Shown here: positions 1 through 55,200 of the stretch, piece after piece
Layout: each line of letters begins with the position of its first letter
Position numbering within the stretch: the stretch's first letter is position 1
Assembly: GCA_002281755.1 (NCBI GenBank)
Contig: NCHB01000009.1
Coordinates: forward strand, 1-55,200
DNA from: Sulfurovum sp. 16-42-52
GTDB taxonomy: Bacteria > Campylobacterota > Campylobacteria > Campylobacterales > Sulfurovaceae
DNA length: 55,200 nucleotides
Reading direction: 5' to 3'
The notes under the pieces: model-generated
The model's input: the letters and a program-made list of their open reading frames with translations, nothing else
Database searches by the model: none
Told to the model about the DNA's origin: nothing
Made by a program: the position numbers and the translations under genes

Positions 1-168
1 TGGTAAAAAATTATAACTTTTTGAAATCAGAATCAGCTTTTTTTCTTCGTTTTAACCCTTAATAACCCCTCTTTTTTACTAATCTGCAAGTGGCTCAAAC
101 TTTAACATTTTGTAAGATTGTTTTAATATTATAACATATATAATTGTTCAACAGACAAGGAAGAAAGA

Positions 169-1701
169 ATGTTTTTGAAAAAGAAATCGTCGCAATCGAC
201 TGTAAAAAATGTTGTTACTCTCAATCCCTATGTGAATAAAAGCTATGTCTATAAAAGCGATTCATTCCAACCCTTAAATAAGCCAACGTTTAACACTTCT
301 AATTTTGTCACATCTTATGTTAGAAATAAAGACATTATAACTACGGTAATTTATTTAAGCAGAAATATTCCTCAAGAAGATATCGCAGATATTATAGATA
401 TCAAAGCGTATGAGGAGCTGGGGCTTGATCAGGCAAACTCATACACTATCTCTTCGATAGAAGTTGAAAATGCAGGAGAAGAGAGAGAGTTTCATATCTT
501 TGTGGCAGAACCAGAAGCACTTGATACAATCTTCCTGCCCATCAAGCAAGAGACTAAATATATAGATCTGATTATACCTGCTCCATTGCTATACAAGTCA
601 CTGTATACAAAAGAAATACTTCCCAAAAACGGTACACAGTGTTTTGTCTATTTTACCCAAGATGATACCTTTGTTACGGTCTATCGAAATGGTGAATATA
701 TTTACTCCAAGTCAATCGAATTTTCTTTAGAACAGATTTATGAAAGATATTGTGCAGCAGTAGGTGAAAAGGTTGATGAAAAAGAATTTTATTCCGTGTT
801 GGAGTCTGAGGGATTAAAGACAAGCCACAGCGATTATCAACAACACTTCATGAAGATTTTTTCCGATGTGTTTATCACGATAAACGATATTATCATCTAT
901 GTAAAGAGAGCATTCAATTTAGATACGATTGACCAAATGTTCATAGGAAGTGAAAGAGGCCCGATGATTGGGCTTGATGAGTATAGCCAAAACTATTTAG
1001 GTCTGCACGCTTCAGAGTTAAATTTTAATTATCATATCGACAATGAAGAGTGGTATACCGATCAGTTACAGTACATGATGCTTTTGAGCTCTCTGCTTTA
1101 TATGGAAGATGAGACCTCTTTTGTAAATTTGACGATGTACCCGCGACCGCCCTCTTTTGTCAACAGGGCAAGTGGGCAGTTTATTATTTCAACCTTTGCT
1201 GCAGTCTCTTTGAGTTTGGCATATCCTTTGGTGTATCTTGTCGGCTCTTATATCAATGATGCAAAGATTTACGCTTTGACTATTGAGAATAATGCCTTAA
1301 CCGCAGAAGCCAATAAATATAAACAAATACTAGCCGAAAAGAAAAAAATAATTGATGGTCTGGATGGAAAGATTAAGATCCTAACAGATAGATATAATCA
1401 AAAAACCAAAACCCTGACTTCTATTTACGACAAAAAAGTAAATTATCGTCTTAAGTCTGAAATATTTCATACAGTCGCTGAGGATCTTGGAAAATATGAA
1501 GTCTATGTCGATATGTTAAAAAGTGATAACGATACGATATCAATGTCTCTTGTGAGTTCAGATGATAGAAAATTCACTGAAGTCATTAAGTATATGTCAG
1601 AAGTGCATTTTGACAATATAGCGGCAATAGATATTCAAAGAATTGAAAAAGACCCCACCGGAAACTACTACAAAGGTCTACTAAAGGTTGAATTGAAATG
1701 A
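169..1701 (+). CDS. MSHA-type pilus biogenesis protein, PilM/PilN-like fusion (MshI-like)
   Basis: Probable inner-membrane assembly protein of a type IV/MSHA-like pilus. The 510-residue protein has a soluble N-terminal half of about 335 residues, one membrane segment at about residues 338-362, a Lys/Asp-rich coiled-coil stretch (about 370-420) and a small C-terminal periplasmic domain. This is the shape expected if a cytoplasmic PilM-like part were fused to a PilN-like part, as in MshI. I see no clear actin-fold ATP motifs, so the PilM assignment rests on position and architecture. The ATG is preceded by AAGGAAG at 157-163. It is the first gene of an eight-gene operon and its stop overlaps the next start in ATGA. 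Function is inferred mainly from the secretin and GspE/GspF genes downstream. Confidence 0.6.
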   Translation: MFLKKKSSQSTVKNVVTLNPYVNKSYVYKSDSFQPLNKPTFNTSNFVTSYVRNKDIITTVIYLSRNIPQEDIADIIDIKAYEELGLDQANSYTISSIEVENAGEEREFHIFVAEPEALDTIFLPIKQETKYIDLIIPAPLLYKSLYTKEILPKNGTQCFVYFTQDDTFVTVYRNGEYIYSKSIEFSLEQIYERYCAAVGEKVDEKEFYSVLESEGLKTSHSDYQQHFMKIFSDVFITINDIIIYVKRAFNLDTIDQMFIGSERGPMIGLDEYSQNYLGLHASELNFNYHIDNEEWYTDQLQYMMLLSSLLYMEDETSFVNLTMYPRPPSFVNRASGQFIISTFAAVSLSLAYPLVYLVGSYINDAKIYALTIENNALTAEANKYKQILAEKKKIIDGLDGKIKILTDRYNQKTKTLTSIYDKKVNYRLKSEIFHTVAEDLGKYEVYVDMLKSDNDTISMSLVSSDDRKFTEVIKYMSEVHFDNIAAIDIQRIEKDPTGNYYKGLLKVELK

Positions 1702-2351
1702 AATATTTAGAAGATAAACTTGAAGCGTTAGATATCTATTTTGCTCCCAAAAAAGAGAGTGAAAAATGGTTGATTATTTTGGGCATTGCTGGATTTATTG
1801 CGTATATCGGATATGATTTTTTACTTCCTTATACTGAGGATTTGTATAATAAAAGTGAAAGCAGTAAAAAAAGTATAGAAAAAAGTATTGTAGATAACAC
1901 TACCTATCTTAATTCGATTACTGTTGGTGGGAACCGGGAGTACTATATCACTAAATATGACAAAGATATTGCAGATAAAAATAACAATATTGTAAATCTT
2001 AATGATAAAATTAAATTCATAGATACCAGTTTGGAAAAATTGTCTGATATGTTATTTAACAAAAAAAGCTGGTCAATATTCTTAAATTCAATTACTAGTA
2101 AAGCAGAAGTTCAAAATGTGCATTTGCAATATATAGCCAATAAATATGTTGATAACAATGGTAGTTTTGGGCATGTGCTTGAAATAGGTATTGGGTGTAA
2201 AGGCGAATACAAAAATACCATCAAGTTTATCAATGAGCTTGAACAGAATGTTTTGGTAACAGATGTATTTAAGACAGAATTTATCCCAGATACGAATTCG
2301 TCTGACGTTCTTACCGATATTCATATTTCAGTATGGGGGATCAATCACTAA
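1698..2351 (+). CDS. MSHA-type pilus biogenesis protein, PilO-like (MshJ-like)
   Basis: Bitopic inner-membrane protein of 217 residues: a short cytoplasmic N-terminus, one membrane helix at about residues 24-44, a charged coiled coil (about 50-115) and a C-terminal globular part. That order is typical of PilO/GspM-type alignment-complex proteins, which connect the inner-membrane platform to the secretin. No catalytic motif is visible. It overlaps the preceding gene by four bases, which suggests translational coupling, and its TAA overlaps the next ATG by one base. The sequence itself is poorly conserved, so the identification depends on size, topology and operon position. Confidence 0.55.
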   Translation: MKYLEDKLEALDIYFAPKKESEKWLIILGIAGFIAYIGYDFLLPYTEDLYNKSESSKKSIEKSIVDNTTYLNSITVGGNREYYITKYDKDIADKNNNIVNLNDKIKFIDTSLEKLSDMLFNKKSWSIFLNSITSKAEVQNVHLQYIANKYVDNNGSFGHVLEIGIGCKGEYKNTIKFINELEQNVLVTDVFKTEFIPDTNSSDVLTDIHISVWGINH

Positions 2352-2755
2352 TGAAAAAGTTATTTATGGGAGTGTTCCTAATTTCTGTATCAGTCAATGC
2401 AAATATCTCTGTTGGACAAATAGAAGAGATGGTAGTGAAAATACACAAACAAAGAGAGGGTGTCCAATTAAAAACATTGGAAAGCACGCAAAATCCCTTT
2501 ATACGGTTACAGCAAGAAGATAATGCGACAACATTTGTAGCCTCGTCCCAAGAAGAAGAAAAATTGGATCTCAATGCCATTGTGAATGGAAAAGCATATA
2601 TCAACGAAGGATGGAGGAGTCTTGATGACGTTATTATGGGCTATACATTAAAATACATAGGTAAAAGCGGTGTGGTACTTAGAAATGGAAATCACATTAA
2701 AAAATTATATCTTAATGAGAAAAAAGATAACTTCATCACATTAGAAGAAAGGTAA
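2351..2755 (+). CDS. MSHA-type pilus biogenesis protein, PilP-like (MshK-like)
   Basis: Small exported protein of 134 residues. I chose the ATG inside TAATG at 2351 because it gives a clean signal peptide (MKKLFMGVFLISVSVNA) directly at the N-terminus; an upstream in-frame ATG at 2333 would put a hydrophilic extension in front. The C-terminal half contains a small beta-rich segment (about residues 75-125, with I-NEGW and L-LNE) like the HR domain of PilP/GspC proteins that bind the secretin. It sits between the PilO-like gene and the secretin gene, as pilP/mshK does in other clusters. Identification is from context and shape. Confidence 0.5.
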   Translation: MKKLFMGVFLISVSVNANISVGQIEEMVVKIHKQREGVQLKTLESTQNPFIRLQQEDNATTFVASSQEEEKLDLNAIVNGKAYINEGWRSLDDVIMGYTLKYIGKSGVVLRNGNHIKKLYLNEKKDNFITLEER

Positions 2756-2759
2756 TAGA

Positions 2760-4364
2760 ATGAAAAAAGTACATACACCCCGAATCAAGTTGCTTGTCAT
2801 TTTGACGATGCTTATGGGTTTTGGTAGCACATTGATGGCAAATAATTGTTCTTCGAAACTATTTTCTGTCACGATTGACAGTAAATTGACCATTGGAGAT
2901 GTAATTGATAATCTTGCGGACACCTGTGGATTAACCGTAGTGGTCAATGATGATGCAGCAAAATTGAGGATGAATAAAAAACTCTATTATGTGAAATTAA
3001 AAAACAGCACGCTTAATGGGTTTTTGAATACGATACTAAAAGATAATGATTTAAATTATACTTTGAATGGAAATAAACTTAAAATTTCTTACCTCATTAC
3101 ACGTACCTTTCGTATTCACTATATTTCTGGACAGCGAACTGGAAAAAGTACGGCAAACGTAACGATAGCCAGCTCAAGTAATTCAGCTGCTGGAGGCGCT
3201 GCAGGAGGTGCTGCTGGTGGTGGAGGTGCTGGAGGTGATAATAGCAACCTTTCTAAAACAGGTATTATGATAGAAAATACGGATGAATTTCAGTTTTGGA
3301 AAACGGTTGAGACGGAGGTGCAGCGTATCTTGATTGGTGCAGCCGATGGGAGTACGCACTATACAAAATCAGGTGATACATGGACGGGCCCAGATGGGAA
3401 AGTGTGGGAATATAATCCTTTGGCACCAATTATTAACCCGGAAGCGGGTATGGTCACTGTTACAGGTACAGATAGACAAATCAATAGAGTCGCTCGATAT
3501 ATCCATACCTTGACTTCACAATTGAAATCACAAGTTATCATAGATGTGAGAATCCTTAGTGTTTCATTTGATGACAGTTCTACTACGGGTGTTGACTGGT
3601 CTCAACTTTATACTTTACAAAACGTTACGGTAAACTCTCTTAGGGTGGCACAAAAAAATGTTGATACCTACACCTTTGATAATTTGAAGGGAATTACCCA
3701 AGCAACATTTGAAGAGGGTGCACAGCCTGAGGGAGCAAAAGTCATTAGTACAACGGGGAGTACAAAGGTAACTGAAATTGTTAAATTCCTCTCTACACAA
3801 GGAGACGTGAAGTCAGTTTCAAGCCCACGTGTTATGACACTCAATAATCAACCTGCACTGATAAGTGTAGGTAAAGAGCTGTTTTATAAAATAAAGTCTT
3901 CCAGTACAGCAAGTTCTGGCGGAGGTGCTGTTGCGGCAGAAGGTGAATTGGTTGATTCAGTTTTTGCCGGTATTTTGTTAGATATTACTCCGGAGATTGA
4001 TGATAATGGTATGATTACCCTTAAAATAAATCCATCCGTTTCAGAAACAGTGGACACCGTAACACCTGAAGCAGGGATCAGAACTATCCCGCCTGATTTG
4101 GTGAGAAGACAAATTGCTTCAGTCATCAAGGTAAAAGATGGACAACATGCGATATTGGGTGGTTTGATTTCAAGCCAAACAGGATTTAAAGATAATGAAG
4201 TACCTTTGTTGGGTGAAATGCCACTTGTGGGAAGTTTGTTTAAGAGACAAGAGAAAATCAATAAAGTGGAAGAGTTGGTATTTATCTTAACGCCGCATAT
4301 AGTCACAAACGGAAAGTCTGTATCGTTAGATGATTTAGGGTATACAAAGCTTAATGAAAAGTAG
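2760..4364 (+). CDS. mshL: Secretin of MSHA/type II-like pilus system
   Basis: Outer-membrane secretin of 534 residues that forms the pore through which the pilus passes. A signal peptide occupies about residues 1-28. A secretin/TonB short N-terminal-type domain lies at about 35-110, followed by a Gly/Ala/Ser-rich linker (about 138-163), an N1-like domain (about 225-260) and the secretin core (about 330-520). Core hallmarks are VSSPRVMTLNNQPA, VPLLGEMPLVGSLF and EELVFILTPHIV, which match the GspD/PilQ/MshL family closely. Length fits MshL rather than the longer PilQ or GspD. It is the most securely identified member of the operon. The gene overlaps the next one by 11 bases. Confidence 0.92.
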   Translation: MKKVHTPRIKLLVILTMLMGFGSTLMANNCSSKLFSVTIDSKLTIGDVIDNLADTCGLTVVVNDDAAKLRMNKKLYYVKLKNSTLNGFLNTILKDNDLNYTLNGNKLKISYLITRTFRIHYISGQRTGKSTANVTIASSSNSAAGGAAGGAAGGGGAGGDNSNLSKTGIMIENTDEFQFWKTVETEVQRILIGAADGSTHYTKSGDTWTGPDGKVWEYNPLAPIINPEAGMVTVTGTDRQINRVARYIHTLTSQLKSQVIIDVRILSVSFDDSSTTGVDWSQLYTLQNVTVNSLRVAQKNVDTYTFDNLKGITQATFEEGAQPEGAKVISTTGSTKVTEIVKFLSTQGDVKSVSSPRVMTLNNQPALISVGKELFYKIKSSSTASSGGGAVAAEGELVDSVFAGILLDITPEIDDNGMITLKINPSVSETVDTVTPEAGIRTIPPDLVRRQIASVIKVKDGQHAILGGLISSQTGFKDNEVPLLGEMPLVGSLFKRQEKINKVEELVFILTPHIVTNGKSVSLDDLGYTKLNEK

Positions 4365-5166
4365 ATATACCGCTGCCAAAAATGTATTTGTTGATTCTGT
4401 CGATATAGAGGACTATATCGAACTTGAATCTTCAGTAACGGCCTATCAACAGCTTGAACACAGCATTGAGAAACCGTTAAAGATGATTTTGCTTTTTGGT
4501 AGACCCGGTACAGGAAAAAGTATCTTACTTAACCGCATTGCGCAAAAATTAAAACACAACAAAGAAATACATTATTTTGACACTCCGACTATCAGTGAAA
4601 AAGAATTTTTTTATAAATTGTTTAAAGTTCTAACCAAAAAAGATTTGCCCGCCAATACAGAAGTCAATTTCTCTGCATTGGTTGATTTTTGCAAAACCCT
4701 AAGAGGTAAAAGAGAAATCATTATTTTATTGGATGAAGCCCAGATGTACGGTCCTGAAATGATGGAAAAAATCAGACTGCTTTCAGACAGTAGAGCGGTA
4801 AAATTTGTCGTTTCTCTTCATAAGACTGATGATGAAGACTTGATTGCAAAAGAACATTTTCAGTCACGTATATGGGAAGTAATTGAACTCAAAAATGCCA
4901 CACCGCAAGATCAGGCAGAGTATATACATAAAAAACTTTTAAAGAAAAATCTTTTCGAAATAGCCAATAGTATTAAAGAGAAGAATATGAAACTGATTCA
5001 TCAATTTAGTAATGGGAACTACCGAGAGTGTAATAAACTGATGTTTACAATTTTTGAAATATGTCAATATTATGATGAAAATGAACCAAGTAAAATCAAC
5101 TATGCACAGCTTCCGCAAAAAATTATTGAAATGTCGGCATTGAAATTGGGATATATTCATGTATGA
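4354..5166 (+). CDS. ExeA/MshM-like AAA ATPase
   Basis: Cytoplasmic AAA ATPase of 270 residues. A Walker A motif (GRPGTGKS, about residues 46-53) and a Walker B (IIILLDEAQ, about 122-130) are clear, followed by a short C-terminal helical region. ExeA/MshM-type ATPases help secretin assembly or peptidoglycan passage in type II secretion and MSHA systems. Unlike ExeA it has no transmembrane segment and no peptidoglycan-binding domain after the ATPase, which agrees with the MshM type. It starts within the end of the secretin gene and overlaps the next gene by 8 bases, so tight co-translation is likely. Confidence 0.75.
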   Translation: MKSRYTAAKNVFVDSVDIEDYIELESSVTAYQQLEHSIEKPLKMILLFGRPGTGKSILLNRIAQKLKHNKEIHYFDTPTISEKEFFYKLFKVLTKKDLPANTEVNFSALVDFCKTLRGKREIIILLDEAQMYGPEMMEKIRLLSDSRAVKFVVSLHKTDDEDLIAKEHFQSRIWEVIELKNATPQDQAEYIHKKLLKKNLFEIANSIKEKNMKLIHQFSNGNYRECNKLMFTIFEICQYYDENEPSKINYAQLPQKIIEMSALKLGYIHV

Positions 5167-5878
5167 CATCAAGCCCTTGGAAGAAGAATGGAAAAAATAC
5201 CGAAATAAAAAGTTAAGACCTTGGTATATTTTAAGTATTGTCTTAACACTGCTTATCACTTTGATTGTTCTTTTTTGGGGTAATGGCAATGCAGATAGAA
5301 TTTTAAATTCTATCACTCACTCTTTTTCTGTATTGAAACAAGAAGAGAATAAAGTTAAAAAGTCAAAGGAGCATGAAGTCAAGAGTTCAGTCTTGGTTGA
5401 TTCTGCCCTTATGGGGTTGGAAATCAAAGAACCAGTAAAAAAAACTATAGAAGAAGAGAGTGAAAAGCCTTCTGATATACTCGTCGATGTACCTATTCTT
5501 GAAGAGGGAGAGGAAGTTGTGGAGCAAGAGGTTCCGCAGGTGAGACAAAAAATCCATTTAGATATTGTGGAGACTACCGGCCCGACAGCTTATGCAGATG
5601 TTGAGAAGCGTTTTTTACAAACACGTGATATTGATGATGCTCTATTTCTAGCCAACAGCTACTTTAATAAAGGTAACTATAAAAAAGCAGAGTATTGGTC
5701 TATGCAGGCCAATAAACTAGATGGTGAAACAGAGGAAAGTTTATTGATTTTTGTAAAATCGAAAATCAAATTAGGATATAAAAATGAAGGAATTTCGATC
5801 TTAACATCGTATGTTGAAAGATCAAATTCTGAAGAAGCAAAGAAATTGTTACAGCAAATTAAAAGCGGTAAATTTTAA
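5159..5878 (+). CDS. TPR-containing membrane protein (MshN-like)
   Basis: Bitopic protein of 239 residues with one membrane helix at about residues 20-40, a long acidic/lysine-rich linker (about 60-135) and a C-terminal region with two tetratricopeptide-like helical pairs (NSYFNKGNYKKAEYWSMQA is typical TPR). MshN-type proteins have this layout and are encoded at the same place in MSHA clusters, between the ExeA-like ATPase and the GspE-type ATPase. Its role is presumably scaffolding in the assembly complex. It overlaps the upstream ATPase gene by 8 bases and is followed by a 54-base gap. Confidence 0.55.
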   Translation: MYDIKPLEEEWKKYRNKKLRPWYILSIVLTLLITLIVLFWGNGNADRILNSITHSFSVLKQEENKVKKSKEHEVKSSVLVDSALMGLEIKEPVKKTIEEESEKPSDILVDVPILEEGEEVVEQEVPQVRQKIHLDIVETTGPTAYADVEKRFLQTRDIDDALFLANSYFNKGNYKKAEYWSMQANKLDGETEESLLIFVKSKIKLGYKNEGISILTSYVERSNSEEAKKLLQQIKSGKF

Positions 5879-5932
5879 AATCAATCACGTATTTAATGTT
5901 ATACTTTAAGAGTTAGATGAAAGGGTGTTAAA

Positions 5933-7669
5933 ATGGTTAAACTCATTGAAATTATGCTTGAAGAAAATCTCATTACAAAAGATGCCATTTCTGCATTGGT
6001 AAAAAGCCGACCACCTAAAAAGATATCTTTTGCAAACTTGTTAGCAGAAAAGATGATTGATTTGGAAACAGTTGAAACTTTTTTGGCTAAAAAGATTAGA
6101 CAGGGAGTGATTACACTTTCTCATCTTGAAAAGATTGAGGGTATCAATATTATCCCGATTATTGAAAAAGTAGCATCAGAACTACATATTGAATATATTG
6201 ATTTGGATAATATTGAAATTGATATGAATCTCTTTTCAAAAGTCTCCTATGCACAGTTGATTAAATATAATATTATTCCCATATCAGAAAATGATCTTAA
6301 TGTGCTTATTGTTTTTGATGATCCGTTGGATATGGCAGCACAAGATTCCATACAAAGACTTTTTCCCAAAAAACCAATAAGAATAGCCATCTCTAAACCA
6401 CAGCAGATTAATCAGTACTTACAGCGCCTTGAGATCAATGAGAGTATCAAGGGATTAGTCTCTGATATTCGTAAGGATTTGAGACAGGAGGGTAAAGTAG
6501 ATGAAAAAGATGAGTCTCCAGCAGTTCTCAAACTGATTGATGTTATCTTAAAATCAGCTATTTTTGCCGGCGCGAGTGATATCCATATTGAAGCGATGGA
6601 GATAAGTTGTATTGTTAGAGTAAGGGTGGATGGTATATTGCGTCAAAGTTTTACTTTTGATAAAGATATCTTTAATCCTCTGGCTTCAAGAATGAAATTG
6701 CTCTCTAACTTGGATATTGCTGAAAAAAGAAAACCTCAAGATGGAAGATTTTCGGCAACTGTATCCAAAAAAGAGTTTGACTTTAGGGTTTCTACGCTTC
6801 CGACCATTTTTGGAGAGTCTATTGTTCTTCGTATTTTAGATAAAACCAAAGCGATGATTAGACTTGAAGATGCGGGTATGAGTAAGTTTTGTTACGACAG
6901 ATTTTCTGAAGCCATTAAAGTGCCTTACGGGATTGTATTGGTAACAGGTCCAACAGGTTCCGGTAAGACCACCACGCTTTATGGTGCACTCAATGCCATT
7001 AAAGACATTAAAGACAAAATTATAACCGTAGAAGACCCTGTAGAGTATCAAATGGCTGGTTTGCAGCAAGTCAATGTTAAAGCAAGTATCGGACTTAGTT
7101 TTTCTGATGCATTACGCTCCATACTTAGACAAGACCCTGATAAGATTATGATCGGGGAGATTAGAGATAAAGAGACCTTGCGTATTGCTATCCAAGCTGC
7201 ACTTACAGGACACCTTGTACTTTCTACACTTCACACCAATGATGCTATCTCTGCTGTGACAAGAATTTTGGATATGGGTATAGAAGAGTATTTGGTTAGT
7301 GGCGCATTGGTCGCGATACAGGCACAGAGACTTGTACGTAAAATCTGTGTGCATTGCAAAAAAGAGACAGTGCTTGATCCTATACTGAGAAAATCTGTTG
7401 AGCAGTATTTGCCTGAAAATCCTATTTTTTATGTCGGTGAGGGATGCAAAGAGTGTGGACATAGCGGGTATGCCGGTAGAGAGATGATCTCGGAAGTATT
7501 GAGCGTCACTGAACCGCTTTCGCGAATGATTGCAAGCGGTGCATCCAAAGAAGAGTTGACAAAACAGGCAATGGAAGAGGGATTTGTCACCATGTTCGAA
7601 GATGGTGTCCATAAAGCACTTGAAGGTAAAACGACGATTGCAGAAATTTACAGAGTAGCGAGATTATAA
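5933..7669 (+). CDS. mshE: GspE/PilB-type assembly ATPase (MshE-like)
   Basis: Hexameric ATPase of 578 residues that powers pilus or pseudopilus assembly at the inner membrane. An N-terminal MshEN/T2SSE-N region covers roughly residues 1-170. The ATPase core follows, with an Asp box (near ASDIHIEA), Walker A GPTGSGKTTT (about 339-348), Walker B LRQDPDKIMIGEIRD and a His box (GHLVLSTLHTND). A tetracysteine zinc site (CVHC ... CKEC) lies near residues 475-510, as in GspE/PilB and not in PilT. All catalytic motifs look intact. GAAAGGG-type ribosome binding is seen just upstream of the ATG. It is followed at 1 base by the platform protein gene. Confidence 0.93.
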   Translation: MVKLIEIMLEENLITKDAISALVKSRPPKKISFANLLAEKMIDLETVETFLAKKIRQGVITLSHLEKIEGINIIPIIEKVASELHIEYIDLDNIEIDMNLFSKVSYAQLIKYNIIPISENDLNVLIVFDDPLDMAAQDSIQRLFPKKPIRIAISKPQQINQYLQRLEINESIKGLVSDIRKDLRQEGKVDEKDESPAVLKLIDVILKSAIFAGASDIHIEAMEISCIVRVRVDGILRQSFTFDKDIFNPLASRMKLLSNLDIAEKRKPQDGRFSATVSKKEFDFRVSTLPTIFGESIVLRILDKTKAMIRLEDAGMSKFCYDRFSEAIKVPYGIVLVTGPTGSGKTTTLYGALNAIKDIKDKIITVEDPVEYQMAGLQQVNVKASIGLSFSDALRSILRQDPDKIMIGEIRDKETLRIAIQAALTGHLVLSTLHTNDAISAVTRILDMGIEEYLVSGALVAIQAQRLVRKICVHCKKETVLDPILRKSVEQYLPENPIFYVGEGCKECGHSGYAGREMISEVLSVTEPLSRMIASGASKEELTKQAMEEGFVTMFEDGVHKALEGKTTIAEIYRVARL

Positions 7670-7670
7670 G

Positions 7671-8915
7671 ATGAAATATTTTAATGTAACCGTGATGGAA
7701 AAGGGTAAAAAAAGACTAGAGCTTCTCAAAGCCAATAACAAAATGGCAGCAGTCAACCTTGCCAAACAAAAGTTTCCCGCTACAATGGTCATGAAAGCAG
7801 TGGAGACTTCTGCACCGCTTGAAGACAGTATCTCGGAGCTATTTTCTGGCTTGAAAAAGTCCATGAAATCAAAAATACCGATTAATGATAAAATTTCTAC
7901 AATTAGACAGATAGCCGTTATGACAGATGCAGGTATTCCGATCAATGATACTTTGGCTGAAGTCTCAGAAAATACTGAAAATGCACAGCTCAAAGCGATT
8001 TTTGCCAATATCAACGCAGACATCAACGCGGGTAACAGTATCGCATCAGCTATGGAGCCCTATACTGAAGAGTTTGGACATGTCGCACTTGCCATGACCA
8101 ATCTTGGAGAGAGAACGGGTAATCTTTCTGAATCTTACCACAAACTTGCAGACATCCTTGAAAACATACGAAACAATACCGCAAAATTCAAAAAAGCAAT
8201 CCGAACACCGTTAATTACACTGGCGGCAATGGGGATAGCATTTACGATTTTGATTATGGTAGTTGTACCAAAATTTAAAGATATATTTGATAAATTTAAA
8301 ACAGATTTACCTATACCAACACAAATCCTATTGAAGCTTGAATGGGCATTTAGTAACTATGGAATACTGATACTTGGATTATTGATTGGGTTTATTTTTA
8401 CGGTCAAGTATTTGTATAATCATAATGCGGAGTTTAAATACCGCATGGATCAGATGATGATCCATCCAAAGTTTTATTTGATCAATAAAGCGGTTTTTCT
8501 CTCTACGATGCATAAATACAACCTAGTCTTTGGTGAATTGGTTAAGTCGGGTATCCCTGTATCTGAGGCTCTGGAGACAGCAGTAGGGATGGTTGATAAT
8601 GCGGCTATCAAAGAAAAACTTTTAACGGTCAATGCAAATATAGGTCGTGGTATGAACTTGGCTGAAGCTTTTCGCATAACAGGACTGTATGAAAATATGC
8701 TACTTCAAATGATCAAAGCCGGTGAGGCTGGTGGTCAGCTTGATGCCATGCTGGATAAGGTAACTAACTATTATGATATGGAATTTCAGGATTTAATTGA
8801 TAACCTATCTACCTATATTGAGCCTATTATGATGTTTTTTATTGCCGGATTGGTATTATTGATGGCACTGGGGATTTTTATGCCTATGTGGGATCTTGGA
8901 AAAGCGGTAAAATAA
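7671..8915 (+). CDS. mshG: GspF/PilC-type inner-membrane platform protein (MshG-like)
   Basis: Inner-membrane platform protein of 414 residues on which the GspE-type ATPase acts. Two tandem T2SF domains are visible, one near residues 75-200 (with GNSIASAME and ALTNLGERTGNL-like segments) and one near 280-400 (SGIPVSEALE, MIKAGEAGGQLD), with three membrane helices near 180-200, 225-250 and 385-405. Length and repeat structure match GspF/PilC. It ends the operon; a strong inverted repeat follows before the convergent kdsB gene. No prepilin, prepilin peptidase or retraction ATPase gene follows it in this window. Confidence 0.92.
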   Translation: MKYFNVTVMEKGKKRLELLKANNKMAAVNLAKQKFPATMVMKAVETSAPLEDSISELFSGLKKSMKSKIPINDKISTIRQIAVMTDAGIPINDTLAEVSENTENAQLKAIFANINADINAGNSIASAMEPYTEEFGHVALAMTNLGERTGNLSESYHKLADILENIRNNTAKFKKAIRTPLITLAAMGIAFTILIMVVVPKFKDIFDKFKTDLPIPTQILLKLEWAFSNYGILILGLLIGFIFTVKYLYNHNAEFKYRMDQMMIHPKFYLINKAVFLSTMHKYNLVFGELVKSGIPVSEALETAVGMVDNAAIKEKLLTVNANIGRGMNLAEAFRITGLYENMLLQMIKAGEAGGQLDAMLDKVTNYYDMEFQDLIDNLSTYIEPIMMFFIAGLVLLMALGIFMPMWDLGKAVK

Positions 8916-8926
8916 GCAAATTTAAA

Positions 8927-8954
8927 GTGCACAGAGAATATGTTTTCTGTGCAC
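8927..8954. terminator. Inverted repeat between convergent mshG and kdsB
   Basis: A 9-bp perfect stem (GTGCACAGA / TCTGTGCAC) with a 10-base loop lies between the two convergent stop codons, and can be lengthened by one G-U and two A-U pairs into the loop. Further flanking CAAATT/AATTTG can extend the arms around a bulge. It lacks a long T run, so it is a probable bidirectional terminator by position, not by a textbook pattern. Confidence 0.6.
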
Positions 8955-8961
8955 AATTTGA

Positions 8962-9681
8962 CTAAAGTCGGTGATGTTTAATTGCTTTTTCTAAATCTTC
9001 CACGGTATCAATCCCAAAACTTTCCGTTTTTACCTCTGTCATAGCAATCTTGTAGCCATAATAGAGTGCTCTGAGCTGCTCTAGTTTTTCTATCTCTTCA
9101 AGTGGTGCCGGAGAAAGTGTACAGAAGTTTTGCAATGATTTGACTGTGAAGCCATAAATGCCCAAATGCCCTTTATAGGTGTTGAAATGATGGTCTCTTG
9201 GGTAGGGGATTTTGGCTCTTGAAAAATAGAGTGCATGGGTGTCACTGCTTGTGACCACTTTAACGATATTGGGGTCATCGGCTTCTGGGTTTGATATCAG
9301 TTTGTAACAAGAGTTCATCATAATCGACCCATCACCACTGTTTTTCTTTGTTAAGTCATAGATTGCTCGTACAACATTGGATTCAATAAAAGGCTCATCC
9401 GCTTGTACATTGATGATGATTTCGTCCTCAGCCAAATCTAATTTTTGTGCTGCTTCATAAATGCGGTCTGTACCGCTTTGATGTGACGATGAAGTAAGCA
9501 CGGCCTGTATACCATGTTCAGTAGCTATTTGAAGTACTTCCTCTGAATCTGTAGCAATTACAACACGGTCTATCGCTTCTACTGCTTTTGCCGTGCGTAT
9601 CACCATGGGCATCCCGCCAATATCCGCTAAAACTTTGTTTGGGAAACGACTTGAGCCGATGCGTGCAGGGATGATAATCAT
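8962..9681 (-). CDS. kdsB: 3-deoxy-manno-octulosonate cytidylyltransferase (CMP-KDO synthetase)
   Basis: Activates KDO with CTP to give CMP-KDO for lipopolysaccharide inner-core synthesis in the cytoplasm. The 239-residue protein begins with the nucleotidyltransferase signature IIPARIGSSRFPNK (residues 3-16) and has NVQADEPFI (about 90-98), both diagnostic of KdsB. Length is normal for the family (about 240-250). It is transcribed toward the pilus operon and diverges from hemH, with only about 78 bases between the two start codons, so their promoters lie close together there. Nothing looks broken. Confidence 0.95.
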   Translation of the reverse strand: MIIIPARIGSSRFPNKVLADIGGMPMVIRTAKAVEAIDRVVIATDSEEVLQIATEHGIQAVLTSSSHQSGTDRIYEAAQKLDLAEDEIIINVQADEPFIESNVVRAIYDLTKKNSGDGSIMMNSCYKLISNPEADDPNIVKVVTSSDTHALYFSRAKIPYPRDHHFNTYKGHLGIYGFTVKSLQNFCTLSPAPLEEIEKLEQLRALYYGYKIAMTEVKTESFGIDTVEDLEKAIKHHRL

Positions 9682-9759
9682 GATTTAACCTTTATTTTGT
9701 ATTCAACTAATTTTACACTTTCTATGTTAAGATACACCACTTTAAATCGAAGGGATATC

Positions 9760-10818
9760 ATGAAACAAGCGTTATTACTTTTAAACATGGGTGGTCCTAA
9801 CAGTATAGAGGAGGTCGAACTTTTTTTACACAATATGTTTTCAGATAAAAATATATTGCCGACCAATTCTGCTACACGTGCACTGGTGCGTAAAATCATC
9901 ATCACAAAACGCTTAGATGATGCCAAAGAGAGTTATGCGCATTTGGGGGGCAAATCTCCTTTGTCTGGTTTGACACAGGTGTTGATAGAAAAACTTCAAA
10001 GCAGAGTGGATATGCCCATTTATGCTGCGATGCGTTATGTGCCACCTTTTGCGGATGTTGCACTAAGAGAGTGTCAAGAGAACGGTGTGGAAGAACTGTT
10101 GCTTTTTCCTCTGTATCCACAGTATTCAACCACGACTACACTCTCTTCATATGAAGATATTGTCTCCCGTTGTGAAGCAATGGGGTATTACCCTAAAATC
10201 ACGATGCTCGCCTGTCAATATTATGATGATATGGATTATATTAGAGCCAATGTGGAACAGATAGAAAAAGCGATTCAGAGTAAGGATGTATCAGAATATG
10301 ATTTGCTGTTATCTGCGCACGGTTTACCACTGAGTATCATCAAATCGGGTGATCCTTACCAAAGGCAGGTTGAAGCAAATGTCAGTGCTATTCGAACCTT
10401 GCTTCAAACGAAAGGTATCCATTTTAAAAATGTCAAACTGGTGTATCAGTCTAAAGTGGGAAATGCTACATGGCTTGAGCCCAATCTCGTCGATGTACTG
10501 CGTAATCCACTCAATCGTAAGGTGCTTATCTATCCTTTGGCATTTACGATTGATAACTCTGAGACCCTTTTTGAGCTCGATATAGAACATCGTGAAATCG
10601 CTGAAAAAATTAAATATGAGGATTATATTGTTGCGGAGTGTATGAACAGCAGCGATGCATTTGTTGATTTGATTGTGAAATATGTTAAGATGAACGATGA
10701 ACAGAGTAAGTGTTCGTCTTTTCCTTGTTCTGATTGTCGGGTATGCCTCTGTTGCGGTGCAGCTAGAGAGTATGATGCCTCGTATCAAAAATCAAGTCAA
10801 GACTTAAGCTTGAAATAG
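9760..10818 (+). CDS. hemH: Ferrochelatase with Cys-rich C-terminus
   Basis: Inserts ferrous iron into protoporphyrin IX, the last step of heme synthesis. I chose the ATG at 9760 because it follows GAAGGGA and gives the family N-terminus MKQALLLLNMGGP; a start at 9697 would add 21 unusual residues. The 352-residue protein shows the catalytic SAHGLP motif (about residues 188-193) and VYQSKVGNATWLEP. The C-terminus ends in a dense cysteine cluster, CSSFPCSDCRVCLCC, with seven Cys, reminiscent of the C-terminal [2Fe-2S] ligands of some ferrochelatases, although the spacing is not the classical one. hemE lies about 40 kb further on in the same window. Confidence 0.95.
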   Translation: MKQALLLLNMGGPNSIEEVELFLHNMFSDKNILPTNSATRALVRKIIITKRLDDAKESYAHLGGKSPLSGLTQVLIEKLQSRVDMPIYAAMRYVPPFADVALRECQENGVEELLLFPLYPQYSTTTTLSSYEDIVSRCEAMGYYPKITMLACQYYDDMDYIRANVEQIEKAIQSKDVSEYDLLLSAHGLPLSIIKSGDPYQRQVEANVSAIRTLLQTKGIHFKNVKLVYQSKVGNATWLEPNLVDVLRNPLNRKVLIYPLAFTIDNSETLFELDIEHREIAEKIKYEDYIVAECMNSSDAFVDLIVKYVKMNDEQSKCSSFPCSDCRVCLCCGAAREYDASYQKSSQDLSLK

Positions 10819-10821
10819 TGC

Positions 10822-11190
<369 letters not shown>

Positions 11191-11202
11191 TTATTTTAAT
11201 GA

Positions 11203-12372
11203 CTAGATAGAACGTTTGAATTCAGGGTACGCTTCAAGCCCACATTCATTTACATCAAGACCTTCAAGTTCTACATCATCCTCTGCTCTGAATGGAATCA
11301 TTTTATTAAGTAGATATAATACAACAAAAGAGCTACAAAATGCAAACATACCTACGACAAGGATGCCTTTGACTTGCCCCCAAAAGGATACATCCGCAAA
11401 GAGTGCAACTGCTAAAGTCCCCCAGATACCATTGAGCAAGTGAACTGAAAGTGCACCGACAGGGTCATCCAATCTGAACTTATCAAAGAGTGAAACACCC
11501 AAAACGACGATGATACCACCGATACCTCCGATGAGTATGGGTGAATAGATATCAAAAAGATCAGCACCCGCAGTAATAGAGACCAGTCCTCCCAATGCAC
11601 CGTTGAGGATCATAGTGATATCAAATCGTTTGTATTTGACATAGAGCAAAACTGCTACCATAATCGCTCCAGCTAGACCTGCAGTGTTGGTGTTAAGAAT
11701 GGTAAGTGCAACCAAGTCGGCATTTTCTTTGCTTGAAATAGACCCAATTGAGCCACCGTTAAATCCAAACCATCCAATCCATAACAGAAGTGCACCTAAA
11801 ACAACTAAGGGTATGTTGGATGCAGGTATGACGTGTATCTTTCCCTCTTTAGTGTAGCGACCACGTCTTGGACCGATAATCATAATAGCAGCCAAAAGTG
11901 CCCATCCTCCGGTTGAGTGAATCACTGTGCATCCAGCCAAATCATGCATGGATGCAATGTCAAGAAGAGACCCTTCAAGAAGGTTTGCACCCCATGTGAC
12001 ATTGACAACCAAAGGGTAGATGAGTGTTGCCATGACGACAGTAAAAAAAGTAAGCGGAATGATTCGTGTCCTCTCGCTTACCCCTCCGCTCATGATATTG
12101 ACCGTTTTTCCTACAAATGCCATCTGAAAGAGAAATGCAGCCCATTGGCTCATAGCATCATTTTCCCAACCTCCAAAAGCAAGTTGATAGCCCAGAAGTA
12201 AAAATCCCATAGAGGCAACGGCATAAACCATCATATTGGTGGTAAGAACTGCTGTGACGTTTTTGGTACGTACCAGTCCAGCTTCAAGCATTGCGAATCC
12301 AGGAACCATAAAGATAATCAGGGTCATGGAAAAAAGTGCAAAGAGCGTATCAATGATGTAGTGTATATCCAT
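11203..12372 (-). CDS. amtB: Ammonium transporter, Amt family (second, divergent copy)
   Basis: Membrane channel for ammonium/ammonia, 389 residues with about 11 helices. The two conserved pore histidines are present, in the segments AGCTVIHSTGGW and GALSVHLLNGIWG. Unlike the other Amt in this window, it has no cleavable signal peptide; the N-terminus (MDIHYIIDTLFALFSMTLI) enters the first helix directly. The core FGFNGGS segment is typical of Amt. It is followed at 27 bases by a PII gene, the standard Amt-PII partner arrangement. The upstream 169-base gap carries a long palindrome and a -10-like box (described separately), so the pair is probably its own transcription unit. Confidence 0.93.
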   Translation of the reverse strand: MDIHYIIDTLFALFSMTLIIFMVPGFAMLEAGLVRTKNVTAVLTTNMMVYAVASMGFLLLGYQLAFGGWENDAMSQWAAFLFQMAFVGKTVNIMSGGVSERTRIIPLTFFTVVMATLIYPLVVNVTWGANLLEGSLLDIASMHDLAGCTVIHSTGGWALLAAIMIIGPRRGRYTKEGKIHVIPASNIPLVVLGALLLWIGWFGFNGGSIGSISSKENADLVALTILNTNTAGLAGAIMVAVLLYVKYKRFDITMILNGALGGLVSITAGADLFDIYSPILIGGIGGIIVVLGVSLFDKFRLDDPVGALSVHLLNGIWGTLAVALFADVSFWGQVKGILVVGMFAFCSSFVVLYLLNKMIPFRAEDDVELEGLDVNECGLEAYPEFKRSI

Positions 12373-12483
12373 CTATAAGCCTCTAAAATATTTTAACAGT
12401 AGTCTAGCTGATATCAAAAAAAATGAAAAGGAAGATGTGCTTTAAAAAAAGACAATTTTAGATTTTTTACAAAACATGGGAGT

Positions 12484-12514
12484 GAAGAATTGATTAAATA
12501 TTAATCAATTCTTC
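12484..12514. promoter_or_regulatory. Candidate nitrogen box 1, upstream of amtB(2)-PII
   Basis: Perfect inverted repeat with 14-bp arms (GAAGAATTGATTAA / TTAATCAATTCTTC) around the spacer ATA; core TGATTAA-N3-TTAATCA. Centre 12499. On the minus strand a -10-like TAAAAT begins at 12460, 39 bp from the centre, and amtB starts at 12372. It also lies just after the stop of the upstream PII gene, so a terminator role is an alternative, but no T run follows on the minus strand. Confidence 0.6.
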
Positions 12515-12541
12515 AGCGTGTACGTGGAGGGTTTTACTTAC

Positions 12542-12901
<360 letters not shown>

Positions 12902-12917
12902 TTATGGTAGCAAACGC

Positions 12918-14231
12918 TTAAGCGTTCACTACAACTTCACCATGGATGGATTCATCAAGACCTGCTGATTCCGTCTCTTCATCTACTCTTGCTCCGCCTG
13001 TGATAGCAGAAGCGATAAAGTAAACAATCACTGTACCTATGAGTGTCCATAAAGCGACAACACCTACTGATTGAAGTTGAACCATGAATTGACCCATTCT
13101 GTCACCATCTGCTTTAAGTGGACCATCCCATAACAATGCTTTGTCATCCAGTGCTAGTAAACCTGTAGCCAGTGCACCCCAAAGACCCGCTAGGAAGTGG
13201 ATACCAAAGGCATCAAGAGAGTCATCGTAGCCAAGTTTTTTCTTGAGTGTCACGACACCAAAGAATGCAATGACTGCACCAGCTATACCGATAACAAAAG
13301 CACCACCGACACCTACAAAACCTGCAGCAGGTGTAATCGCAACAAGACCAGCGATAATCCCTGAAGCGATCCCAAGAAGCGTAGGTTTTTTAAACACAAA
13401 CCATTCAATCAGCATCCATGTAATACCAGCAGCAGCGGTTGCAATCGTCGTTGTCAAGACAGCAACTCCTGCGATCTCATTTGCACCAAATGCTGAACCG
13501 CCGTTAAATCCATACCAGCCAAACCAAAGCAAGGCAGCTCCAAGTGCAGTAATGAGGATACTGTACGGTTTCATCGCTATTTTAGGGTATCCGGCTCTTT
13601 TACCAACCAAGAGTGCAAGCACTAGACCAGCCAAGCCACCATTCATGTGAACAACTGTACCACCTGCAAAGTCAAGTGCACCAGCATCAAACAAAAGTGC
13701 ACCAGCACCACCCCAAACCATGTGCGCTATAGGTGCATAAACCAATAGACCCCAAAGTACGACAATCATTAACCATGTGGAGTATTTCATACGGCCGATG
13801 ACTGAACCTGCTGCGATGGCTACAGTGATAGCTGCAAATGTACCTTGAAAGGCAACAAATACAAATTGAGGGTAGCTTCCTACACTGGTAAGATCCGTCC
13901 ATTTGATACCATCAAGCATCACATTGCCAAAACCGCCGAATACATTTTGAAGCATCGCGCTTTCGTTGGCACCAAATGCAATGGAGTATCCCGCGATAAT
14001 CCACACGACAAACGCAACCAAAAATGCACCCATGACCATCGCAAAGGTGTTGAGCGAATTTTTAGATCTTGACATACCGCCGTAAAAAAGTGCCAAACCC
14101 GCAGGTGTCATAAGCAATACCAATGCTGTGGACATCATCATCCACGCTGTGTTTCCTGTGTCCAGTTTACTATCTGCAAAAGCAAAGAGAGGCAAGAACA
14201 ATGCCATTAGAGCTGAAAGTTTTAGTTTCAT
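12918..14231 (-). CDS. amtB: Ammonium transporter, Amt family (first copy)
   Basis: 437-residue ammonium channel with a cleavable signal peptide (MKLKLSALMALFLPLFAFA), as is usual for bacterial AmtB, then about 11 membrane helices. The segment LFYGGMSRSKN and the twin pore-histidine segments (GGTVVHMNGGLAG and DAFGIHFLAGLWG) are typical. It heads an amtB-PII operon. Upstream are a palindrome centred at 14310 and a -10-like TACTAT 41 bp closer to the gene, which suggests activation under nitrogen limitation (inference). It is clearly more diverged from the second Amt than the two PII proteins are from each other. Confidence 0.95.
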   Translation of the reverse strand: MKLKLSALMALFLPLFAFADSKLDTGNTAWMMMSTALVLLMTPAGLALFYGGMSRSKNSLNTFAMVMGAFLVAFVVWIIAGYSIAFGANESAMLQNVFGGFGNVMLDGIKWTDLTSVGSYPQFVFVAFQGTFAAITVAIAAGSVIGRMKYSTWLMIVVLWGLLVYAPIAHMVWGGAGALLFDAGALDFAGGTVVHMNGGLAGLVLALLVGKRAGYPKIAMKPYSILITALGAALLWFGWYGFNGGSAFGANEIAGVAVLTTTIATAAAGITWMLIEWFVFKKPTLLGIASGIIAGLVAITPAAGFVGVGGAFVIGIAGAVIAFFGVVTLKKKLGYDDSLDAFGIHFLAGLWGALATGLLALDDKALLWDGPLKADGDRMGQFMVQLQSVGVVALWTLIGTVIVYFIASAITGGARVDEETESAGLDESIHGEVVVNA

Positions 14232-14298
14232 ACTATTTCCTTTAATTTGATTTTTACATCACCATAGTAACATTGGTAGAAACATTTTTGGTATAAAG

Positions 14299-14321
14299 GA
14301 TTGATTAATTTTTAATCAATC
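14299..14321. promoter_or_regulatory. Candidate nitrogen box 2, upstream of amtB(1)-PII
   Basis: Perfect 10-bp inverted repeat GATTGATTAA / TTAATCAATC with spacer TTT, centre 14310. On the minus strand TACTAT begins at 14269, 41 bp from the centre, with no good -35, and amtB starts at 14231. The box sits just before the stop of the convergently placed upstream gene (same strand, stop at 14330). Confidence 0.7.
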
Positions 14322-14329
14322 TCTGATTA

Positions 14330-15022
14330 CTATTGAATAAGTGGTATTTCAAGTTTGATACTGTGTTCTTTGAGCATGCATTTGATGTGACTGGCACTTG
14401 CTAGAGTTCGTATCTCTTCATCTGCATCGGCGTAGCGACCGTTTGCATGGATGGCAAGTTGTGCTATGGACTCTTTTTTGTTGTCTATGATCACATGTTG
14501 TCCAAAGAGCAGCTTGAGCGAAATATCGATAGAATCTGAAGATCTGAAAGTATCAAATATCTTTCTAAGTAGTTTGGAAAAGGTGTTTTGGTCTATTTTA
14601 AATGCCGGCAGATCCTGATCGGTGAGCAGTTTAAGCGGATTGGTATTTTTGGTTCTAAAGAGTGCAATATTTGCTTCAAGCAAAATGTTGATATCGGTCA
14701 GGATAAGCTTGTCGGTTTCAATTTTACGTGTGGGTTTGATACGTGGTGCATTGTAAAGACGTAGGCTAATCTCTTCTTCATTTTCATACCCCACGGTGAT
14801 AGCATGAAAAAGAAACGAATCATAATTCAGTGTCAAAGAGGTTGTTTTGTAGCCAAAACTTTGCGGTGCATAGGAGAGCGCGATATCATACAGCTCTTTT
14901 TTTGAGACATATCCAAATAATATCTCCGCAGCATTGTTTAAGTAGAGTATTTTGCCCTGATGATTAAACAGTATAAAAGGACTGTTGTCCCATTCGACAA
15001 AGGGTTGAAAGTTAATATCCAT
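14330..15022 (-). CDS. PAS-domain protein, degenerate NtrB-like
   Basis: 230 residues starting at an ATG that follows GGAG at good distance; a TTG four codons upstream is an alternative. The N-terminal part (about residues 5-60, with SPFILFNHQGKILYLNNAAEILFGY) is a PAS domain of the NtrB type. The C-terminal half retains a shape like the N-box region of histidine kinase ATPase domains (FSKLLRKIFDTF...), but I find no H-box histidine and no G1/G2 glycine motifs. It is therefore probably a sensor or partner without kinase activity. It lies 47 bases downstream of the NtrC-like gene and is presumably in the same operon, next to the amtB/PII genes. Ligand unknown. Confidence 0.6.
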   Translation of the reverse strand: MDINFQPFVEWDNSPFILFNHQGKILYLNNAAEILFGYVSKKELYDIALSYAPQSFGYKTTSLTLNYDSFLFHAITVGYENEEEISLRLYNAPRIKPTRKIETDKLILTDINILLEANIALFRTKNTNPLKLLTDQDLPAFKIDQNTFSKLLRKIFDTFRSSDSIDISLKLLFGQHVIIDNKKESIAQLAIHANGRYADADEEIRTLASASHIKCMLKEHSIKLEIPLIQ

Positions 15023-15069
15023 GTTTATCTCCAAGAGCGTTTTTGTAGGACTGTATTGTCAGATAGGTG

Positions 15070-15807
15070 TTAATCCAGATGATGTTCATGCAGTTTTTTT
15101 CTCAGCGTGTTTCTGTTAATGCCCAAGACTTGAGAGAGTTGAAGCTGTGAGCCGAATTTTTGAAGCCCTGCTTTTATCAGCGGCACTTCATAGAGACTCA
15201 AGTACTCTCTGTAGCCGTCATTGCCATCAAGATGTTTGAGCAGATAGTGATAGAGCACAGATTTGATCTCTTTCTCATCCATCGAATGCTGCAACAAGTA
15301 GGTGTAGATTGACTTTTTAAGACTTTTGGTATTGCTAGTCAGATTGAGCGGTATGGCATCGGTTTGTACTGAATTTGGTTCTATCATGAGCGTGGAGAAA
15401 GCTTCTTTTAGGAAAAGTCCTTTGATGTACTCGATATCTTTGGGACGTTCCACAAGCGGCGGCATCGTATAGATAAAGGCAAACAAATCATCTATTACGG
15501 TTTGGTTTCCCATGTAATTTGCCGTTGCAATAATGCGTTTATTGGACAAATCAAGTGAACTTTGGTTGCTCAGTTTTTCAAAATCGGTGATAATCAGTTC
15601 ATCATGATTGGCAAGTGCGCTCATAACTTCATCTTGATTTTCTCCAGATACAAGTTTTGCATTGGGAAAGAGGTAACGCGCCAGTGATTTTTTACCTGTA
15701 TGCGCTTCACCTATGACAATAGATGAGACAAAGAGCGTTTTTGTGAGATTGAAGCTCTTGATGATATGGTGTATTTTATCGGATGTAGTTGAAAAAGTTT
15801 CCATCAT
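15070..15807 (-). CDS. Degenerate NtrC-like regulator with Fis-type DNA-binding domain
   Basis: 245-residue DNA-binding protein related to the AAA-HTH part of NtrC. A modified Walker A (GEAHTGK, about residues 33-39), a sensor-like segment (RIIATANYM) and MPPLVERPKDI match enhancer-binding proteins. The C-terminus is a Fis-type helix-turn-helix (LQLSQVLGINRNTLRKKL). There is no receiver domain, the Walker B acidic pair is degenerate (ITDFEKLS), and the segment that would hold the GAFTGA loop is deleted, so contact with sigma54 is not expected. It is the best candidate for the protein that binds the palindromes in this block (inference). Two adjacent ATGs (15807 and 15804) are possible starts. 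A palindrome lies directly upstream. Confidence 0.75.
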   Translation of the reverse strand: MMETFSTTSDKIHHIIKSFNLTKTLFVSSIVIGEAHTGKKSLARYLFPNAKLVSGENQDEVMSALANHDELIITDFEKLSNQSSLDLSNKRIIATANYMGNQTVIDDLFAFIYTMPPLVERPKDIEYIKGLFLKEAFSTLMIEPNSVQTDAIPLNLTSNTKSLKKSIYTYLLQHSMDEKEIKSVLYHYLLKHLDGNDGYREYLSLYEVPLIKAGLQKFGSQLQLSQVLGINRNTLRKKLHEHHLD

Positions 15808-15812
15808 TTTCT

Positions 15813-15843
15813 TTCTGTATGGTTAATTATTAATCATACAGAA
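15813..15843. promoter_or_regulatory. Candidate nitrogen box 3, at the regulator's own promoter
   Basis: Near-perfect inverted repeat with 14-bp arms (TTCTGTATGGTTAA / TTAATCATACAGAA, one mismatch) and spacer TTA; centre 15828, only about 20 bp before the regulator's start codon. The likely promoter of the regulator gene overlaps the palindrome, so binding here would be expected to repress (autoregulation, inference). Compared with the other boxes the core has one change (TGGTTAA). Confidence 0.6.
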
Positions 15844-15936
15844 ATTCAAATAAAAGTATGATAAAATAATTCAATTCAAGCTAAAAGGTACTTTATCAAA
15901 ACAGCATTTAAACGGTTTTACCGTCATCACTCATAT

Positions 15937-16788
15937 TTGGAACTTGAACAGGCTGTTGAATACTTTTCCATTTTGGGTGGTATGGCAAATGAGGTTGAGT
16001 TAGACTATTTTGACGATGTTTTTTCGATGGTAGAGTCCAATTTTGTACACAATTTTGCAAAGTTCCAACATCTGGTATCTCCTTCGTATCTCTTAGAAAG
16101 TCCTTATAAAGAGATACTCATGGCAGTGGCAAGAGGGGATGGGAAGCTTTACTCCGCACTGCGCAAAGCAAAACTGAGTGAGACGCTGGGAGAGCAGGTA
16201 CTCCAAGAGTTGGTAGCTTTGGGTGTGCTGCAGGTTGAGAGATCAAGAGAAAACCCTTTGCGCAGTCATCCCAAACACAAGCTCAAAAAAGAACAGCGCA
16301 CCTACCGGGTACAGGACAAACTGCGTTTTGTACAGCCTTTTATGCGTTTTTGGTTTGGGTTTGTAATGGTTTATGCAAAAGATTTAGCAATAGGTAAGGG
16401 TGAAGCCTTTTTGCAGAATTTCAGGTTGCATTACGAGCGTTTGCGCTCTTTGGTGTATGAGCAGTTGTGTGATGCTTTGTTGGTAGAGCATTTTGCGCAT
16501 ACAAGCCCCATTTTGTCTAGTGGCAGTTACTGGAATGTGCACAGTGAGTTTGACATCCTTGCTGTCAATACACACAAAAAGATTATTTTGGGAGAGTGTA
16601 AATACAAAGACCGAAAGGTCTGTAAAAATGAACTTTCAAAACTCAAAGCCAAAGCAGAACAATCCGGCATACCTGTTGATGTCTATGCGCTTTTTTCAAA
16701 GTCTGGGTTTTCCAATGAACTTTTGCAGACTCAAACCGATGATCTGTTGTTGTTTGATTTGAATGATCTTAAACTGCTTGCTACTTAG
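15937..16788 (+). CDS. DUF234 / PD-(D/E)XK-like protein, start uncertain
   Basis: At least 283 residues. The C-terminal part (about residues 190-270) contains EFDILAVNTHKKIILGECKYK, the D...E-x-K arrangement of restriction-endonuclease-like folds, and the protein resembles the DUF234 part that usually follows an archaeal-type ATPase; here the ATPase is absent. The middle contains winged-helix-like sequence (about 50-110). The start is a problem: the frame is open from 15865, but the only standard start is TTG at 15937 without a ribosome binding site. A good AAAAGG site (15883-15888) sits six bases before ATC at 15895, in frame, which would give a plausible longer N-terminus. Its stop overlaps the convergent nitrate reductase stop by four bases. 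Confidence 0.65.
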   Translation: MELEQAVEYFSILGGMANEVELDYFDDVFSMVESNFVHNFAKFQHLVSPSYLLESPYKEILMAVARGDGKLYSALRKAKLSETLGEQVLQELVALGVLQVERSRENPLRSHPKHKLKKEQRTYRVQDKLRFVQPFMRFWFGFVMVYAKDLAIGKGEAFLQNFRLHYERLRSLVYEQLCDALLVEHFAHTSPILSSGSYWNVHSEFDILAVNTHKKIILGECKYKDRKVCKNELSKLKAKAEQSGIPVDVYALFSKSGFSNELLQTQTDDLLLFDLNDLKLLAT

Positions 16789-19100
16789 CGCTTTGCCTCT
16801 TGAACTGTTTCTTCTAAAAAAACCTCTTCTTCATAATGCTTGACGCCTTCTAGGAAGCCTGAAATCTTTATCTCCTCATACACGATACCCTCAGGCACAG
16901 CTTTGGAGTGCAGTTGAACCGCGCACTGTTTATAGTTGGGCTCAAACGATTTGGGGTCAAACTCAGCCAAAGTAATGGCGTTGATGAGCTGTTCATTGTA
17001 GTGAAAAGGAACAAAAATATTGCCTTCTCGTACCGTTTGACTCACTTTGACGATGACATCTTCCACGCGACCCCTTGAGCCTGAGAGTGCGATGCGGTCA
17101 CCGCTTCCTACTAAAAGTCTGTGCGCATCATTGGGGTGCAGATCTACCCATGCTTCGGGTGCCAGTGCATCGAGTATGCCGACTGTACCTGTTTTGGTTC
17201 TGGTATGAAACTGCTCTACGGTGCGCCCTGTGTTGAGCATCAGTGGCAGTGTTTTGGAAGTCATCTCAGACAGAGGCAACCAACTCACAGAGAGCAGATT
17301 TGCTTTTCCGTTTTCTGTTCGGCATGGCATCTCTTTCTCATACAGCCGTTTGGTGCCTTGGGGTGTGTCTGCATTGCAGGGCCACTGTATGCCGCCCAGC
17401 GTTTCCATTTTTTCATATGACATTTCAGAGTAATCGCAAAGCTGTCCTTTGCTCACCCTTTTGATCTCTTCAAAGACATCTTTGGCACTCTTCAAGTCTT
17501 TAAAAAGCAGCTCATGTTTTTCTTCAAAATACGCAGAAAATGCCAAGATGATGTCAAGATCTGCTTTACTCTCTCCCAAAGGCTCTACGGCTTTTTGGGC
17601 GTAGTTGCAACGGCGCTCTGAGTTGGTGTAACATCCCTCTTTTTCACTCCATGTTGCTGCGGCAAAGACTACATCGGCTATCTGTGCCGTATCCGACATG
17701 AAGGCATCTTGTACCACCAAAATCTCCAGTTTTTTCAGTGCTTCACGCAGAGCATTTTGGTCGGGGTAACTCACCAGTGGATTAGTGGCTACCACCCAAA
17801 GGGCTTTGATCTCACCACGGTTTATGGCATCGATGATCTGCGGGTACGCATAACCGCGTTTTTGGGGTATGAGATCAACGGGTACATTGATAAGGTCTGC
17901 AAATGTTTGTCTATCCGCAGAAGAGGCATAGTTTCTGTAGCCGGGGATGGATGAGGTAAAGCCAAATTCACGGGTACCCATGGCATTACACTGTCCGGTA
18001 ATAGACATCGGTGATGCACCTTCGCGCCCTACATTTCCGGTGATGAGTGCAAGGTTACAGATGGCAGAGACCGTGTCGGTGCCGATACTGCTTTGATTGA
18101 CACCCATCGTCCATGCAGACATCACAGCATCTGCAGAGGCGTAGATTTTTGCTAAGTTATAAAGTTCTTTGACTTCGATGCCCGTGATTTGAGCTACTTC
18201 TTGGGGCGGATAGTTGGCTAAGATGTGTTTTTTGAAATCCACATACCCGTTGGTACGCTCTTTGATGAAAGTCTCATCTTCCCAGCCTTGCTCAAGGATG
18301 ATGTAACACAGTCCGTTGATAAGTGCCAAGTCTGAACGCGGTTTGAGCGGTACAAAGATGTCTGCCATCTGCGCTGTTTTGGATTTACGCGGGTCGATGA
18401 CGATGATGGTTGGCTTTTTGCCTGTGACGGACTCATTTTTGGCGATGTGCAGTTTTAATATAGGATGATTATCCGCAATGTTCGCACCAATGAGCATGAT
18501 GACATCGGCTTTTTCAAAATCTTCATAACAGCCTGTTGGCCCGTCGCTTCCAAAGGTTTGTTTGTACCCCATCACCGCAGATGCCATACAAAGTGTGGTG
18601 TTGCCGTCATAGTTGCTGGTCTGGAGTCCTAGTTGGACAAACTTGCCTAAAGCATAAAACTCTTCAGTCAGCAGTTGTCCTGTGGAGATGACAGCTACCG
18701 AGCCTTTGCCGTAGGCGGCTTGTATGCGCTTAAATTCATTTGCCGTATGAGTGAAAGTCTCTTCCCAGCTAGAAGGCGTAAGCTGAGCATTTTTTCGTAG
18801 GAGCGGTTTTTCTACACGCGAATTTGCATAGACCATTTGGTGTTCGGAGAGTCCTTTGGGGCAGAGTGTACCTAAGTTTACCGGGTGCAGAGGATCACCT
18901 TTGGAGTACACCGCTTTGCCGTCTTTGACCCCGATATACATCCCGCATCCCACACCGCAGTATCCGCAGGTTGAGCGTACCCATTTGTCCGGTGCTTTGT
19001 CTTTGGCTACTTTTCCAAAGATGGGATCATCCACTAAGGCGTATTTGTCTGCTTTGATGTCAAAACCCAAAAAGGCTTTTGTTTTTTCTATAAAGTGCAT
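16785..19100 (-). CDS. nasA: Assimilatory nitrate reductase, molybdopterin catalytic subunit
   Basis: Cytoplasmic molybdoenzyme of 771 residues that reduces nitrate to nitrite for assimilation. An N-terminal [4Fe-4S] site has Cys45, Cys48, Cys52 and Cys80; Cys171 in TTLCMASAV is the expected molybdenum ligand, as in NarB/NasA/NapA proteins. There is no twin-arginine signal, so the enzyme stays in the cytoplasm and is not a periplasmic NapA. C-terminal MGD-binding segments (LMLNTGRTVEQFHTRTKTG) are present. It is the third gene of the nirA operon, 9 bases after the fused FeS/anchor gene, which probably supplies its electrons. No C-terminal [2Fe-2S] domain is seen. AGGA precedes the start. Confidence 0.93.
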   Translation of the reverse strand: MHFIEKTKAFLGFDIKADKYALVDDPIFGKVAKDKAPDKWVRSTCGYCGVGCGMYIGVKDGKAVYSKGDPLHPVNLGTLCPKGLSEHQMVYANSRVEKPLLRKNAQLTPSSWEETFTHTANEFKRIQAAYGKGSVAVISTGQLLTEEFYALGKFVQLGLQTSNYDGNTTLCMASAVMGYKQTFGSDGPTGCYEDFEKADVIMLIGANIADNHPILKLHIAKNESVTGKKPTIIVIDPRKSKTAQMADIFVPLKPRSDLALINGLCYIILEQGWEDETFIKERTNGYVDFKKHILANYPPQEVAQITGIEVKELYNLAKIYASADAVMSAWTMGVNQSSIGTDTVSAICNLALITGNVGREGASPMSITGQCNAMGTREFGFTSSIPGYRNYASSADRQTFADLINVPVDLIPQKRGYAYPQIIDAINRGEIKALWVVATNPLVSYPDQNALREALKKLEILVVQDAFMSDTAQIADVVFAAATWSEKEGCYTNSERRCNYAQKAVEPLGESKADLDIILAFSAYFEEKHELLFKDLKSAKDVFEEIKRVSKGQLCDYSEMSYEKMETLGGIQWPCNADTPQGTKRLYEKEMPCRTENGKANLLSVSWLPLSEMTSKTLPLMLNTGRTVEQFHTRTKTGTVGILDALAPEAWVDLHPNDAHRLLVGSGDRIALSGSRGRVEDVIVKVSQTVREGNIFVPFHYNEQLINAITLAEFDPKSFEPNYKQCAVQLHSKAVPEGIVYEEIKISGFLEGVKHYEEEVFLEETVQEAKR

Positions 19101-19109
19101 TTGATTGTC

Positions 19110-20717
19110 CTAATGTCTTTGGTTTCCGGCAAAAAAGTTGCCTGCCAAGCCCAAAGGGACTACGGTTCTGTAAAACAAGTACCTTCCGCTCAGCTCAGAC
19201 ACAAAAGCACCCAGAGTTGCGAGTAGCACGCTAATCATAGCCCATCCCACTAAGCCGCTGGCTGTGAACAAAAGTGCCAAGAGAGGCAGGGCTAATGCAA
19301 AGATTGCCAAAGAATAGACTCTCAATTTCTTTACTGTAGTAAAATGTTCCTGAAGCAGGATACGGCTTCGGTTGTATTGGTAGTAAAGTGGATCCTCTTT
19401 GTCAAGATTTTGGTAGAACATCATCTCTTCAAAAATGACGAATGTCTGAGCCATACCCGCTAAAAGCGTAATCGCTAAAAGCACCATCGCACCCTGTGTA
19501 CCGTTGTAAGCAAGCAGGACGGAAGTGATGAGTAAAAAGCCGACATACCCTGTGCCAAAGAATTTTTTATTGGTTGAGCTTCTGTCCCAACTTGGACGGG
19601 CTTTGATACGGTAAATCATCGACTGGGCGTAGATGCCGTAGATGCCTACAGCCAAGGTTACTGCTTCTAGCAAGAGTAATCCAACACCCGTTTTTTGTAG
19701 ATAATAGAGCAGGGCAACCATAGAAACTAATCCTGTAAATGCACCCAAGGCTATAGCTTCACGGCTTAACCACGAAGTTCTCCAGTTTTTCATCGCTTTG
19801 AGCGCCATGATGGGTCTGCCTAGATGCAGCGCAGAAAGCGGTAAACCAATCGCTGTGGGGATGAAAGCCAAAAGTGCCATGGTAAGATTTGGCTGAGGAA
19901 GATTGAACCCTAAAGCAAAGAGCAACTCACCCAAAAAGAGTGCCAAAAATGCCCCCAGACTTACTTGAGTGAGAACAGTCATAAAAACAAGAGGCAGCTC
20001 TGCATGGGCAGGTTTAAGCAGATGCTCATCGGCTACTCTGAGTGTTTCTCCTTCTTTTAGTTTTGGCAGTGTATAGCGTGTAGTCGGTTTAGTGATAGCA
20101 ACATCCGGCAAGTGTGGCGCAACACCTTCTTTGCTCATATCTTCTTCTAGCCATTGTTTGACATTAAAAACTTCTATCTCTATGGCATTACTTGGGCAGG
20201 CTTGCACACAGGCAGGGCTTTGTCCGAGTTCGAGTTTATCGGCACACATATGACATTTGGTCACGATGCCACGATCAGCGTTAAAAGTCGGCACTTCATA
20301 GGGGCAGTTCCACGTACAGTATTGGCATCCGATACAACTAGGGTCATCATGCCAAACGATACCGTTATCAAATTTCACATAAGATTCGGTAGGACAGCCT
20401 ATGAGACAGGCAGGCTCGATGCAGTGGTTGCAGCTCATGGAGTTAAAGAGTTGGAGTGTATCGGGGAATGCGCCCATCTCCATCTCACCGACTCGTCGCC
20501 ATTTGATCTCATCAGGGTTTGCATTTTGTTCGTTGCAGGCTACTTCACAGCAGTGACAGCCCACACAAGCGGTCGCATCAAAGTGAAAACGGTACTGTTC
20601 TCCTTCGTTTAACACAGGCAAATCAATCGAATAATTGCCACACTGCATCCCTGTGTTGGTTTTATGGTTGATAAAATCAGCTAGAGGCGTGTGCTCGCTT
20701 AGGGCTTGAACAGCCAT
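19110..20717 (-). CDS. Fused FeS electron-transfer / DmsC-like membrane anchor protein
   Basis: 535 residues combining two proteins that are usually separate. Residues about 45-195 carry four cysteine clusters of DmsB type (CVGCHCCEVAC, CNHCIEPACLIGC, CIGCQYCTWNC, CHMC...CVQAC), enough for four [4Fe-4S] centres. Residues about 240-530 form eight or so membrane helices like the DmsC quinol-binding anchor. It probably takes electrons from quinol and passes them to the nitrate reductase encoded next. No signal peptide or twin-arginine motif is present, so the FeS part faces the cytoplasm. The start codon overlaps the nirA stop by one base. Confidence 0.88.
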   Translation of the reverse strand: MAVQALSEHTPLADFINHKTNTGMQCGNYSIDLPVLNEGEQYRFHFDATACVGCHCCEVACNEQNANPDEIKWRRVGEMEMGAFPDTLQLFNSMSCNHCIEPACLIGCPTESYVKFDNGIVWHDDPSCIGCQYCTWNCPYEVPTFNADRGIVTKCHMCADKLELGQSPACVQACPSNAIEIEVFNVKQWLEEDMSKEGVAPHLPDVAITKPTTRYTLPKLKEGETLRVADEHLLKPAHAELPLVFMTVLTQVSLGAFLALFLGELLFALGFNLPQPNLTMALLAFIPTAIGLPLSALHLGRPIMALKAMKNWRTSWLSREAIALGAFTGLVSMVALLYYLQKTGVGLLLLEAVTLAVGIYGIYAQSMIYRIKARPSWDRSSTNKKFFGTGYVGFLLITSVLLAYNGTQGAMVLLAITLLAGMAQTFVIFEEMMFYQNLDKEDPLYYQYNRSRILLQEHFTTVKKLRVYSLAIFALALPLLALLFTASGLVGWAMISVLLATLGAFVSELSGRYLFYRTVVPLGLAGNFFAGNQRH

Positions 20718-22642
20718 TATGCTATTTCCTTCAAGGCTACAAGCAGTTCAGAAAAAACCGCTACACGCTCTTTTTTGTTTTCATGGGTCATGTTGTAGAG
20801 TATCTCTGATAGTTTAAGAGGGACTTTTGGGTTGAGTTTGCTGACCGTGTCTCTTTTGATGCTGGTGGGTTTAAGCATATTGGGTGAGAGTTCCACCACC
20901 GACTCAAAGCGTTTTTCACCGGTGAGCAGTTTGTAGAGCTTCAGCCCAAACCCAAAGAGTTCATACTCTTCACGTCTGGAGCTTTTGGGTTCACTTTCGA
21001 GTTCCAGTGTGACATCAAGACCCAGTTTCTCATGGAGCACATAGTTTATTTTTGTAAAAAATGCCAAAGCCTGAAAACTGTAGTTTCGTGACAAAAAGCG
21101 ATCATCAAACATCTCATAGGTTTCACCTCTTAGCTTATGTGTCGCGTAAGTTTGAAGCAGGTACTTGACATGATGTTTGGCTTCGGTGATGGGTAGGGCT
21201 TTATGTAGGGTGTGTGCTTCTTTTGCTTCGCGTGTGATTTTGCCTCCCACAAAGATATGTACGCCATCCACCTTTTTACCTTCAGCATCTTTGGCGATGC
21301 ACCCTTCAAACCCAATGTCGGCTATGCCATGCACCCCACATCCTTTGGGGCATGCTGACCAGTTCATGCGCACCGATGCATTGGGTATGGCAACCTCAGA
21401 GCTTAAGAAGTGTGCCATTTCTATGGCATCGGGTTTGTTGGGTATGACCCCAAAACTGCAGGTTGCTGTTCCTGCGCAGGCTATCATGTCACTGAAGTAG
21501 AGGTTGTTGTAGGCTGCATAGTGTTTTACAACAGGGGCAGACTCAAAGCCCTCAAGTGCCTCTTTGGTGATGGAAGGGATATAGACATTTTGATCATAGG
21601 TGAGTCTGAGCTCTCCTTGGGCAAATGTTTTTGCTGCATGGGCTACATCTATCATGTGGCTACCACTAAAAATGCCTGAAGGCACGATGAGTTTGTAGGC
21701 AAAGGTGCCGTCACGACCCAAAACTTTGTTTGAACCCAGTGCGATAGACTGCGACTGCACTAGAGTCGCTCCTGCTGAGGTAAAATCACAGGCTGCTTCA
21801 GACTTAACTCCTTGGATGAAGGCGTCCATGCCCACATCATTGAGTAGATAGACCAAACGGTTTTTGTTGCGATTGTCTCGGTAGCCGTAGGTTTTAAAGA
21901 CACTCAAGAGTGATTTGAAAAACAGTGGAACTTCTGAGATGGTGACAAAGAGATTGGCATCTTGTGCCTGCATCCCCACACGCGCACCCAAGTAGACATT
22001 GAAGCCAAAGATACCCTCTTTTTGTGCCAATACAAAACAGCAGTCATGACCAAAGATGTTGCAAGAGTTTGAGAGTGAACCCAGTATGCCGGTGTTAAAT
22101 TTACGCGGAAGCACGGAAATCCATTCGGGGTTTTCGCCAAATACTTCTTGCAGTGCATCAATGATGGGTTTGGTAGGTATCACATTATCATACGCGATGC
22201 CATCAAGGGGGTCTGTGACGATGTTTCGCGGATTGTCCACACCGGTTTGAAAGGTAGAGATGCCGACTGTTTTGAGTTCTCTGAGCACTTTGGCGATGTT
22301 CTCTATCTTCAAGTAACGCAGTTCAACCTGCATCCGTGTGGTGAGGTCGATGTAGTCATTGCCATACTTTTGTGCTACTTCACCGATGCATACAGCCTGT
22401 TCATAGTTGAGCTGTCCTGCTGGAATACGCACACGCAACATGAAGTCTTCGCCTTTGTCAAAAAGACCAAAACATTTTAAAAAGTAAGCAGAGTCTTCCG
22501 CGGCGAGCTTTTCATATCCGCCTGCAGCGATCTCGTCCAGTTTATCGTAGACATCCATTGGGCTTTTGAGTGCTTTGGTGTTCTCTACTTTATTGAGTTT
22601 GGTGTTTCTAGCCTGAGCAGCTTTTTCTAAGATCTGTGTCAT
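20717..22642 (-). CDS. nirA: Siroheme nitrite reductase (ferredoxin type) with extra C-terminal tail
   Basis: Reduces nitrite to ammonium in the cytoplasm with siroheme and a [4Fe-4S] cluster. I prefer the ATG at 22642 (641 residues); a GTG four codons upstream is possible. Two ferredoxin-like half domains are present, and the cluster/siroheme cysteines lie in CAGTATC and CPKGCG (about residues 389, 395, 431, 435). The usual NirA fold would end near residue 535. About 105 more residues follow, and the last 84 resemble the C-terminal lobe of a Ser/Thr kinase (see findings). First gene of the operon with the FeS/anchor fusion and nitrate reductase. A box and a perfect TATAAT lie upstream. Confidence 0.9.
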   Translation of the reverse strand: MTQILEKAAQARNTKLNKVENTKALKSPMDVYDKLDEIAAGGYEKLAAEDSAYFLKCFGLFDKGEDFMLRVRIPAGQLNYEQAVCIGEVAQKYGNDYIDLTTRMQVELRYLKIENIAKVLRELKTVGISTFQTGVDNPRNIVTDPLDGIAYDNVIPTKPIIDALQEVFGENPEWISVLPRKFNTGILGSLSNSCNIFGHDCCFVLAQKEGIFGFNVYLGARVGMQAQDANLFVTISEVPLFFKSLLSVFKTYGYRDNRNKNRLVYLLNDVGMDAFIQGVKSEAACDFTSAGATLVQSQSIALGSNKVLGRDGTFAYKLIVPSGIFSGSHMIDVAHAAKTFAQGELRLTYDQNVYIPSITKEALEGFESAPVVKHYAAYNNLYFSDMIACAGTATCSFGVIPNKPDAIEMAHFLSSEVAIPNASVRMNWSACPKGCGVHGIADIGFEGCIAKDAEGKKVDGVHIFVGGKITREAKEAHTLHKALPITEAKHHVKYLLQTYATHKLRGETYEMFDDRFLSRNYSFQALAFFTKINYVLHEKLGLDVTLELESEPKSSRREEYELFGFGLKLYKLLTGEKRFESVVELSPNMLKPTSIKRDTVSKLNPKVPLKLSEILYNMTHENKKERVAVFSELLVALKEIA

Positions 22643-22680
22643 GGTTTTCTTCACTTTTATGGTTTCATTTTAATTTTTTG

Positions 22681-22734
22681 ATTATAAGTCAGATTTTTTT
22701 GAAAACCATCTGTGTAGTGCTTATTTTTTAATCA
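22681..22734 (-). promoter_or_regulatory. Candidate nirA promoter with nitrogen box 4 (weaker)
   Basis: Read on the minus strand, a box of one perfect half and one degenerate half (TGATTAA-AAA-ATAAGCA, 22734-22718, centre 22726) is followed by a perfect -10 hexamer TATAAT whose first base is at 22686, 40 bp from the box centre. No good -35 is visible. The expected transcript start is about 30 bases before the nirA ATG. Confidence 0.65.
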
Positions 22735-22764
22735 ATTGTGCAAGTGCTAACATTTTTGTCAATC

Positions 22765-22816
22765 TGATTAAAAATTAATCACTCATTGTTCTTTCTGTAT
22801 CCATTATTGATATACA
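22765..22816 (+). promoter_or_regulatory. Candidate narK promoter with nitrogen box 5
   Basis: Perfect core TGATTAA-AAA-TTAATCA (22765-22781, centre 22773). An extended -10 (TGA-TATACA) begins its hexamer at 22811, 38 bp from the centre. narK starts at 22849. A weak TTGTTC lies near the -35 position. Together with box 4 this makes a divergent, two-box control region between nirA and narK. Confidence 0.7.
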
Positions 22817-22848
22817 CTTAGATACAAATAAATCTTTAGGAAGTAAAA

Positions 22849-24129
22849 ATGGCAGGATTTAAAGCATTAAAAGGTCAAGGTCATGCACCAACGTTGTTCA
22901 TGGCTTTTTTGTATTTTGATATGAGTTTTATGGTGTGGACGATGTTGGGTCCATTGGCAACTGAGATTTCTGAAGCCTTGGCGGCAACAGGGTTTATGAT
23001 CACCGAAGGACAAAAGGCAACCTTGCTGTCTTTGCCGATACTCTCAGGGGCATTTTTAAGGATTGTACTGGGTTTTGGTGTCGATAAATTTGGGGCAAAA
23101 GCAACGGCACTTGTCGCTCAGGCTATCGTTATCGCGGCACTTTTGAGTGCCTATATGATGGGAGAGACCATCACTTACAATGCACTGTTGCTCATTGCAC
23201 TGGGGTTAGGGTTTGCAGGAGCCTCTTTTGCGGTGGCGCTTCCTCAGGCTGGACAGTGGTATCCGCCAAAGTCCCAAGGAACGGTTCTGGGACTTGCAGG
23301 TGCAGGGAATATCGGTGTGGTCATCGACTTTTTGTTTGCACCCAAGATAGCAGAACTGTGGGGCTGGCAATCGGTATTTTTAGTGGGCGCAGTGATGGCG
23401 ATAGCGGTATTTGTCGCGTATCTTTTCTTGGCAAAAGATGCACCCGCATCCATCTACAAAGCAAGACCTAAAAAGCTTATCGATTATGCCAAATTGCTCA
23501 AAGACAAAGATACTTGGTGGTTTAACCTCTTTTATGCGGTGAGTTTTGGTGGTTTTGTCGGCTTTGCAGGCTATATGCAAGTCTATTTGATGAATGTGTA
23601 TCAAGCAGATATGAGTGCCATCGGACTAGACATTTTAGATGAAGCCAATGTGAAAGTGGTTGCAGGATATTTTGGTGCACTGTGTATCTTTGCCGGTGCA
23701 GTGCTTAGACCCGTAGGTGGTGCCATAGCCGATAAAATGGGCGGGGTCAAGTCACTTTACATCTTCTTTGGCACCGTCACTGCTTTGGCGATGCTCAATG
23801 CCACTGTCTCACTTCCCTTTGGCGTGGCTATCGTGGTGCTGTTTCTCATCATGGCAAATCTTGGTATGGCAAACGGGGCGGTCTTTCAACTGGTGCCACA
23901 GCGTTTTGGCAAAGATATCGGCATTATGACAGGCATCATCGGTGCAGCAGGTGGGCTTGGCGGAACAGCACTCATCAAAACATTCGGATGGTCAAAAGGT
24001 GCATTTGACGGTTATGGGGCAGGGTTTATGATCGTTGCGGTGGTTGTGTTGGTGGCTATTATGGGGATTTCATTGGTAAAAACACGCTGGAGAACCACAT
24101 GGGGTGTTCACTCAGGCGGTATCATTTAA
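22849..24129 (+). CDS. narK: Nitrate/nitrite transporter, MFS family
   Basis: 426-residue major facilitator of the nitrate/nitrite porter family, with 12 predicted membrane helices. Family signatures are visible: the ASFAVALPQAGQWYPP and GLAGAGNIGV segments in the N-terminal half, and ANGAVFQLVPQRF and GIIGAAGGLGG in the C-terminal half. It stands alone on the plus strand, opposite the nirA operon, and is the obvious nitrate importer for the assimilatory pathway. RBS AGGAAG is just upstream of the ATG. The gene is followed closely by a convergent trigger-factor-like gene with no clear terminator between them. Confidence 0.94.
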   Translation: MAGFKALKGQGHAPTLFMAFLYFDMSFMVWTMLGPLATEISEALAATGFMITEGQKATLLSLPILSGAFLRIVLGFGVDKFGAKATALVAQAIVIAALLSAYMMGETITYNALLLIALGLGFAGASFAVALPQAGQWYPPKSQGTVLGLAGAGNIGVVIDFLFAPKIAELWGWQSVFLVGAVMAIAVFVAYLFLAKDAPASIYKARPKKLIDYAKLLKDKDTWWFNLFYAVSFGGFVGFAGYMQVYLMNVYQADMSAIGLDILDEANVKVVAGYFGALCIFAGAVLRPVGGAIADKMGGVKSLYIFFGTVTALAMLNATVSLPFGVAIVVLFLIMANLGMANGAVFQLVPQRFGKDIGIMTGIIGAAGGLGGTALIKTFGWSKGAFDGYGAGFMIVAVVVLVAIMGISLVKTRWRTTWGVHSGGII

Positions 24130-24139
24130 GATACTGATG

Positions 24140-25411
24140 CTAGAGATTGAACCCTAGCATCTGACCAAAGAGTTTGTCTTCGGTGAGTCTCATCTTGGCT
24201 GATTGCATCAAATTGTTTTTTTCATAATGTGCCACAAGTTCCTGTGCATCCTGTCCTGACATCATCGCTTGATAGTACAGTGCTGAGAGCACTTCTTGGT
24301 CAGTAACAACGACATTTTCTTTTATCGCCAAAGCTTCCACGATGAGTGCCAGCTTGATGCTGTTTTGAGCCGCTTCTTTTACACTTTCTCTAAGCGCATG
24401 AAAAAGTGCTTTGTCCTCTTTGTAGCGAGTCTGCTCTGCTGCATCCATCTGCTGGAGTGCTTCAAAGCTTTTGGCATCTATCTCCTGCTCCACGACATTT
24501 TGAGGCAGGGTAAAGCTAAACAGTTTAAGCAGTCCTTGCGTAAGTTTAGGTTTAAGCTCCCCATAATAGCGCTGTGTCAAGACATCTGAGGTGATCTGAT
24601 CGGCTAGTTTTCCTTTGAGTGTCTCAAGCGTGGCAGTGGCGTCATTGAGTATTTTTTGTCCAAAGGCATCGTTTAGCTCAAGCGGCTTTTGTTCTTGTAT
24701 CTCATGCAGTTTGACTTTAAACTGCGTCTCTTTTCCTGCCAAATCAGCAGACTGATACTCGGTTGGAAAGGTAACAGAGATGGTTTTTTCTTCGCCGTAG
24801 TTCATGCCGATAAGCTGTTCTTCAAACCTTGGTATAAAAGAGTTTGAACCTATTTTGAGGTTAAATTTTTCAGCCGCACCTCCTTCAAAAGCAACCCCGT
24901 CCAAAAACCCTTCAAAGTCTATGACACACACATCGCCAAACATCACTGTTCTTGGTTCTGCTATGGCAGTAAACGGAGCCTGTTGTGTCGCCATCTCAAG
25001 CAGTTTGGCTTCTACTTTTTTAGGGTCTGCTGTGGGTTTTTTGTACGCAGGTATAGCAGCTTTATAGTTGATGGAAGTATCAACAAAAGGGCTTGTGGAG
25101 AGTAGTATCTCAAGATAGATACCCACCTCTTGCTTTTCATATTTTCTAAATCCCGGTTGTCCCAAGATACTCTCGACATCCACACCGGCAACTTTAAGAC
25201 CTTCTTGGATAAATGCTTTGAGTATCTGGCTTGCTGCTTCTTGCTCGAACTGTTCATCACTCATCTGCGTAGGCTCGGTATCTGAGGGCTGCCCAGGTGT
25301 TTTTGCCGCTTGTTCTTTGAGCTCTGAGACCTTTTGTTGGGTGAGTGCATCTTCGATTGTACCGATGAGAATCATATTGATATCATCTATTTTTTCAACG
25401 CGTATGTTCAC
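24140..25411 (-). CDS. Trigger factor-like FKBP-type peptidyl-prolyl isomerase
   Basis: 423 residues with a GTG start after AAGGA. The FKBP-like domain is clear at about residues 160-245 (VIDFEGFLDGVAFEGG, FIPRFEEQLIGM), followed by the helical C-terminal chaperone arms of trigger factor. The N-terminal domain has the family's strand/helix pattern and VAGVDVESILGQPGF, but the ribosome-docking signature GFRxGxxP, expected near residue 45, is replaced by a Pro/Thr/Glu-rich stretch. It may be a second, ribosome-independent trigger factor, or a diverged sole copy. It is convergent with narK and unrelated to nitrogen genes by sequence. Confidence 0.85.
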   Translation of the reverse strand: MNIRVEKIDDINMILIGTIEDALTQQKVSELKEQAAKTPGQPSDTEPTQMSDEQFEQEAASQILKAFIQEGLKVAGVDVESILGQPGFRKYEKQEVGIYLEILLSTSPFVDTSINYKAAIPAYKKPTADPKKVEAKLLEMATQQAPFTAIAEPRTVMFGDVCVIDFEGFLDGVAFEGGAAEKFNLKIGSNSFIPRFEEQLIGMNYGEEKTISVTFPTEYQSADLAGKETQFKVKLHEIQEQKPLELNDAFGQKILNDATATLETLKGKLADQITSDVLTQRYYGELKPKLTQGLLKLFSFTLPQNVVEQEIDAKSFEALQQMDAAEQTRYKEDKALFHALRESVKEAAQNSIKLALIVEALAIKENVVVTDQEVLSALYYQAMMSGQDAQELVAHYEKNNLMQSAKMRLTEDKLFGQMLGFNL

Positions 25412-25504
25412 GGAAATCCTTTTACTTTAAGAGCGCGATTTTAACTAAATAGTCTAAAATTAACTTTTTGCGGTTTTGAAGTTGTAAATACACGTATACG
25501 TTTT

Positions 25505-25732
25505 TTATACTTCTTGTAACTTTTTTCTTAGCAGTGCGTTTATAAGTGTTTGATACGGTACTTTTTGTTCACTTGCTAATTTCTTGAAATATAGAACAAT
25601 ATCATTATCCAATCTCAATGATACAGGTATCTTTTTGGGTTCATAAAATCTACCGCGAACCCCATCACTAAAGTCATACTCATCCAACATTTCATAGTCA
25701 TCAAATTGCTCTCTCTCTTTAATGTTGCTCAT
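25505..25732 (-). CDS. brnA: BrnA-type antitoxin
   Basis: 75-residue antitoxin. I chose the ATG preceded by AAAGGG with a six-base spacer; earlier in-frame starts would overlap the toxin gene more. The C-terminal part (about residues 40-75, with PVSLRLDNDIVLYFKKLASEQKV split across strand and helices) is a ribbon-helix-helix DNA-binding domain, as in BrnA. It overlaps the BrnT gene upstream by 14 bases. BrnA is known to neutralise BrnT and repress the operon as a complex. The palindrome at 26040-26066 is the likely operator. Confidence 0.85.
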   Translation of the reverse strand: MSNIKEREQFDDYEMLDEYDFSDGVRGRFYEPKKIPVSLRLDNDIVLYFKKLASEQKVPYQTLINALLRKKLQEV

Positions 25733-26003
25733 AAAAAACCCTTTCATTTTGATTTGCTTTTCTTGCACTTATAATTCGGATGATTTCATTGCCATCGTCA
25801 TCAAAAAACATATTTGCTACCACTAAGATTTTATCTTCAGATGTTACGCCCAATGTAATCCATCTTTCTTCGAAGTAATCAAAGCGATGATCAAGTTTTG
25901 AAATATGCATTGGGTCTAAAAAAACTTCTTTTGCTTCTTCAAAACTAATACCGTGTTTTTTGATATTCAACTGATTTTTTTCATCGCTCCACTCAAATCT
26001 CAC
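25719..26003 (-). CDS. brnT: BrnT-type ribonuclease toxin
   Basis: 94-residue RelE-fold toxin of the BrnT family. The GTG at 26003 follows AAAGG and gives the canonical N-terminus (M)RFEWSDEKNQLNIKKHG; the frame is open further upstream but lacks another good start. Family features visible are KHGISFEEA, EERWITLG and the C-terminal RIISARKANQNERVFY. BrnT toxins cleave RNA and block translation. The toxin gene precedes the antitoxin, the usual BrnTA order. Divergently placed from the kinase/phosphatase gene. Confidence 0.9.
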   Translation of the reverse strand: MRFEWSDEKNQLNIKKHGISFEEAKEVFLDPMHISKLDHRFDYFEERWITLGVTSEDKILVVANMFFDDDGNEIIRIISARKANQNERVFYEQH

Positions 26004-26039
26004 CAGGCAAACCTTTTCTTGATATTTTAAATTATAGCA

Positions 26040-26066
26040 GTATGTATTGACGATGTCAATACATAC
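26040..26066. promoter_or_regulatory. Candidate BrnTA operator
   Basis: Perfect inverted repeat with 12-bp arms (GTATGTATTGAC / GTCAATACATAC) and a three-base spacer GAT, 37-63 bases before the brnT GTG. A second, shorter repeat ACATAC/GTATGT (26061-26076) overlaps its right side. The position fits autorepression of the toxin-antitoxin operon. Confidence 0.7.
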
Positions 26067-26148
26067 ATAGGTATGTCTGACTAGATTTTTATAAATATTT
26101 GCGAATATTTTAATCATCCGCTCACTTATAAAGTTTCTAACCAAATGC

Positions 26149-26154
26149 TATAAT
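26149..26154 (+). promoter_or_regulatory. Extended -10 box upstream of kinase/phosphatase gene
   Basis: TATAAT preceded by TGC, an extended -10 pattern, 25 bases before the ATG. The -35 region is poor (TTATAA). A half-conserved nitrogen-box-like sequence (TGCGAAT-ATT-TTAATCA, 26100-26116, centre 26108) lies 41 bp upstream, the same distance as in the nitrogen promoters. Confidence 0.5.
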
Positions 26155-26179
26155 ATATCACGTCAAACAAAGGCTTGGT

Positions 26180-27820
26180 ATGGCATATCAAAACATGGAA
26201 ACATCCGGATTTATGCTTGCAAAAGGCAAACATCTTAAAGGTGATGATTTTTTTGAAGTCAAAGTGATGGAAAATCTAACCGTAGCAGTGTTATGCGATG
26301 GCGTAGGGTCTGCACTTCAGGGCGCGCAAGCTGCTTCACACACCGTTGTTTTTCTTATCAATGCACTCAAAAACAGACCTAAAAGCTGGACGATGGAAAA
26401 ATCCATCAAACACTTTATAGAAACGATTAACAGAGTGCTCTATCTGGAATCCTTGACACAGTACGGACGGCAAGAACTGGTTACTACCCTGGCGTTGGTC
26501 GTCATAGAAGGTGACAGACTCTACGGTGCCAATGTGGGTGACAGCCGTATCTACTTGAAGCGAAGTGATCAAGAGGCTGCATTGACCCAGCTTTCACATG
26601 ATCATGTGATGGAAGAAGAAGGCATGAGCAATGTTTTGACGATGGCTATCGGGTTAGAAGAGCATGTTTCGCCGTATTATTTTGAGAACAATCTTTTAGC
26701 GCAAGACCAGATACTGCTGTGCAGTGACGGACTTTACACGGTACTGGGTCAAAAGGAATTGCTTGATGGTATGAAAATGGGTGCCTCATTTTTGGTCAAA
26801 CAAGCCAGTAACCTACACCAAGACAATCTTCCGGATGATACTTCTGCGGTGGTCATCGAGATCAAAGAGGTAGATCCCAGACTCAAACTCAAACAGAGCA
26901 ATCTGCTCGTAAAACCACAGTATGAATCACAAGAAACTATAGACGGATACACCTTGCTTAAACCGCTCATACAAAACGAACGCACGTGGCTGTGCGAAAA
27001 AAACGGATTGCAGTACGTCATTAAGTTTGCTCCCTATGAGACGCTCGAAGATGAAGTCTTGCTTGATTTGTTTGTGAAAGAAGCGTGGATGGCAAAAAGA
27101 CTCAAAGCAGGCTTTTTTCCTAAAGCCGTCATACCCAAAAACCGTACCCAGCGGTATTATGTGATGAGTTTCATCGAAGGGGTGACGCTCAAAGCGCATA
27201 CTGCCAAAAAACCGCTTTCTGTGGATTTGGGCATCGAATTGGGGATGTTTTTACTGAAGATGTCGCAGTTTTTGATCAAGTATGACCTTGTGCATGGTGA
27301 CATTAAACCTGAAAATATTATGCTCACGCAGCGCAGAGGAAAAACCGTATTTAAAATGGTTGATTTTGGCAGTATCACCGAGGCGTATGCGAACATCTCA
27401 CGCGCAGGGACACCGACCTACCTTGCACCTGAACGTTTCAGGCAAGAGCCTATTAACGAACAAACCGAAATCTACGCCATAGGCGTAACCCTCTATGAAG
27501 CCCTGACACAGAAATACCCTTTTGGAGAGATAGAACCTTTCCAAAACCCATCGTTTGATCGAAAAATCAAAGCACCCTCCAAGCTCAACCCCAACATACC
27601 CACATGGCTTGAAAGCATCATGCTAAGAGCACTAGAGCCCGACACCGACAAACGCTACCGAAACTACTCTTTGATGCAGTATGAACTCACCCATCCAAGC
27701 AATGTTAAGCCGTATTTTGATAAACACAGCTCTTTTATTGAAAGAAACCCTTTACTCGTCTGCCGCATCGGATTTGTGATTATGCTGGTGTTAAATTTTG
27801 TGCAGATGGTTTGGTTTTAG
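26180..27820 (+). CDS. Bifunctional PP2C protein phosphatase / Ser-Thr kinase, membrane-anchored
   Basis: 546 residues. The N-terminal PP2C phosphatase domain (about 1-235) shows the metal-binding VLCDGVGSA (Asp40) and NVGDSRIY and CSDGLY motifs. The kinase domain (about 255-515) has a catalytic-type loop HGDIKPEN (H372, D374; HGD instead of HRD), DFG at 395-397 and an APE segment. One membrane helix lies at the C-terminus (about 525-545). Such fusions are known beside nitrate-assimilation genes in other proteobacteria, for example near nasA/nirB in pseudomonads, and narK is 2 kb upstream here. A regulatory role in nitrogen assimilation is inferred from this. AAAGG precedes the ATG. Confidence 0.9.
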   Translation: MAYQNMETSGFMLAKGKHLKGDDFFEVKVMENLTVAVLCDGVGSALQGAQAASHTVVFLINALKNRPKSWTMEKSIKHFIETINRVLYLESLTQYGRQELVTTLALVVIEGDRLYGANVGDSRIYLKRSDQEAALTQLSHDHVMEEEGMSNVLTMAIGLEEHVSPYYFENNLLAQDQILLCSDGLYTVLGQKELLDGMKMGASFLVKQASNLHQDNLPDDTSAVVIEIKEVDPRLKLKQSNLLVKPQYESQETIDGYTLLKPLIQNERTWLCEKNGLQYVIKFAPYETLEDEVLLDLFVKEAWMAKRLKAGFFPKAVIPKNRTQRYYVMSFIEGVTLKAHTAKKPLSVDLGIELGMFLLKMSQFLIKYDLVHGDIKPENIMLTQRRGKTVFKMVDFGSITEAYANISRAGTPTYLAPERFRQEPINEQTEIYAIGVTLYEALTQKYPFGEIEPFQNPSFDRKIKAPSKLNPNIPTWLESIMLRALEPDTDKRYRNYSLMQYELTHPSNVKPYFDKHSSFIERNPLLVCRIGFVIMLVLNFVQMVWF

Positions 27821-27977
27821 CGATATGTTTGCATCCCAAGTTCAAAGCGTGTAGATGAGTTAAAGCGACACAAATACAAGTAAAGATAAGGTAAAATCCC
27901 ATTCTAATCTTTTTATGGTATTTTAGCCTCTTATTTTGGCTAGGCCGGATTAAAAATACAAGCAAAGAAATAGCATA

Positions 27978-30518
27978 ATGAACGACAATCAAGACTATAT
28001 GAAAGTGGCGAATAAGCTTAGAAAATCGCTCACTGCTGAGCTGTTTGGGCAAGACAGAGCCATTGATGCCATTGTCAACAGTATCAAAACTAATATCCTC
28101 ACAACAAAAAACGGCCCAAAAGCAACCTATCTGTTTTTGGGTTCACCTGCAACGGGTAAGACCTACCTTGCAGAGTTGATGACTAAAAATATGCCTGAGT
28201 ATAAGATACGAAAATTTGACATGACGCAGTACCATGAGCAAAACGGCGGGGAGTTGTACGGTTACCCCAAAGGCTGGTCGGGCTACAGCATCGGGCAGCT
28301 GACAGGTTTTGTGCATGACCACCCCAAATCCATCATCGTGTTGGATGCGTTTGAAAAAGCAGATAATGTCATACAAACTAACCTTTTGTCTATCTTTGAG
28401 GGCGGGGTGATGCGTGATGCCTGCGGGTGGGACAAGATAACAGACCAGCCGTGTAATGATGCAGAGGAGAAGGTGTATACTGAAGATAATGCACATTTTG
28501 TCGTGGATTTTAAAGAGTCAATCTTTATTATTACTTCCAGTTTAGGTGAAGAGCTTTACTCGGACACTAAATTTGTCAAGCTCATTGATGATGACTACAT
28601 TCAAGCTGAGTCGATGATACTCGAAGCCCTCAAAAGAGAAGAAAAGCCTAATATCAAATCAGGCGGGATGCAAAAAGCGATTATCCCCGAGCTTATCTCG
28701 CGCTTCTCACAGGCAACCATCGTGTTGTTTAACAAGCTTAACTATCCTGCTTATGAGGCTATCGGTCAAAAAGCCTTCTTGGAGTACCAAGAGGTATTTA
28801 AAACCAAGTTCCAGCTAGCGTTTTTAGCAGATAAACATTTTCAAAACTTTTTAAAAACCCAAATCCTGCTTTTTGCACCTGAACTTGATGCCAGACGGAT
28901 CAAAAACAAAGTGGGTGAAAACTTTTTTAGTAAACTGACAGATTATCTCATCAGTTTGGGTGATGAGATGCCAAAGTATAATGAAATCAAAGTCGTGCTG
29001 AGTAAAAAAACCGTTGACTTCATAGAAGAAAACATTTCAACGCTTATCGCTGAACAAAAACTGGTCAAAGAGCTGTTTAGAAAAAACATCAAACTCGAAA
29101 TCGATGAGGGCTTTAGCGCCAAAGGCACGACGATTATTTATACCATCAAAAACTGTCGGTTTAAGCAGGTGAAGCGTATCAAAGATTTTAGTGAGGATGG
29201 ACTGGTATTTGATATCCCTAATGTTTCGTTTGCCGATATCGCAGGGCATACGACCGCTAAGACAAGGCTCAGGGAGGTCATCAACTTTTTAAAAGAGCCC
29301 AAAATGCTCAAAGCCTTTAATGTCCAACCGCCAAAAGGAATGCTGCTTTATGGTCCTCCCGGTACAGGAAAAACACTTTTGGCAAAGGCATTTTCGGCTG
29401 AAGCGCAGTTGCCTTTTATCTCTATCACGGGTGTAGAGCTGTTACAGTTGGATAAGATCAAAAAAGTATTTGCCAAAGCCAAAGAGTATGCGCCGTCTAT
29501 CATTTTTATCGATGAGATTGACACCATCGGTATACGAGAAAAAGGCAATAACCGCGAAGTGCAGATCAATAAATTTTTAGCCGAAATGGATGGATTTTCG
29601 AATAAAGAGGATGAAAATGTCTTTATCATCGCGGCAACCAACTATAAAGAAAACATCGACAGTGCAATCATCCGACCCGGAAGAATCGAGATACATATCA
29701 AGATAGATGATTTGGATAAAGATGCCAGAAAATATTTTATCGATAAAATCATCAAACATAAACCAACCAGTGGCAAGTTTGACATGCATAAGCTTTTGAC
29801 TTACACCGCAGGCATGACGGGTGCACAGCTAGAACTGGTAAGCAAAGAGGCATCATACTACTGCATTAGACACAACTTGGCGCATATCACGGAGGAGATA
29901 TTGATTAAACAGATCAATACCATCAAATACGGTGAAAACATCTCACACATCTCCAACGAACAACTTTTTCTCAAAGCTTCCATCAAAGAAGCAGCACATG
30001 CGGTTGTCTCAAAGATACTGATGCCTCAGCTTAAGATAAAACAAATCGCACTCACACCACGCAACCCTAAAAACGGCTTTATTGCCAACAATTATGAAGA
30101 GGGTGAAAGTAATATGACCATTGAAGATATCCAAAATAGAATGTGTGTATCGCTAGCGGGCAGAATAGCACAAATCAAAAAATATGGAAGTATCGAGGGC
30201 TTAGATATGCAAGGTTCTGCGGATTTGCAGCATGCTATCCACGATGCCTATATGGCGATTACCCACTACGGAATGGATGCAGAGGTGAGGTATGTCAATA
30301 TGAAAGGACATACCGCTGCCCAGCAGCATACACACACCCCAAACAACACACAACAAAGTACAAAAAAAATTGATGATGCACTTGAACGATGGATGATGCA
30401 GAGCGAGCAGAAAACCATTAAGCTAGTAGAGGCACATTGGGAAAAGATAGAGAAATTATCACTTCATTTACTTGATAAAGAGATACTCTATAAGGATGAT
30501 TTGGAAGATATTGTCTAG
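27978..30518 (+). CDS. Double AAA protein: ClpB-like module fused to FtsH-like AAA and pseudo-M41 domain
   Basis: 846 residues with no membrane segment. Residues about 20-260 look like the second AAA module of ClpA/ClpB: Walker A GSPATGKT (56-63), pore-loop-like GWSGY, IIVLDAFEKAD (Walker B with Ala124 in place of the catalytic Glu). After a linker, residues about 415-650 are an FtsH-type AAA: GPPGTGKT (459-466), IIFIDEID and AATNY...RPGR; the FVG pore loop of FtsH is deleted. Residues about 655-775 resemble the M41 peptidase, but HEAGH is KEAAH (670-674), losing one zinc histidine, while the distal Asp (749) is kept. Probably a remodelling or scaffold protein, not a protease. The promoter region upstream is 157 bases; the ribosome binding site is weak. 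Confidence 0.85.
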   Translation: MNDNQDYMKVANKLRKSLTAELFGQDRAIDAIVNSIKTNILTTKNGPKATYLFLGSPATGKTYLAELMTKNMPEYKIRKFDMTQYHEQNGGELYGYPKGWSGYSIGQLTGFVHDHPKSIIVLDAFEKADNVIQTNLLSIFEGGVMRDACGWDKITDQPCNDAEEKVYTEDNAHFVVDFKESIFIITSSLGEELYSDTKFVKLIDDDYIQAESMILEALKREEKPNIKSGGMQKAIIPELISRFSQATIVLFNKLNYPAYEAIGQKAFLEYQEVFKTKFQLAFLADKHFQNFLKTQILLFAPELDARRIKNKVGENFFSKLTDYLISLGDEMPKYNEIKVVLSKKTVDFIEENISTLIAEQKLVKELFRKNIKLEIDEGFSAKGTTIIYTIKNCRFKQVKRIKDFSEDGLVFDIPNVSFADIAGHTTAKTRLREVINFLKEPKMLKAFNVQPPKGMLLYGPPGTGKTLLAKAFSAEAQLPFISITGVELLQLDKIKKVFAKAKEYAPSIIFIDEIDTIGIREKGNNREVQINKFLAEMDGFSNKEDENVFIIAATNYKENIDSAIIRPGRIEIHIKIDDLDKDARKYFIDKIIKHKPTSGKFDMHKLLTYTAGMTGAQLELVSKEASYYCIRHNLAHITEEILIKQINTIKYGENISHISNEQLFLKASIKEAAHAVVSKILMPQLKIKQIALTPRNPKNGFIANNYEEGESNMTIEDIQNRMCVSLAGRIAQIKKYGSIEGLDMQGSADLQHAIHDAYMAITHYGMDAEVRYVNMKGHTAAQQHTHTPNNTQQSTKKIDDALERWMMQSEQKTIKLVEAHWEKIEKLSLHLLDKEILYKDDLEDIV

Positions 30519-30533
30519 GGGTTTTACTGCTTG

Positions 30534-30564
30534 CTATAAAGACTCAACGATAGAGTCTTTATAG
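30534..30564. terminator. Bidirectional terminator hairpin
   Basis: Perfect 12-bp inverted repeat CTATAAAGACTC / GAGTCTTTATAG with a seven-base loop, sitting between the stop of the AAA gene and the stop of the convergent small gene. The stem is AT-rich at its base, giving short U and A tracts on both sides. Confidence 0.75.
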
Positions 30565-30571
30565 TCATTTG

Positions 30572-30883
30572 TTATTGTGGTCCAGTCTGTACAGAGCTGA
30601 TTTGCTCTATAAATTGTTCAATGAAAAAAGTAACGAGGTTCGCCAAATCTTCAGGTGTTTTACTAAGATAGTTGTGTTTAATCAGTATCTTTTGCTCTTG
30701 TGTATGCGTCTCATCGATAGCATATTTGAGCAAGACATAAGGGGCTGAAGTGTGTGTGTCATGTAGGTCGATTTTTTCTATATTTTCAGGGATATAGTAA
30801 TCAATTTCAATATCCGGATCGACCAGGACATTATTAACCAATTCTATGACTTTTTCTAATTTTTCTTTGAGTGCTTGTTGCAT
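30572..30883 (-). CDS. Small conserved-looking protein, paralogue of its neighbour (unknown)
   Basis: 103 acidic residues, unrecognised. It begins with a charged helix (LKEKLEKVIELVNN), then VDPDIEIDYYIPE, a strand-rich middle (YVLLKYAI) and a C-terminal helix (LANLVTFFIEQF). No signal peptide, cysteine motif or membrane segment. It is clearly related to the next gene upstream, with the VDPDI-I-Y-IPE and LVTF-IEQF segments shared at the same positions. AGGA lies eight bases before the ATG. Its operon partner is that paralogue, 71 bases upstream. Genomic neighbours give no firm functional clue. Confidence 0.7.
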   Translation of the reverse strand: MQQALKEKLEKVIELVNNVLVDPDIEIDYYIPENIEKIDLHDTHTSAPYVLLKYAIDETHTQEQKILIKHNYLSKTPEDLANLVTFFIEQFIEQISSVQTGPQ

Positions 30884-30954
30884 TGTATTTTCCTTTGTAT
30901 TATTTCATTTAAAGCATCACTCTTTTGTTGAAAAACAGAAGAGTTGCTTCATTT

Positions 30955-31260
30955 TTATCCCATTTGTACAGAATCAATTTCAGATTTGAACTGCTCTATC
31001 GAAAAAGTAACCAAATCGGCAATTTTTTCAGCCGTATACTCAAGATAGGTTTTTCCTAAACGAATTTTACGTGTGGGTGTATTGTATTCGCTGATGACAT
31101 ATTTTACTAAGATATACGGATCTCCGTTTACATCACAACTGTCAGTTGTTGTTGCTATTTCAGGTATACAGTATTCAATATCAATATCAGGATCTACCAT
31201 CATGTCATTAATAAGCAAGACTACTTTGTCCAATTTTGCTTTAAGTTCTTTTTCCATCAT
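30955..31260 (-). CDS. Small protein, paralogue of its neighbour (unknown)
   Basis: 101 residues, unrecognised, related to the downstream gene by eye at about 40 percent identity. Layout: N-terminal helix (LKAKLDKVVLLINDM), VDPDIDIEYCIPE, a strand segment YILVKYVI and a C-terminal helix (IADLVTFSIEQF). The second of two adjacent ATGs (31257) may be the start; GAGGAAG lies immediately before. The pair probably arose by tandem duplication. The conservation pattern suggests a small alpha/beta adaptor or chaperone-like fold, but this is only a guess. Confidence 0.7.
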   Translation of the reverse strand: MMEKELKAKLDKVVLLINDMMVDPDIDIEYCIPEIATTTDSCDVNGDPYILVKYVISEYNTPTRKIRLGKTYLEYTAEKIADLVTFSIEQFKSEIDSVQMG

Positions 31261-31372
31261 TCTTCCTCTTTGTAGATAAATATGGCTTCACATTGAGATG
31301 TAAAGCATGAAGTATGTAGCTTCATAGTAAATTGTATCAGAAAAAATATAAAGTGCAGTAGAGTCTTGTGTG

Positions 31373-32317
31373 CTATTGGGCTTTTTTTACATTTTGGCGA
31401 TGGGCATCGAAGCTCTGGGTAAAATCATGTCTACCTTGCGCATTTTTCATAAAATACAGATACTCGGTCTTGGCAGGTTTCATGGCAGCCTTGAGTGCAT
31501 CAAAGCTCACGGCACCAATAGGTGAGAGCGGCAGACCTTTGTATTTGTAGGTGTTGAAGCGACTGGTGTCATTTTGGATACGCTCTGGTGTGACTTTGAT
31601 GTGTGAGTAGATACCATAATTGAGTGTACCGTCCATCTGCAGTGCCATGCCTTTACTCAGACGGTTGAAGATAACAGAAGAGACCAAAGGCATCTCCTCT
31701 GTGTTCGCTGCTTCTTTTTGTATGATAGAGGCGATGATGAGTATATCGAGCCATTTTTTCTCTCTGTAGTTACCATAGACTCTTTCAGAAATGGCTTTAT
31801 ATTTTTTCGTTGATTCCTCTAAAAGAAAAAAGATTAGATGTTTTTCACTGATGCCATAGGGAACGTAGTAGGTATCAGCATAGATACCGGCTTCAGGGAA
31901 ATGTGAAAATTCGTTATAGTAAGCAAGAAGTTTGTTTTTGTCTAGCTTGAGCTGTTGTGCCACACTGTCCAAAAAGAGTTCAGTTGTCTCTCCCGGAATC
32001 AATGTCAAGGGTTCCATTTTGGCTTTAGCGGTTGCGAGTTTATGTAGAAAATCAATACGGTTGAGCTCCGTTGCACCGATGTCCACCCAGCCACTTTGGG
32101 GTTTGCCGAGAAATGCCAGGATATACCTGTCTATGGGGCTTAGCGCATAGCCATTTTGTGCCAGCTGTGCTATAATGTGTGAAATAGAACCCTGTGGCAC
32201 CAAAAGAGTACGTGTCGTTTGAATGGGTAGCGTGGTGTAAAAGGCAAAGGTGATGATTAAAGTGAGTACGATGTTTTTTATCCATGCCATCAGGGGTATG
32301 ATACGTACGATACTCAT
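31373..32317 (-). CDS. mltG: Endolytic murein transglycosylase MltG (YceG-like)
   Basis: Inner-membrane lytic transglycosylase that ends glycan strands during peptidoglycan growth. I chose the ATG at 32317, about 11 bases after AAGGA, giving 314 residues with one N-terminal membrane helix (about 13-30); a TTG-type or longer start to 32386 is open but lacks support. The YceG domain contains IIASIIQKEA with the catalytic Glu, and the C-terminal YKGLPLSPIGAVSFDALKAA signature. The 5' end overlaps the divergent AsmA-like gene, so each promoter must lie inside the other gene's beginning. Confidence 0.92.
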   Translation of the reverse strand: MSIVRIIPLMAWIKNIVLTLIITFAFYTTLPIQTTRTLLVPQGSISHIIAQLAQNGYALSPIDRYILAFLGKPQSGWVDIGATELNRIDFLHKLATAKAKMEPLTLIPGETTELFLDSVAQQLKLDKNKLLAYYNEFSHFPEAGIYADTYYVPYGISEKHLIFFLLEESTKKYKAISERVYGNYREKKWLDILIIASIIQKEAANTEEMPLVSSVIFNRLSKGMALQMDGTLNYGIYSHIKVTPERIQNDTSRFNTYKYKGLPLSPIGAVSFDALKAAMKPAKTEYLYFMKNAQGRHDFTQSFDAHRQNVKKAQ

Positions 32318-34820
32318 AGTTTTTGTCGTCCTTTTTCTTGCACTCTTTATCTGGCTTAAGCTAGGTATCAAGCTAGATAGATTCATTGTAGCGGGCTATA
32401 CGGTGAATGGATTATACATTAAACTCGATAAGAGGTTTATAGTAACAGGTGAGAGGTTAATCCTGCCTCATCGTAAAACGGCACCTTCGTTGTCAAATAT
32501 CGATACGACATTTGATAGAGTCAAATATCTGTTTACTTTTTTTGACTATATCGAGCTGAAAGATGTCGAGTTTAAAAATGATACACTGACTATGGTTTTT
32601 GCCGATGATGTACTCTATATCACCAGTAATCAGTATGAAATTGCAGGCAATATCCATCGGGTGGGCAAGAAATTCGAAGCAGAGGTTTCACTTCTGTATC
32701 TTAAAAAAGATGATGTTCGTATCACGGGAACGCTTCAGTATAATTTTCAAACAGACCACTTAAGTACAAAAGGGGAGTTTGATGCTTTTAGGGTTAGGGG
32801 AAGATTTGTTGCCCAAAAGAGAGAGAATCGGATCGATTTTAGTCTCCAGAGTGATACATTTTCTGATTTGCATCCTTTGATTGCAAAGTTCGAACTCAAT
32901 GATACGGTAAAAGCATGGATTTTAGACAAAGTACAAGCGCAGCAATACACACTGCTTGAGCTTAGCGGGCGAGCCAATATCCAAAATAAACAGTTCAAGA
33001 TAGAAAAAAATACCCTCAAAGCAAAAGGGCTTTTTACCGATTGCCGCATCCATTTTAAAGAAAATGTAGCACCGGTTCTTACTCCCCATATTGTGTTGCG
33101 CTACGAAGATGACGGGCTGTTTTTTGACTTGCAGGAGCCCTTGTATGAAGGCAAAAGCCTTGAGGGAAGTACCGTCTCCATACTCAACGTGAGTGATGCC
33201 AACACGACACTGAATCTTGACCTTCGATTTGACACACCTTTTGATGCTACCTTGCAAGCGCTTTTGCAGGCGTATAAGCTGCATATACCTGTTTTGCAAG
33301 AGAGTGGGAAGATGGATGCTCGCTTTAGAGCGAGCTTAGGGCTCAAAGATGACAGAGAGGATTTTTTGGTAGATGCAAATCTGAGCAAAGGTGTGGTACA
33401 GATAAACACCATCAAACTTCCGGTAGAAAAAGGAACGCTACACTATAAAAAGGGAGCCATTTCCCTAGAGGGCATGGTTCTAAAAGACAGCTTGTATGAG
33501 GCAGAGGTTGAGGGTATCATTCATTTGGCACAACAAAAAGCAGACTTGATGGTGAATGCAAAAACGATTGCGTTGGAAGCAAAAGGGCAGACCTTTTTTT
33601 CGTTAAAGAATGAAACCTTTCCTATACAGCTTGAGTATAAAAATGATTTGCTTCTCCTACTTCCTAAATTTTCAACCAAAATCACACAAAGCAAAGAGAA
33701 GATGCAGATTGATATGACGGATTTGAGTGCACTCAAACCCTATCTTTTTGACCCGGAACCTCTCAGTGAAGGAGGTAGTGTTTCCATCAAAACAAACAAT
33801 TTCAAAGATTTTAGCTTTGAGGGTGTGCTCAAGCGTTCATCGTGTGTACTGTATGAAAAAGAAGAGAACTGTCAGGTGCGTGTTCCTTTTTCAGCGACTC
33901 TTACCCCGTCAGATTTTAACTTTTATGCTTTTGACAGACGGGTTCATTATGATGAGTCAAAGTCACGTTTGAAGTTACAAGATATCAACATAGACCTTGA
34001 AAAATTTTTAGCAACGCAACCCAAACAAAGCAGCAAAGAGAGAAAGAAGCTGCTTATTTTAGGTAAAAACAGCCATTTAAGGCATGGTGATTATACTTTG
34101 CTGACAGATAGTTATGATGTGGAGCTGGAAAAAAATGGCGACATAAAAGCCCTAGGCAGTGCAGATGGGGATATTGTCAAATTTTCCAAAACCAATGAGG
34201 TAATCTCGATACAAGCCCTGCGCATCAAAGATAGAGTTCTGCATCGCTTGATCAACTTTGAAGGGCTTTATGCAGGGCGTTATACTTTTAAAGGTCAAGG
34301 GGTTCAAAAAAAAATAATGAAAGGAGAGATTATTGTAGAGGGAGGTGTGATGAAAGATTTTAAAGCATACAACAACACGCTTGCCCTTATCAATACGCTT
34401 CCTGATCTAGCCGTGTTGCACAATCCGGGGTTTTCACAAAAAGGATTTTCTATAGAAGAAGGTGTGGTGGAGTACAGGGTGATTGAACAGAAACATATTA
34501 TCTTTGATTCAATCTACATTAAAGGCGCAACGGCTACCGTGGTAGGCAAAGGAGAGATTGATCTGGAGAAAAAAACCATCACGATCGACTTAGCCATACA
34601 AATCGCACGTAATTTAGGCAAATTGATAGGTAATCTGCCACTTGTGGGTTATATTGTGATGGGTGAGAACAAAAGTTTGACGGTAGGATTAAAAATTACA
34701 GGAGACTTGGATAAGCCTGTGGTAAACACTTCAGCTGCCAAAGAGATCTTGACGCTCCCTTTACAGATTGTCAAGCGAACCCTTGAGGCACCTTCAAAAT
34801 TGATTCAGAAAAAACCATAA
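32271..34820 (+). CDS. AsmA/YhdP-like envelope protein
   Basis: About 849 residues with one N-terminal membrane helix, then a long beta-rich periplasmic region typical of AsmA/TamB/YhdP proteins, which carry or organise lipids between the membranes. The C-terminal AsmA-like segment (about 690-800) contains FSIEEGVVEYRVI and GKGEIDLEKKTITIDL. Starts at 32253, 32271 and 32298 are all possible; 32271 has AAGTGAG four bases upstream, and 32298 begins just before the hydrophobic helix. The gene diverges from mltG with overlapping 5' ends. It ends in a 17-bp tandem duplication. Confidence 0.78.
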   Translation: MFFIHAIRGMIRTILIVFVVLFLALFIWLKLGIKLDRFIVAGYTVNGLYIKLDKRFIVTGERLILPHRKTAPSLSNIDTTFDRVKYLFTFFDYIELKDVEFKNDTLTMVFADDVLYITSNQYEIAGNIHRVGKKFEAEVSLLYLKKDDVRITGTLQYNFQTDHLSTKGEFDAFRVRGRFVAQKRENRIDFSLQSDTFSDLHPLIAKFELNDTVKAWILDKVQAQQYTLLELSGRANIQNKQFKIEKNTLKAKGLFTDCRIHFKENVAPVLTPHIVLRYEDDGLFFDLQEPLYEGKSLEGSTVSILNVSDANTTLNLDLRFDTPFDATLQALLQAYKLHIPVLQESGKMDARFRASLGLKDDREDFLVDANLSKGVVQINTIKLPVEKGTLHYKKGAISLEGMVLKDSLYEAEVEGIIHLAQQKADLMVNAKTIALEAKGQTFFSLKNETFPIQLEYKNDLLLLLPKFSTKITQSKEKMQIDMTDLSALKPYLFDPEPLSEGGSVSIKTNNFKDFSFEGVLKRSSCVLYEKEENCQVRVPFSATLTPSDFNFYAFDRRVHYDESKSRLKLQDINIDLEKFLATQPKQSSKERKKLLILGKNSHLRHGDYTLLTDSYDVELEKNGDIKALGSADGDIVKFSKTNEVISIQALRIKDRVLHRLINFEGLYAGRYTFKGQGVQKKIMKGEIIVEGGVMKDFKAYNNTLALINTLPDLAVLHNPGFSQKGFSIEEGVVEYRVIEQKHIIFDSIYIKGATATVVGKGEIDLEKKTITIDLAIQIARNLGKLIGNLPLVGYIVMGENKSLTVGLKITGDLDKPVVNTSAAKEILTLPLQIVKRTLEAPSKLIQKKP

Positions 34821-34849
34821 AGAGTGTGATGTCATAAAGAGTGTGATGT
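34816..34849. repeat. Tandem 17-bp duplication at the AsmA-like gene end
   Basis: Two exact copies of CATAAAGAGTGTGATGT in direct tandem (34816-34832 and 34833-34849). The stop codon of the AsmA-like gene lies in the first copy. Confidence 0.9.
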
Positions 34850-34852
34850 AAA

Positions 34853-34866
34853 GCGCTTTTTAGCGC
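34853..34866. terminator. Short hairpin between convergent genes
   Basis: GCGCT-TTTT-AGCGC, a 5-bp GC-rich stem with a four-base loop, between the AsmA-like gene and the convergent MscS-type gene; it overlaps the MscS stop codon. A weak bidirectional terminator candidate. Confidence 0.4.
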
Positions 34867-36674
34867 AGGCTATTTAGAACGCGACGGTCTTTGATGTGAA
34901 GATCAAGTTGCGGATGTGGCATGGCGATGCCATGGGCTGTAAGGGTATCGTAGATCAATATCAAAAGATTTGACTTGGTTGAGGGGCGTATGCCTTCTAT
35001 CCAGACCAACAGTTCCAGTTCGATGAAACTTTCACCTACACCGCTCATCCATACAGCAGGTTTACGCATTTTAACATCCCGAAGCAAAGGGATTTTACTT
35101 GCCATAACAGCTTCAAGTATCACGGATCTTATCTTCTTCACATCACTGCCGTAAGGTACTTTGAAAGGGATATAGATTCTGCGTATCCGGTCTTCAAATG
35201 TCAGGTTGATCACCTGCCCGTCTATAAGATCGCTGTTGGGAACAAGTATATGAATGTTGTCAATAGTTCGAATGACGGTTGCTCTGAAACCGATATCCAT
35301 CACCTTTCCCGTGAGCGTCTCTTTAATGCGTATATAATCTCCCAGTTTGATATAGTTTTCACTGAGCAACACCATACCTGAGATGATACTTGAAACCAAA
35401 CTTCTTAGCGCAAAACCCACACCTATTGAGAGTGCACCGGCTAGAACGGCAAGATTGGTAACGCTTAATCCTATCGTGCTCATCGCGATAATGAAGGTGA
35501 CAAAAAAGATAAACGTCGCACCGATATTGGCAACAATCTTAATAGAAGTTGTGCTCATATCTTTACGTCTTTTATGCAGTTTGGTAAAGAGTTTAAAATA
35601 GATTTTTGCGACGATGAAGCCTAACACCAAAATGCCAAGTAGCTTAAATATACTCAGAAAGCTGATAGGCGTTTCATCCAAAACCATAAAAGGTTTGCTG
35701 ACATAACCATAGAAGTTTTCGTAGTAAGAGAGGATATTTTCTTTCAAAGTCAAATAGTTATAATTAATCGGATCCTCACTTGACTTGGTCAGGTTCTCAA
35801 GTTCGATGAGCTTTGCTTGATATAAAGTACGCTCTAGGGTTAATTGTTCTATGGTGCTACGTAATTCTTTTCGCTGCAACAATACAGCACGCAAGTTCTT
35901 CTTTTGATAATAACTGAAAGTCAAAAGCAGTCTTTTGTTCGCAAGGGCTATGAGTGCTTTGTTGTGTGCGAGTTGAAGGTCTTTGAGTTTGCTTGCAAGT
36001 TTTTTTGAAATAGTCTCCTGAGAAAGCAGTTCACGTTCTTTGGCAAGATTGGTTGCCACCAGTTTTTTGTTGAGTTGGTCTATTTCTTGCTGATCTTTTG
36101 CCAGACTGATCTCATAAGCACTTAGATCAAATTGTACACGCGGGATGAGTGTAGCCAGAAGGGTTTCACCTTCAGATAAAAAGTGCTGATAGTTAGAGAT
36201 GGAAACTTTTTCATAGCGTTGTTTGAGTTTGTAGTAGGCAAATTGGAGCTGGTAAAGCAAGAGGTTTTCATGTTGAAAATTAGAAATGCCCTCAATACGT
36301 TTTTTAAGATAAGAGAGCCTTTCTTGGATGAACATCTGGTTTTGTTCCAGTTTTATTTTTTGTTCAAGTGCAACGGACACCGTATCAAAAAGCTTGATGT
36401 ACTCAGACGCCTCAATGGTCTCTTTGCCGACAAGTTTGGAGTCGAGTGTTTGTAATGGCGGTTCTTTGGTTACCATCGTGCGAAGTTTTTCCAAAAGATT
36501 TTTTTCACTTTTGATTCGCTCTACATCTTCATCATCTACTGCGGTAGTATTAGATATTTTTTCCAAAATCTGGTCATAATAGACAAGTGTATCACCCTCT
36601 TGGTACAGCCTGCTGTCTACTTGTACAGCCCATACAGAAAGTGTCAAACAAAGAAAAATGCTGAGTATTTTCAC
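34860..36674 (-). CDS. MscS-family mechanosensitive channel with long periplasmic domain
   Basis: 604 residues with a GTG start after AGGATA. A signal peptide (about 1-16) is followed by a long helical, coiled-coil periplasmic region (about 20-310), a membrane helix near 335-355, then the MscS core: helices near 380-440, including the pore-lining stretch ALSIGVGFALRSLVSSIISG, and a cytoplasmic beta domain (about 445-590) with KLGDYIRI and GFRATVIRT. This is larger than MscS (about 286) and smaller than MscK/MscM, like many campylobacterotal members. It releases solutes on hypo-osmotic shock (family knowledge). Confidence 0.9.
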   Translation of the reverse strand: MKILSIFLCLTLSVWAVQVDSRLYQEGDTLVYYDQILEKISNTTAVDDEDVERIKSEKNLLEKLRTMVTKEPPLQTLDSKLVGKETIEASEYIKLFDTVSVALEQKIKLEQNQMFIQERLSYLKKRIEGISNFQHENLLLYQLQFAYYKLKQRYEKVSISNYQHFLSEGETLLATLIPRVQFDLSAYEISLAKDQQEIDQLNKKLVATNLAKERELLSQETISKKLASKLKDLQLAHNKALIALANKRLLLTFSYYQKKNLRAVLLQRKELRSTIEQLTLERTLYQAKLIELENLTKSSEDPINYNYLTLKENILSYYENFYGYVSKPFMVLDETPISFLSIFKLLGILVLGFIVAKIYFKLFTKLHKRRKDMSTTSIKIVANIGATFIFFVTFIIAMSTIGLSVTNLAVLAGALSIGVGFALRSLVSSIISGMVLLSENYIKLGDYIRIKETLTGKVMDIGFRATVIRTIDNIHILVPNSDLIDGQVINLTFEDRIRRIYIPFKVPYGSDVKKIRSVILEAVMASKIPLLRDVKMRKPAVWMSGVGESFIELELLVWIEGIRPSTKSNLLILIYDTLTAHGIAMPHPQLDLHIKDRRVLNSLR

Positions 36675-36763
36675 GTCTATCCTATGCCTAGTGTAAAATC
36701 TGAATTGATTGTATTATGATACCATTTTTTAATGCCGGAAGCGGTAAGAAAAACGCTTCGCTG

Positions 36764-37999
36764 CTATTCGTTTCTTAAAACGGTTAAAGGATCTGTCTGC
36801 GCAGCTTTTTTGGCGGGATAGAGTGCTGAGAAAATAATGATGATACTCGTACCAAGCAGTATCAGTCCAAAATCATGCGGCATCAGATCAACAGGCAGTT
36901 TACTCGTACCGTACACATCTTCAGGCATAGAGATAATATCAAAGGTCTTGAGCGCCCATATACCAAGCCCGCCAAGCACAGTACCTGCAAAAATCCCCAT
37001 ACTTCCGATGATAAGCCCTAGGGTGAAAAAAATTGATTGTATCTCTTTTTTTGTCGCACCCAATGTACGCAAAAGGGCTATCTCGGATCTTCTGCTCATC
37101 ACTGTCATCAGTAAAGAAGAGATGATGTTAAGCGATGCCACTAAGATGATGAGCAGTAAAACCAGAAAAAGTGCTTTTTTCTCCATCTCCATCGCTGCAA
37201 AAAAATTCCCGTTTTGCTGCCACCAGCCCTCTATGACTACGGTTTGGGGTAACACTTTTTTGATTGCTTCAATCTCATCTAAAGGGTTTTGGGTATAGAT
37301 GTGCAGGCCGTCATAACTTCCTACTTTTCGCTTAAGCAGTTTCCTAAAAGCTTCAAGCGAGGTGTACATGATGGCTTTATCATACGCTTTGAGACCCGAT
37401 TTGAAGATACCATCCACACTGAAACGTTTTTGAAGCGGCATAGTCCCAAAGCCGATGGCTTGTTGTTCTGAAAAATAGAGCGTGACTTTGTCGCCTTTTT
37501 GGGCATTCATCTCAAAAGAGAGTCCTTCCCCGATGACCACGCCAAATCTATTTTGCGTATCTCCTCTGGCTTCTTTAAAAATAGGGTTGATAGCTGCTTC
37601 TTTATCAAAATCCACACCATAAACCAAAGAACCTTGCACCGCACCGTCATTTTTCGTGATGACTTGTGTGGTGTAGTAGGGGCTAAATTGCAGCTGCGGA
37701 AACTTTTGAGCCAACACGCTCAGGAGTTCTTCATTTAACGCATCTTCTTCAAGAGGGAGGACGGTGAGCGGGTAGTTCATGACAAAGAGTTTTTTACTGA
37801 ACTCTTTTTGTGTCCCATTCATGATGCCCATGGCAATCATCAAGACCATCACCCCAGCAGCGATACCTAAAAAAGCCAGCAAAGCGGAGATAAAGATAAA
37901 AGGGTTTTCTTTGTCGTATTTGAGATAATGCCGGATGATATGCCGAATCAGCTTTTTATTAGGTGCTACTGCTGTTTTGCTTTGATTGTTTGCACGCAT
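36764..37999 (-). CDS. LolC/LolE-type lipoprotein-releasing ABC permease
   Basis: 411-residue inner-membrane permease of the MacB/FtsX fold: first helix near residues 38-60 (FISALLAFLGIAAGVMVLMIA), a large periplasmic domain, then three helices near 285-400. Such proteins, with LolD ATPase, extract lipoproteins from the inner membrane for transfer to LolA. I chose the ATG two bases after the secA stop rather than the longer frame, which would run 70 bases into secA. lolD is not in this window. lolA lies just beyond secA on the opposite strand. Only one LolC/E-type gene is seen, as expected for species with a LolF-like homodimer. Confidence 0.88.
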   Translation of the reverse strand: MRANNQSKTAVAPNKKLIRHIIRHYLKYDKENPFIFISALLAFLGIAAGVMVLMIAMGIMNGTQKEFSKKLFVMNYPLTVLPLEEDALNEELLSVLAQKFPQLQFSPYYTTQVITKNDGAVQGSLVYGVDFDKEAAINPIFKEARGDTQNRFGVVIGEGLSFEMNAQKGDKVTLYFSEQQAIGFGTMPLQKRFSVDGIFKSGLKAYDKAIMYTSLEAFRKLLKRKVGSYDGLHIYTQNPLDEIEAIKKVLPQTVVIEGWWQQNGNFFAAMEMEKKALFLVLLLIILVASLNIISSLLMTVMSRRSEIALLRTLGATKKEIQSIFFTLGLIIGSMGIFAGTVLGGLGIWALKTFDIISMPEDVYGTSKLPVDLMPHDFGLILLGTSIIIIFSALYPAKKAAQTDPLTVLRNE

Positions 38000-38001
38000 T
38001 G

Positions 38002-40623
38002 TTACGCCAATAGTCCTTTTTTGGGACCGCTTTGTCCGCAGCAGTTTTTGTATTTGTTGCCTGAACCACAAGGGCAGGGCTCATTTCTTTTGGTTTTTTT
38101 TTCGCTTGTGGGTGCTTTAGTGTTGTTTTTGCTTGGTGCATCGGTGCTGAGTGTAGCCTCAGCAATGCTACTCTCTAACTCTTCTCTGATGTGCTCTATT
38201 GCAGCTTCTTCCTCTTGCGGAGATTCAAAATTGAACTGCACCAGCTGAAGCACTTTAACCGCCTCTAGTTTGATGCGAACGACAAGGTCGGTAAAGAGTT
38301 TGTAACTCTCTTGTTTGTACTCAGTAAGCGGGTCTTTTTGGTTGTACCCTCTAAGCCCGATACCGGTTTTAAGTACATCCATTTCATAGAGGTGGTCTCT
38401 CCATTGGGGGTCAAGCACCTGAAGATAGAGGATACGTTCTATCTCTTGTCTTTGTTCTGTGACGAGTTGGGACATTTTTGCTTCGTAAAGTGTTTCCATC
38501 ATTTCAGTAATCATGGCAGTGATCTCTTCTAGTTCTTTGGTCTTAAACTGTTCACTTTTTACCTCGATATGAAGCTCTTCTTTGATGAGTGCAGCCAGCT
38601 TGTCTGTATTGAAGTCCTCTGTCTGCATACCTGCAAAGATTTCAGCTTCACCCAAGAGGTAGGCGATATACTCAGCGCGGTTTTCTTTGAGTTTTGCCGT
38701 CATATCAAAAGCCGGGTCAAGCAGCTGATTTCTAAAGGCATAGATGGCTTTTCTTTGATGATTGGCAACATCATCATACTCTAAGATGTGTTTTCGTGAT
38801 TCGTAGTGTTGGTTCTCCACTTTTTTCTGCGCTTTTTCAACCGAACGCGTGACGATTTTGGAGTCGATAAATTCACCCTCTTCAACACCGAGTCTATTCA
38901 TAATGTTTCTGATTTTCTCACCGCCAAAAATGCGCAGAAGATTGTCATCAAGACTTAAAAAGAACTGGCTTTCACCCGGATCACCTTGTCGTCCTGAACG
39001 ACCTCTGAGTTGGTTGTCTATACGTCTGCTTTCGTGACGTTCCGTACCCAAGATCATCAGTCCGCCCAGACTTCTTACCTCATCATCTATCTTGATATCT
39101 ACCCCACGTCCAGCCATGTTGGTCGCAACCGTCACCGCCGCCTTCTGACCTGCATTGACGATGATTTCAGCTTCTTGGGCATGGTTTTTGGCGTTGAGGA
39201 TATTATGAGCGATTTTCTCTTTTTTGAGTCTTTCGTGTATCATTTCAGATTTTTCGATGGAGGCTGTACCGATGAGTACCGGTTGTCCTTTTTGGTGAAG
39301 CTCTTTGACTCTTCTGACCACCGCATCCATTTTTTCGCGTTCTGTGTTGTAGATCAGGTCATTTTTGTCAATTCTTGCTACGGGAAGATTGGTCGGTATG
39401 GAGATGACATCAAGGTTGTAGATTTGTGAAAACTCTGTGGCTTCAGTTTGTGCTGTACCTGTCATACCTGCGAGTTTTTTGTAGAGTCTAAAGTAGTTTT
39501 GGTAGGTGATCTCAGCCAGCGTTTGCGACTCTTCTTGTATCTCTACGCTCTCCTTAGCTTCAAGTGCCTGATGCAGCCCTTCAGAGTAACGGCGACCTTC
39601 TGAGAGTCTGCCTGTAAATTCATCTACGATGATAATCTCATCATTTTGTACCACATAATCGACATCTTTTACAAAGATATAGTGTGCTTTAAGAGCCTGG
39701 TCAAGATGATGTGATAGGGCTGCATTTTCAAGATTGTAGAGGTTTTCCACTTCAAACAGGTCTTGCGCTTTTTGGAGTCCTTCTTCTGTCATGACAATCG
39801 TTCGGTTTTTTTCATCGACAATAAAATCACCCGTAGTTTGTTCAGGTTCACCGGGTTTTGTTGCCAACTTCTCTCCGCGTATCATCTGCTTTGCGATGGC
39901 ATCAGCCTGTGCATAGTGGTTATGGTCACGTTGAGTTGGTCCTGAGATGATGAGCGGTGTACGTGCTTCATCGATGAGAATGGAGTCCACTTCATCGACA
40001 ATGGCATAATGATGTTCACGCTGTACTTTTTCTTCGGCACGCACCTTCATGTTGTCACGCAGGTAGTCAAAACCGTATTCGTTGTTGGTACCGTAGGTGA
40101 TATCGCAGTCATACTGTGCTTTTCGTTGTGCTTCATGGTGGATACCCGAGACGATACACCCTACACTGTAGCCCAAAAATTCATACAAAGGTCTCATCTC
40201 TTCTGAGTCTCTGCGTGCCAGATAGTCATTCACGGTAACGACATGTACCCCTTTACCGCTCATGGCATTGAGTACCACTGAGAGTGTTGCAACCAGTGTT
40301 TTACCTTCACCGGTTTTCATCTCAGCAATGTTTCCGTCGTTAAGGACCAGTCCACCGACCATCTGCACATCATAATGTCTCATACCCAAACTACGTTTTG
40401 CAGCTTCTCTGGTAATGGCAAATGAGTCAACGAGAACATCATCCACGGTTTTTAAGCCGTTTTTGACCTCTTGTTTGAGTGCCTCAAATGTCGCTTTGAG
40501 CGTATCATCATCCATCGCTTCATAGGCGCTTTCCAGCGCATTGATTGTTTTTACTTTTTTGAGGTAGTTTTTGATGATTTTATCATTTTGGGTGCCAAAG
40601 AGTTTAAGTACGCTTTTTATCAT
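38002..40623 (-). CDS. secA: Preprotein translocase ATPase SecA
   Basis: 873-residue motor of the Sec pathway. The Walker A (KTGEGKT, about residues 103-109), the DEAD-like [20 protein letters not shown] and the helicase-II motif [17 protein letters not shown] are intact, with the scaffold and wing domains between. The C-terminus ends with a zinc-binding SecB-type tail, [13 protein letters not shown]. Length is normal. It is followed at two bases by the LolC/E gene in the same direction, so the two are likely co-transcribed. Confidence 0.98.
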
Positions 40624-40799
40624 GTAAGTTGAGCCTTTGCATAAATTGGGACTATTTTATCCAAATAGTGATTAATCTTCCGTTAAGTTAAGTGTGACGC
40701 TTGTGCATGGTTTGTAACAATTTGATGCACACAATCCCAGACATCATCGTGATACAAGTGCACTTTTGGTATAGTATAAACTTACAGAAGGAATCAACT

Positions 40800-41321
40800 A
40801 TGAGAGTGTCGTTATTATTGCTATTGGTATCATCTACAGTCTTTGCCGGTATCGCCTTGCCGGAAAATTTTCAGGCAGCATTTACCCAGAAGATCACCAA
40901 TACAAAAAAATCGGTCATTCATTACAGCGGAAAAGTTCGTTTTTCAAATGAAACCCTTTTTAAGTGGAGTTATGAGACCCCGACGCAAAAAGAAGTATGT
41001 ACCAACGGTTTGGAACTTTTAGTGGTTGACCATGATTTGGAACAGGTCTCTGTCTATCTGATAGACAAGGGCATCGATATCGCTAAGATACTCCAAAAAG
41101 CAGAACCAAAAACTCAAAACATCTATGTGGCAGAATACGAAAATAAACAATACACCATACAGATAGACGCGCAAAAAAAACTTCAGAGTATCGCCTATTT
41201 TGATGATTTGGACAATAAAGTGCAGATTGTGTTTACGCAGATGCGTTATGGCAAAGGAGAGTTGCCTGCATCTTCGATGCGATGTGATTACCCTGCAGAG
41301 TACGACAAGATAGAAGGATAA
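40800..41321 (+). CDS. lolA: Outer-membrane lipoprotein carrier LolA
   Basis: Periplasmic chaperone that ferries lipoproteins to the outer membrane. The ATG at 40800 follows AGAAGGA and begins a signal peptide (MRVSLLLLLVSSTVFA); an upstream frame to 40701 has no support. The mature part (about 157 residues) shows the LolA pattern FQAAFTQKITNTKK...ALKW-type strands (FKWSYETPTQKEVC) and a beta-rich core. It diverges from secA with about 176 bases between the starts. The next gene begins 8 bases after its stop. Confidence 0.85.
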   Translation: MRVSLLLLLVSSTVFAGIALPENFQAAFTQKITNTKKSVIHYSGKVRFSNETLFKWSYETPTQKEVCTNGLELLVVDHDLEQVSVYLIDKGIDIAKILQKAEPKTQNIYVAEYENKQYTIQIDAQKKLQSIAYFDDLDNKVQIVFTQMRYGKGELPASSMRCDYPAEYDKIEG

Positions 41322-41328
41322 ACAAGCA

Positions 41329-41844
41329 GTGCAAGAATTGGCCTTAAAAATGCAAAACGATTTTAATTGGACCTTTATGGGAGGTTTAGCACTGGCGATA
41401 CTGCTTTTTATCGTCTTAGTAGTCGTTGTCTCTGCTATGCGGGTCAAGACCTATAAAGACCGTTTTTTGGATGTATCTTCGGACAACACAGACAAGACAG
41501 AGACAATTGCGGCTTTAGAGAGTGAAATGAAAGCACTCAAGAGCAAAAATGCACACAATGAGCAAACCCTCAAAGAGTTTGCCCACGCCAAAGAGGTACT
41601 CAAGACAACCAATGACACATTGTTGGCACTACAGGAAAACTATGCCACGCTTCAAAAAGAGCTTGCACAAACCCTCGCGCGGCTTGAAACACTCCAAACC
41701 ATGCATCAGTCACTCACGCAGGAGCATATAGCCTTTAAAGAACAGTATGATGATTTACAGGAAGATATCAACAGACTTCGCACAAACAATGCCCGTTTGC
41801 TCATGAAACTCCAAAGCGAAGAGCGTCAGGCTTCTTCGAGATAA
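41329..41844 (+). CDS. Membrane-anchored coiled-coil protein (unknown)
   Basis: 171 residues beginning at GTG; an ATG seven codons later (41350) is an alternative. One membrane helix at about residues 16-38 (GGLALAILLFIVLVVVV) is followed by a highly charged coiled coil (about 60-165) with heptad-like Leu spacing. No known domain recognised. It lies 8 bases after lolA and may be translated with it. By architecture it could act as a spacer or scaffold in the periplasm or cytoplasm; orientation is not clear. Confidence 0.65.
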   Translation: MQELALKMQNDFNWTFMGGLALAILLFIVLVVVVSAMRVKTYKDRFLDVSSDNTDKTETIAALESEMKALKSKNAHNEQTLKEFAHAKEVLKTTNDTLLALQENYATLQKELAQTLARLETLQTMHQSLTQEHIAFKEQYDDLQEDINRLRTNNARLLMKLQSEERQASSR

Positions 41845-41925
41845 TACAAGATATTTTCGACTTTTTTTCGACTTTCAGCACATTATGCTAAAATCCCATC
41901 CATAAATAAGATACAAGGATAAGAC

Positions 41926-43521
41926 TTGCTTAGTACAGTAAATTTAACACAACGATATGGGAAAAGAGTCCTGTTTGATAAAATCAACATTACGCTGGAT
42001 GTGGGCAAACGTTACGGCCTCATCGGTGCCAATGGTGCGGGTAAATCGACATTTCTTAAGATTTTATCCGGCGAATTGGAGCAAAGTGACGGAGAAGTAC
42101 AGCTTCAAGCCGGTCTGAAACTGGGTGTTTTGGGTCAAAACCAGTACGCCTTTGAAGACTATACACTCAAAGATGCTGTTTTGTACGGAAACAAAAAACT
42201 TTTTGATGCCCAAAAAGAGAAAGAAAAACTCTACATGGAAGGGGACTTCGAGAGTGACGAAGTCAATAACCGTCTGGGTGAACTTGAGATGATCTGCGCG
42301 GATGAAGACCCTACGTATGAGTCTGATGTCAAGATAGAAAAATTGCTCCAGTCTCTAGGTTTCCCCCCAGAACAGCACAATGACCTGATGTCTTCTCTTA
42401 CGGGTGGGGACAAGTTTAAGATTTTATTGGCACAAGTGCTTTTTTTGAAACCCGATGTTTTGCTGCTCGATGAGCCTACCAATAACCTTGATATGGATAC
42501 TATCTCGTGGCTTGAAAATGAACTCAAACGCCACGAGGGAACTTTGCTTGTTATCTCTCACGACAGACACTTTATCAATGGTGTTGTGACACACATTCTT
42601 GACCTTGACTTTCAAAATATCCGTGAATTTACAGGCAATTATGATGAGTGGTATATCGCAGCAAACCTCATAGCTAAACAAGCCCAAACTGACAGAGATA
42701 AAGCCCTCAAAGAAAAAGGGGATTTGGAAAAATTTATCGCACGATTTTCAGCCAATGCTTCCAAAGCAAAACAGGCAACAAGCCGCCAAAAACAACTGGA
42801 TAAACTGGATGTACAGGAGATTAAACTCTCGAGCAGACGTGACCCCAGCATCATGTTCAAGCCTCACAGAGACATCGGTAACGAAGTACTTGAAGTGGAA
42901 GGACTTTCTAAAAGTTACGGTGATTTGAAAGTATTTGAGGATATCTCTTTCAAACTAGACAAAGGTGAAAAAATTGCCATCATCGGTGGCAACGGTGTGG
43001 GTAAAACAACACTACTCAAGATACTCATGGGTGAGGTAGAAGCTGATGCCGGCATCTTCAAATGGGGTCAAACCATCACCACCAGCTACTTTCCTCAAAA
43101 CACCACCGATATGGTGACAGGAGAAGAAGAACTGCCACAGTGGATACAGAATTTTGATCCAAAATGGCACATTGATGACATCCGAAAAACACTCGGGCGT
43201 ATGCTATTTACGGGTGAAGAGCAGAAGAAAAAAGTAAACAGCTGTTCGGGTGGAGAAAAACACCGTGTGATGCTTTCCAAGATGATGATGGATGCTGCAA
43301 ATTTCCTTGTGATGGATGAGCCAAATAACCACTTAGACCTTGAAGCGATTATCTCTCTGGGTGAAGCCTTGTACAACTACCAAGGCGGTGTCATCTGTGT
43401 CTCTCACGACCGTGAACTTATCGATGCCTTTGCCACACGCATTATACAAATTAAAGAAGATGGAAGCATTGTTGATTTTCATGGTGATTATGAAAGTTTT
43501 GCAGAGCAGTTTGACCACTAA
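41926..43521 (+). CDS. ABC-F family ATPase (YbiT-like)
   Basis: Soluble protein of 531 residues with two ATP-binding cassettes and no membrane domain. Walker A motifs are GANGAGKST (about residue 36) and GGNGVGKTT (about 355); signatures are SSLTGGDKFK and NSCSGGEKHR, each followed by a Walker B ending in DEPTNNLD or DEPNNHLD. ABC-F proteins act on ribosomes, adjusting translation. Length and linker are closest to YbiT. The TTG start follows AAGGA at seven bases, with no better ATG. A -10-like TAAAAT lies in the preceding 80-base gap. Confidence 0.93.
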   Translation: MLSTVNLTQRYGKRVLFDKINITLDVGKRYGLIGANGAGKSTFLKILSGELEQSDGEVQLQAGLKLGVLGQNQYAFEDYTLKDAVLYGNKKLFDAQKEKEKLYMEGDFESDEVNNRLGELEMICADEDPTYESDVKIEKLLQSLGFPPEQHNDLMSSLTGGDKFKILLAQVLFLKPDVLLLDEPTNNLDMDTISWLENELKRHEGTLLVISHDRHFINGVVTHILDLDFQNIREFTGNYDEWYIAANLIAKQAQTDRDKALKEKGDLEKFIARFSANASKAKQATSRQKQLDKLDVQEIKLSSRRDPSIMFKPHRDIGNEVLEVEGLSKSYGDLKVFEDISFKLDKGEKIAIIGGNGVGKTTLLKILMGEVEADAGIFKWGQTITTSYFPQNTTDMVTGEEELPQWIQNFDPKWHIDDIRKTLGRMLFTGEEQKKKVNSCSGGEKHRVMLSKMMMDAANFLVMDEPNNHLDLEAIISLGEALYNYQGGVICVSHDRELIDAFATRIIQIKEDGSIVDFHGDYESFAEQFDH

Positions 43522-43574
43522 GTTTTGAAGAGATTTACTTGCAAGAGTAAATCTCTATTGTCTGAACACTACCC

Positions 43575-43835
43575 TCAATAATGAAACCGACACTGCGCTA
43601 TAACAATCATATCTTCAATTATTTTATACACCAACCGATGTTCAGCCGTGATGCGTCTTGAGATGTAGCCTTGGTAGTTTTCTTTGAGCCGTTCAGGTTT
43701 TCCGATGCCCTCTGAGTCGTCAGGATTTCTTTTGATGTCTTGCAGTATAAGATTTATGCGTTTAAGTATTTTCTTATCATGTTGCATCCAATGCTGATAG
43801 TCTTCCCATCCTTTATCAGCAAAGCCGACTATCAT
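43575..43835 (-). CDS. yoeB: Txe/YoeB-type ribonuclease toxin
   Basis: 86-residue RelE-superfamily toxin. The C-terminal HRLVYKI...IAQCRFHY motif contains the catalytic His-Tyr ending of YoeB, and GIGKPERLKENYQGYISRRI matches the family core with the catalytic Glu and Arg. YoeB binds the ribosome and cleaves mRNA. The gene overlaps the antitoxin by four bases (ATGA), so the pair is translationally coupled with the antitoxin first. Confidence 0.93.
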   Translation of the reverse strand: MIVGFADKGWEDYQHWMQHDKKILKRINLILQDIKRNPDDSEGIGKPERLKENYQGYISRRITAEHRLVYKIIEDMIVIAQCRFHY

Positions 43836-44083
43836 ACTTGGATGTCTCTTTTGGTGTAAGCAAGATTTTCTATCTGCTCCATGGCATCACCCAGTCTGTC
43901 CCTGTTGGTTTTTGATGACAACAGATACATCGTTTCTTTCATCGCACTGTACTCATCGTATGAGAGTATAACAGCAGATTTGTCATCTTTTGTCGTGATG
44001 ATGTATTCATCAAAATTATCACATACTTTATTGATGATTTCTCTTAGATTATTTCTTGCTTGTGAATAAAAAACAGCTTGCAT
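43832..44083 (-). CDS. yefM: YefM/Phd-type antitoxin
   Basis: 83-residue antitoxin of the Phd/YefM family. The N-terminal DNA-binding fold is typical (YSQARNNLREIINKVCDN, then ITTKDDKSAVILSYDEYSAM), with the C-terminal acidic tail that wraps the toxin. It heads the yefM-yoeB operon. Inverted repeats at 44095-44110 and 44115-44125 lie in its promoter region. Confidence 0.93.
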   Translation of the reverse strand: MQAVFYSQARNNLREIINKVCDNFDEYIITTKDDKSAVILSYDEYSAMKETMYLLSSKTNRDRLGDAMEQIENLAYTKRDIQV

Positions 44084-44094
44084 AAAAGCTCCTT

Positions 44095-44125
44095 TGACAA
44101 TATGTTGTCATTGTAGCATAATGCT
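44095..44125. promoter_or_regulatory. Candidate YefM/YoeB operator
   Basis: Two inverted repeats in the yefM upstream region: TGACAA-TATG-TTGTCA (44095-44110) and AGCAT-A-ATGCT (44115-44125). This is the expected place for autorepression by the YefM-YoeB complex. Confidence 0.5.
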
Positions 44126-44193
44126 GGTAGGGGTGTCAATAAGCTGTAGGATATGGCAATCAATAGCCAAAAAGATGGTAATGACTGGTTTGC

Positions 44194-44931
44194 TTACGCA
44201 ATATTCGTATACACCATCTGAACATCATCATCATCTTCTAGTTTGTCGATGAGGATGTCTATCTCTTCCATGTGGGCTTCGCTCAGTTCGATGGGGGTGT
44301 TGGCGATGTACTCTAGGGTGGCTTTTTTGACCTCTATCTTTTTCTCTTCAAGTGCTTTACTTAGCTCTCCAAATGAAGTGTAGTCTCCGTAGATTCTAAC
44401 GATGGCGATGTCATCACCATTTTCTTGAGGTTCTACATCTTCTTCTATCTCTTCAAGCCCAAAGTCTATGAGTTCCAGTTCAAGCTCTTCGATATCCATG
44501 TCTGCTGTTTTGTTAAAGACAAAGATACATTTTTTGGTAAACATAAAATTCAGTGAACCTGAAGTGAGCATCTCGCCGTTGTTACGGTTGAGGATGGCTT
44601 TTACGTTGGCAACGGTTCTGGTGTTGTTGTCTGTGGCACATTCGATGATCATCTGTACGCCATGGCTTGCTTTGACATCATAGGTGATCTCTTTGATGTC
44701 TGCAAGATCTTTCGCTGCGGCTCTTTTGATGGCGGCATCGATGTTGTCTTTTGGCATATTTTGCGCTTTGGCATTGAGGATGGCGGTGCGAAGTTTAGGG
44801 TTCATGTCTGGGTCTTGCCCGCCGTCTTTGGCTGCCATGGTGATGATTTTCCCTAGCTTAGGAAATACCCGTGACATAGTTCCCCATCGTTTCATTTTTG
44901 CTGCTTTTCGGTATTCAAACGCTCTACCCAT
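44194..44931 (-). CDS. yebC: YebC/PmpR-family protein
   Basis: 245 residues starting at the ATG preceded by AAGGAAG, which gives the family N-terminus [16 protein letters not shown]; a longer start is open but unsupported. Family motifs include the [18 protein letters not shown] segment, [13 protein letters not shown] and the acidic C-terminal domain. YebC proteins have been described both as DNA-binding regulators and, more recently, as ribosome-associated factors that help translate proline stretches; the sequence does not decide. It stands alone, divergent from the thioredoxin-like gene. Confidence 0.93.
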
Positions 44932-45025
44932 ATTGTGCTTCCTTAGAGTTGTAATGGGCATAATTATATCCCATTTTACTTAAGTACATCGGGCAGTCTG
45001 AAGCGTGATGAGAGTCTCTAAACGC

Positions 45026-45031
45026 TATAAT
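45026..45031 (+). promoter_or_regulatory. -10 box of the thioredoxin-like gene
   Basis: A perfect TATAAT (in GCTATAATT) 25 bases before the ATG; no convincing -35 is visible. Confidence 0.5.
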
Positions 45032-45055
45032 TTACAAAAAAATAAAAGGATACCC

Positions 45056-45373
45056 ATGACACTTGAAGCCCTACAAAACATCATCCAAACAGAAGTGGGT
45101 GTATTGTTGTATTTTTCAGGCGAACACTGCAATGTCTGTCATGCACTCAGACCCAAGTTTGCGGAGCTGTTTGATGCAGAGTTTCCGCAAATAAAGCAGA
45201 TCTATCTGGATGCACATGAAAACCTTGAGATTTCAGTGCATTTTGCGGTTTTTTCAGTACCGACAATGATAGTTTTTTTGGATGGCAAAGAATTTGCGCG
45301 TGAAGGCAGAGCAGTCAGTTTGCATAAATTGACTGAGCAGATAAAGCGTCCTTATGGGATGATGACAGAGTAG
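45056..45373 (+). CDS. Thioredoxin-fold protein
   Basis: 105 residues. The ATG follows AAAAGGA. A redox motif CNVC is placed at about residues 26-29 (in SGEHCNVCHAL), and the cis-proline loop is VFSVPTMIVF, so the thioredoxin fold is clear. The CNVC dipeptide is unusual compared with CGPC of classical thioredoxins; it may make the redox potential or partners different. No signal peptide, so cytoplasmic. A single gene between yebC and the ExbD gene. Confidence 0.85.
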   Translation: MTLEALQNIIQTEVGVLLYFSGEHCNVCHALRPKFAELFDAEFPQIKQIYLDAHENLEISVHFAVFSVPTMIVFLDGKEFAREGRAVSLHKLTEQIKRPYGMMTE

Positions 45374-45376
45374 GTT

Positions 45377-45754
45377 TTACTCTTTAGTGATGATGGAGAT
45401 ATTTTCAAAATTTTTGGACTTTAAGATATCGATGATGCCCACAAAGTGCTGAAATTCCGAACTTTTGTCCATATTGAGTGAGACTAGGTCTTTTTTTGGA
45501 TCCAGAGTGACGAGTTTTTCTTTGATCTGTTCCAGACTCAAGGCTTCTTTGTCGTAATAATATTTCCCCTCTTTATCGATGGCAATGTGAATGCTTTTTT
45601 TCTCTTCACTTTTTTTGGCACTGGCTGAAGGCAGATCCACCACAATGGTTTTGTTTTTGACAAAGGTCGAAGTTGCAAGGATGATAACCAAAAGTACCAA
45701 CACGATGTCTATGAACGGTACAACGTTCATCTTGTCAAAGCGTTCGCGTCTCAT
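45377..45754 (-). CDS. exbD: ExbD/TolR-type proton-motive-force transducer subunit
   Basis: 125 residues: short cytoplasmic N-terminus, one membrane helix at about residues 11-31 (FIDIVLVLLVIILATSTFV, with the conserved Asp in the helix), then a periplasmic domain with a TolR-like pattern. With ExbB it uses proton flow to drive TonB or TolA. No tonB or tolA is seen nearby. The gene is downstream of exbB but separated by 165 bases filled by a two-copy structured repeat. Confidence 0.9.
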   Translation of the reverse strand: MRRERFDKMNVVPFIDIVLVLLVIILATSTFVKNKTIVVDLPSASAKKSEEKKSIHIAIDKEGKYYYDKEALSLEQIKEKLVTLDPKKDLVSLNMDKSSEFQHFVGIIDILKSKNFENISIITKE

Positions 45755-45762
45755 TTTATGGT

Positions 45763-45906
45763 TCCTTTTTGGGCGAAGCCCAGAAAAGGACTCTTCGGCA
45801 GAGTGCCCACGCGACTGGTCGCTTTTGGATGGATTCCATTTTTGACAAAGCCTAGAGTAGGACTCTCTAGCAGAGTGCCCATACGGCTAGTCGTATTGTG
45901 GATATA
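45763..45906. repeat. Tandem pair of about 72-bp structured repeats
   Basis: Two copies, 45763-45834 and 45835-45906, match at about 47 of the first 63 positions. Each carries two small stem-loops: around GGACTCT...AGAGTGCC, and around GCGAC-TG-GTCGC in the first copy versus TACGG-CTAG-TCGTA in the second, where several changes keep base pairing. Both copies are open in one minus-strand frame (reading like SRVGTLPKSPFLGFAQKG and SRMGTLLESPTLGFVKNG), but that frame starts inside exbB and ends soon after, so I treat it as a non-coding repeat. Confidence 0.75.
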
Positions 45907-45919
45907 TGTCTCAAACATC

Positions 45920-46357
45920 TTATTTTTCGTCCTGCATAATTTCCCATTTTGAGAGTAGGGTATCGACTTTGGTAAGCAGGGCGTTGTAGAGTACGGTGGC
46001 AGGGATGGCGACAACAAGACCTGCCGCGGTTGCTTTGAGTGCAAGGGCTAGGTGCTTCATGATCTCACCGGGGTCAATGGTGTCTTGCTGGTCACCGATG
46101 ATGTAAAACGTCAAAATAATCGCAAGTACCGTTCCAAGTAGCCCGATATAAGGGGCATTGGAGCCTATGGAAGCGATGGTGGCAAGACGTTTGGAGAGGT
46201 CGATCTCAAGGGCTAGTTTATGGTTGTAACTAGAGAGTTTTACGGAGCGGTAAAAAAGTACGCGTTCTATAGCATAGGCAAAGGTGATGAAACTCAAAAA
46301 AATGAGTAAACCAATCACGCCATAATCTACGACGTCTTTGAGTTGTTCAATAGGCAT
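45920..46357 (-). CDS. exbB: ExbB/TolQ-type proton channel subunit
   Basis: 145 residues, a short ExbB like those of Helicobacter. Three membrane helices (about residues 12-32, 65-90, 105-130) are present, with the segment APYIGLLGTVLAIILTF and AATAAGLVVAIPATVLYN, the conserved pore region of ExbB/TolQ/MotA. It forms the proton channel with ExbD. Starts at an ATG about 230 bases before gyrA in the opposite direction. The long gap to exbD is unusual for this pair. Confidence 0.9.
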   Translation of the reverse strand: MPIEQLKDVVDYGVIGLLIFLSFITFAYAIERVLFYRSVKLSSYNHKLALEIDLSKRLATIASIGSNAPYIGLLGTVLAIILTFYIIGDQQDTIDPGEIMKHLALALKATAAGLVVAIPATVLYNALLTKVDTLLSKWEIMQDEK

Positions 46358-46590
46358 ATATTTTCCTGATTTGGTAAAGTTTGAGAATTATATTCTAAGT
46401 ATGTTAAGAGAATGTTAATAGCTTAAATACGCCAAAATAAGCGATTGTGTATAAAATATTATGTTAATCAAAAAAGAGCCAAAAAGTATCAAAATCCATT
46501 TTAAGGGCTCTAAAAGCGATTTTGAGCCACTTTTAAGCCCAAATGGAGATCCCATAAGGTAAAATAAATGACTTAATTTGAAGGAAGAAA

Positions 46591-49086
46591 ATGGCAGATT
46601 TGTTTGAAGACCATAACAATACGCAAGAGATTTTAATCGAAGACAGTATGAAAGCCAGCTATCTTGACTACTCTATGAGTGTCATCGTAGGTAGAGCCTT
46701 GCCTGATGCCAGAGATGGTTTAAAGCCTGTACACAGACGTATACTGTATGCGATGAATGATTTGAGTTTGGCACACAGAAGCCCCTATAAAAAATCCGCC
46801 CGTATCGTCGGGGATGTTATCGGTAAGTATCACCCGCATGGTGACTCTTCGGTGTATGATGCCTTGGTACGGATGGCACAGGATTTTTCCATGCAAGCAC
46901 CGCTTGTAGACGGTCAAGGTAACTTTGGTTCGGTCGATGGCGACAACGCTGCAGCGATGCGGTACACAGAAGCGCGTATGACCAAGATAGCAGAAGAGCT
47001 TTTGAGTGACCTTGACAAAGACACAGTGGACTTTGTACCCAACTACGATGACTCTATGCGTGAACCCGATGTTCTTCCTTCGCGTGTGCCAAACTTGTTG
47101 CTCAATGGCTCAAGCGGTATCGCAGTCGGTATGGCGACCAACATCCCTCCTCATAGACTGGATGAAATCATTGATGCGCATATCTATCGTATTGATAATC
47201 CTGATTCAGATATTAGTGACATCATGAAAATCGTGCATGGTCCTGACTTTCCAACGGGCGGTATCATTTTTGGGCGCAAAGGGATTACTGATGCGTACAC
47301 AACTGGACGCGGACGTATCAAGGTGCGTGCCAAAACGCACCTTGAGCAAAAAGGAAACAAAGAAATCATCGTCATCGATGAACTTCCTTATCAGGTCAAT
47401 AAAGCAAGACTCATAGAAAATATCGCTCAACTCGTACGAGACAAACAGATAGAGGGTATCTCTGAGTTGCGTGATGAGTCTGACCGTGAAGGGATGCGGG
47501 TTGTGTTTGAGCTTAAGCGTGATGCCATGAGTGAGATCGTGCTTAACAACCTCTTTAAAAGCTCACAAATGCAAGTGACCTTCGGTATTATCATGCTAGC
47601 AATTGTCAATAAAGAACCAAAAGTATTTAAACTGATGGAACTCTTGGATCTGTTTTTAAGACATAGAAAAACTATCGTCATCAGAAGAACCATTTTTGAT
47701 CTTGAAAAAGCAAGAGCAAGAGCACACATCTTGGAAGGTCTCAAGATTGCCGTTGATAATATCGATGAAGTCATCAAAATCATCCGTGCTTCAGCCGATG
47801 ATGTTGTAGCAAAAGAGAGCCTGATGAGCAGGTTTAAACTCTCTGAAATCCAGGCAAAAGCCATCTTGGAGATGAGACTTAGACGTCTTACGGGTCTTGA
47901 GATAGAAAAAATCGAAAGCGAATTGGCTGAACTACTCAGACTTATAGCCGAACTTGAGTCTATCTTGAAAAGTGAAGAGAAAATCAATGCCATCATTCGT
48001 GAAGAGTTGGTGGAGATTCGTGAAAAATACAGCACCTCACGTCGTACAGAAATTGTCGATGATTATGATGATATCGATGTGGAAGACTTGATCCCCAATG
48101 AACCGATGGTAGTCACCATCACGCACCGTGGTTACATCAAGCGTGTGCCGGTGAAACAATACGAAAAACAACACCGTGGCGGCAAAGGAAAAATCGCAGT
48201 CACAACCTATGATGATGACTTCATTGAGCGCTTCTTTACTTCTGATACACATGATACACTGATGTTTGTCACAGACAGAGGACAACTCTACTGGCTCAAA
48301 GTCTACCGCATCCCTGAAGGAAGCCGTACAGCAAAAGGCAAGGCTGTGGTTAACCTCATCAATCTTCAGCAGGATGAGAAGATTATGGCGATTATCCCGA
48401 CAACGGATTTTGATGAAGACAAAGGGCTCGTGTTCTTTACGAAAAAAGGTATCGTCAAACGAACCAATCTTTCAGAATACGCTAATATCAGAAGCAATGG
48501 TGTCAGAGCCATCAACCTTGATGATGATGATGCACTCGTAGAAGCACAAATCGTTAAACCAGATACCAAATGGCTCTTTATCGCAACCAAAAAAGGCTTG
48601 TGTATCAGATTTAAGGTAGAGGATGCAAGAGAGATCGGTAGAGTAGCGCGTGGTGTTACGGCGATCAAGTTTAAAATCGAAGAGGATTATGTCTGCGGTG
48701 CTATCACCATAGAAGATGAAGAAGATGAACTCTTGATGCTCAGTGAAAAAGGGCTTGGCAAACGTACCACCGCCAGTGAATACCGTGAACAAAACCGTGC
48801 CGGCAAAGGGGTAATTTCGATGAAACTTACGCCTAAAACGGGTGACGTGGTTGGTGTGGTTGCCGTTGAAGAGACACAAGATTTGATGTGTTTAACAAGT
48901 ATCGGTAAGATGATACGCGTAGATATGGAGACCATCCGTAAAGCAGGCAGAAACACTTCAGGCGTGAAGATAGTCAGTGTTGAAGCCAAAGACAAGGTAG
49001 TGAGCATTGCAAAATGTACCAAAGAAGAGTCAGAAGATGACTTTGAAGACGAAAATAATACAGATGATACATTAGGGTTGGAATAA
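46591..49086 (+). CDS. gyrA: DNA gyrase subunit A
   Basis: 831-residue subunit that breaks and rejoins DNA during supercoiling. Active-site Tyr125 lies in [10 protein letters not shown]. The quinolone region reads [12 protein letters not shown], with Ser and Asp at the positions whose substitutions usually give resistance, so it looks susceptible. The GyrA box appears as QHRGGKG instead of QRRGGKG. Six C-terminal blade repeats and an acidic tail follow. GAAGGAAG precedes the ATG. The preceding 233-base gap has an AT-rich promoter region but no clear box. asd starts two bases after its stop. Confidence 0.98.
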
Positions 49087-49087
49087 C

Positions 49088-50125
49088 GTGAAAAAATATA
49101 ACATTGCAGTAGTCGGTGCCAGCGGTGCCGTGGGTGAAGAGCTTTTTAGGGTGCTTGAGGAGATGGATTTTCCTGTAGGAAATCTTTTGCCTTTAGCCAG
49201 TGCAAAATCTGCAGGCAGTACGATTGAATTTAAAGACAAAGTCTATAAGATAGAAGAGTTAACAGAAACGGTGTTTGAAGACAGAAATATCGACATCGCT
49301 TTTTTCTCTGCAGGCGGTAGTATCTCTGCACATTTTGCACAGTATGCAGTCGCTTCAGGTGCTGTGGTCATCGACAACACATCCCATTTTAGAATGGATC
49401 CAAAGATACCTTTAGTTGTGCCTGAAGTCAATCCTGAAGACATTAGCTTGTGGAAGGAGACGGGCATCATTGCAAACCCTAACTGTTCTACGATTCAGAT
49501 GGTGCAGTTGCTTAAACCTCTGCATGATTTGTATGGCATCAAAAGAGTCGATGTCAGTACCTATCAGGCAGTCAGTGGTGCCGGAAAAAAAGGGATGGAA
49601 GAATTGGTCAAACAGATGCAGGCTTTTTTCAACTTTAGCCTAGATGATGCTGAAGTCAAAGCATTTGCACACCGGATTGCGCTTAATGTCATCCCGCATA
49701 TCGATACGCCTCAGGAAAATGGCTACACCAAAGAAGAGATGAAGATGGTCAATGAGACCAACAAAATCATGCACAGCTCTTTAGCTGTTAGTGCTACCTG
49801 TGTGCGTGTACCCGTACTCAGAAGCCACTCCGAGTCCATCACGGTTACCTTCAATGAGGGCGTCGATGTGGATGTAGCAAAAGCCAGAGAAGTGCTTGCT
49901 AACTTTGAAAATGTGACGGTACAGGATGATATGGCGAAGAACCTTTACCCGATGCCACTTACTTCTACCGATACCGATGAGACCTATGTGGGACGCATTA
50001 GAAAAGATTTATTCGCTAATAACATCTTGCATCTGTGGGGTGTTGCGGATCAGGTAAGAGTAGGGGCTGCAACCAATGCGGTGCGTATCGCACTTAAATG
50101 GATTAAATTGGAGGAGAATGATTAA
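49088..50125 (+). CDS. asd: Aspartate-semialdehyde dehydrogenase
   Basis: Makes aspartate semialdehyde from aspartyl phosphate for lysine, threonine and methionine, and for diaminopimelate. 345 residues with a GTG start. The NADP-binding VVGASGAVGEEL (about residues 8-19) and catalytic Cys133 in NPNCSTIQMV are intact. It overlaps the next gene by one base (TAATG), so it is part of a gyrA-asd-yqhA-hemE cluster. Confidence 0.96.
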   Translation: MKKYNIAVVGASGAVGEELFRVLEEMDFPVGNLLPLASAKSAGSTIEFKDKVYKIEELTETVFEDRNIDIAFFSAGGSISAHFAQYAVASGAVVIDNTSHFRMDPKIPLVVPEVNPEDISLWKETGIIANPNCSTIQMVQLLKPLHDLYGIKRVDVSTYQAVSGAGKKGMEELVKQMQAFFNFSLDDAEVKAFAHRIALNVIPHIDTPQENGYTKEEMKMVNETNKIMHSSLAVSATCVRVPVLRSHSESITVTFNEGVDVDVAKAREVLANFENVTVQDDMAKNLYPMPLTSTDTDETYVGRIRKDLFANNILHLWGVADQVRVGAATNAVRIALKWIKLEEND

Positions 50126-50631
50126 TGATTGAAAAATTATTTGAAACACTTATTTGGAACAGCAGATTTATCGTCGTTTTGGCGGTTGTGTTTGGATTGA
50201 TTGGGGCTATTATACTGTTTATTGTAGCCTCGATGGATATCTGGAATGTAGCTGTAAACACCTATGAAGCCCTTGTGACCCATATACATCCTGAGCATTT
50301 TCATGAAGATATCGTAGCCGATATCATCGGTGCGGTGGATTTGTATCTTATTGCCGTGGTGATGTTTATTTTTTCATTTGGACTGTATGAATTATTTATC
50401 TCAGATATCGATCAGGCAAACGGTAAAAACGGCAGTAAGCTCCTCGCCATAGAGTCTCTGGATCAGCTCAAAGATAAAATAGCAAAAGTCATCGTGATGG
50501 TATTGGTGGTGAGCTTTTTTCAAAGGGTTTTAAATACCAGTTTCTCAGCACCCTTGGAGATGCTGTATTTTGCGCTTTCCATTACCGCACTTGCGGTAGG
50601 ATTGTATTTTTTAAGTAAGGTAGGTCACTGA
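50125..50631 (+). CDS. YqhA/UPF0114-family membrane protein
   Basis: 168 residues with four membrane helices (about 15-38, 72-95, 115-135, 140-160). Segments [19 protein letters not shown] and [11 protein letters not shown] are typical of YqhA proteins. The function of the family is not known. It overlaps asd by one base and hemE by one base, suggesting co-translation, but its neighbours share no obvious pathway. Confidence 0.85.
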
Positions 50632-51677
50632 TGGGAAAACTATTTGTAGATGCCTGCTTGGGTAAAGAGACACCCTATACACCGGTGTGGATGATGCGCC
50701 AGGCAGGACGTTATCTTCCTGAGTACATGGCAGTGCGTGCACAAGCGGGTAATTTTCTCAACCTCTGCCATGACCCTAAAAAAGCTGCAGAAGTCACCAT
50801 CCAACCACTGGACATTGTAGGTGTGGACGCAGCTATTTTGTTTTCCGATATCCTTGTGATTCCCGATGAGATGGGGATGGAATTGAGTTTTGTTAAAGGC
50901 GAAGGGCCAAAGTTTTCTGACCCTATAAGAAGTCAGGAAGATGTAGAAAGACTCATCGGCGGTGAAGAGGCTGCTGATAAACTGACTTATGTGTACGATA
51001 CTATTAAGATTTTAAGAGAACAGCTCGATGCTAGGGGTGATGAAAAAGCACTGATTGGTTTCACAGGTGCCCCATGGACACTGGCTACTTACATGATAGA
51101 AGGTGAAGGTACCAAAACCTACAATGTGTGTAAAAAAATGATGTACGCCAACCCGACGCTTCTACACAGCATCCTTGCCAAAGTGACTGAAGTAGTCAAA
51201 TATTACATGGAAAAACAAATCCAGGCAGGCATTGATGTCGTGCAGATATTTGACAGTTGGGCAGCAGCCATAGAGCCAAGCAAATATGATGAATTTTCAT
51301 GGAAATACATGGTAGAGATAGCAGACTACCTGAAGTCAAAATACCCTCATATCCCCATCATCATGTTCCCTAAAGGGGTAGCTTCATTCATAGAACGAGG
51401 CGGTGTGTATGGCAATTTTGATGTCTTTGGTGTAGACTGGGGAACCCCTATGGCAATGGCGAAAGAGAAACTAGGTGAGAAGTATGTACTCCAAGGCAAC
51501 ATGGAGCCATGCCGTCTCTACTCCAAAGAAGCCACGACACAGTGTGTAGAAGCCATCCAAGAGATCATGGGCGGGAAAAGACACATTTTCAACTTAGGAC
51601 ACGGCATCTTGCCTGATGTGCCTGTTGAGAATGCCAAACATTTTGTGAGTGAATGCCAAAGAGTAAGTAGACACTAA
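50631..51677 (+). CDS. hemE: Uroporphyrinogen decarboxylase
   Basis: Converts uroporphyrinogen III to coproporphyrinogen III in heme synthesis. 348 residues; the N-terminal signature [15 protein letters not shown] (about residues 18-32) and the segment [15 protein letters not shown] with the substrate-binding residues are present. Normal length. The start overlaps the yqhA stop (TGATG). hemH is elsewhere in the window on the same strand. Confidence 0.97.
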
Positions 51678-51692
51678 ATCCAAAGGATTGTC

Positions 51693-53057
51693 TTGAAACG
51701 AGAAACCTACCATGTAGCAGTCGAAGAGTGCGAGATGGATATCGTGGGGCATAAGGTCTTTGTACGACTGAGAGACATCCCTATGTATCTCTCCAAGAGT
51801 ACCAAAGACAGCATCCGCAACCGCTACAGTCACTCCATTGAAGTAGGGCTGAGTACAGAATACATTCTGAATCATCTCAGCCATCAATTAGGTGATGATG
51901 TTGATCTCAACTTTTTTGGCATAGGAAAAATAGTAGGCTTTTTGCATGACATCGGTCATACGGCATTTAGTCATGACGGTGAGATTATCTTAGATAAGAT
52001 GCTTCAAAAAGCCTCCGCATCTTTTGCAACCCCACTGCGGTTCAATGCCAATCTCAATAACTTTAGACGCATACTCAAGTACGGATTTTATGATACTCTT
52101 CCACAAGATGTGCAGGAGTATGCCTTTGCCTCTTTGGTGAAGCGTGTGGGTGAACTGGATGAATACCCCGAATTTCTTTACCTCAAAACCTATGTTGACA
52201 ATGCCATAACACTCGAAGAGAACTATCTGGCATCAAAAAACATCATCATCCACAATACAACAGGTAAAACCATTTTGTGTCAGGCAATGGATCTGGCTGA
52301 CGAGAACCGGTACCGTGTCACCGACATTATTGATGTGCTCAATATCTATAGCAAAGAAAAACTCCAAGAGATTTTACTTCGTACCATCAGTTCTGAAGTA
52401 CGCGTAAAAGAGATCCGTAAGTTGGTGCATCTCAAAACCCTCACCGTGCCAGAGTTTGAAACGGTGCATTTTGACAAGATGAAGATTAAAGATCTGCTCA
52501 TCGCACTACTCAAACGCTCAAGCAATGCTAAAACTGAGTTTCAAAACACGATGAACACCCTCTCCATGGCATTTAACCGAAATCTTAGACTCTCGCAGGA
52601 GGGAAAACTTGTTCCTGTAGATATGGAGATTGAAGCCTTACGCAAAGACTTTCAAAAAGTGGCAGCCAAATACATCTGGGGGTCAAAAAAGGTTCAAAAT
52701 ATCAAAAAGCCTTTTAGTCACTATTTTATGACGGTAGCAGATTATTTTATCTTCAAAGAGTTTGATATGGAGCTGATAGATAGCAACACCTACAAAGAAA
52801 CACTATTAAATTTAGAGCAAGAAGACATTAAAGATGAGGTGTATGAACGGGAGAGATTGAGTTTATTACGCAATTTTTTGGGTGGACTGACCAATTTGAA
52901 GATTATGGAACTCTATAAAAAAATCGCTTTATTGAGACTTGAAGCAAAATTGGGATACAAATTGGAAAAGCGTGAGAAGCTGGTTGAGAAAAATACGGTA
53001 GAATTGTTTGAGAAAAAAATAGAAAAACAAGAACAGAGACTCTTGGAAAAGAAGTAA
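51693..53057 (+). CDS. HD-domain phosphohydrolase (dGTPase-like)
   Basis: 454 residues with a TTG start after AAAGGA. The HD metal-binding residues are visible: His47 (RYSHSIEVG), the doublet His85-Asp86 (FLHDIGHTAFSHDG) and further His89 and His94. This is the arrangement of deoxyguanosine triphosphate triphosphohydrolase-like enzymes, which hydrolyse dNTPs. The C-terminal part is helical and charged (coiled coil about 425-454). Substrate specificity cannot be read from the sequence. It follows hemE by 15 bases and the next gene starts two bases after it. Confidence 0.85.
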   Translation: MKRETYHVAVEECEMDIVGHKVFVRLRDIPMYLSKSTKDSIRNRYSHSIEVGLSTEYILNHLSHQLGDDVDLNFFGIGKIVGFLHDIGHTAFSHDGEIILDKMLQKASASFATPLRFNANLNNFRRILKYGFYDTLPQDVQEYAFASLVKRVGELDEYPEFLYLKTYVDNAITLEENYLASKNIIIHNTTGKTILCQAMDLADENRYRVTDIIDVLNIYSKEKLQEILLRTISSEVRVKEIRKLVHLKTLTVPEFETVHFDKMKIKDLLIALLKRSSNAKTEFQNTMNTLSMAFNRNLRLSQEGKLVPVDMEIEALRKDFQKVAAKYIWGSKKVQNIKKPFSHYFMTVADYFIFKEFDMELIDSNTYKETLLNLEQEDIKDEVYERERLSLLRNFLGGLTNLKIMELYKKIALLRLEAKLGYKLEKREKLVEKNTVELFEKKIEKQEQRLLEKK

Positions 53058-53058
53058 G

Positions 53059-53970
53059 ATGCAAGTGATATTTGGTCCGGTTCATTCACGTCGTTTTGGT
53101 AAGTCTTTGGGTGTTGATTTGAGCCCTGGTAGAAAACAGTGTAATTTTGACTGTCTCTATTGTGAACTGGATGCTGCAAAAACAGTGGATGTCTATGATG
53201 AGGTGGTAAGTGTAGAAACCATTATCACTGCGCTTAAAGCTTCACTTAAAGAGCATCAGGATATAGACTTCATCACGCTTACGGCTAATGGTGAGCCTAC
53301 ACTTTACCCATACCTAAGTGAACTTGTTGATGCAATCAATACCTTTAAGGGCTCTATTAAGACACTTATCCTCTCTAATGCTGCAAATATAGATGATGCA
53401 AAGGTGCAAGAAGCCCTCCTGAAGATAGATGAGGTGAAACTCTCTTTGGACTGTGCCACGCAAAAATGTCTGCAAAAACTTGACCGTTCTCATGCTGGCA
53501 TCGAAGTAGAACATATCAAAGCAGGGATGTTAGAGTTTAAAGCGAAATACAAAGGCATACTCGTCATTGAGATACTCATCGTCAAAACACTCAATGACAC
53601 TGCCGATGAGATAGCCAAACTCAATGAGTACTTACTGAAATTACAACCTGTTCGCATAGATATCGGTACGATAGACAGACCGCCTGCATACAAGGTAGAG
53701 CCTGTGAGCTATGAGAGGTTACTCGAGATTAGCCATCTCTTTGACAGCAGCCTGCCTATCTACATCGTCTCACGGAAAAAAGCAGAGATGACACCTTCAC
53801 ATTACAATGAAGAGCAGATACTCCAAACACTCTCTCAACGACCCCTTACAGCAGAAGATATAGAGGCGCTTTTTGATGGGGAGAGTCAAAAAAGTTTCGA
53901 AAACCTGTTGATAGCAGAGAAAATCAAAAAAGTTACTGCGAATGGGGTAGAATTTTACAAAAAAGCCTAA
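53059..53970 (+). CDS. Radical SAM protein (TYW1-related group)
   Basis: 303 residues. The radical SAM cluster cysteines are Cys28, Cys32 and Cys35 (QCNFDCLYCE, C-x3-C-x2-C). The SAM-binding segment TLTANGEPTLYPYL is present. The short N-terminal GPVHSRRFGKSLGVDLSPG matches the family related to TYW1 (COG0731), some of which are annotated as Fe-S oxidoreductases of unknown reaction. The C-terminal ~60 residues form a winged-helix-like extra domain. No partner gene identifies its substrate. Confidence 0.88.
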   Translation: MQVIFGPVHSRRFGKSLGVDLSPGRKQCNFDCLYCELDAAKTVDVYDEVVSVETIITALKASLKEHQDIDFITLTANGEPTLYPYLSELVDAINTFKGSIKTLILSNAANIDDAKVQEALLKIDEVKLSLDCATQKCLQKLDRSHAGIEVEHIKAGMLEFKAKYKGILVIEILIVKTLNDTADEIAKLNEYLLKLQPVRIDIGTIDRPPAYKVEPVSYERLLEISHLFDSSLPIYIVSRKKAEMTPSHYNEEQILQTLSQRPLTAEDIEALFDGESQKSFENLLIAEKIKKVTANGVEFYKKA

Positions 53971-53976
53971 ACACTC

Positions 53977-54005
53977 TTGACTTTAAAGGTGTTTTTGCCT
54001 ATAAT
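53977..54005 (+). promoter_or_regulatory. Sigma70 promoter of tRNA-Asn
   Basis: TTGACT (53977-53982) and a perfect TATAAT (54000-54005) separated by 17 bp, the best consensus promoter in the window, 40 bases before the tRNA. Confidence 0.85.
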
Positions 54006-54045
54006 TTCCCCCACGAAACAAGCACCTTGCTTTTTTCTTAAATAT

Positions 54046-54120
54046 TCCGAATTAGCTCAGCGGTAGAGTAGGTGACTGTTAATCACTTGGTCGCAGGTTC
54101 GAATCCTGCATTCGGAGCCA
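54046..54120 (+). tRNA. tRNA-Asn (anticodon GTT)
   Basis: 75 bases including an encoded CCA. The acceptor stem TCCGAAT pairs with ATTCGGA, followed by G and CCA; the anticodon loop reads CTGTTAA with anticodon GTT in a GGTGA/TCACT stem; the T-loop GGTTCGAATCC is present. Only one copy is seen, behind its own promoter. It is not flanked by other RNA genes. Confidence 0.97.
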
Positions 54121-54239
54121 CCTTATTACAAATAATCAAAAAAATTAATTATTTTATCTAAGTTTTAGAACTTTATTGATGCTAAGTGTATTTGAAAAAA
54201 TGAAGAAAGTTGAAGATAAGTATGTAGATGTAGTTCTAT

Positions 54240-54271
54240 TACCTAGCCATTTTATTTAAAATGGCTAGGTA
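54240..54271. terminator. Long perfect hairpin between tRNA and porin
   Basis: 15-bp perfect arms (TACCTAGCCATTTTA / TAAAATGGCTAGGTA) separated by only two bases. It is downstream of both the tRNA (plus) and the porin (minus), so it may end both transcripts. The remainder of 54121-54314 shows no gene. Confidence 0.6.
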
Positions 54272-54314
54272 GTGCTTTAAGTAAAAGTCTTAGTAGATTT
54301 AATACAAAGAGCGA

Positions 54315-55200
54315 TTAAAATTTATAGTTTGCATAGACTTCAAGTTGATTGACGCCAGTATCTGGAAGCCATATTGCACTTTGGGTGTTGCTATATACGA
54401 TACCAGCATCGATCGATTTAGTGAACTCATAACCTAAAATTACATCTCCTTCATAAAAGTCATTATCCCAGCTTGCATATGAAAGATCAACAGAAATATC
54501 ACTAATTGTAGTTGAAGCTGCTACTTTAAATGCATTGATTGAATCACCGTCTACACCCACAAACTGAGTAGCTACAGTAGAGTTCCATTGGTTGGTGTAA
54601 AGTCCATTCCAACTGACAAAACCTGTTGCATTATCTGCTAAGTAGTTGTATGATGCACTCAAATCAAATCCTGAGAGTGTAGTAGATGCCATCAAACCAA
54701 ATGCTATTGCATCTGTTGCTACATCATAGTCTGTACCTGCATATTGACCATCTACTTTAAATGAACCAAAGTTATAACCAAGATCAGCATAGATTTGCCC
54801 ATATTTATCTGGATTGTAAGCAGTTACAGCATCTACATTGTAGTACCAAACACTACCATTGATGGTTTTGTTGTCATAGGCTGCACCTACTATAAAGTTG
54901 TCTCCATCAAGATTAGCATCAAAATCTCCTGAGTTGTTTTCTCTTACTTTGGTTAAATATGAACCTGTAAGTGTTACATTTTCAATAGAGCTATTCGTAA
55001 GCGTATAGGCTTCAAATGAAGCAGGAGCAAGTAACCAGTCATAGCCTTGTATCATTGGTGTGGCCATTAATTGACGACCTGCTACCAAAGTTGTACCTTC
55101 ATACGTTGCTGTAAAGTTTGCTATATTGAAATATGCGCCTCTTTTCTCTTGTTCAAAGTATCCCCAAGTAGAATCTGTGTCATTAAATGCATTGACATAT
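54315..55200 (-). CDS. Opr-family outer-membrane porin (5' end outside the window)
   Basis: The C-terminal 294 or so residues of a porin. The frame remains open to the window edge and upstream of the first in-frame Met, so the true start is missing. It shows alternating beta strands with aromatic ends (FEAYTL, YGQIYADLGYNFG), the segment LVAGRQLMATPMIQGYDWLL typical of OprD/Opr porins of campylobacterotal bacteria, and a C-terminal Phe (YANYKF) needed for outer-membrane insertion. Role: diffusion of small solutes; specificity cannot be told. Confidence 0.85.
   Translation of the reverse strand, partial: YVNAFNDTDSTWGYFEQEKRGAYFNIANFTATYEGTTLVAGRQLMATPMIQGYDWLLAPASFEAYTLTNSSIENVTLTGSYLTKVRENNSGDFDANLDGDNFIVGAAYDNKTINGSVWYYNVDAVTAYNPDKYGQIYADLGYNFGSFKVDGQYAGTDYDVATDAIAFGLMASTTLSGFDLSASYNYLADNATGFVSWNGLYTNQWNSTVATQFVGVDGDSINAFKVAASTTISDISVDLSYASWDNDFYEGDVILGYEFTKSIDAGIVYSNTQSAIWLPDTGVNQLEVYANYKF

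Follow-up and report, generated by a model that had tools for sequence, protein, structure and literature searches.

In this locus of a vent-type bacterium, the nitrite reductase gene raises a simple question: does its product end in a piece of a protein kinase and, if so, where did that piece come from and what does it do there? In the window, by which we mean the whole stretch of 55,200 nucleotides that was analysed, the first-pass annotation had pointed to positions 20720-20971 of the minus strand as a kinase-like tail of NirA. The open reading frame, the sequence and the coordinates are all correct, and the segment corresponds to NirA residues 562-645. These ~84 residues had also been taken as everything beyond the normal NirA fold; they do make up the kinase-like part, but the extension past the fold starts at about residue 532 (Table 1).

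Table 1. Features of the nirA region and its neighbours discussed in the text (positions in the window)
Feature	Coordinates	Strand	Basis or remark
nirA, siroheme/4Fe-4S nitrite reductase, 645 aa	20717..22654	-	GTG start; stop codon 20717-20719
NirA body, residues 1-531	21062..22654	-	Known NirA fold stops at 531
Helix 527-543, start of the extra part	21026..21076	-	Model; some structural alignments put it close to kinase helix E
C-terminal tail, residues 532-645	20720..21061	-	Alignments A2/A3; missing from one Campylobacterota clade and Aquificaceae-type NirA
Kinase C-lobe homologue, residues 562-645 (helices F, H, I; without helix G)	20720..20971	-	PDB profile search, hhalign, structure comparison
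Helix F equivalent, residues 562-578, with E562, E565, F567, G570 invariant (59/59 tails)	20921..20971	-	Model
Helix H equivalent, residues 613-622; M622 in 55/59 tails	20789..20818	-	Model
R630 and helix I equivalent; motif V633-F634-[ST]-E636	20729..20767	-	Conservation among 59 tails
4Fe-4S ferredoxin-type protein fused to DmsC-like membrane anchor	19110-20717	-	Between nirA and nasA
NarK-type MFS nitrate/nitrite transporter	22849..24129	+	MFS_1 4.1e-34; adjoins PPK in most tail-bearing Sulfurovum-type loci
PPK, PP2C phosphatase and Ser/Thr kinase fusion, 546 aa, VIK/HGD/DFG motifs	26180..27820	+	Closest kinase relative of the tail

The body of the protein is that of a known enzyme. Pfam finds NIR_SIR and NIR_SIR_ferr, two stretches of each domain, and the NCBIfam ferredoxin--nitrite reductase model matches at 5e-103, which falls under the model's own cut-off. 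C393, C399, C435 and C439, the siroheme/4Fe-4S cysteines, are invariant in our NirA alignment (A1). By these domains and cysteines the protein classes as a ferredoxin/NirA-type nitrite reductase and is predicted to reduce nitrite with ferredoxin. A full-length AlphaFold model from a 37-sequence alignment (mean pLDDT 91.2, pTM 0.89) matches spinach NiR, tobacco NiR and M. tuberculosis NirA with Z ~46, and the last of these (1zj8) aligns to model residues 14-531. Tail-less NirA relatives have their C-terminus at about residue 522-535.

Sequence searches relate the extra part to kinases. On its own, the window tail matches the NCBIfam models MAD6 (1.2e-5), PglW (1.5e-3) and PknB (2.4e-3), and relatives reach 2.2e-12 against PknB. 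The window tail has no match to Pfam Pkinase, which is hit by single relatives only (E about 5e-4); a match to XPB helicase (E 0.02-0.04) is at chance level and was set aside. When profiles of 23 or 59 tails were searched against the PDB, all matches listed were kinases, always through the C-lobe, with best E-values of 3.6e-9 (23 tails) and 2.5e-8 (59 tails; the 60 best of 87). HMM-HMM comparison, which had been proposed as a check, bears the kinase assignment out: hhalign of the 59 tails against 12 PP2C-kinases gives 98.5%, an E-value of 3.1e-15 and a score of 104, far above 20 column-shuffled profiles (22 at most) and a reversed profile (14). Against four PASTA kinases of the PknB type the tail profile still gives 96.7% and E 3.6e-10.

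Structure prediction, also proposed earlier, leads to the same place. A tail-only AlphaFold model (pLDDT 90.8) aligns to PknB residues 186-277, in the kinase C-lobe, with Z 7.8 over 82 residues at 3.6 Å, and in the full-length model residues 556-645 align to the same segment with Z 9.1 over 82 residues; VIA Z values below 13 are commonplace for helical bundles. For the tail-only model each of the 50 best Foldseek matches is a kinase, though the E-values are weak (7.6e-3), and kinases account for all structural matches to the full-length model that remain after the nitrite/sulfite reductases. As far as the models go, the sequence-based and structure-based mappings of the tail onto the kinase concur residue by residue. 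The sequence profiles are decisive by themselves, and the residues they map are those found by comparing structures. Common descent of the tail with the C-lobe of Hanks-type kinases is, in our judgment, virtually certain.

Only part of the lobe is present. The tail had been read as kinase helices F to I; F, H and I are matched, but helix G is missing. In the hhalign alignment of the tail with the PPK consensus, the helix G region is aligned without gaps. Helix I comprises residues 634-642 and is preceded by R630, and this end of the tail is strongly conserved among the 59 tails (R630 in 57, V633 in 56, F634 and E636 in all). Seven positions (F532, E562, E565, F567, G570, F634 and E636) are identical in every tail across two phyla. 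The V633-F634-[ST]-E636 motif is specific to the tails; its V-F positions hold other residues in kinases. At the upstream end, VIA ranges from tail residue 5-10 onward correspond to PknB 120-123, the helix E position, while hhalign finds no profile similarity to kinases over the ~36 residues with which the extra part begins. We do not claim a helix E, since the structural overlap of residues 527-543 has no support in sequence.

The remainder of the kinase is gone, as the first-pass annotation had said of the N-lobe, HRD and DFG. Residues 4-531 are NirA fold with no Pfam kinase match, leaving no kinase N-lobe and no ATP-binding lysine or glycine loop. HRD, DFG and APE are absent from the translation, the tail-kinase alignment skips those segments, and the activation segment with its APE is likewise among the parts lost. 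The tail thus lacks every part needed for ATP binding or phosphate transfer. It is not a pseudokinase, having kept helices F, H and I (helix E being uncertain) and not a whole bilobal domain. Nor is it a member of the NarK-linked PP2C-kinase family, to which it is related, as it does not combine a PP2C domain with a kinase domain.

Among kinases, the closest relative is the window's own PPK, an NCBI "bifunctional protein-serine/threonine kinase/phosphatase", as had been noticed by eye. Searched with the tail profile, the genome yields two matches only, the NirA tail (6.4e-39) and PPK (1.7e-13), and apart from two or three weak or partial matches, everything that the profile retrieves across 26 genomes is a NirA tail or a PP2C-kinase. 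The tail HMM scores mostly 41-60 bits against orthologues of PPK (two contig-cut ones score lower). PDB kinases reach no more than 40, four PASTA kinases taken from plasmid records 22-32 and the four proteobacterial PP2C-kinases that were scored 16-19. An HMM made from Aquificota tails only follows the same trend, most PPKs scoring 28-50 bits against 30 or less for the other kinases tested. The same genome carries a second PP2C-kinase fusion (G000:C24:18998-20581; loci L130 and L149), which is 28% identical to PPK, has HQD and not HGD, clusters with the proteobacterial PP2C-kinases at a distance from the NirA tail and scores 10 bits with the tail HMM.

Two glutamates at the opening of helix F carry further information about origin. 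E562 and E565 of the tail correspond to E427 and E430 of PPK, which are invariant in 12 PPKs; in the PknB set the first of these positions varies and the second is aspartate. Both families keep these two invariant glutamates and PknB does not, and therefore the tail probably descends from the PPK family. In a C-lobe tree made without three long-branched kinases, the tails come out as a single clade (100/99) that joins PPK (95/90); with those three kinases included, the tree does not settle the link to PPK. AU tests on the 80-column C-lobe alignment do not reject a placement of the tails with PknB (p 0.12-0.15). PPK's most conserved stretch, GEIEPF, is not preserved in the tail. Taken together, we consider an origin from the NarK-linked PPK family quite likely.

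Most Campylobacterota NirA carry the tail (298 genomes searched). Among 121 Aquificota genomes searched it was found in 24, where the NirA appears to be of Hydrogenothermaceae type. It is absent from one Campylobacterota clade and from Aquificaceae-type NirA. On a tree of NirA bodies rooted with tail-less Aquificota NirA, this pattern amounts to one gain and at least three losses; L119 (G217), in which NirA runs straight into nasA, is counted as tail-less, and the loss at L134 is the least certain because that NirA homologue is very divergent and long-branched. The tail is old: its single gain predates the split between Hydrogenothermaceae-type and Campylobacterota NirA. It is also under purifying selection as strong as that on the enzyme body, with dN/dS of 0-0.14 over its last 83 codons compared with 0.03-0.10 for the body, and about equal or lower values in most pairs. 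Separately, in five Aquificota loci (L191 and L193-L196), tail-less NirA homologues (~36% identity) lie inside open frames of ~1000 codons, the genes as read encoding 531-642 aa.

In most Sulfurovum-type loci, narK and the PPK gene are divergent from nirA, after which come the Fe-S/DmsC fusion gene and nasA. The Aquificota operon at L073 is built otherwise: an MFS transporter gene overlaps the 3' end of nirA, a nasA-like gene adjoins, and the kinase is absent. The tail-less clade L070/L123 has an unchanged operon with NarK, PPK, Fe-S/DmsC and NasA, and the tail is therefore dispensable there. The same type of kinase stands beside NarK or formate/nitrite transporters in Azospirillum, Acinetobacter, Methylocystis and Catenovulum. 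Its tie to nitrate/nitrite transport is therefore general, in line with the link to nitrate assimilation that the first-pass annotation had named for other bacteria.

Two other genes of this neighbourhood deserve mention in their own right. A trigger-factor-like protein (FKBP and Trigger_C; 24140-25411, minus strand) is encoded between narK and PPK, as in a few related genomes. Beyond PPK, positions 27978-30518 (plus strand) encode a protein of 846 aa, in which a Clp-type AAA domain at the N-terminus is joined by a second AAA domain of FtsH type and a Peptidase_M41 region; the HExxH zinc motif of that region is KEAAH, which probably leaves the protein without protease activity. This protein adjoins the PP2C-kinase at L002, L003, L015 and L063 as well.

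Given this setting, the tail had been proposed as a docking part for the neighbouring kinase. As a copy of PPK's own C-lobe, it could be a docking or decoy site that binds the kinase or its partners, and NirA would then be controlled by phosphorylation in connection with nitrate uptake. Within this genome the tail and PPK are more closely related to each other than to anything else, PPK lies near nirA in many Sulfurovum-type loci, and in Campylobacterota it is present in 37 of 44 genomes with tailed NirA but in 3 of 7 with tail-less NirA (Fisher p 0.03). That raw co-occurrence, the remaining check suggested at the outset, stands as a count; once phylogeny is taken into account, only 3 independent pairs are left and the association is not significant. 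Moreover, no Hanks kinase above the Pfam cut-off is found in 15 of 19 tail-bearing Aquificota, in three tailed Campylobacterota (G249, G199 and G224) or in Aquificota G298 and G299, where the best match to a PPK query is the NirA tail itself. The kinase-less genomes include incomplete assemblies, so that single absences are weak evidence, but the series is not. Conversely, PPK is retained next to tail-less NirA at L123 and L124.

The tail is thus not confined to genomes with the partner kinase, and docking on PPK is not established. The missing parts point the same way. Besides GEIEPF, the tail lacks helix G, a known docking element of kinases, so docking through helix G as in other kinases does not apply. 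We consider docking or decoy binding of PPK unlikely. Being kept where no Hanks kinase was found, the tail therefore probably has a role within NirA or with another partner, and not in kinase control.

One such partner might be an electron donor. The Fe-S/DmsC fusion may donate electrons from the membrane to nitrate or nitrite assimilation, and the tail could either recruit it or form a regulatory cover over the site of ferredoxin or another donor. That many Sulfurovum-type loci have the fusion gene flanked by nirA and nasA is consistent with this, but in Aquificota L073 a tailed NirA does without that gene adjoining, and L070 combines the gene with a tail-less NirA. We regard a donor-site role of either kind as unlikely. 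The tail could also be a functionless leftover of an ancient gene fusion, as its three or more losses without visible operon change might suggest and as the earlier reading of it as a remnant of a fused pseudokinase lobe, in the sense of a decaying part, would have it; selection on the tail like that on the body, its retention across two phyla and the seven positions that never vary among 59 tails make this very improbable. Chance likeness between helical segments without common descent, for which the weak Foldseek E-values and modest VIA Z would leave room, deserves next to no credence in the face of the sequence profiles.

The reading we favour, with moderate confidence, is that NirA uses a captured, non-catalytic half of a C-lobe as a structural or interaction module. 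A piece of a kinase C-lobe (helices F, H and I), likeliest from the NarK-adjacent PP2C-kinase gene family, would have been captured, joined to NirA in a single event and since lost on at least three occasions. It would now work as a non-catalytic module of NirA, folding against or beside the reductase and offering a fixed structural or protein-interaction surface. This surface may serve oligomerisation or hold a partner, for example the electron donor or a further pathway enzyme, and would be neither a kinase target nor a relic. For the component claim that this role is independent of kinases, we lean towards it by a little. Where tail and PPK exist together, the tail might still pair with PPK or its partners as a half-lobe adaptor that couples nitrate uptake to nitrite reduction, an arrangement we regard as improbable.

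In the literature searched, which took in few subscription papers, we found neither a kinase-like tail on NirA nor a role of NarK-linked PP2C-kinases in nitrate assimilation. The tail is probably derived from a regulator encoded beside nirA. If confirmed, the module would mean that the F-H-I core of a kinase C-lobe can stand alone as an interaction module, and it would give a handle on how NarK-linked PP2C-kinases connect with nitrite reduction.

The nitrite reductases of spinach (2AKJ), tobacco (3B0G) and M. tuberculosis (1ZJ8) share the body to residue ~531 (Z 46, ~24-29% identity), and their structures stop at the point where the window NirA's tail starts. With the NarK-linked PPK, the tail has in common C-lobe helices F, H and I, the arginine before helix I, a short loop of equal length without helix G and the invariant E..E that opens helix F. 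Unlike PPK, it has no phosphatase, N-lobe, HGD/DFG/APE or membrane tail, and it has a VF[ST]E motif of its own. PASTA/PknB-type kinases (4EQM, 9YMT, StkP and PknB 2FUM) match its profile and contain its fold in the last ~90 residues of the kinase domain, but PknB has aspartate in place of glutamate at helix F and keeps helix G and the active site intact. Pseudokinases likewise reuse the kinase fold without catalysis. Non-catalytic domains derived from kinases are usually whole pseudokinases, which mostly retain both lobes, whereas here about one third of a kinase domain is kept within a metabolic enzyme across two phyla.
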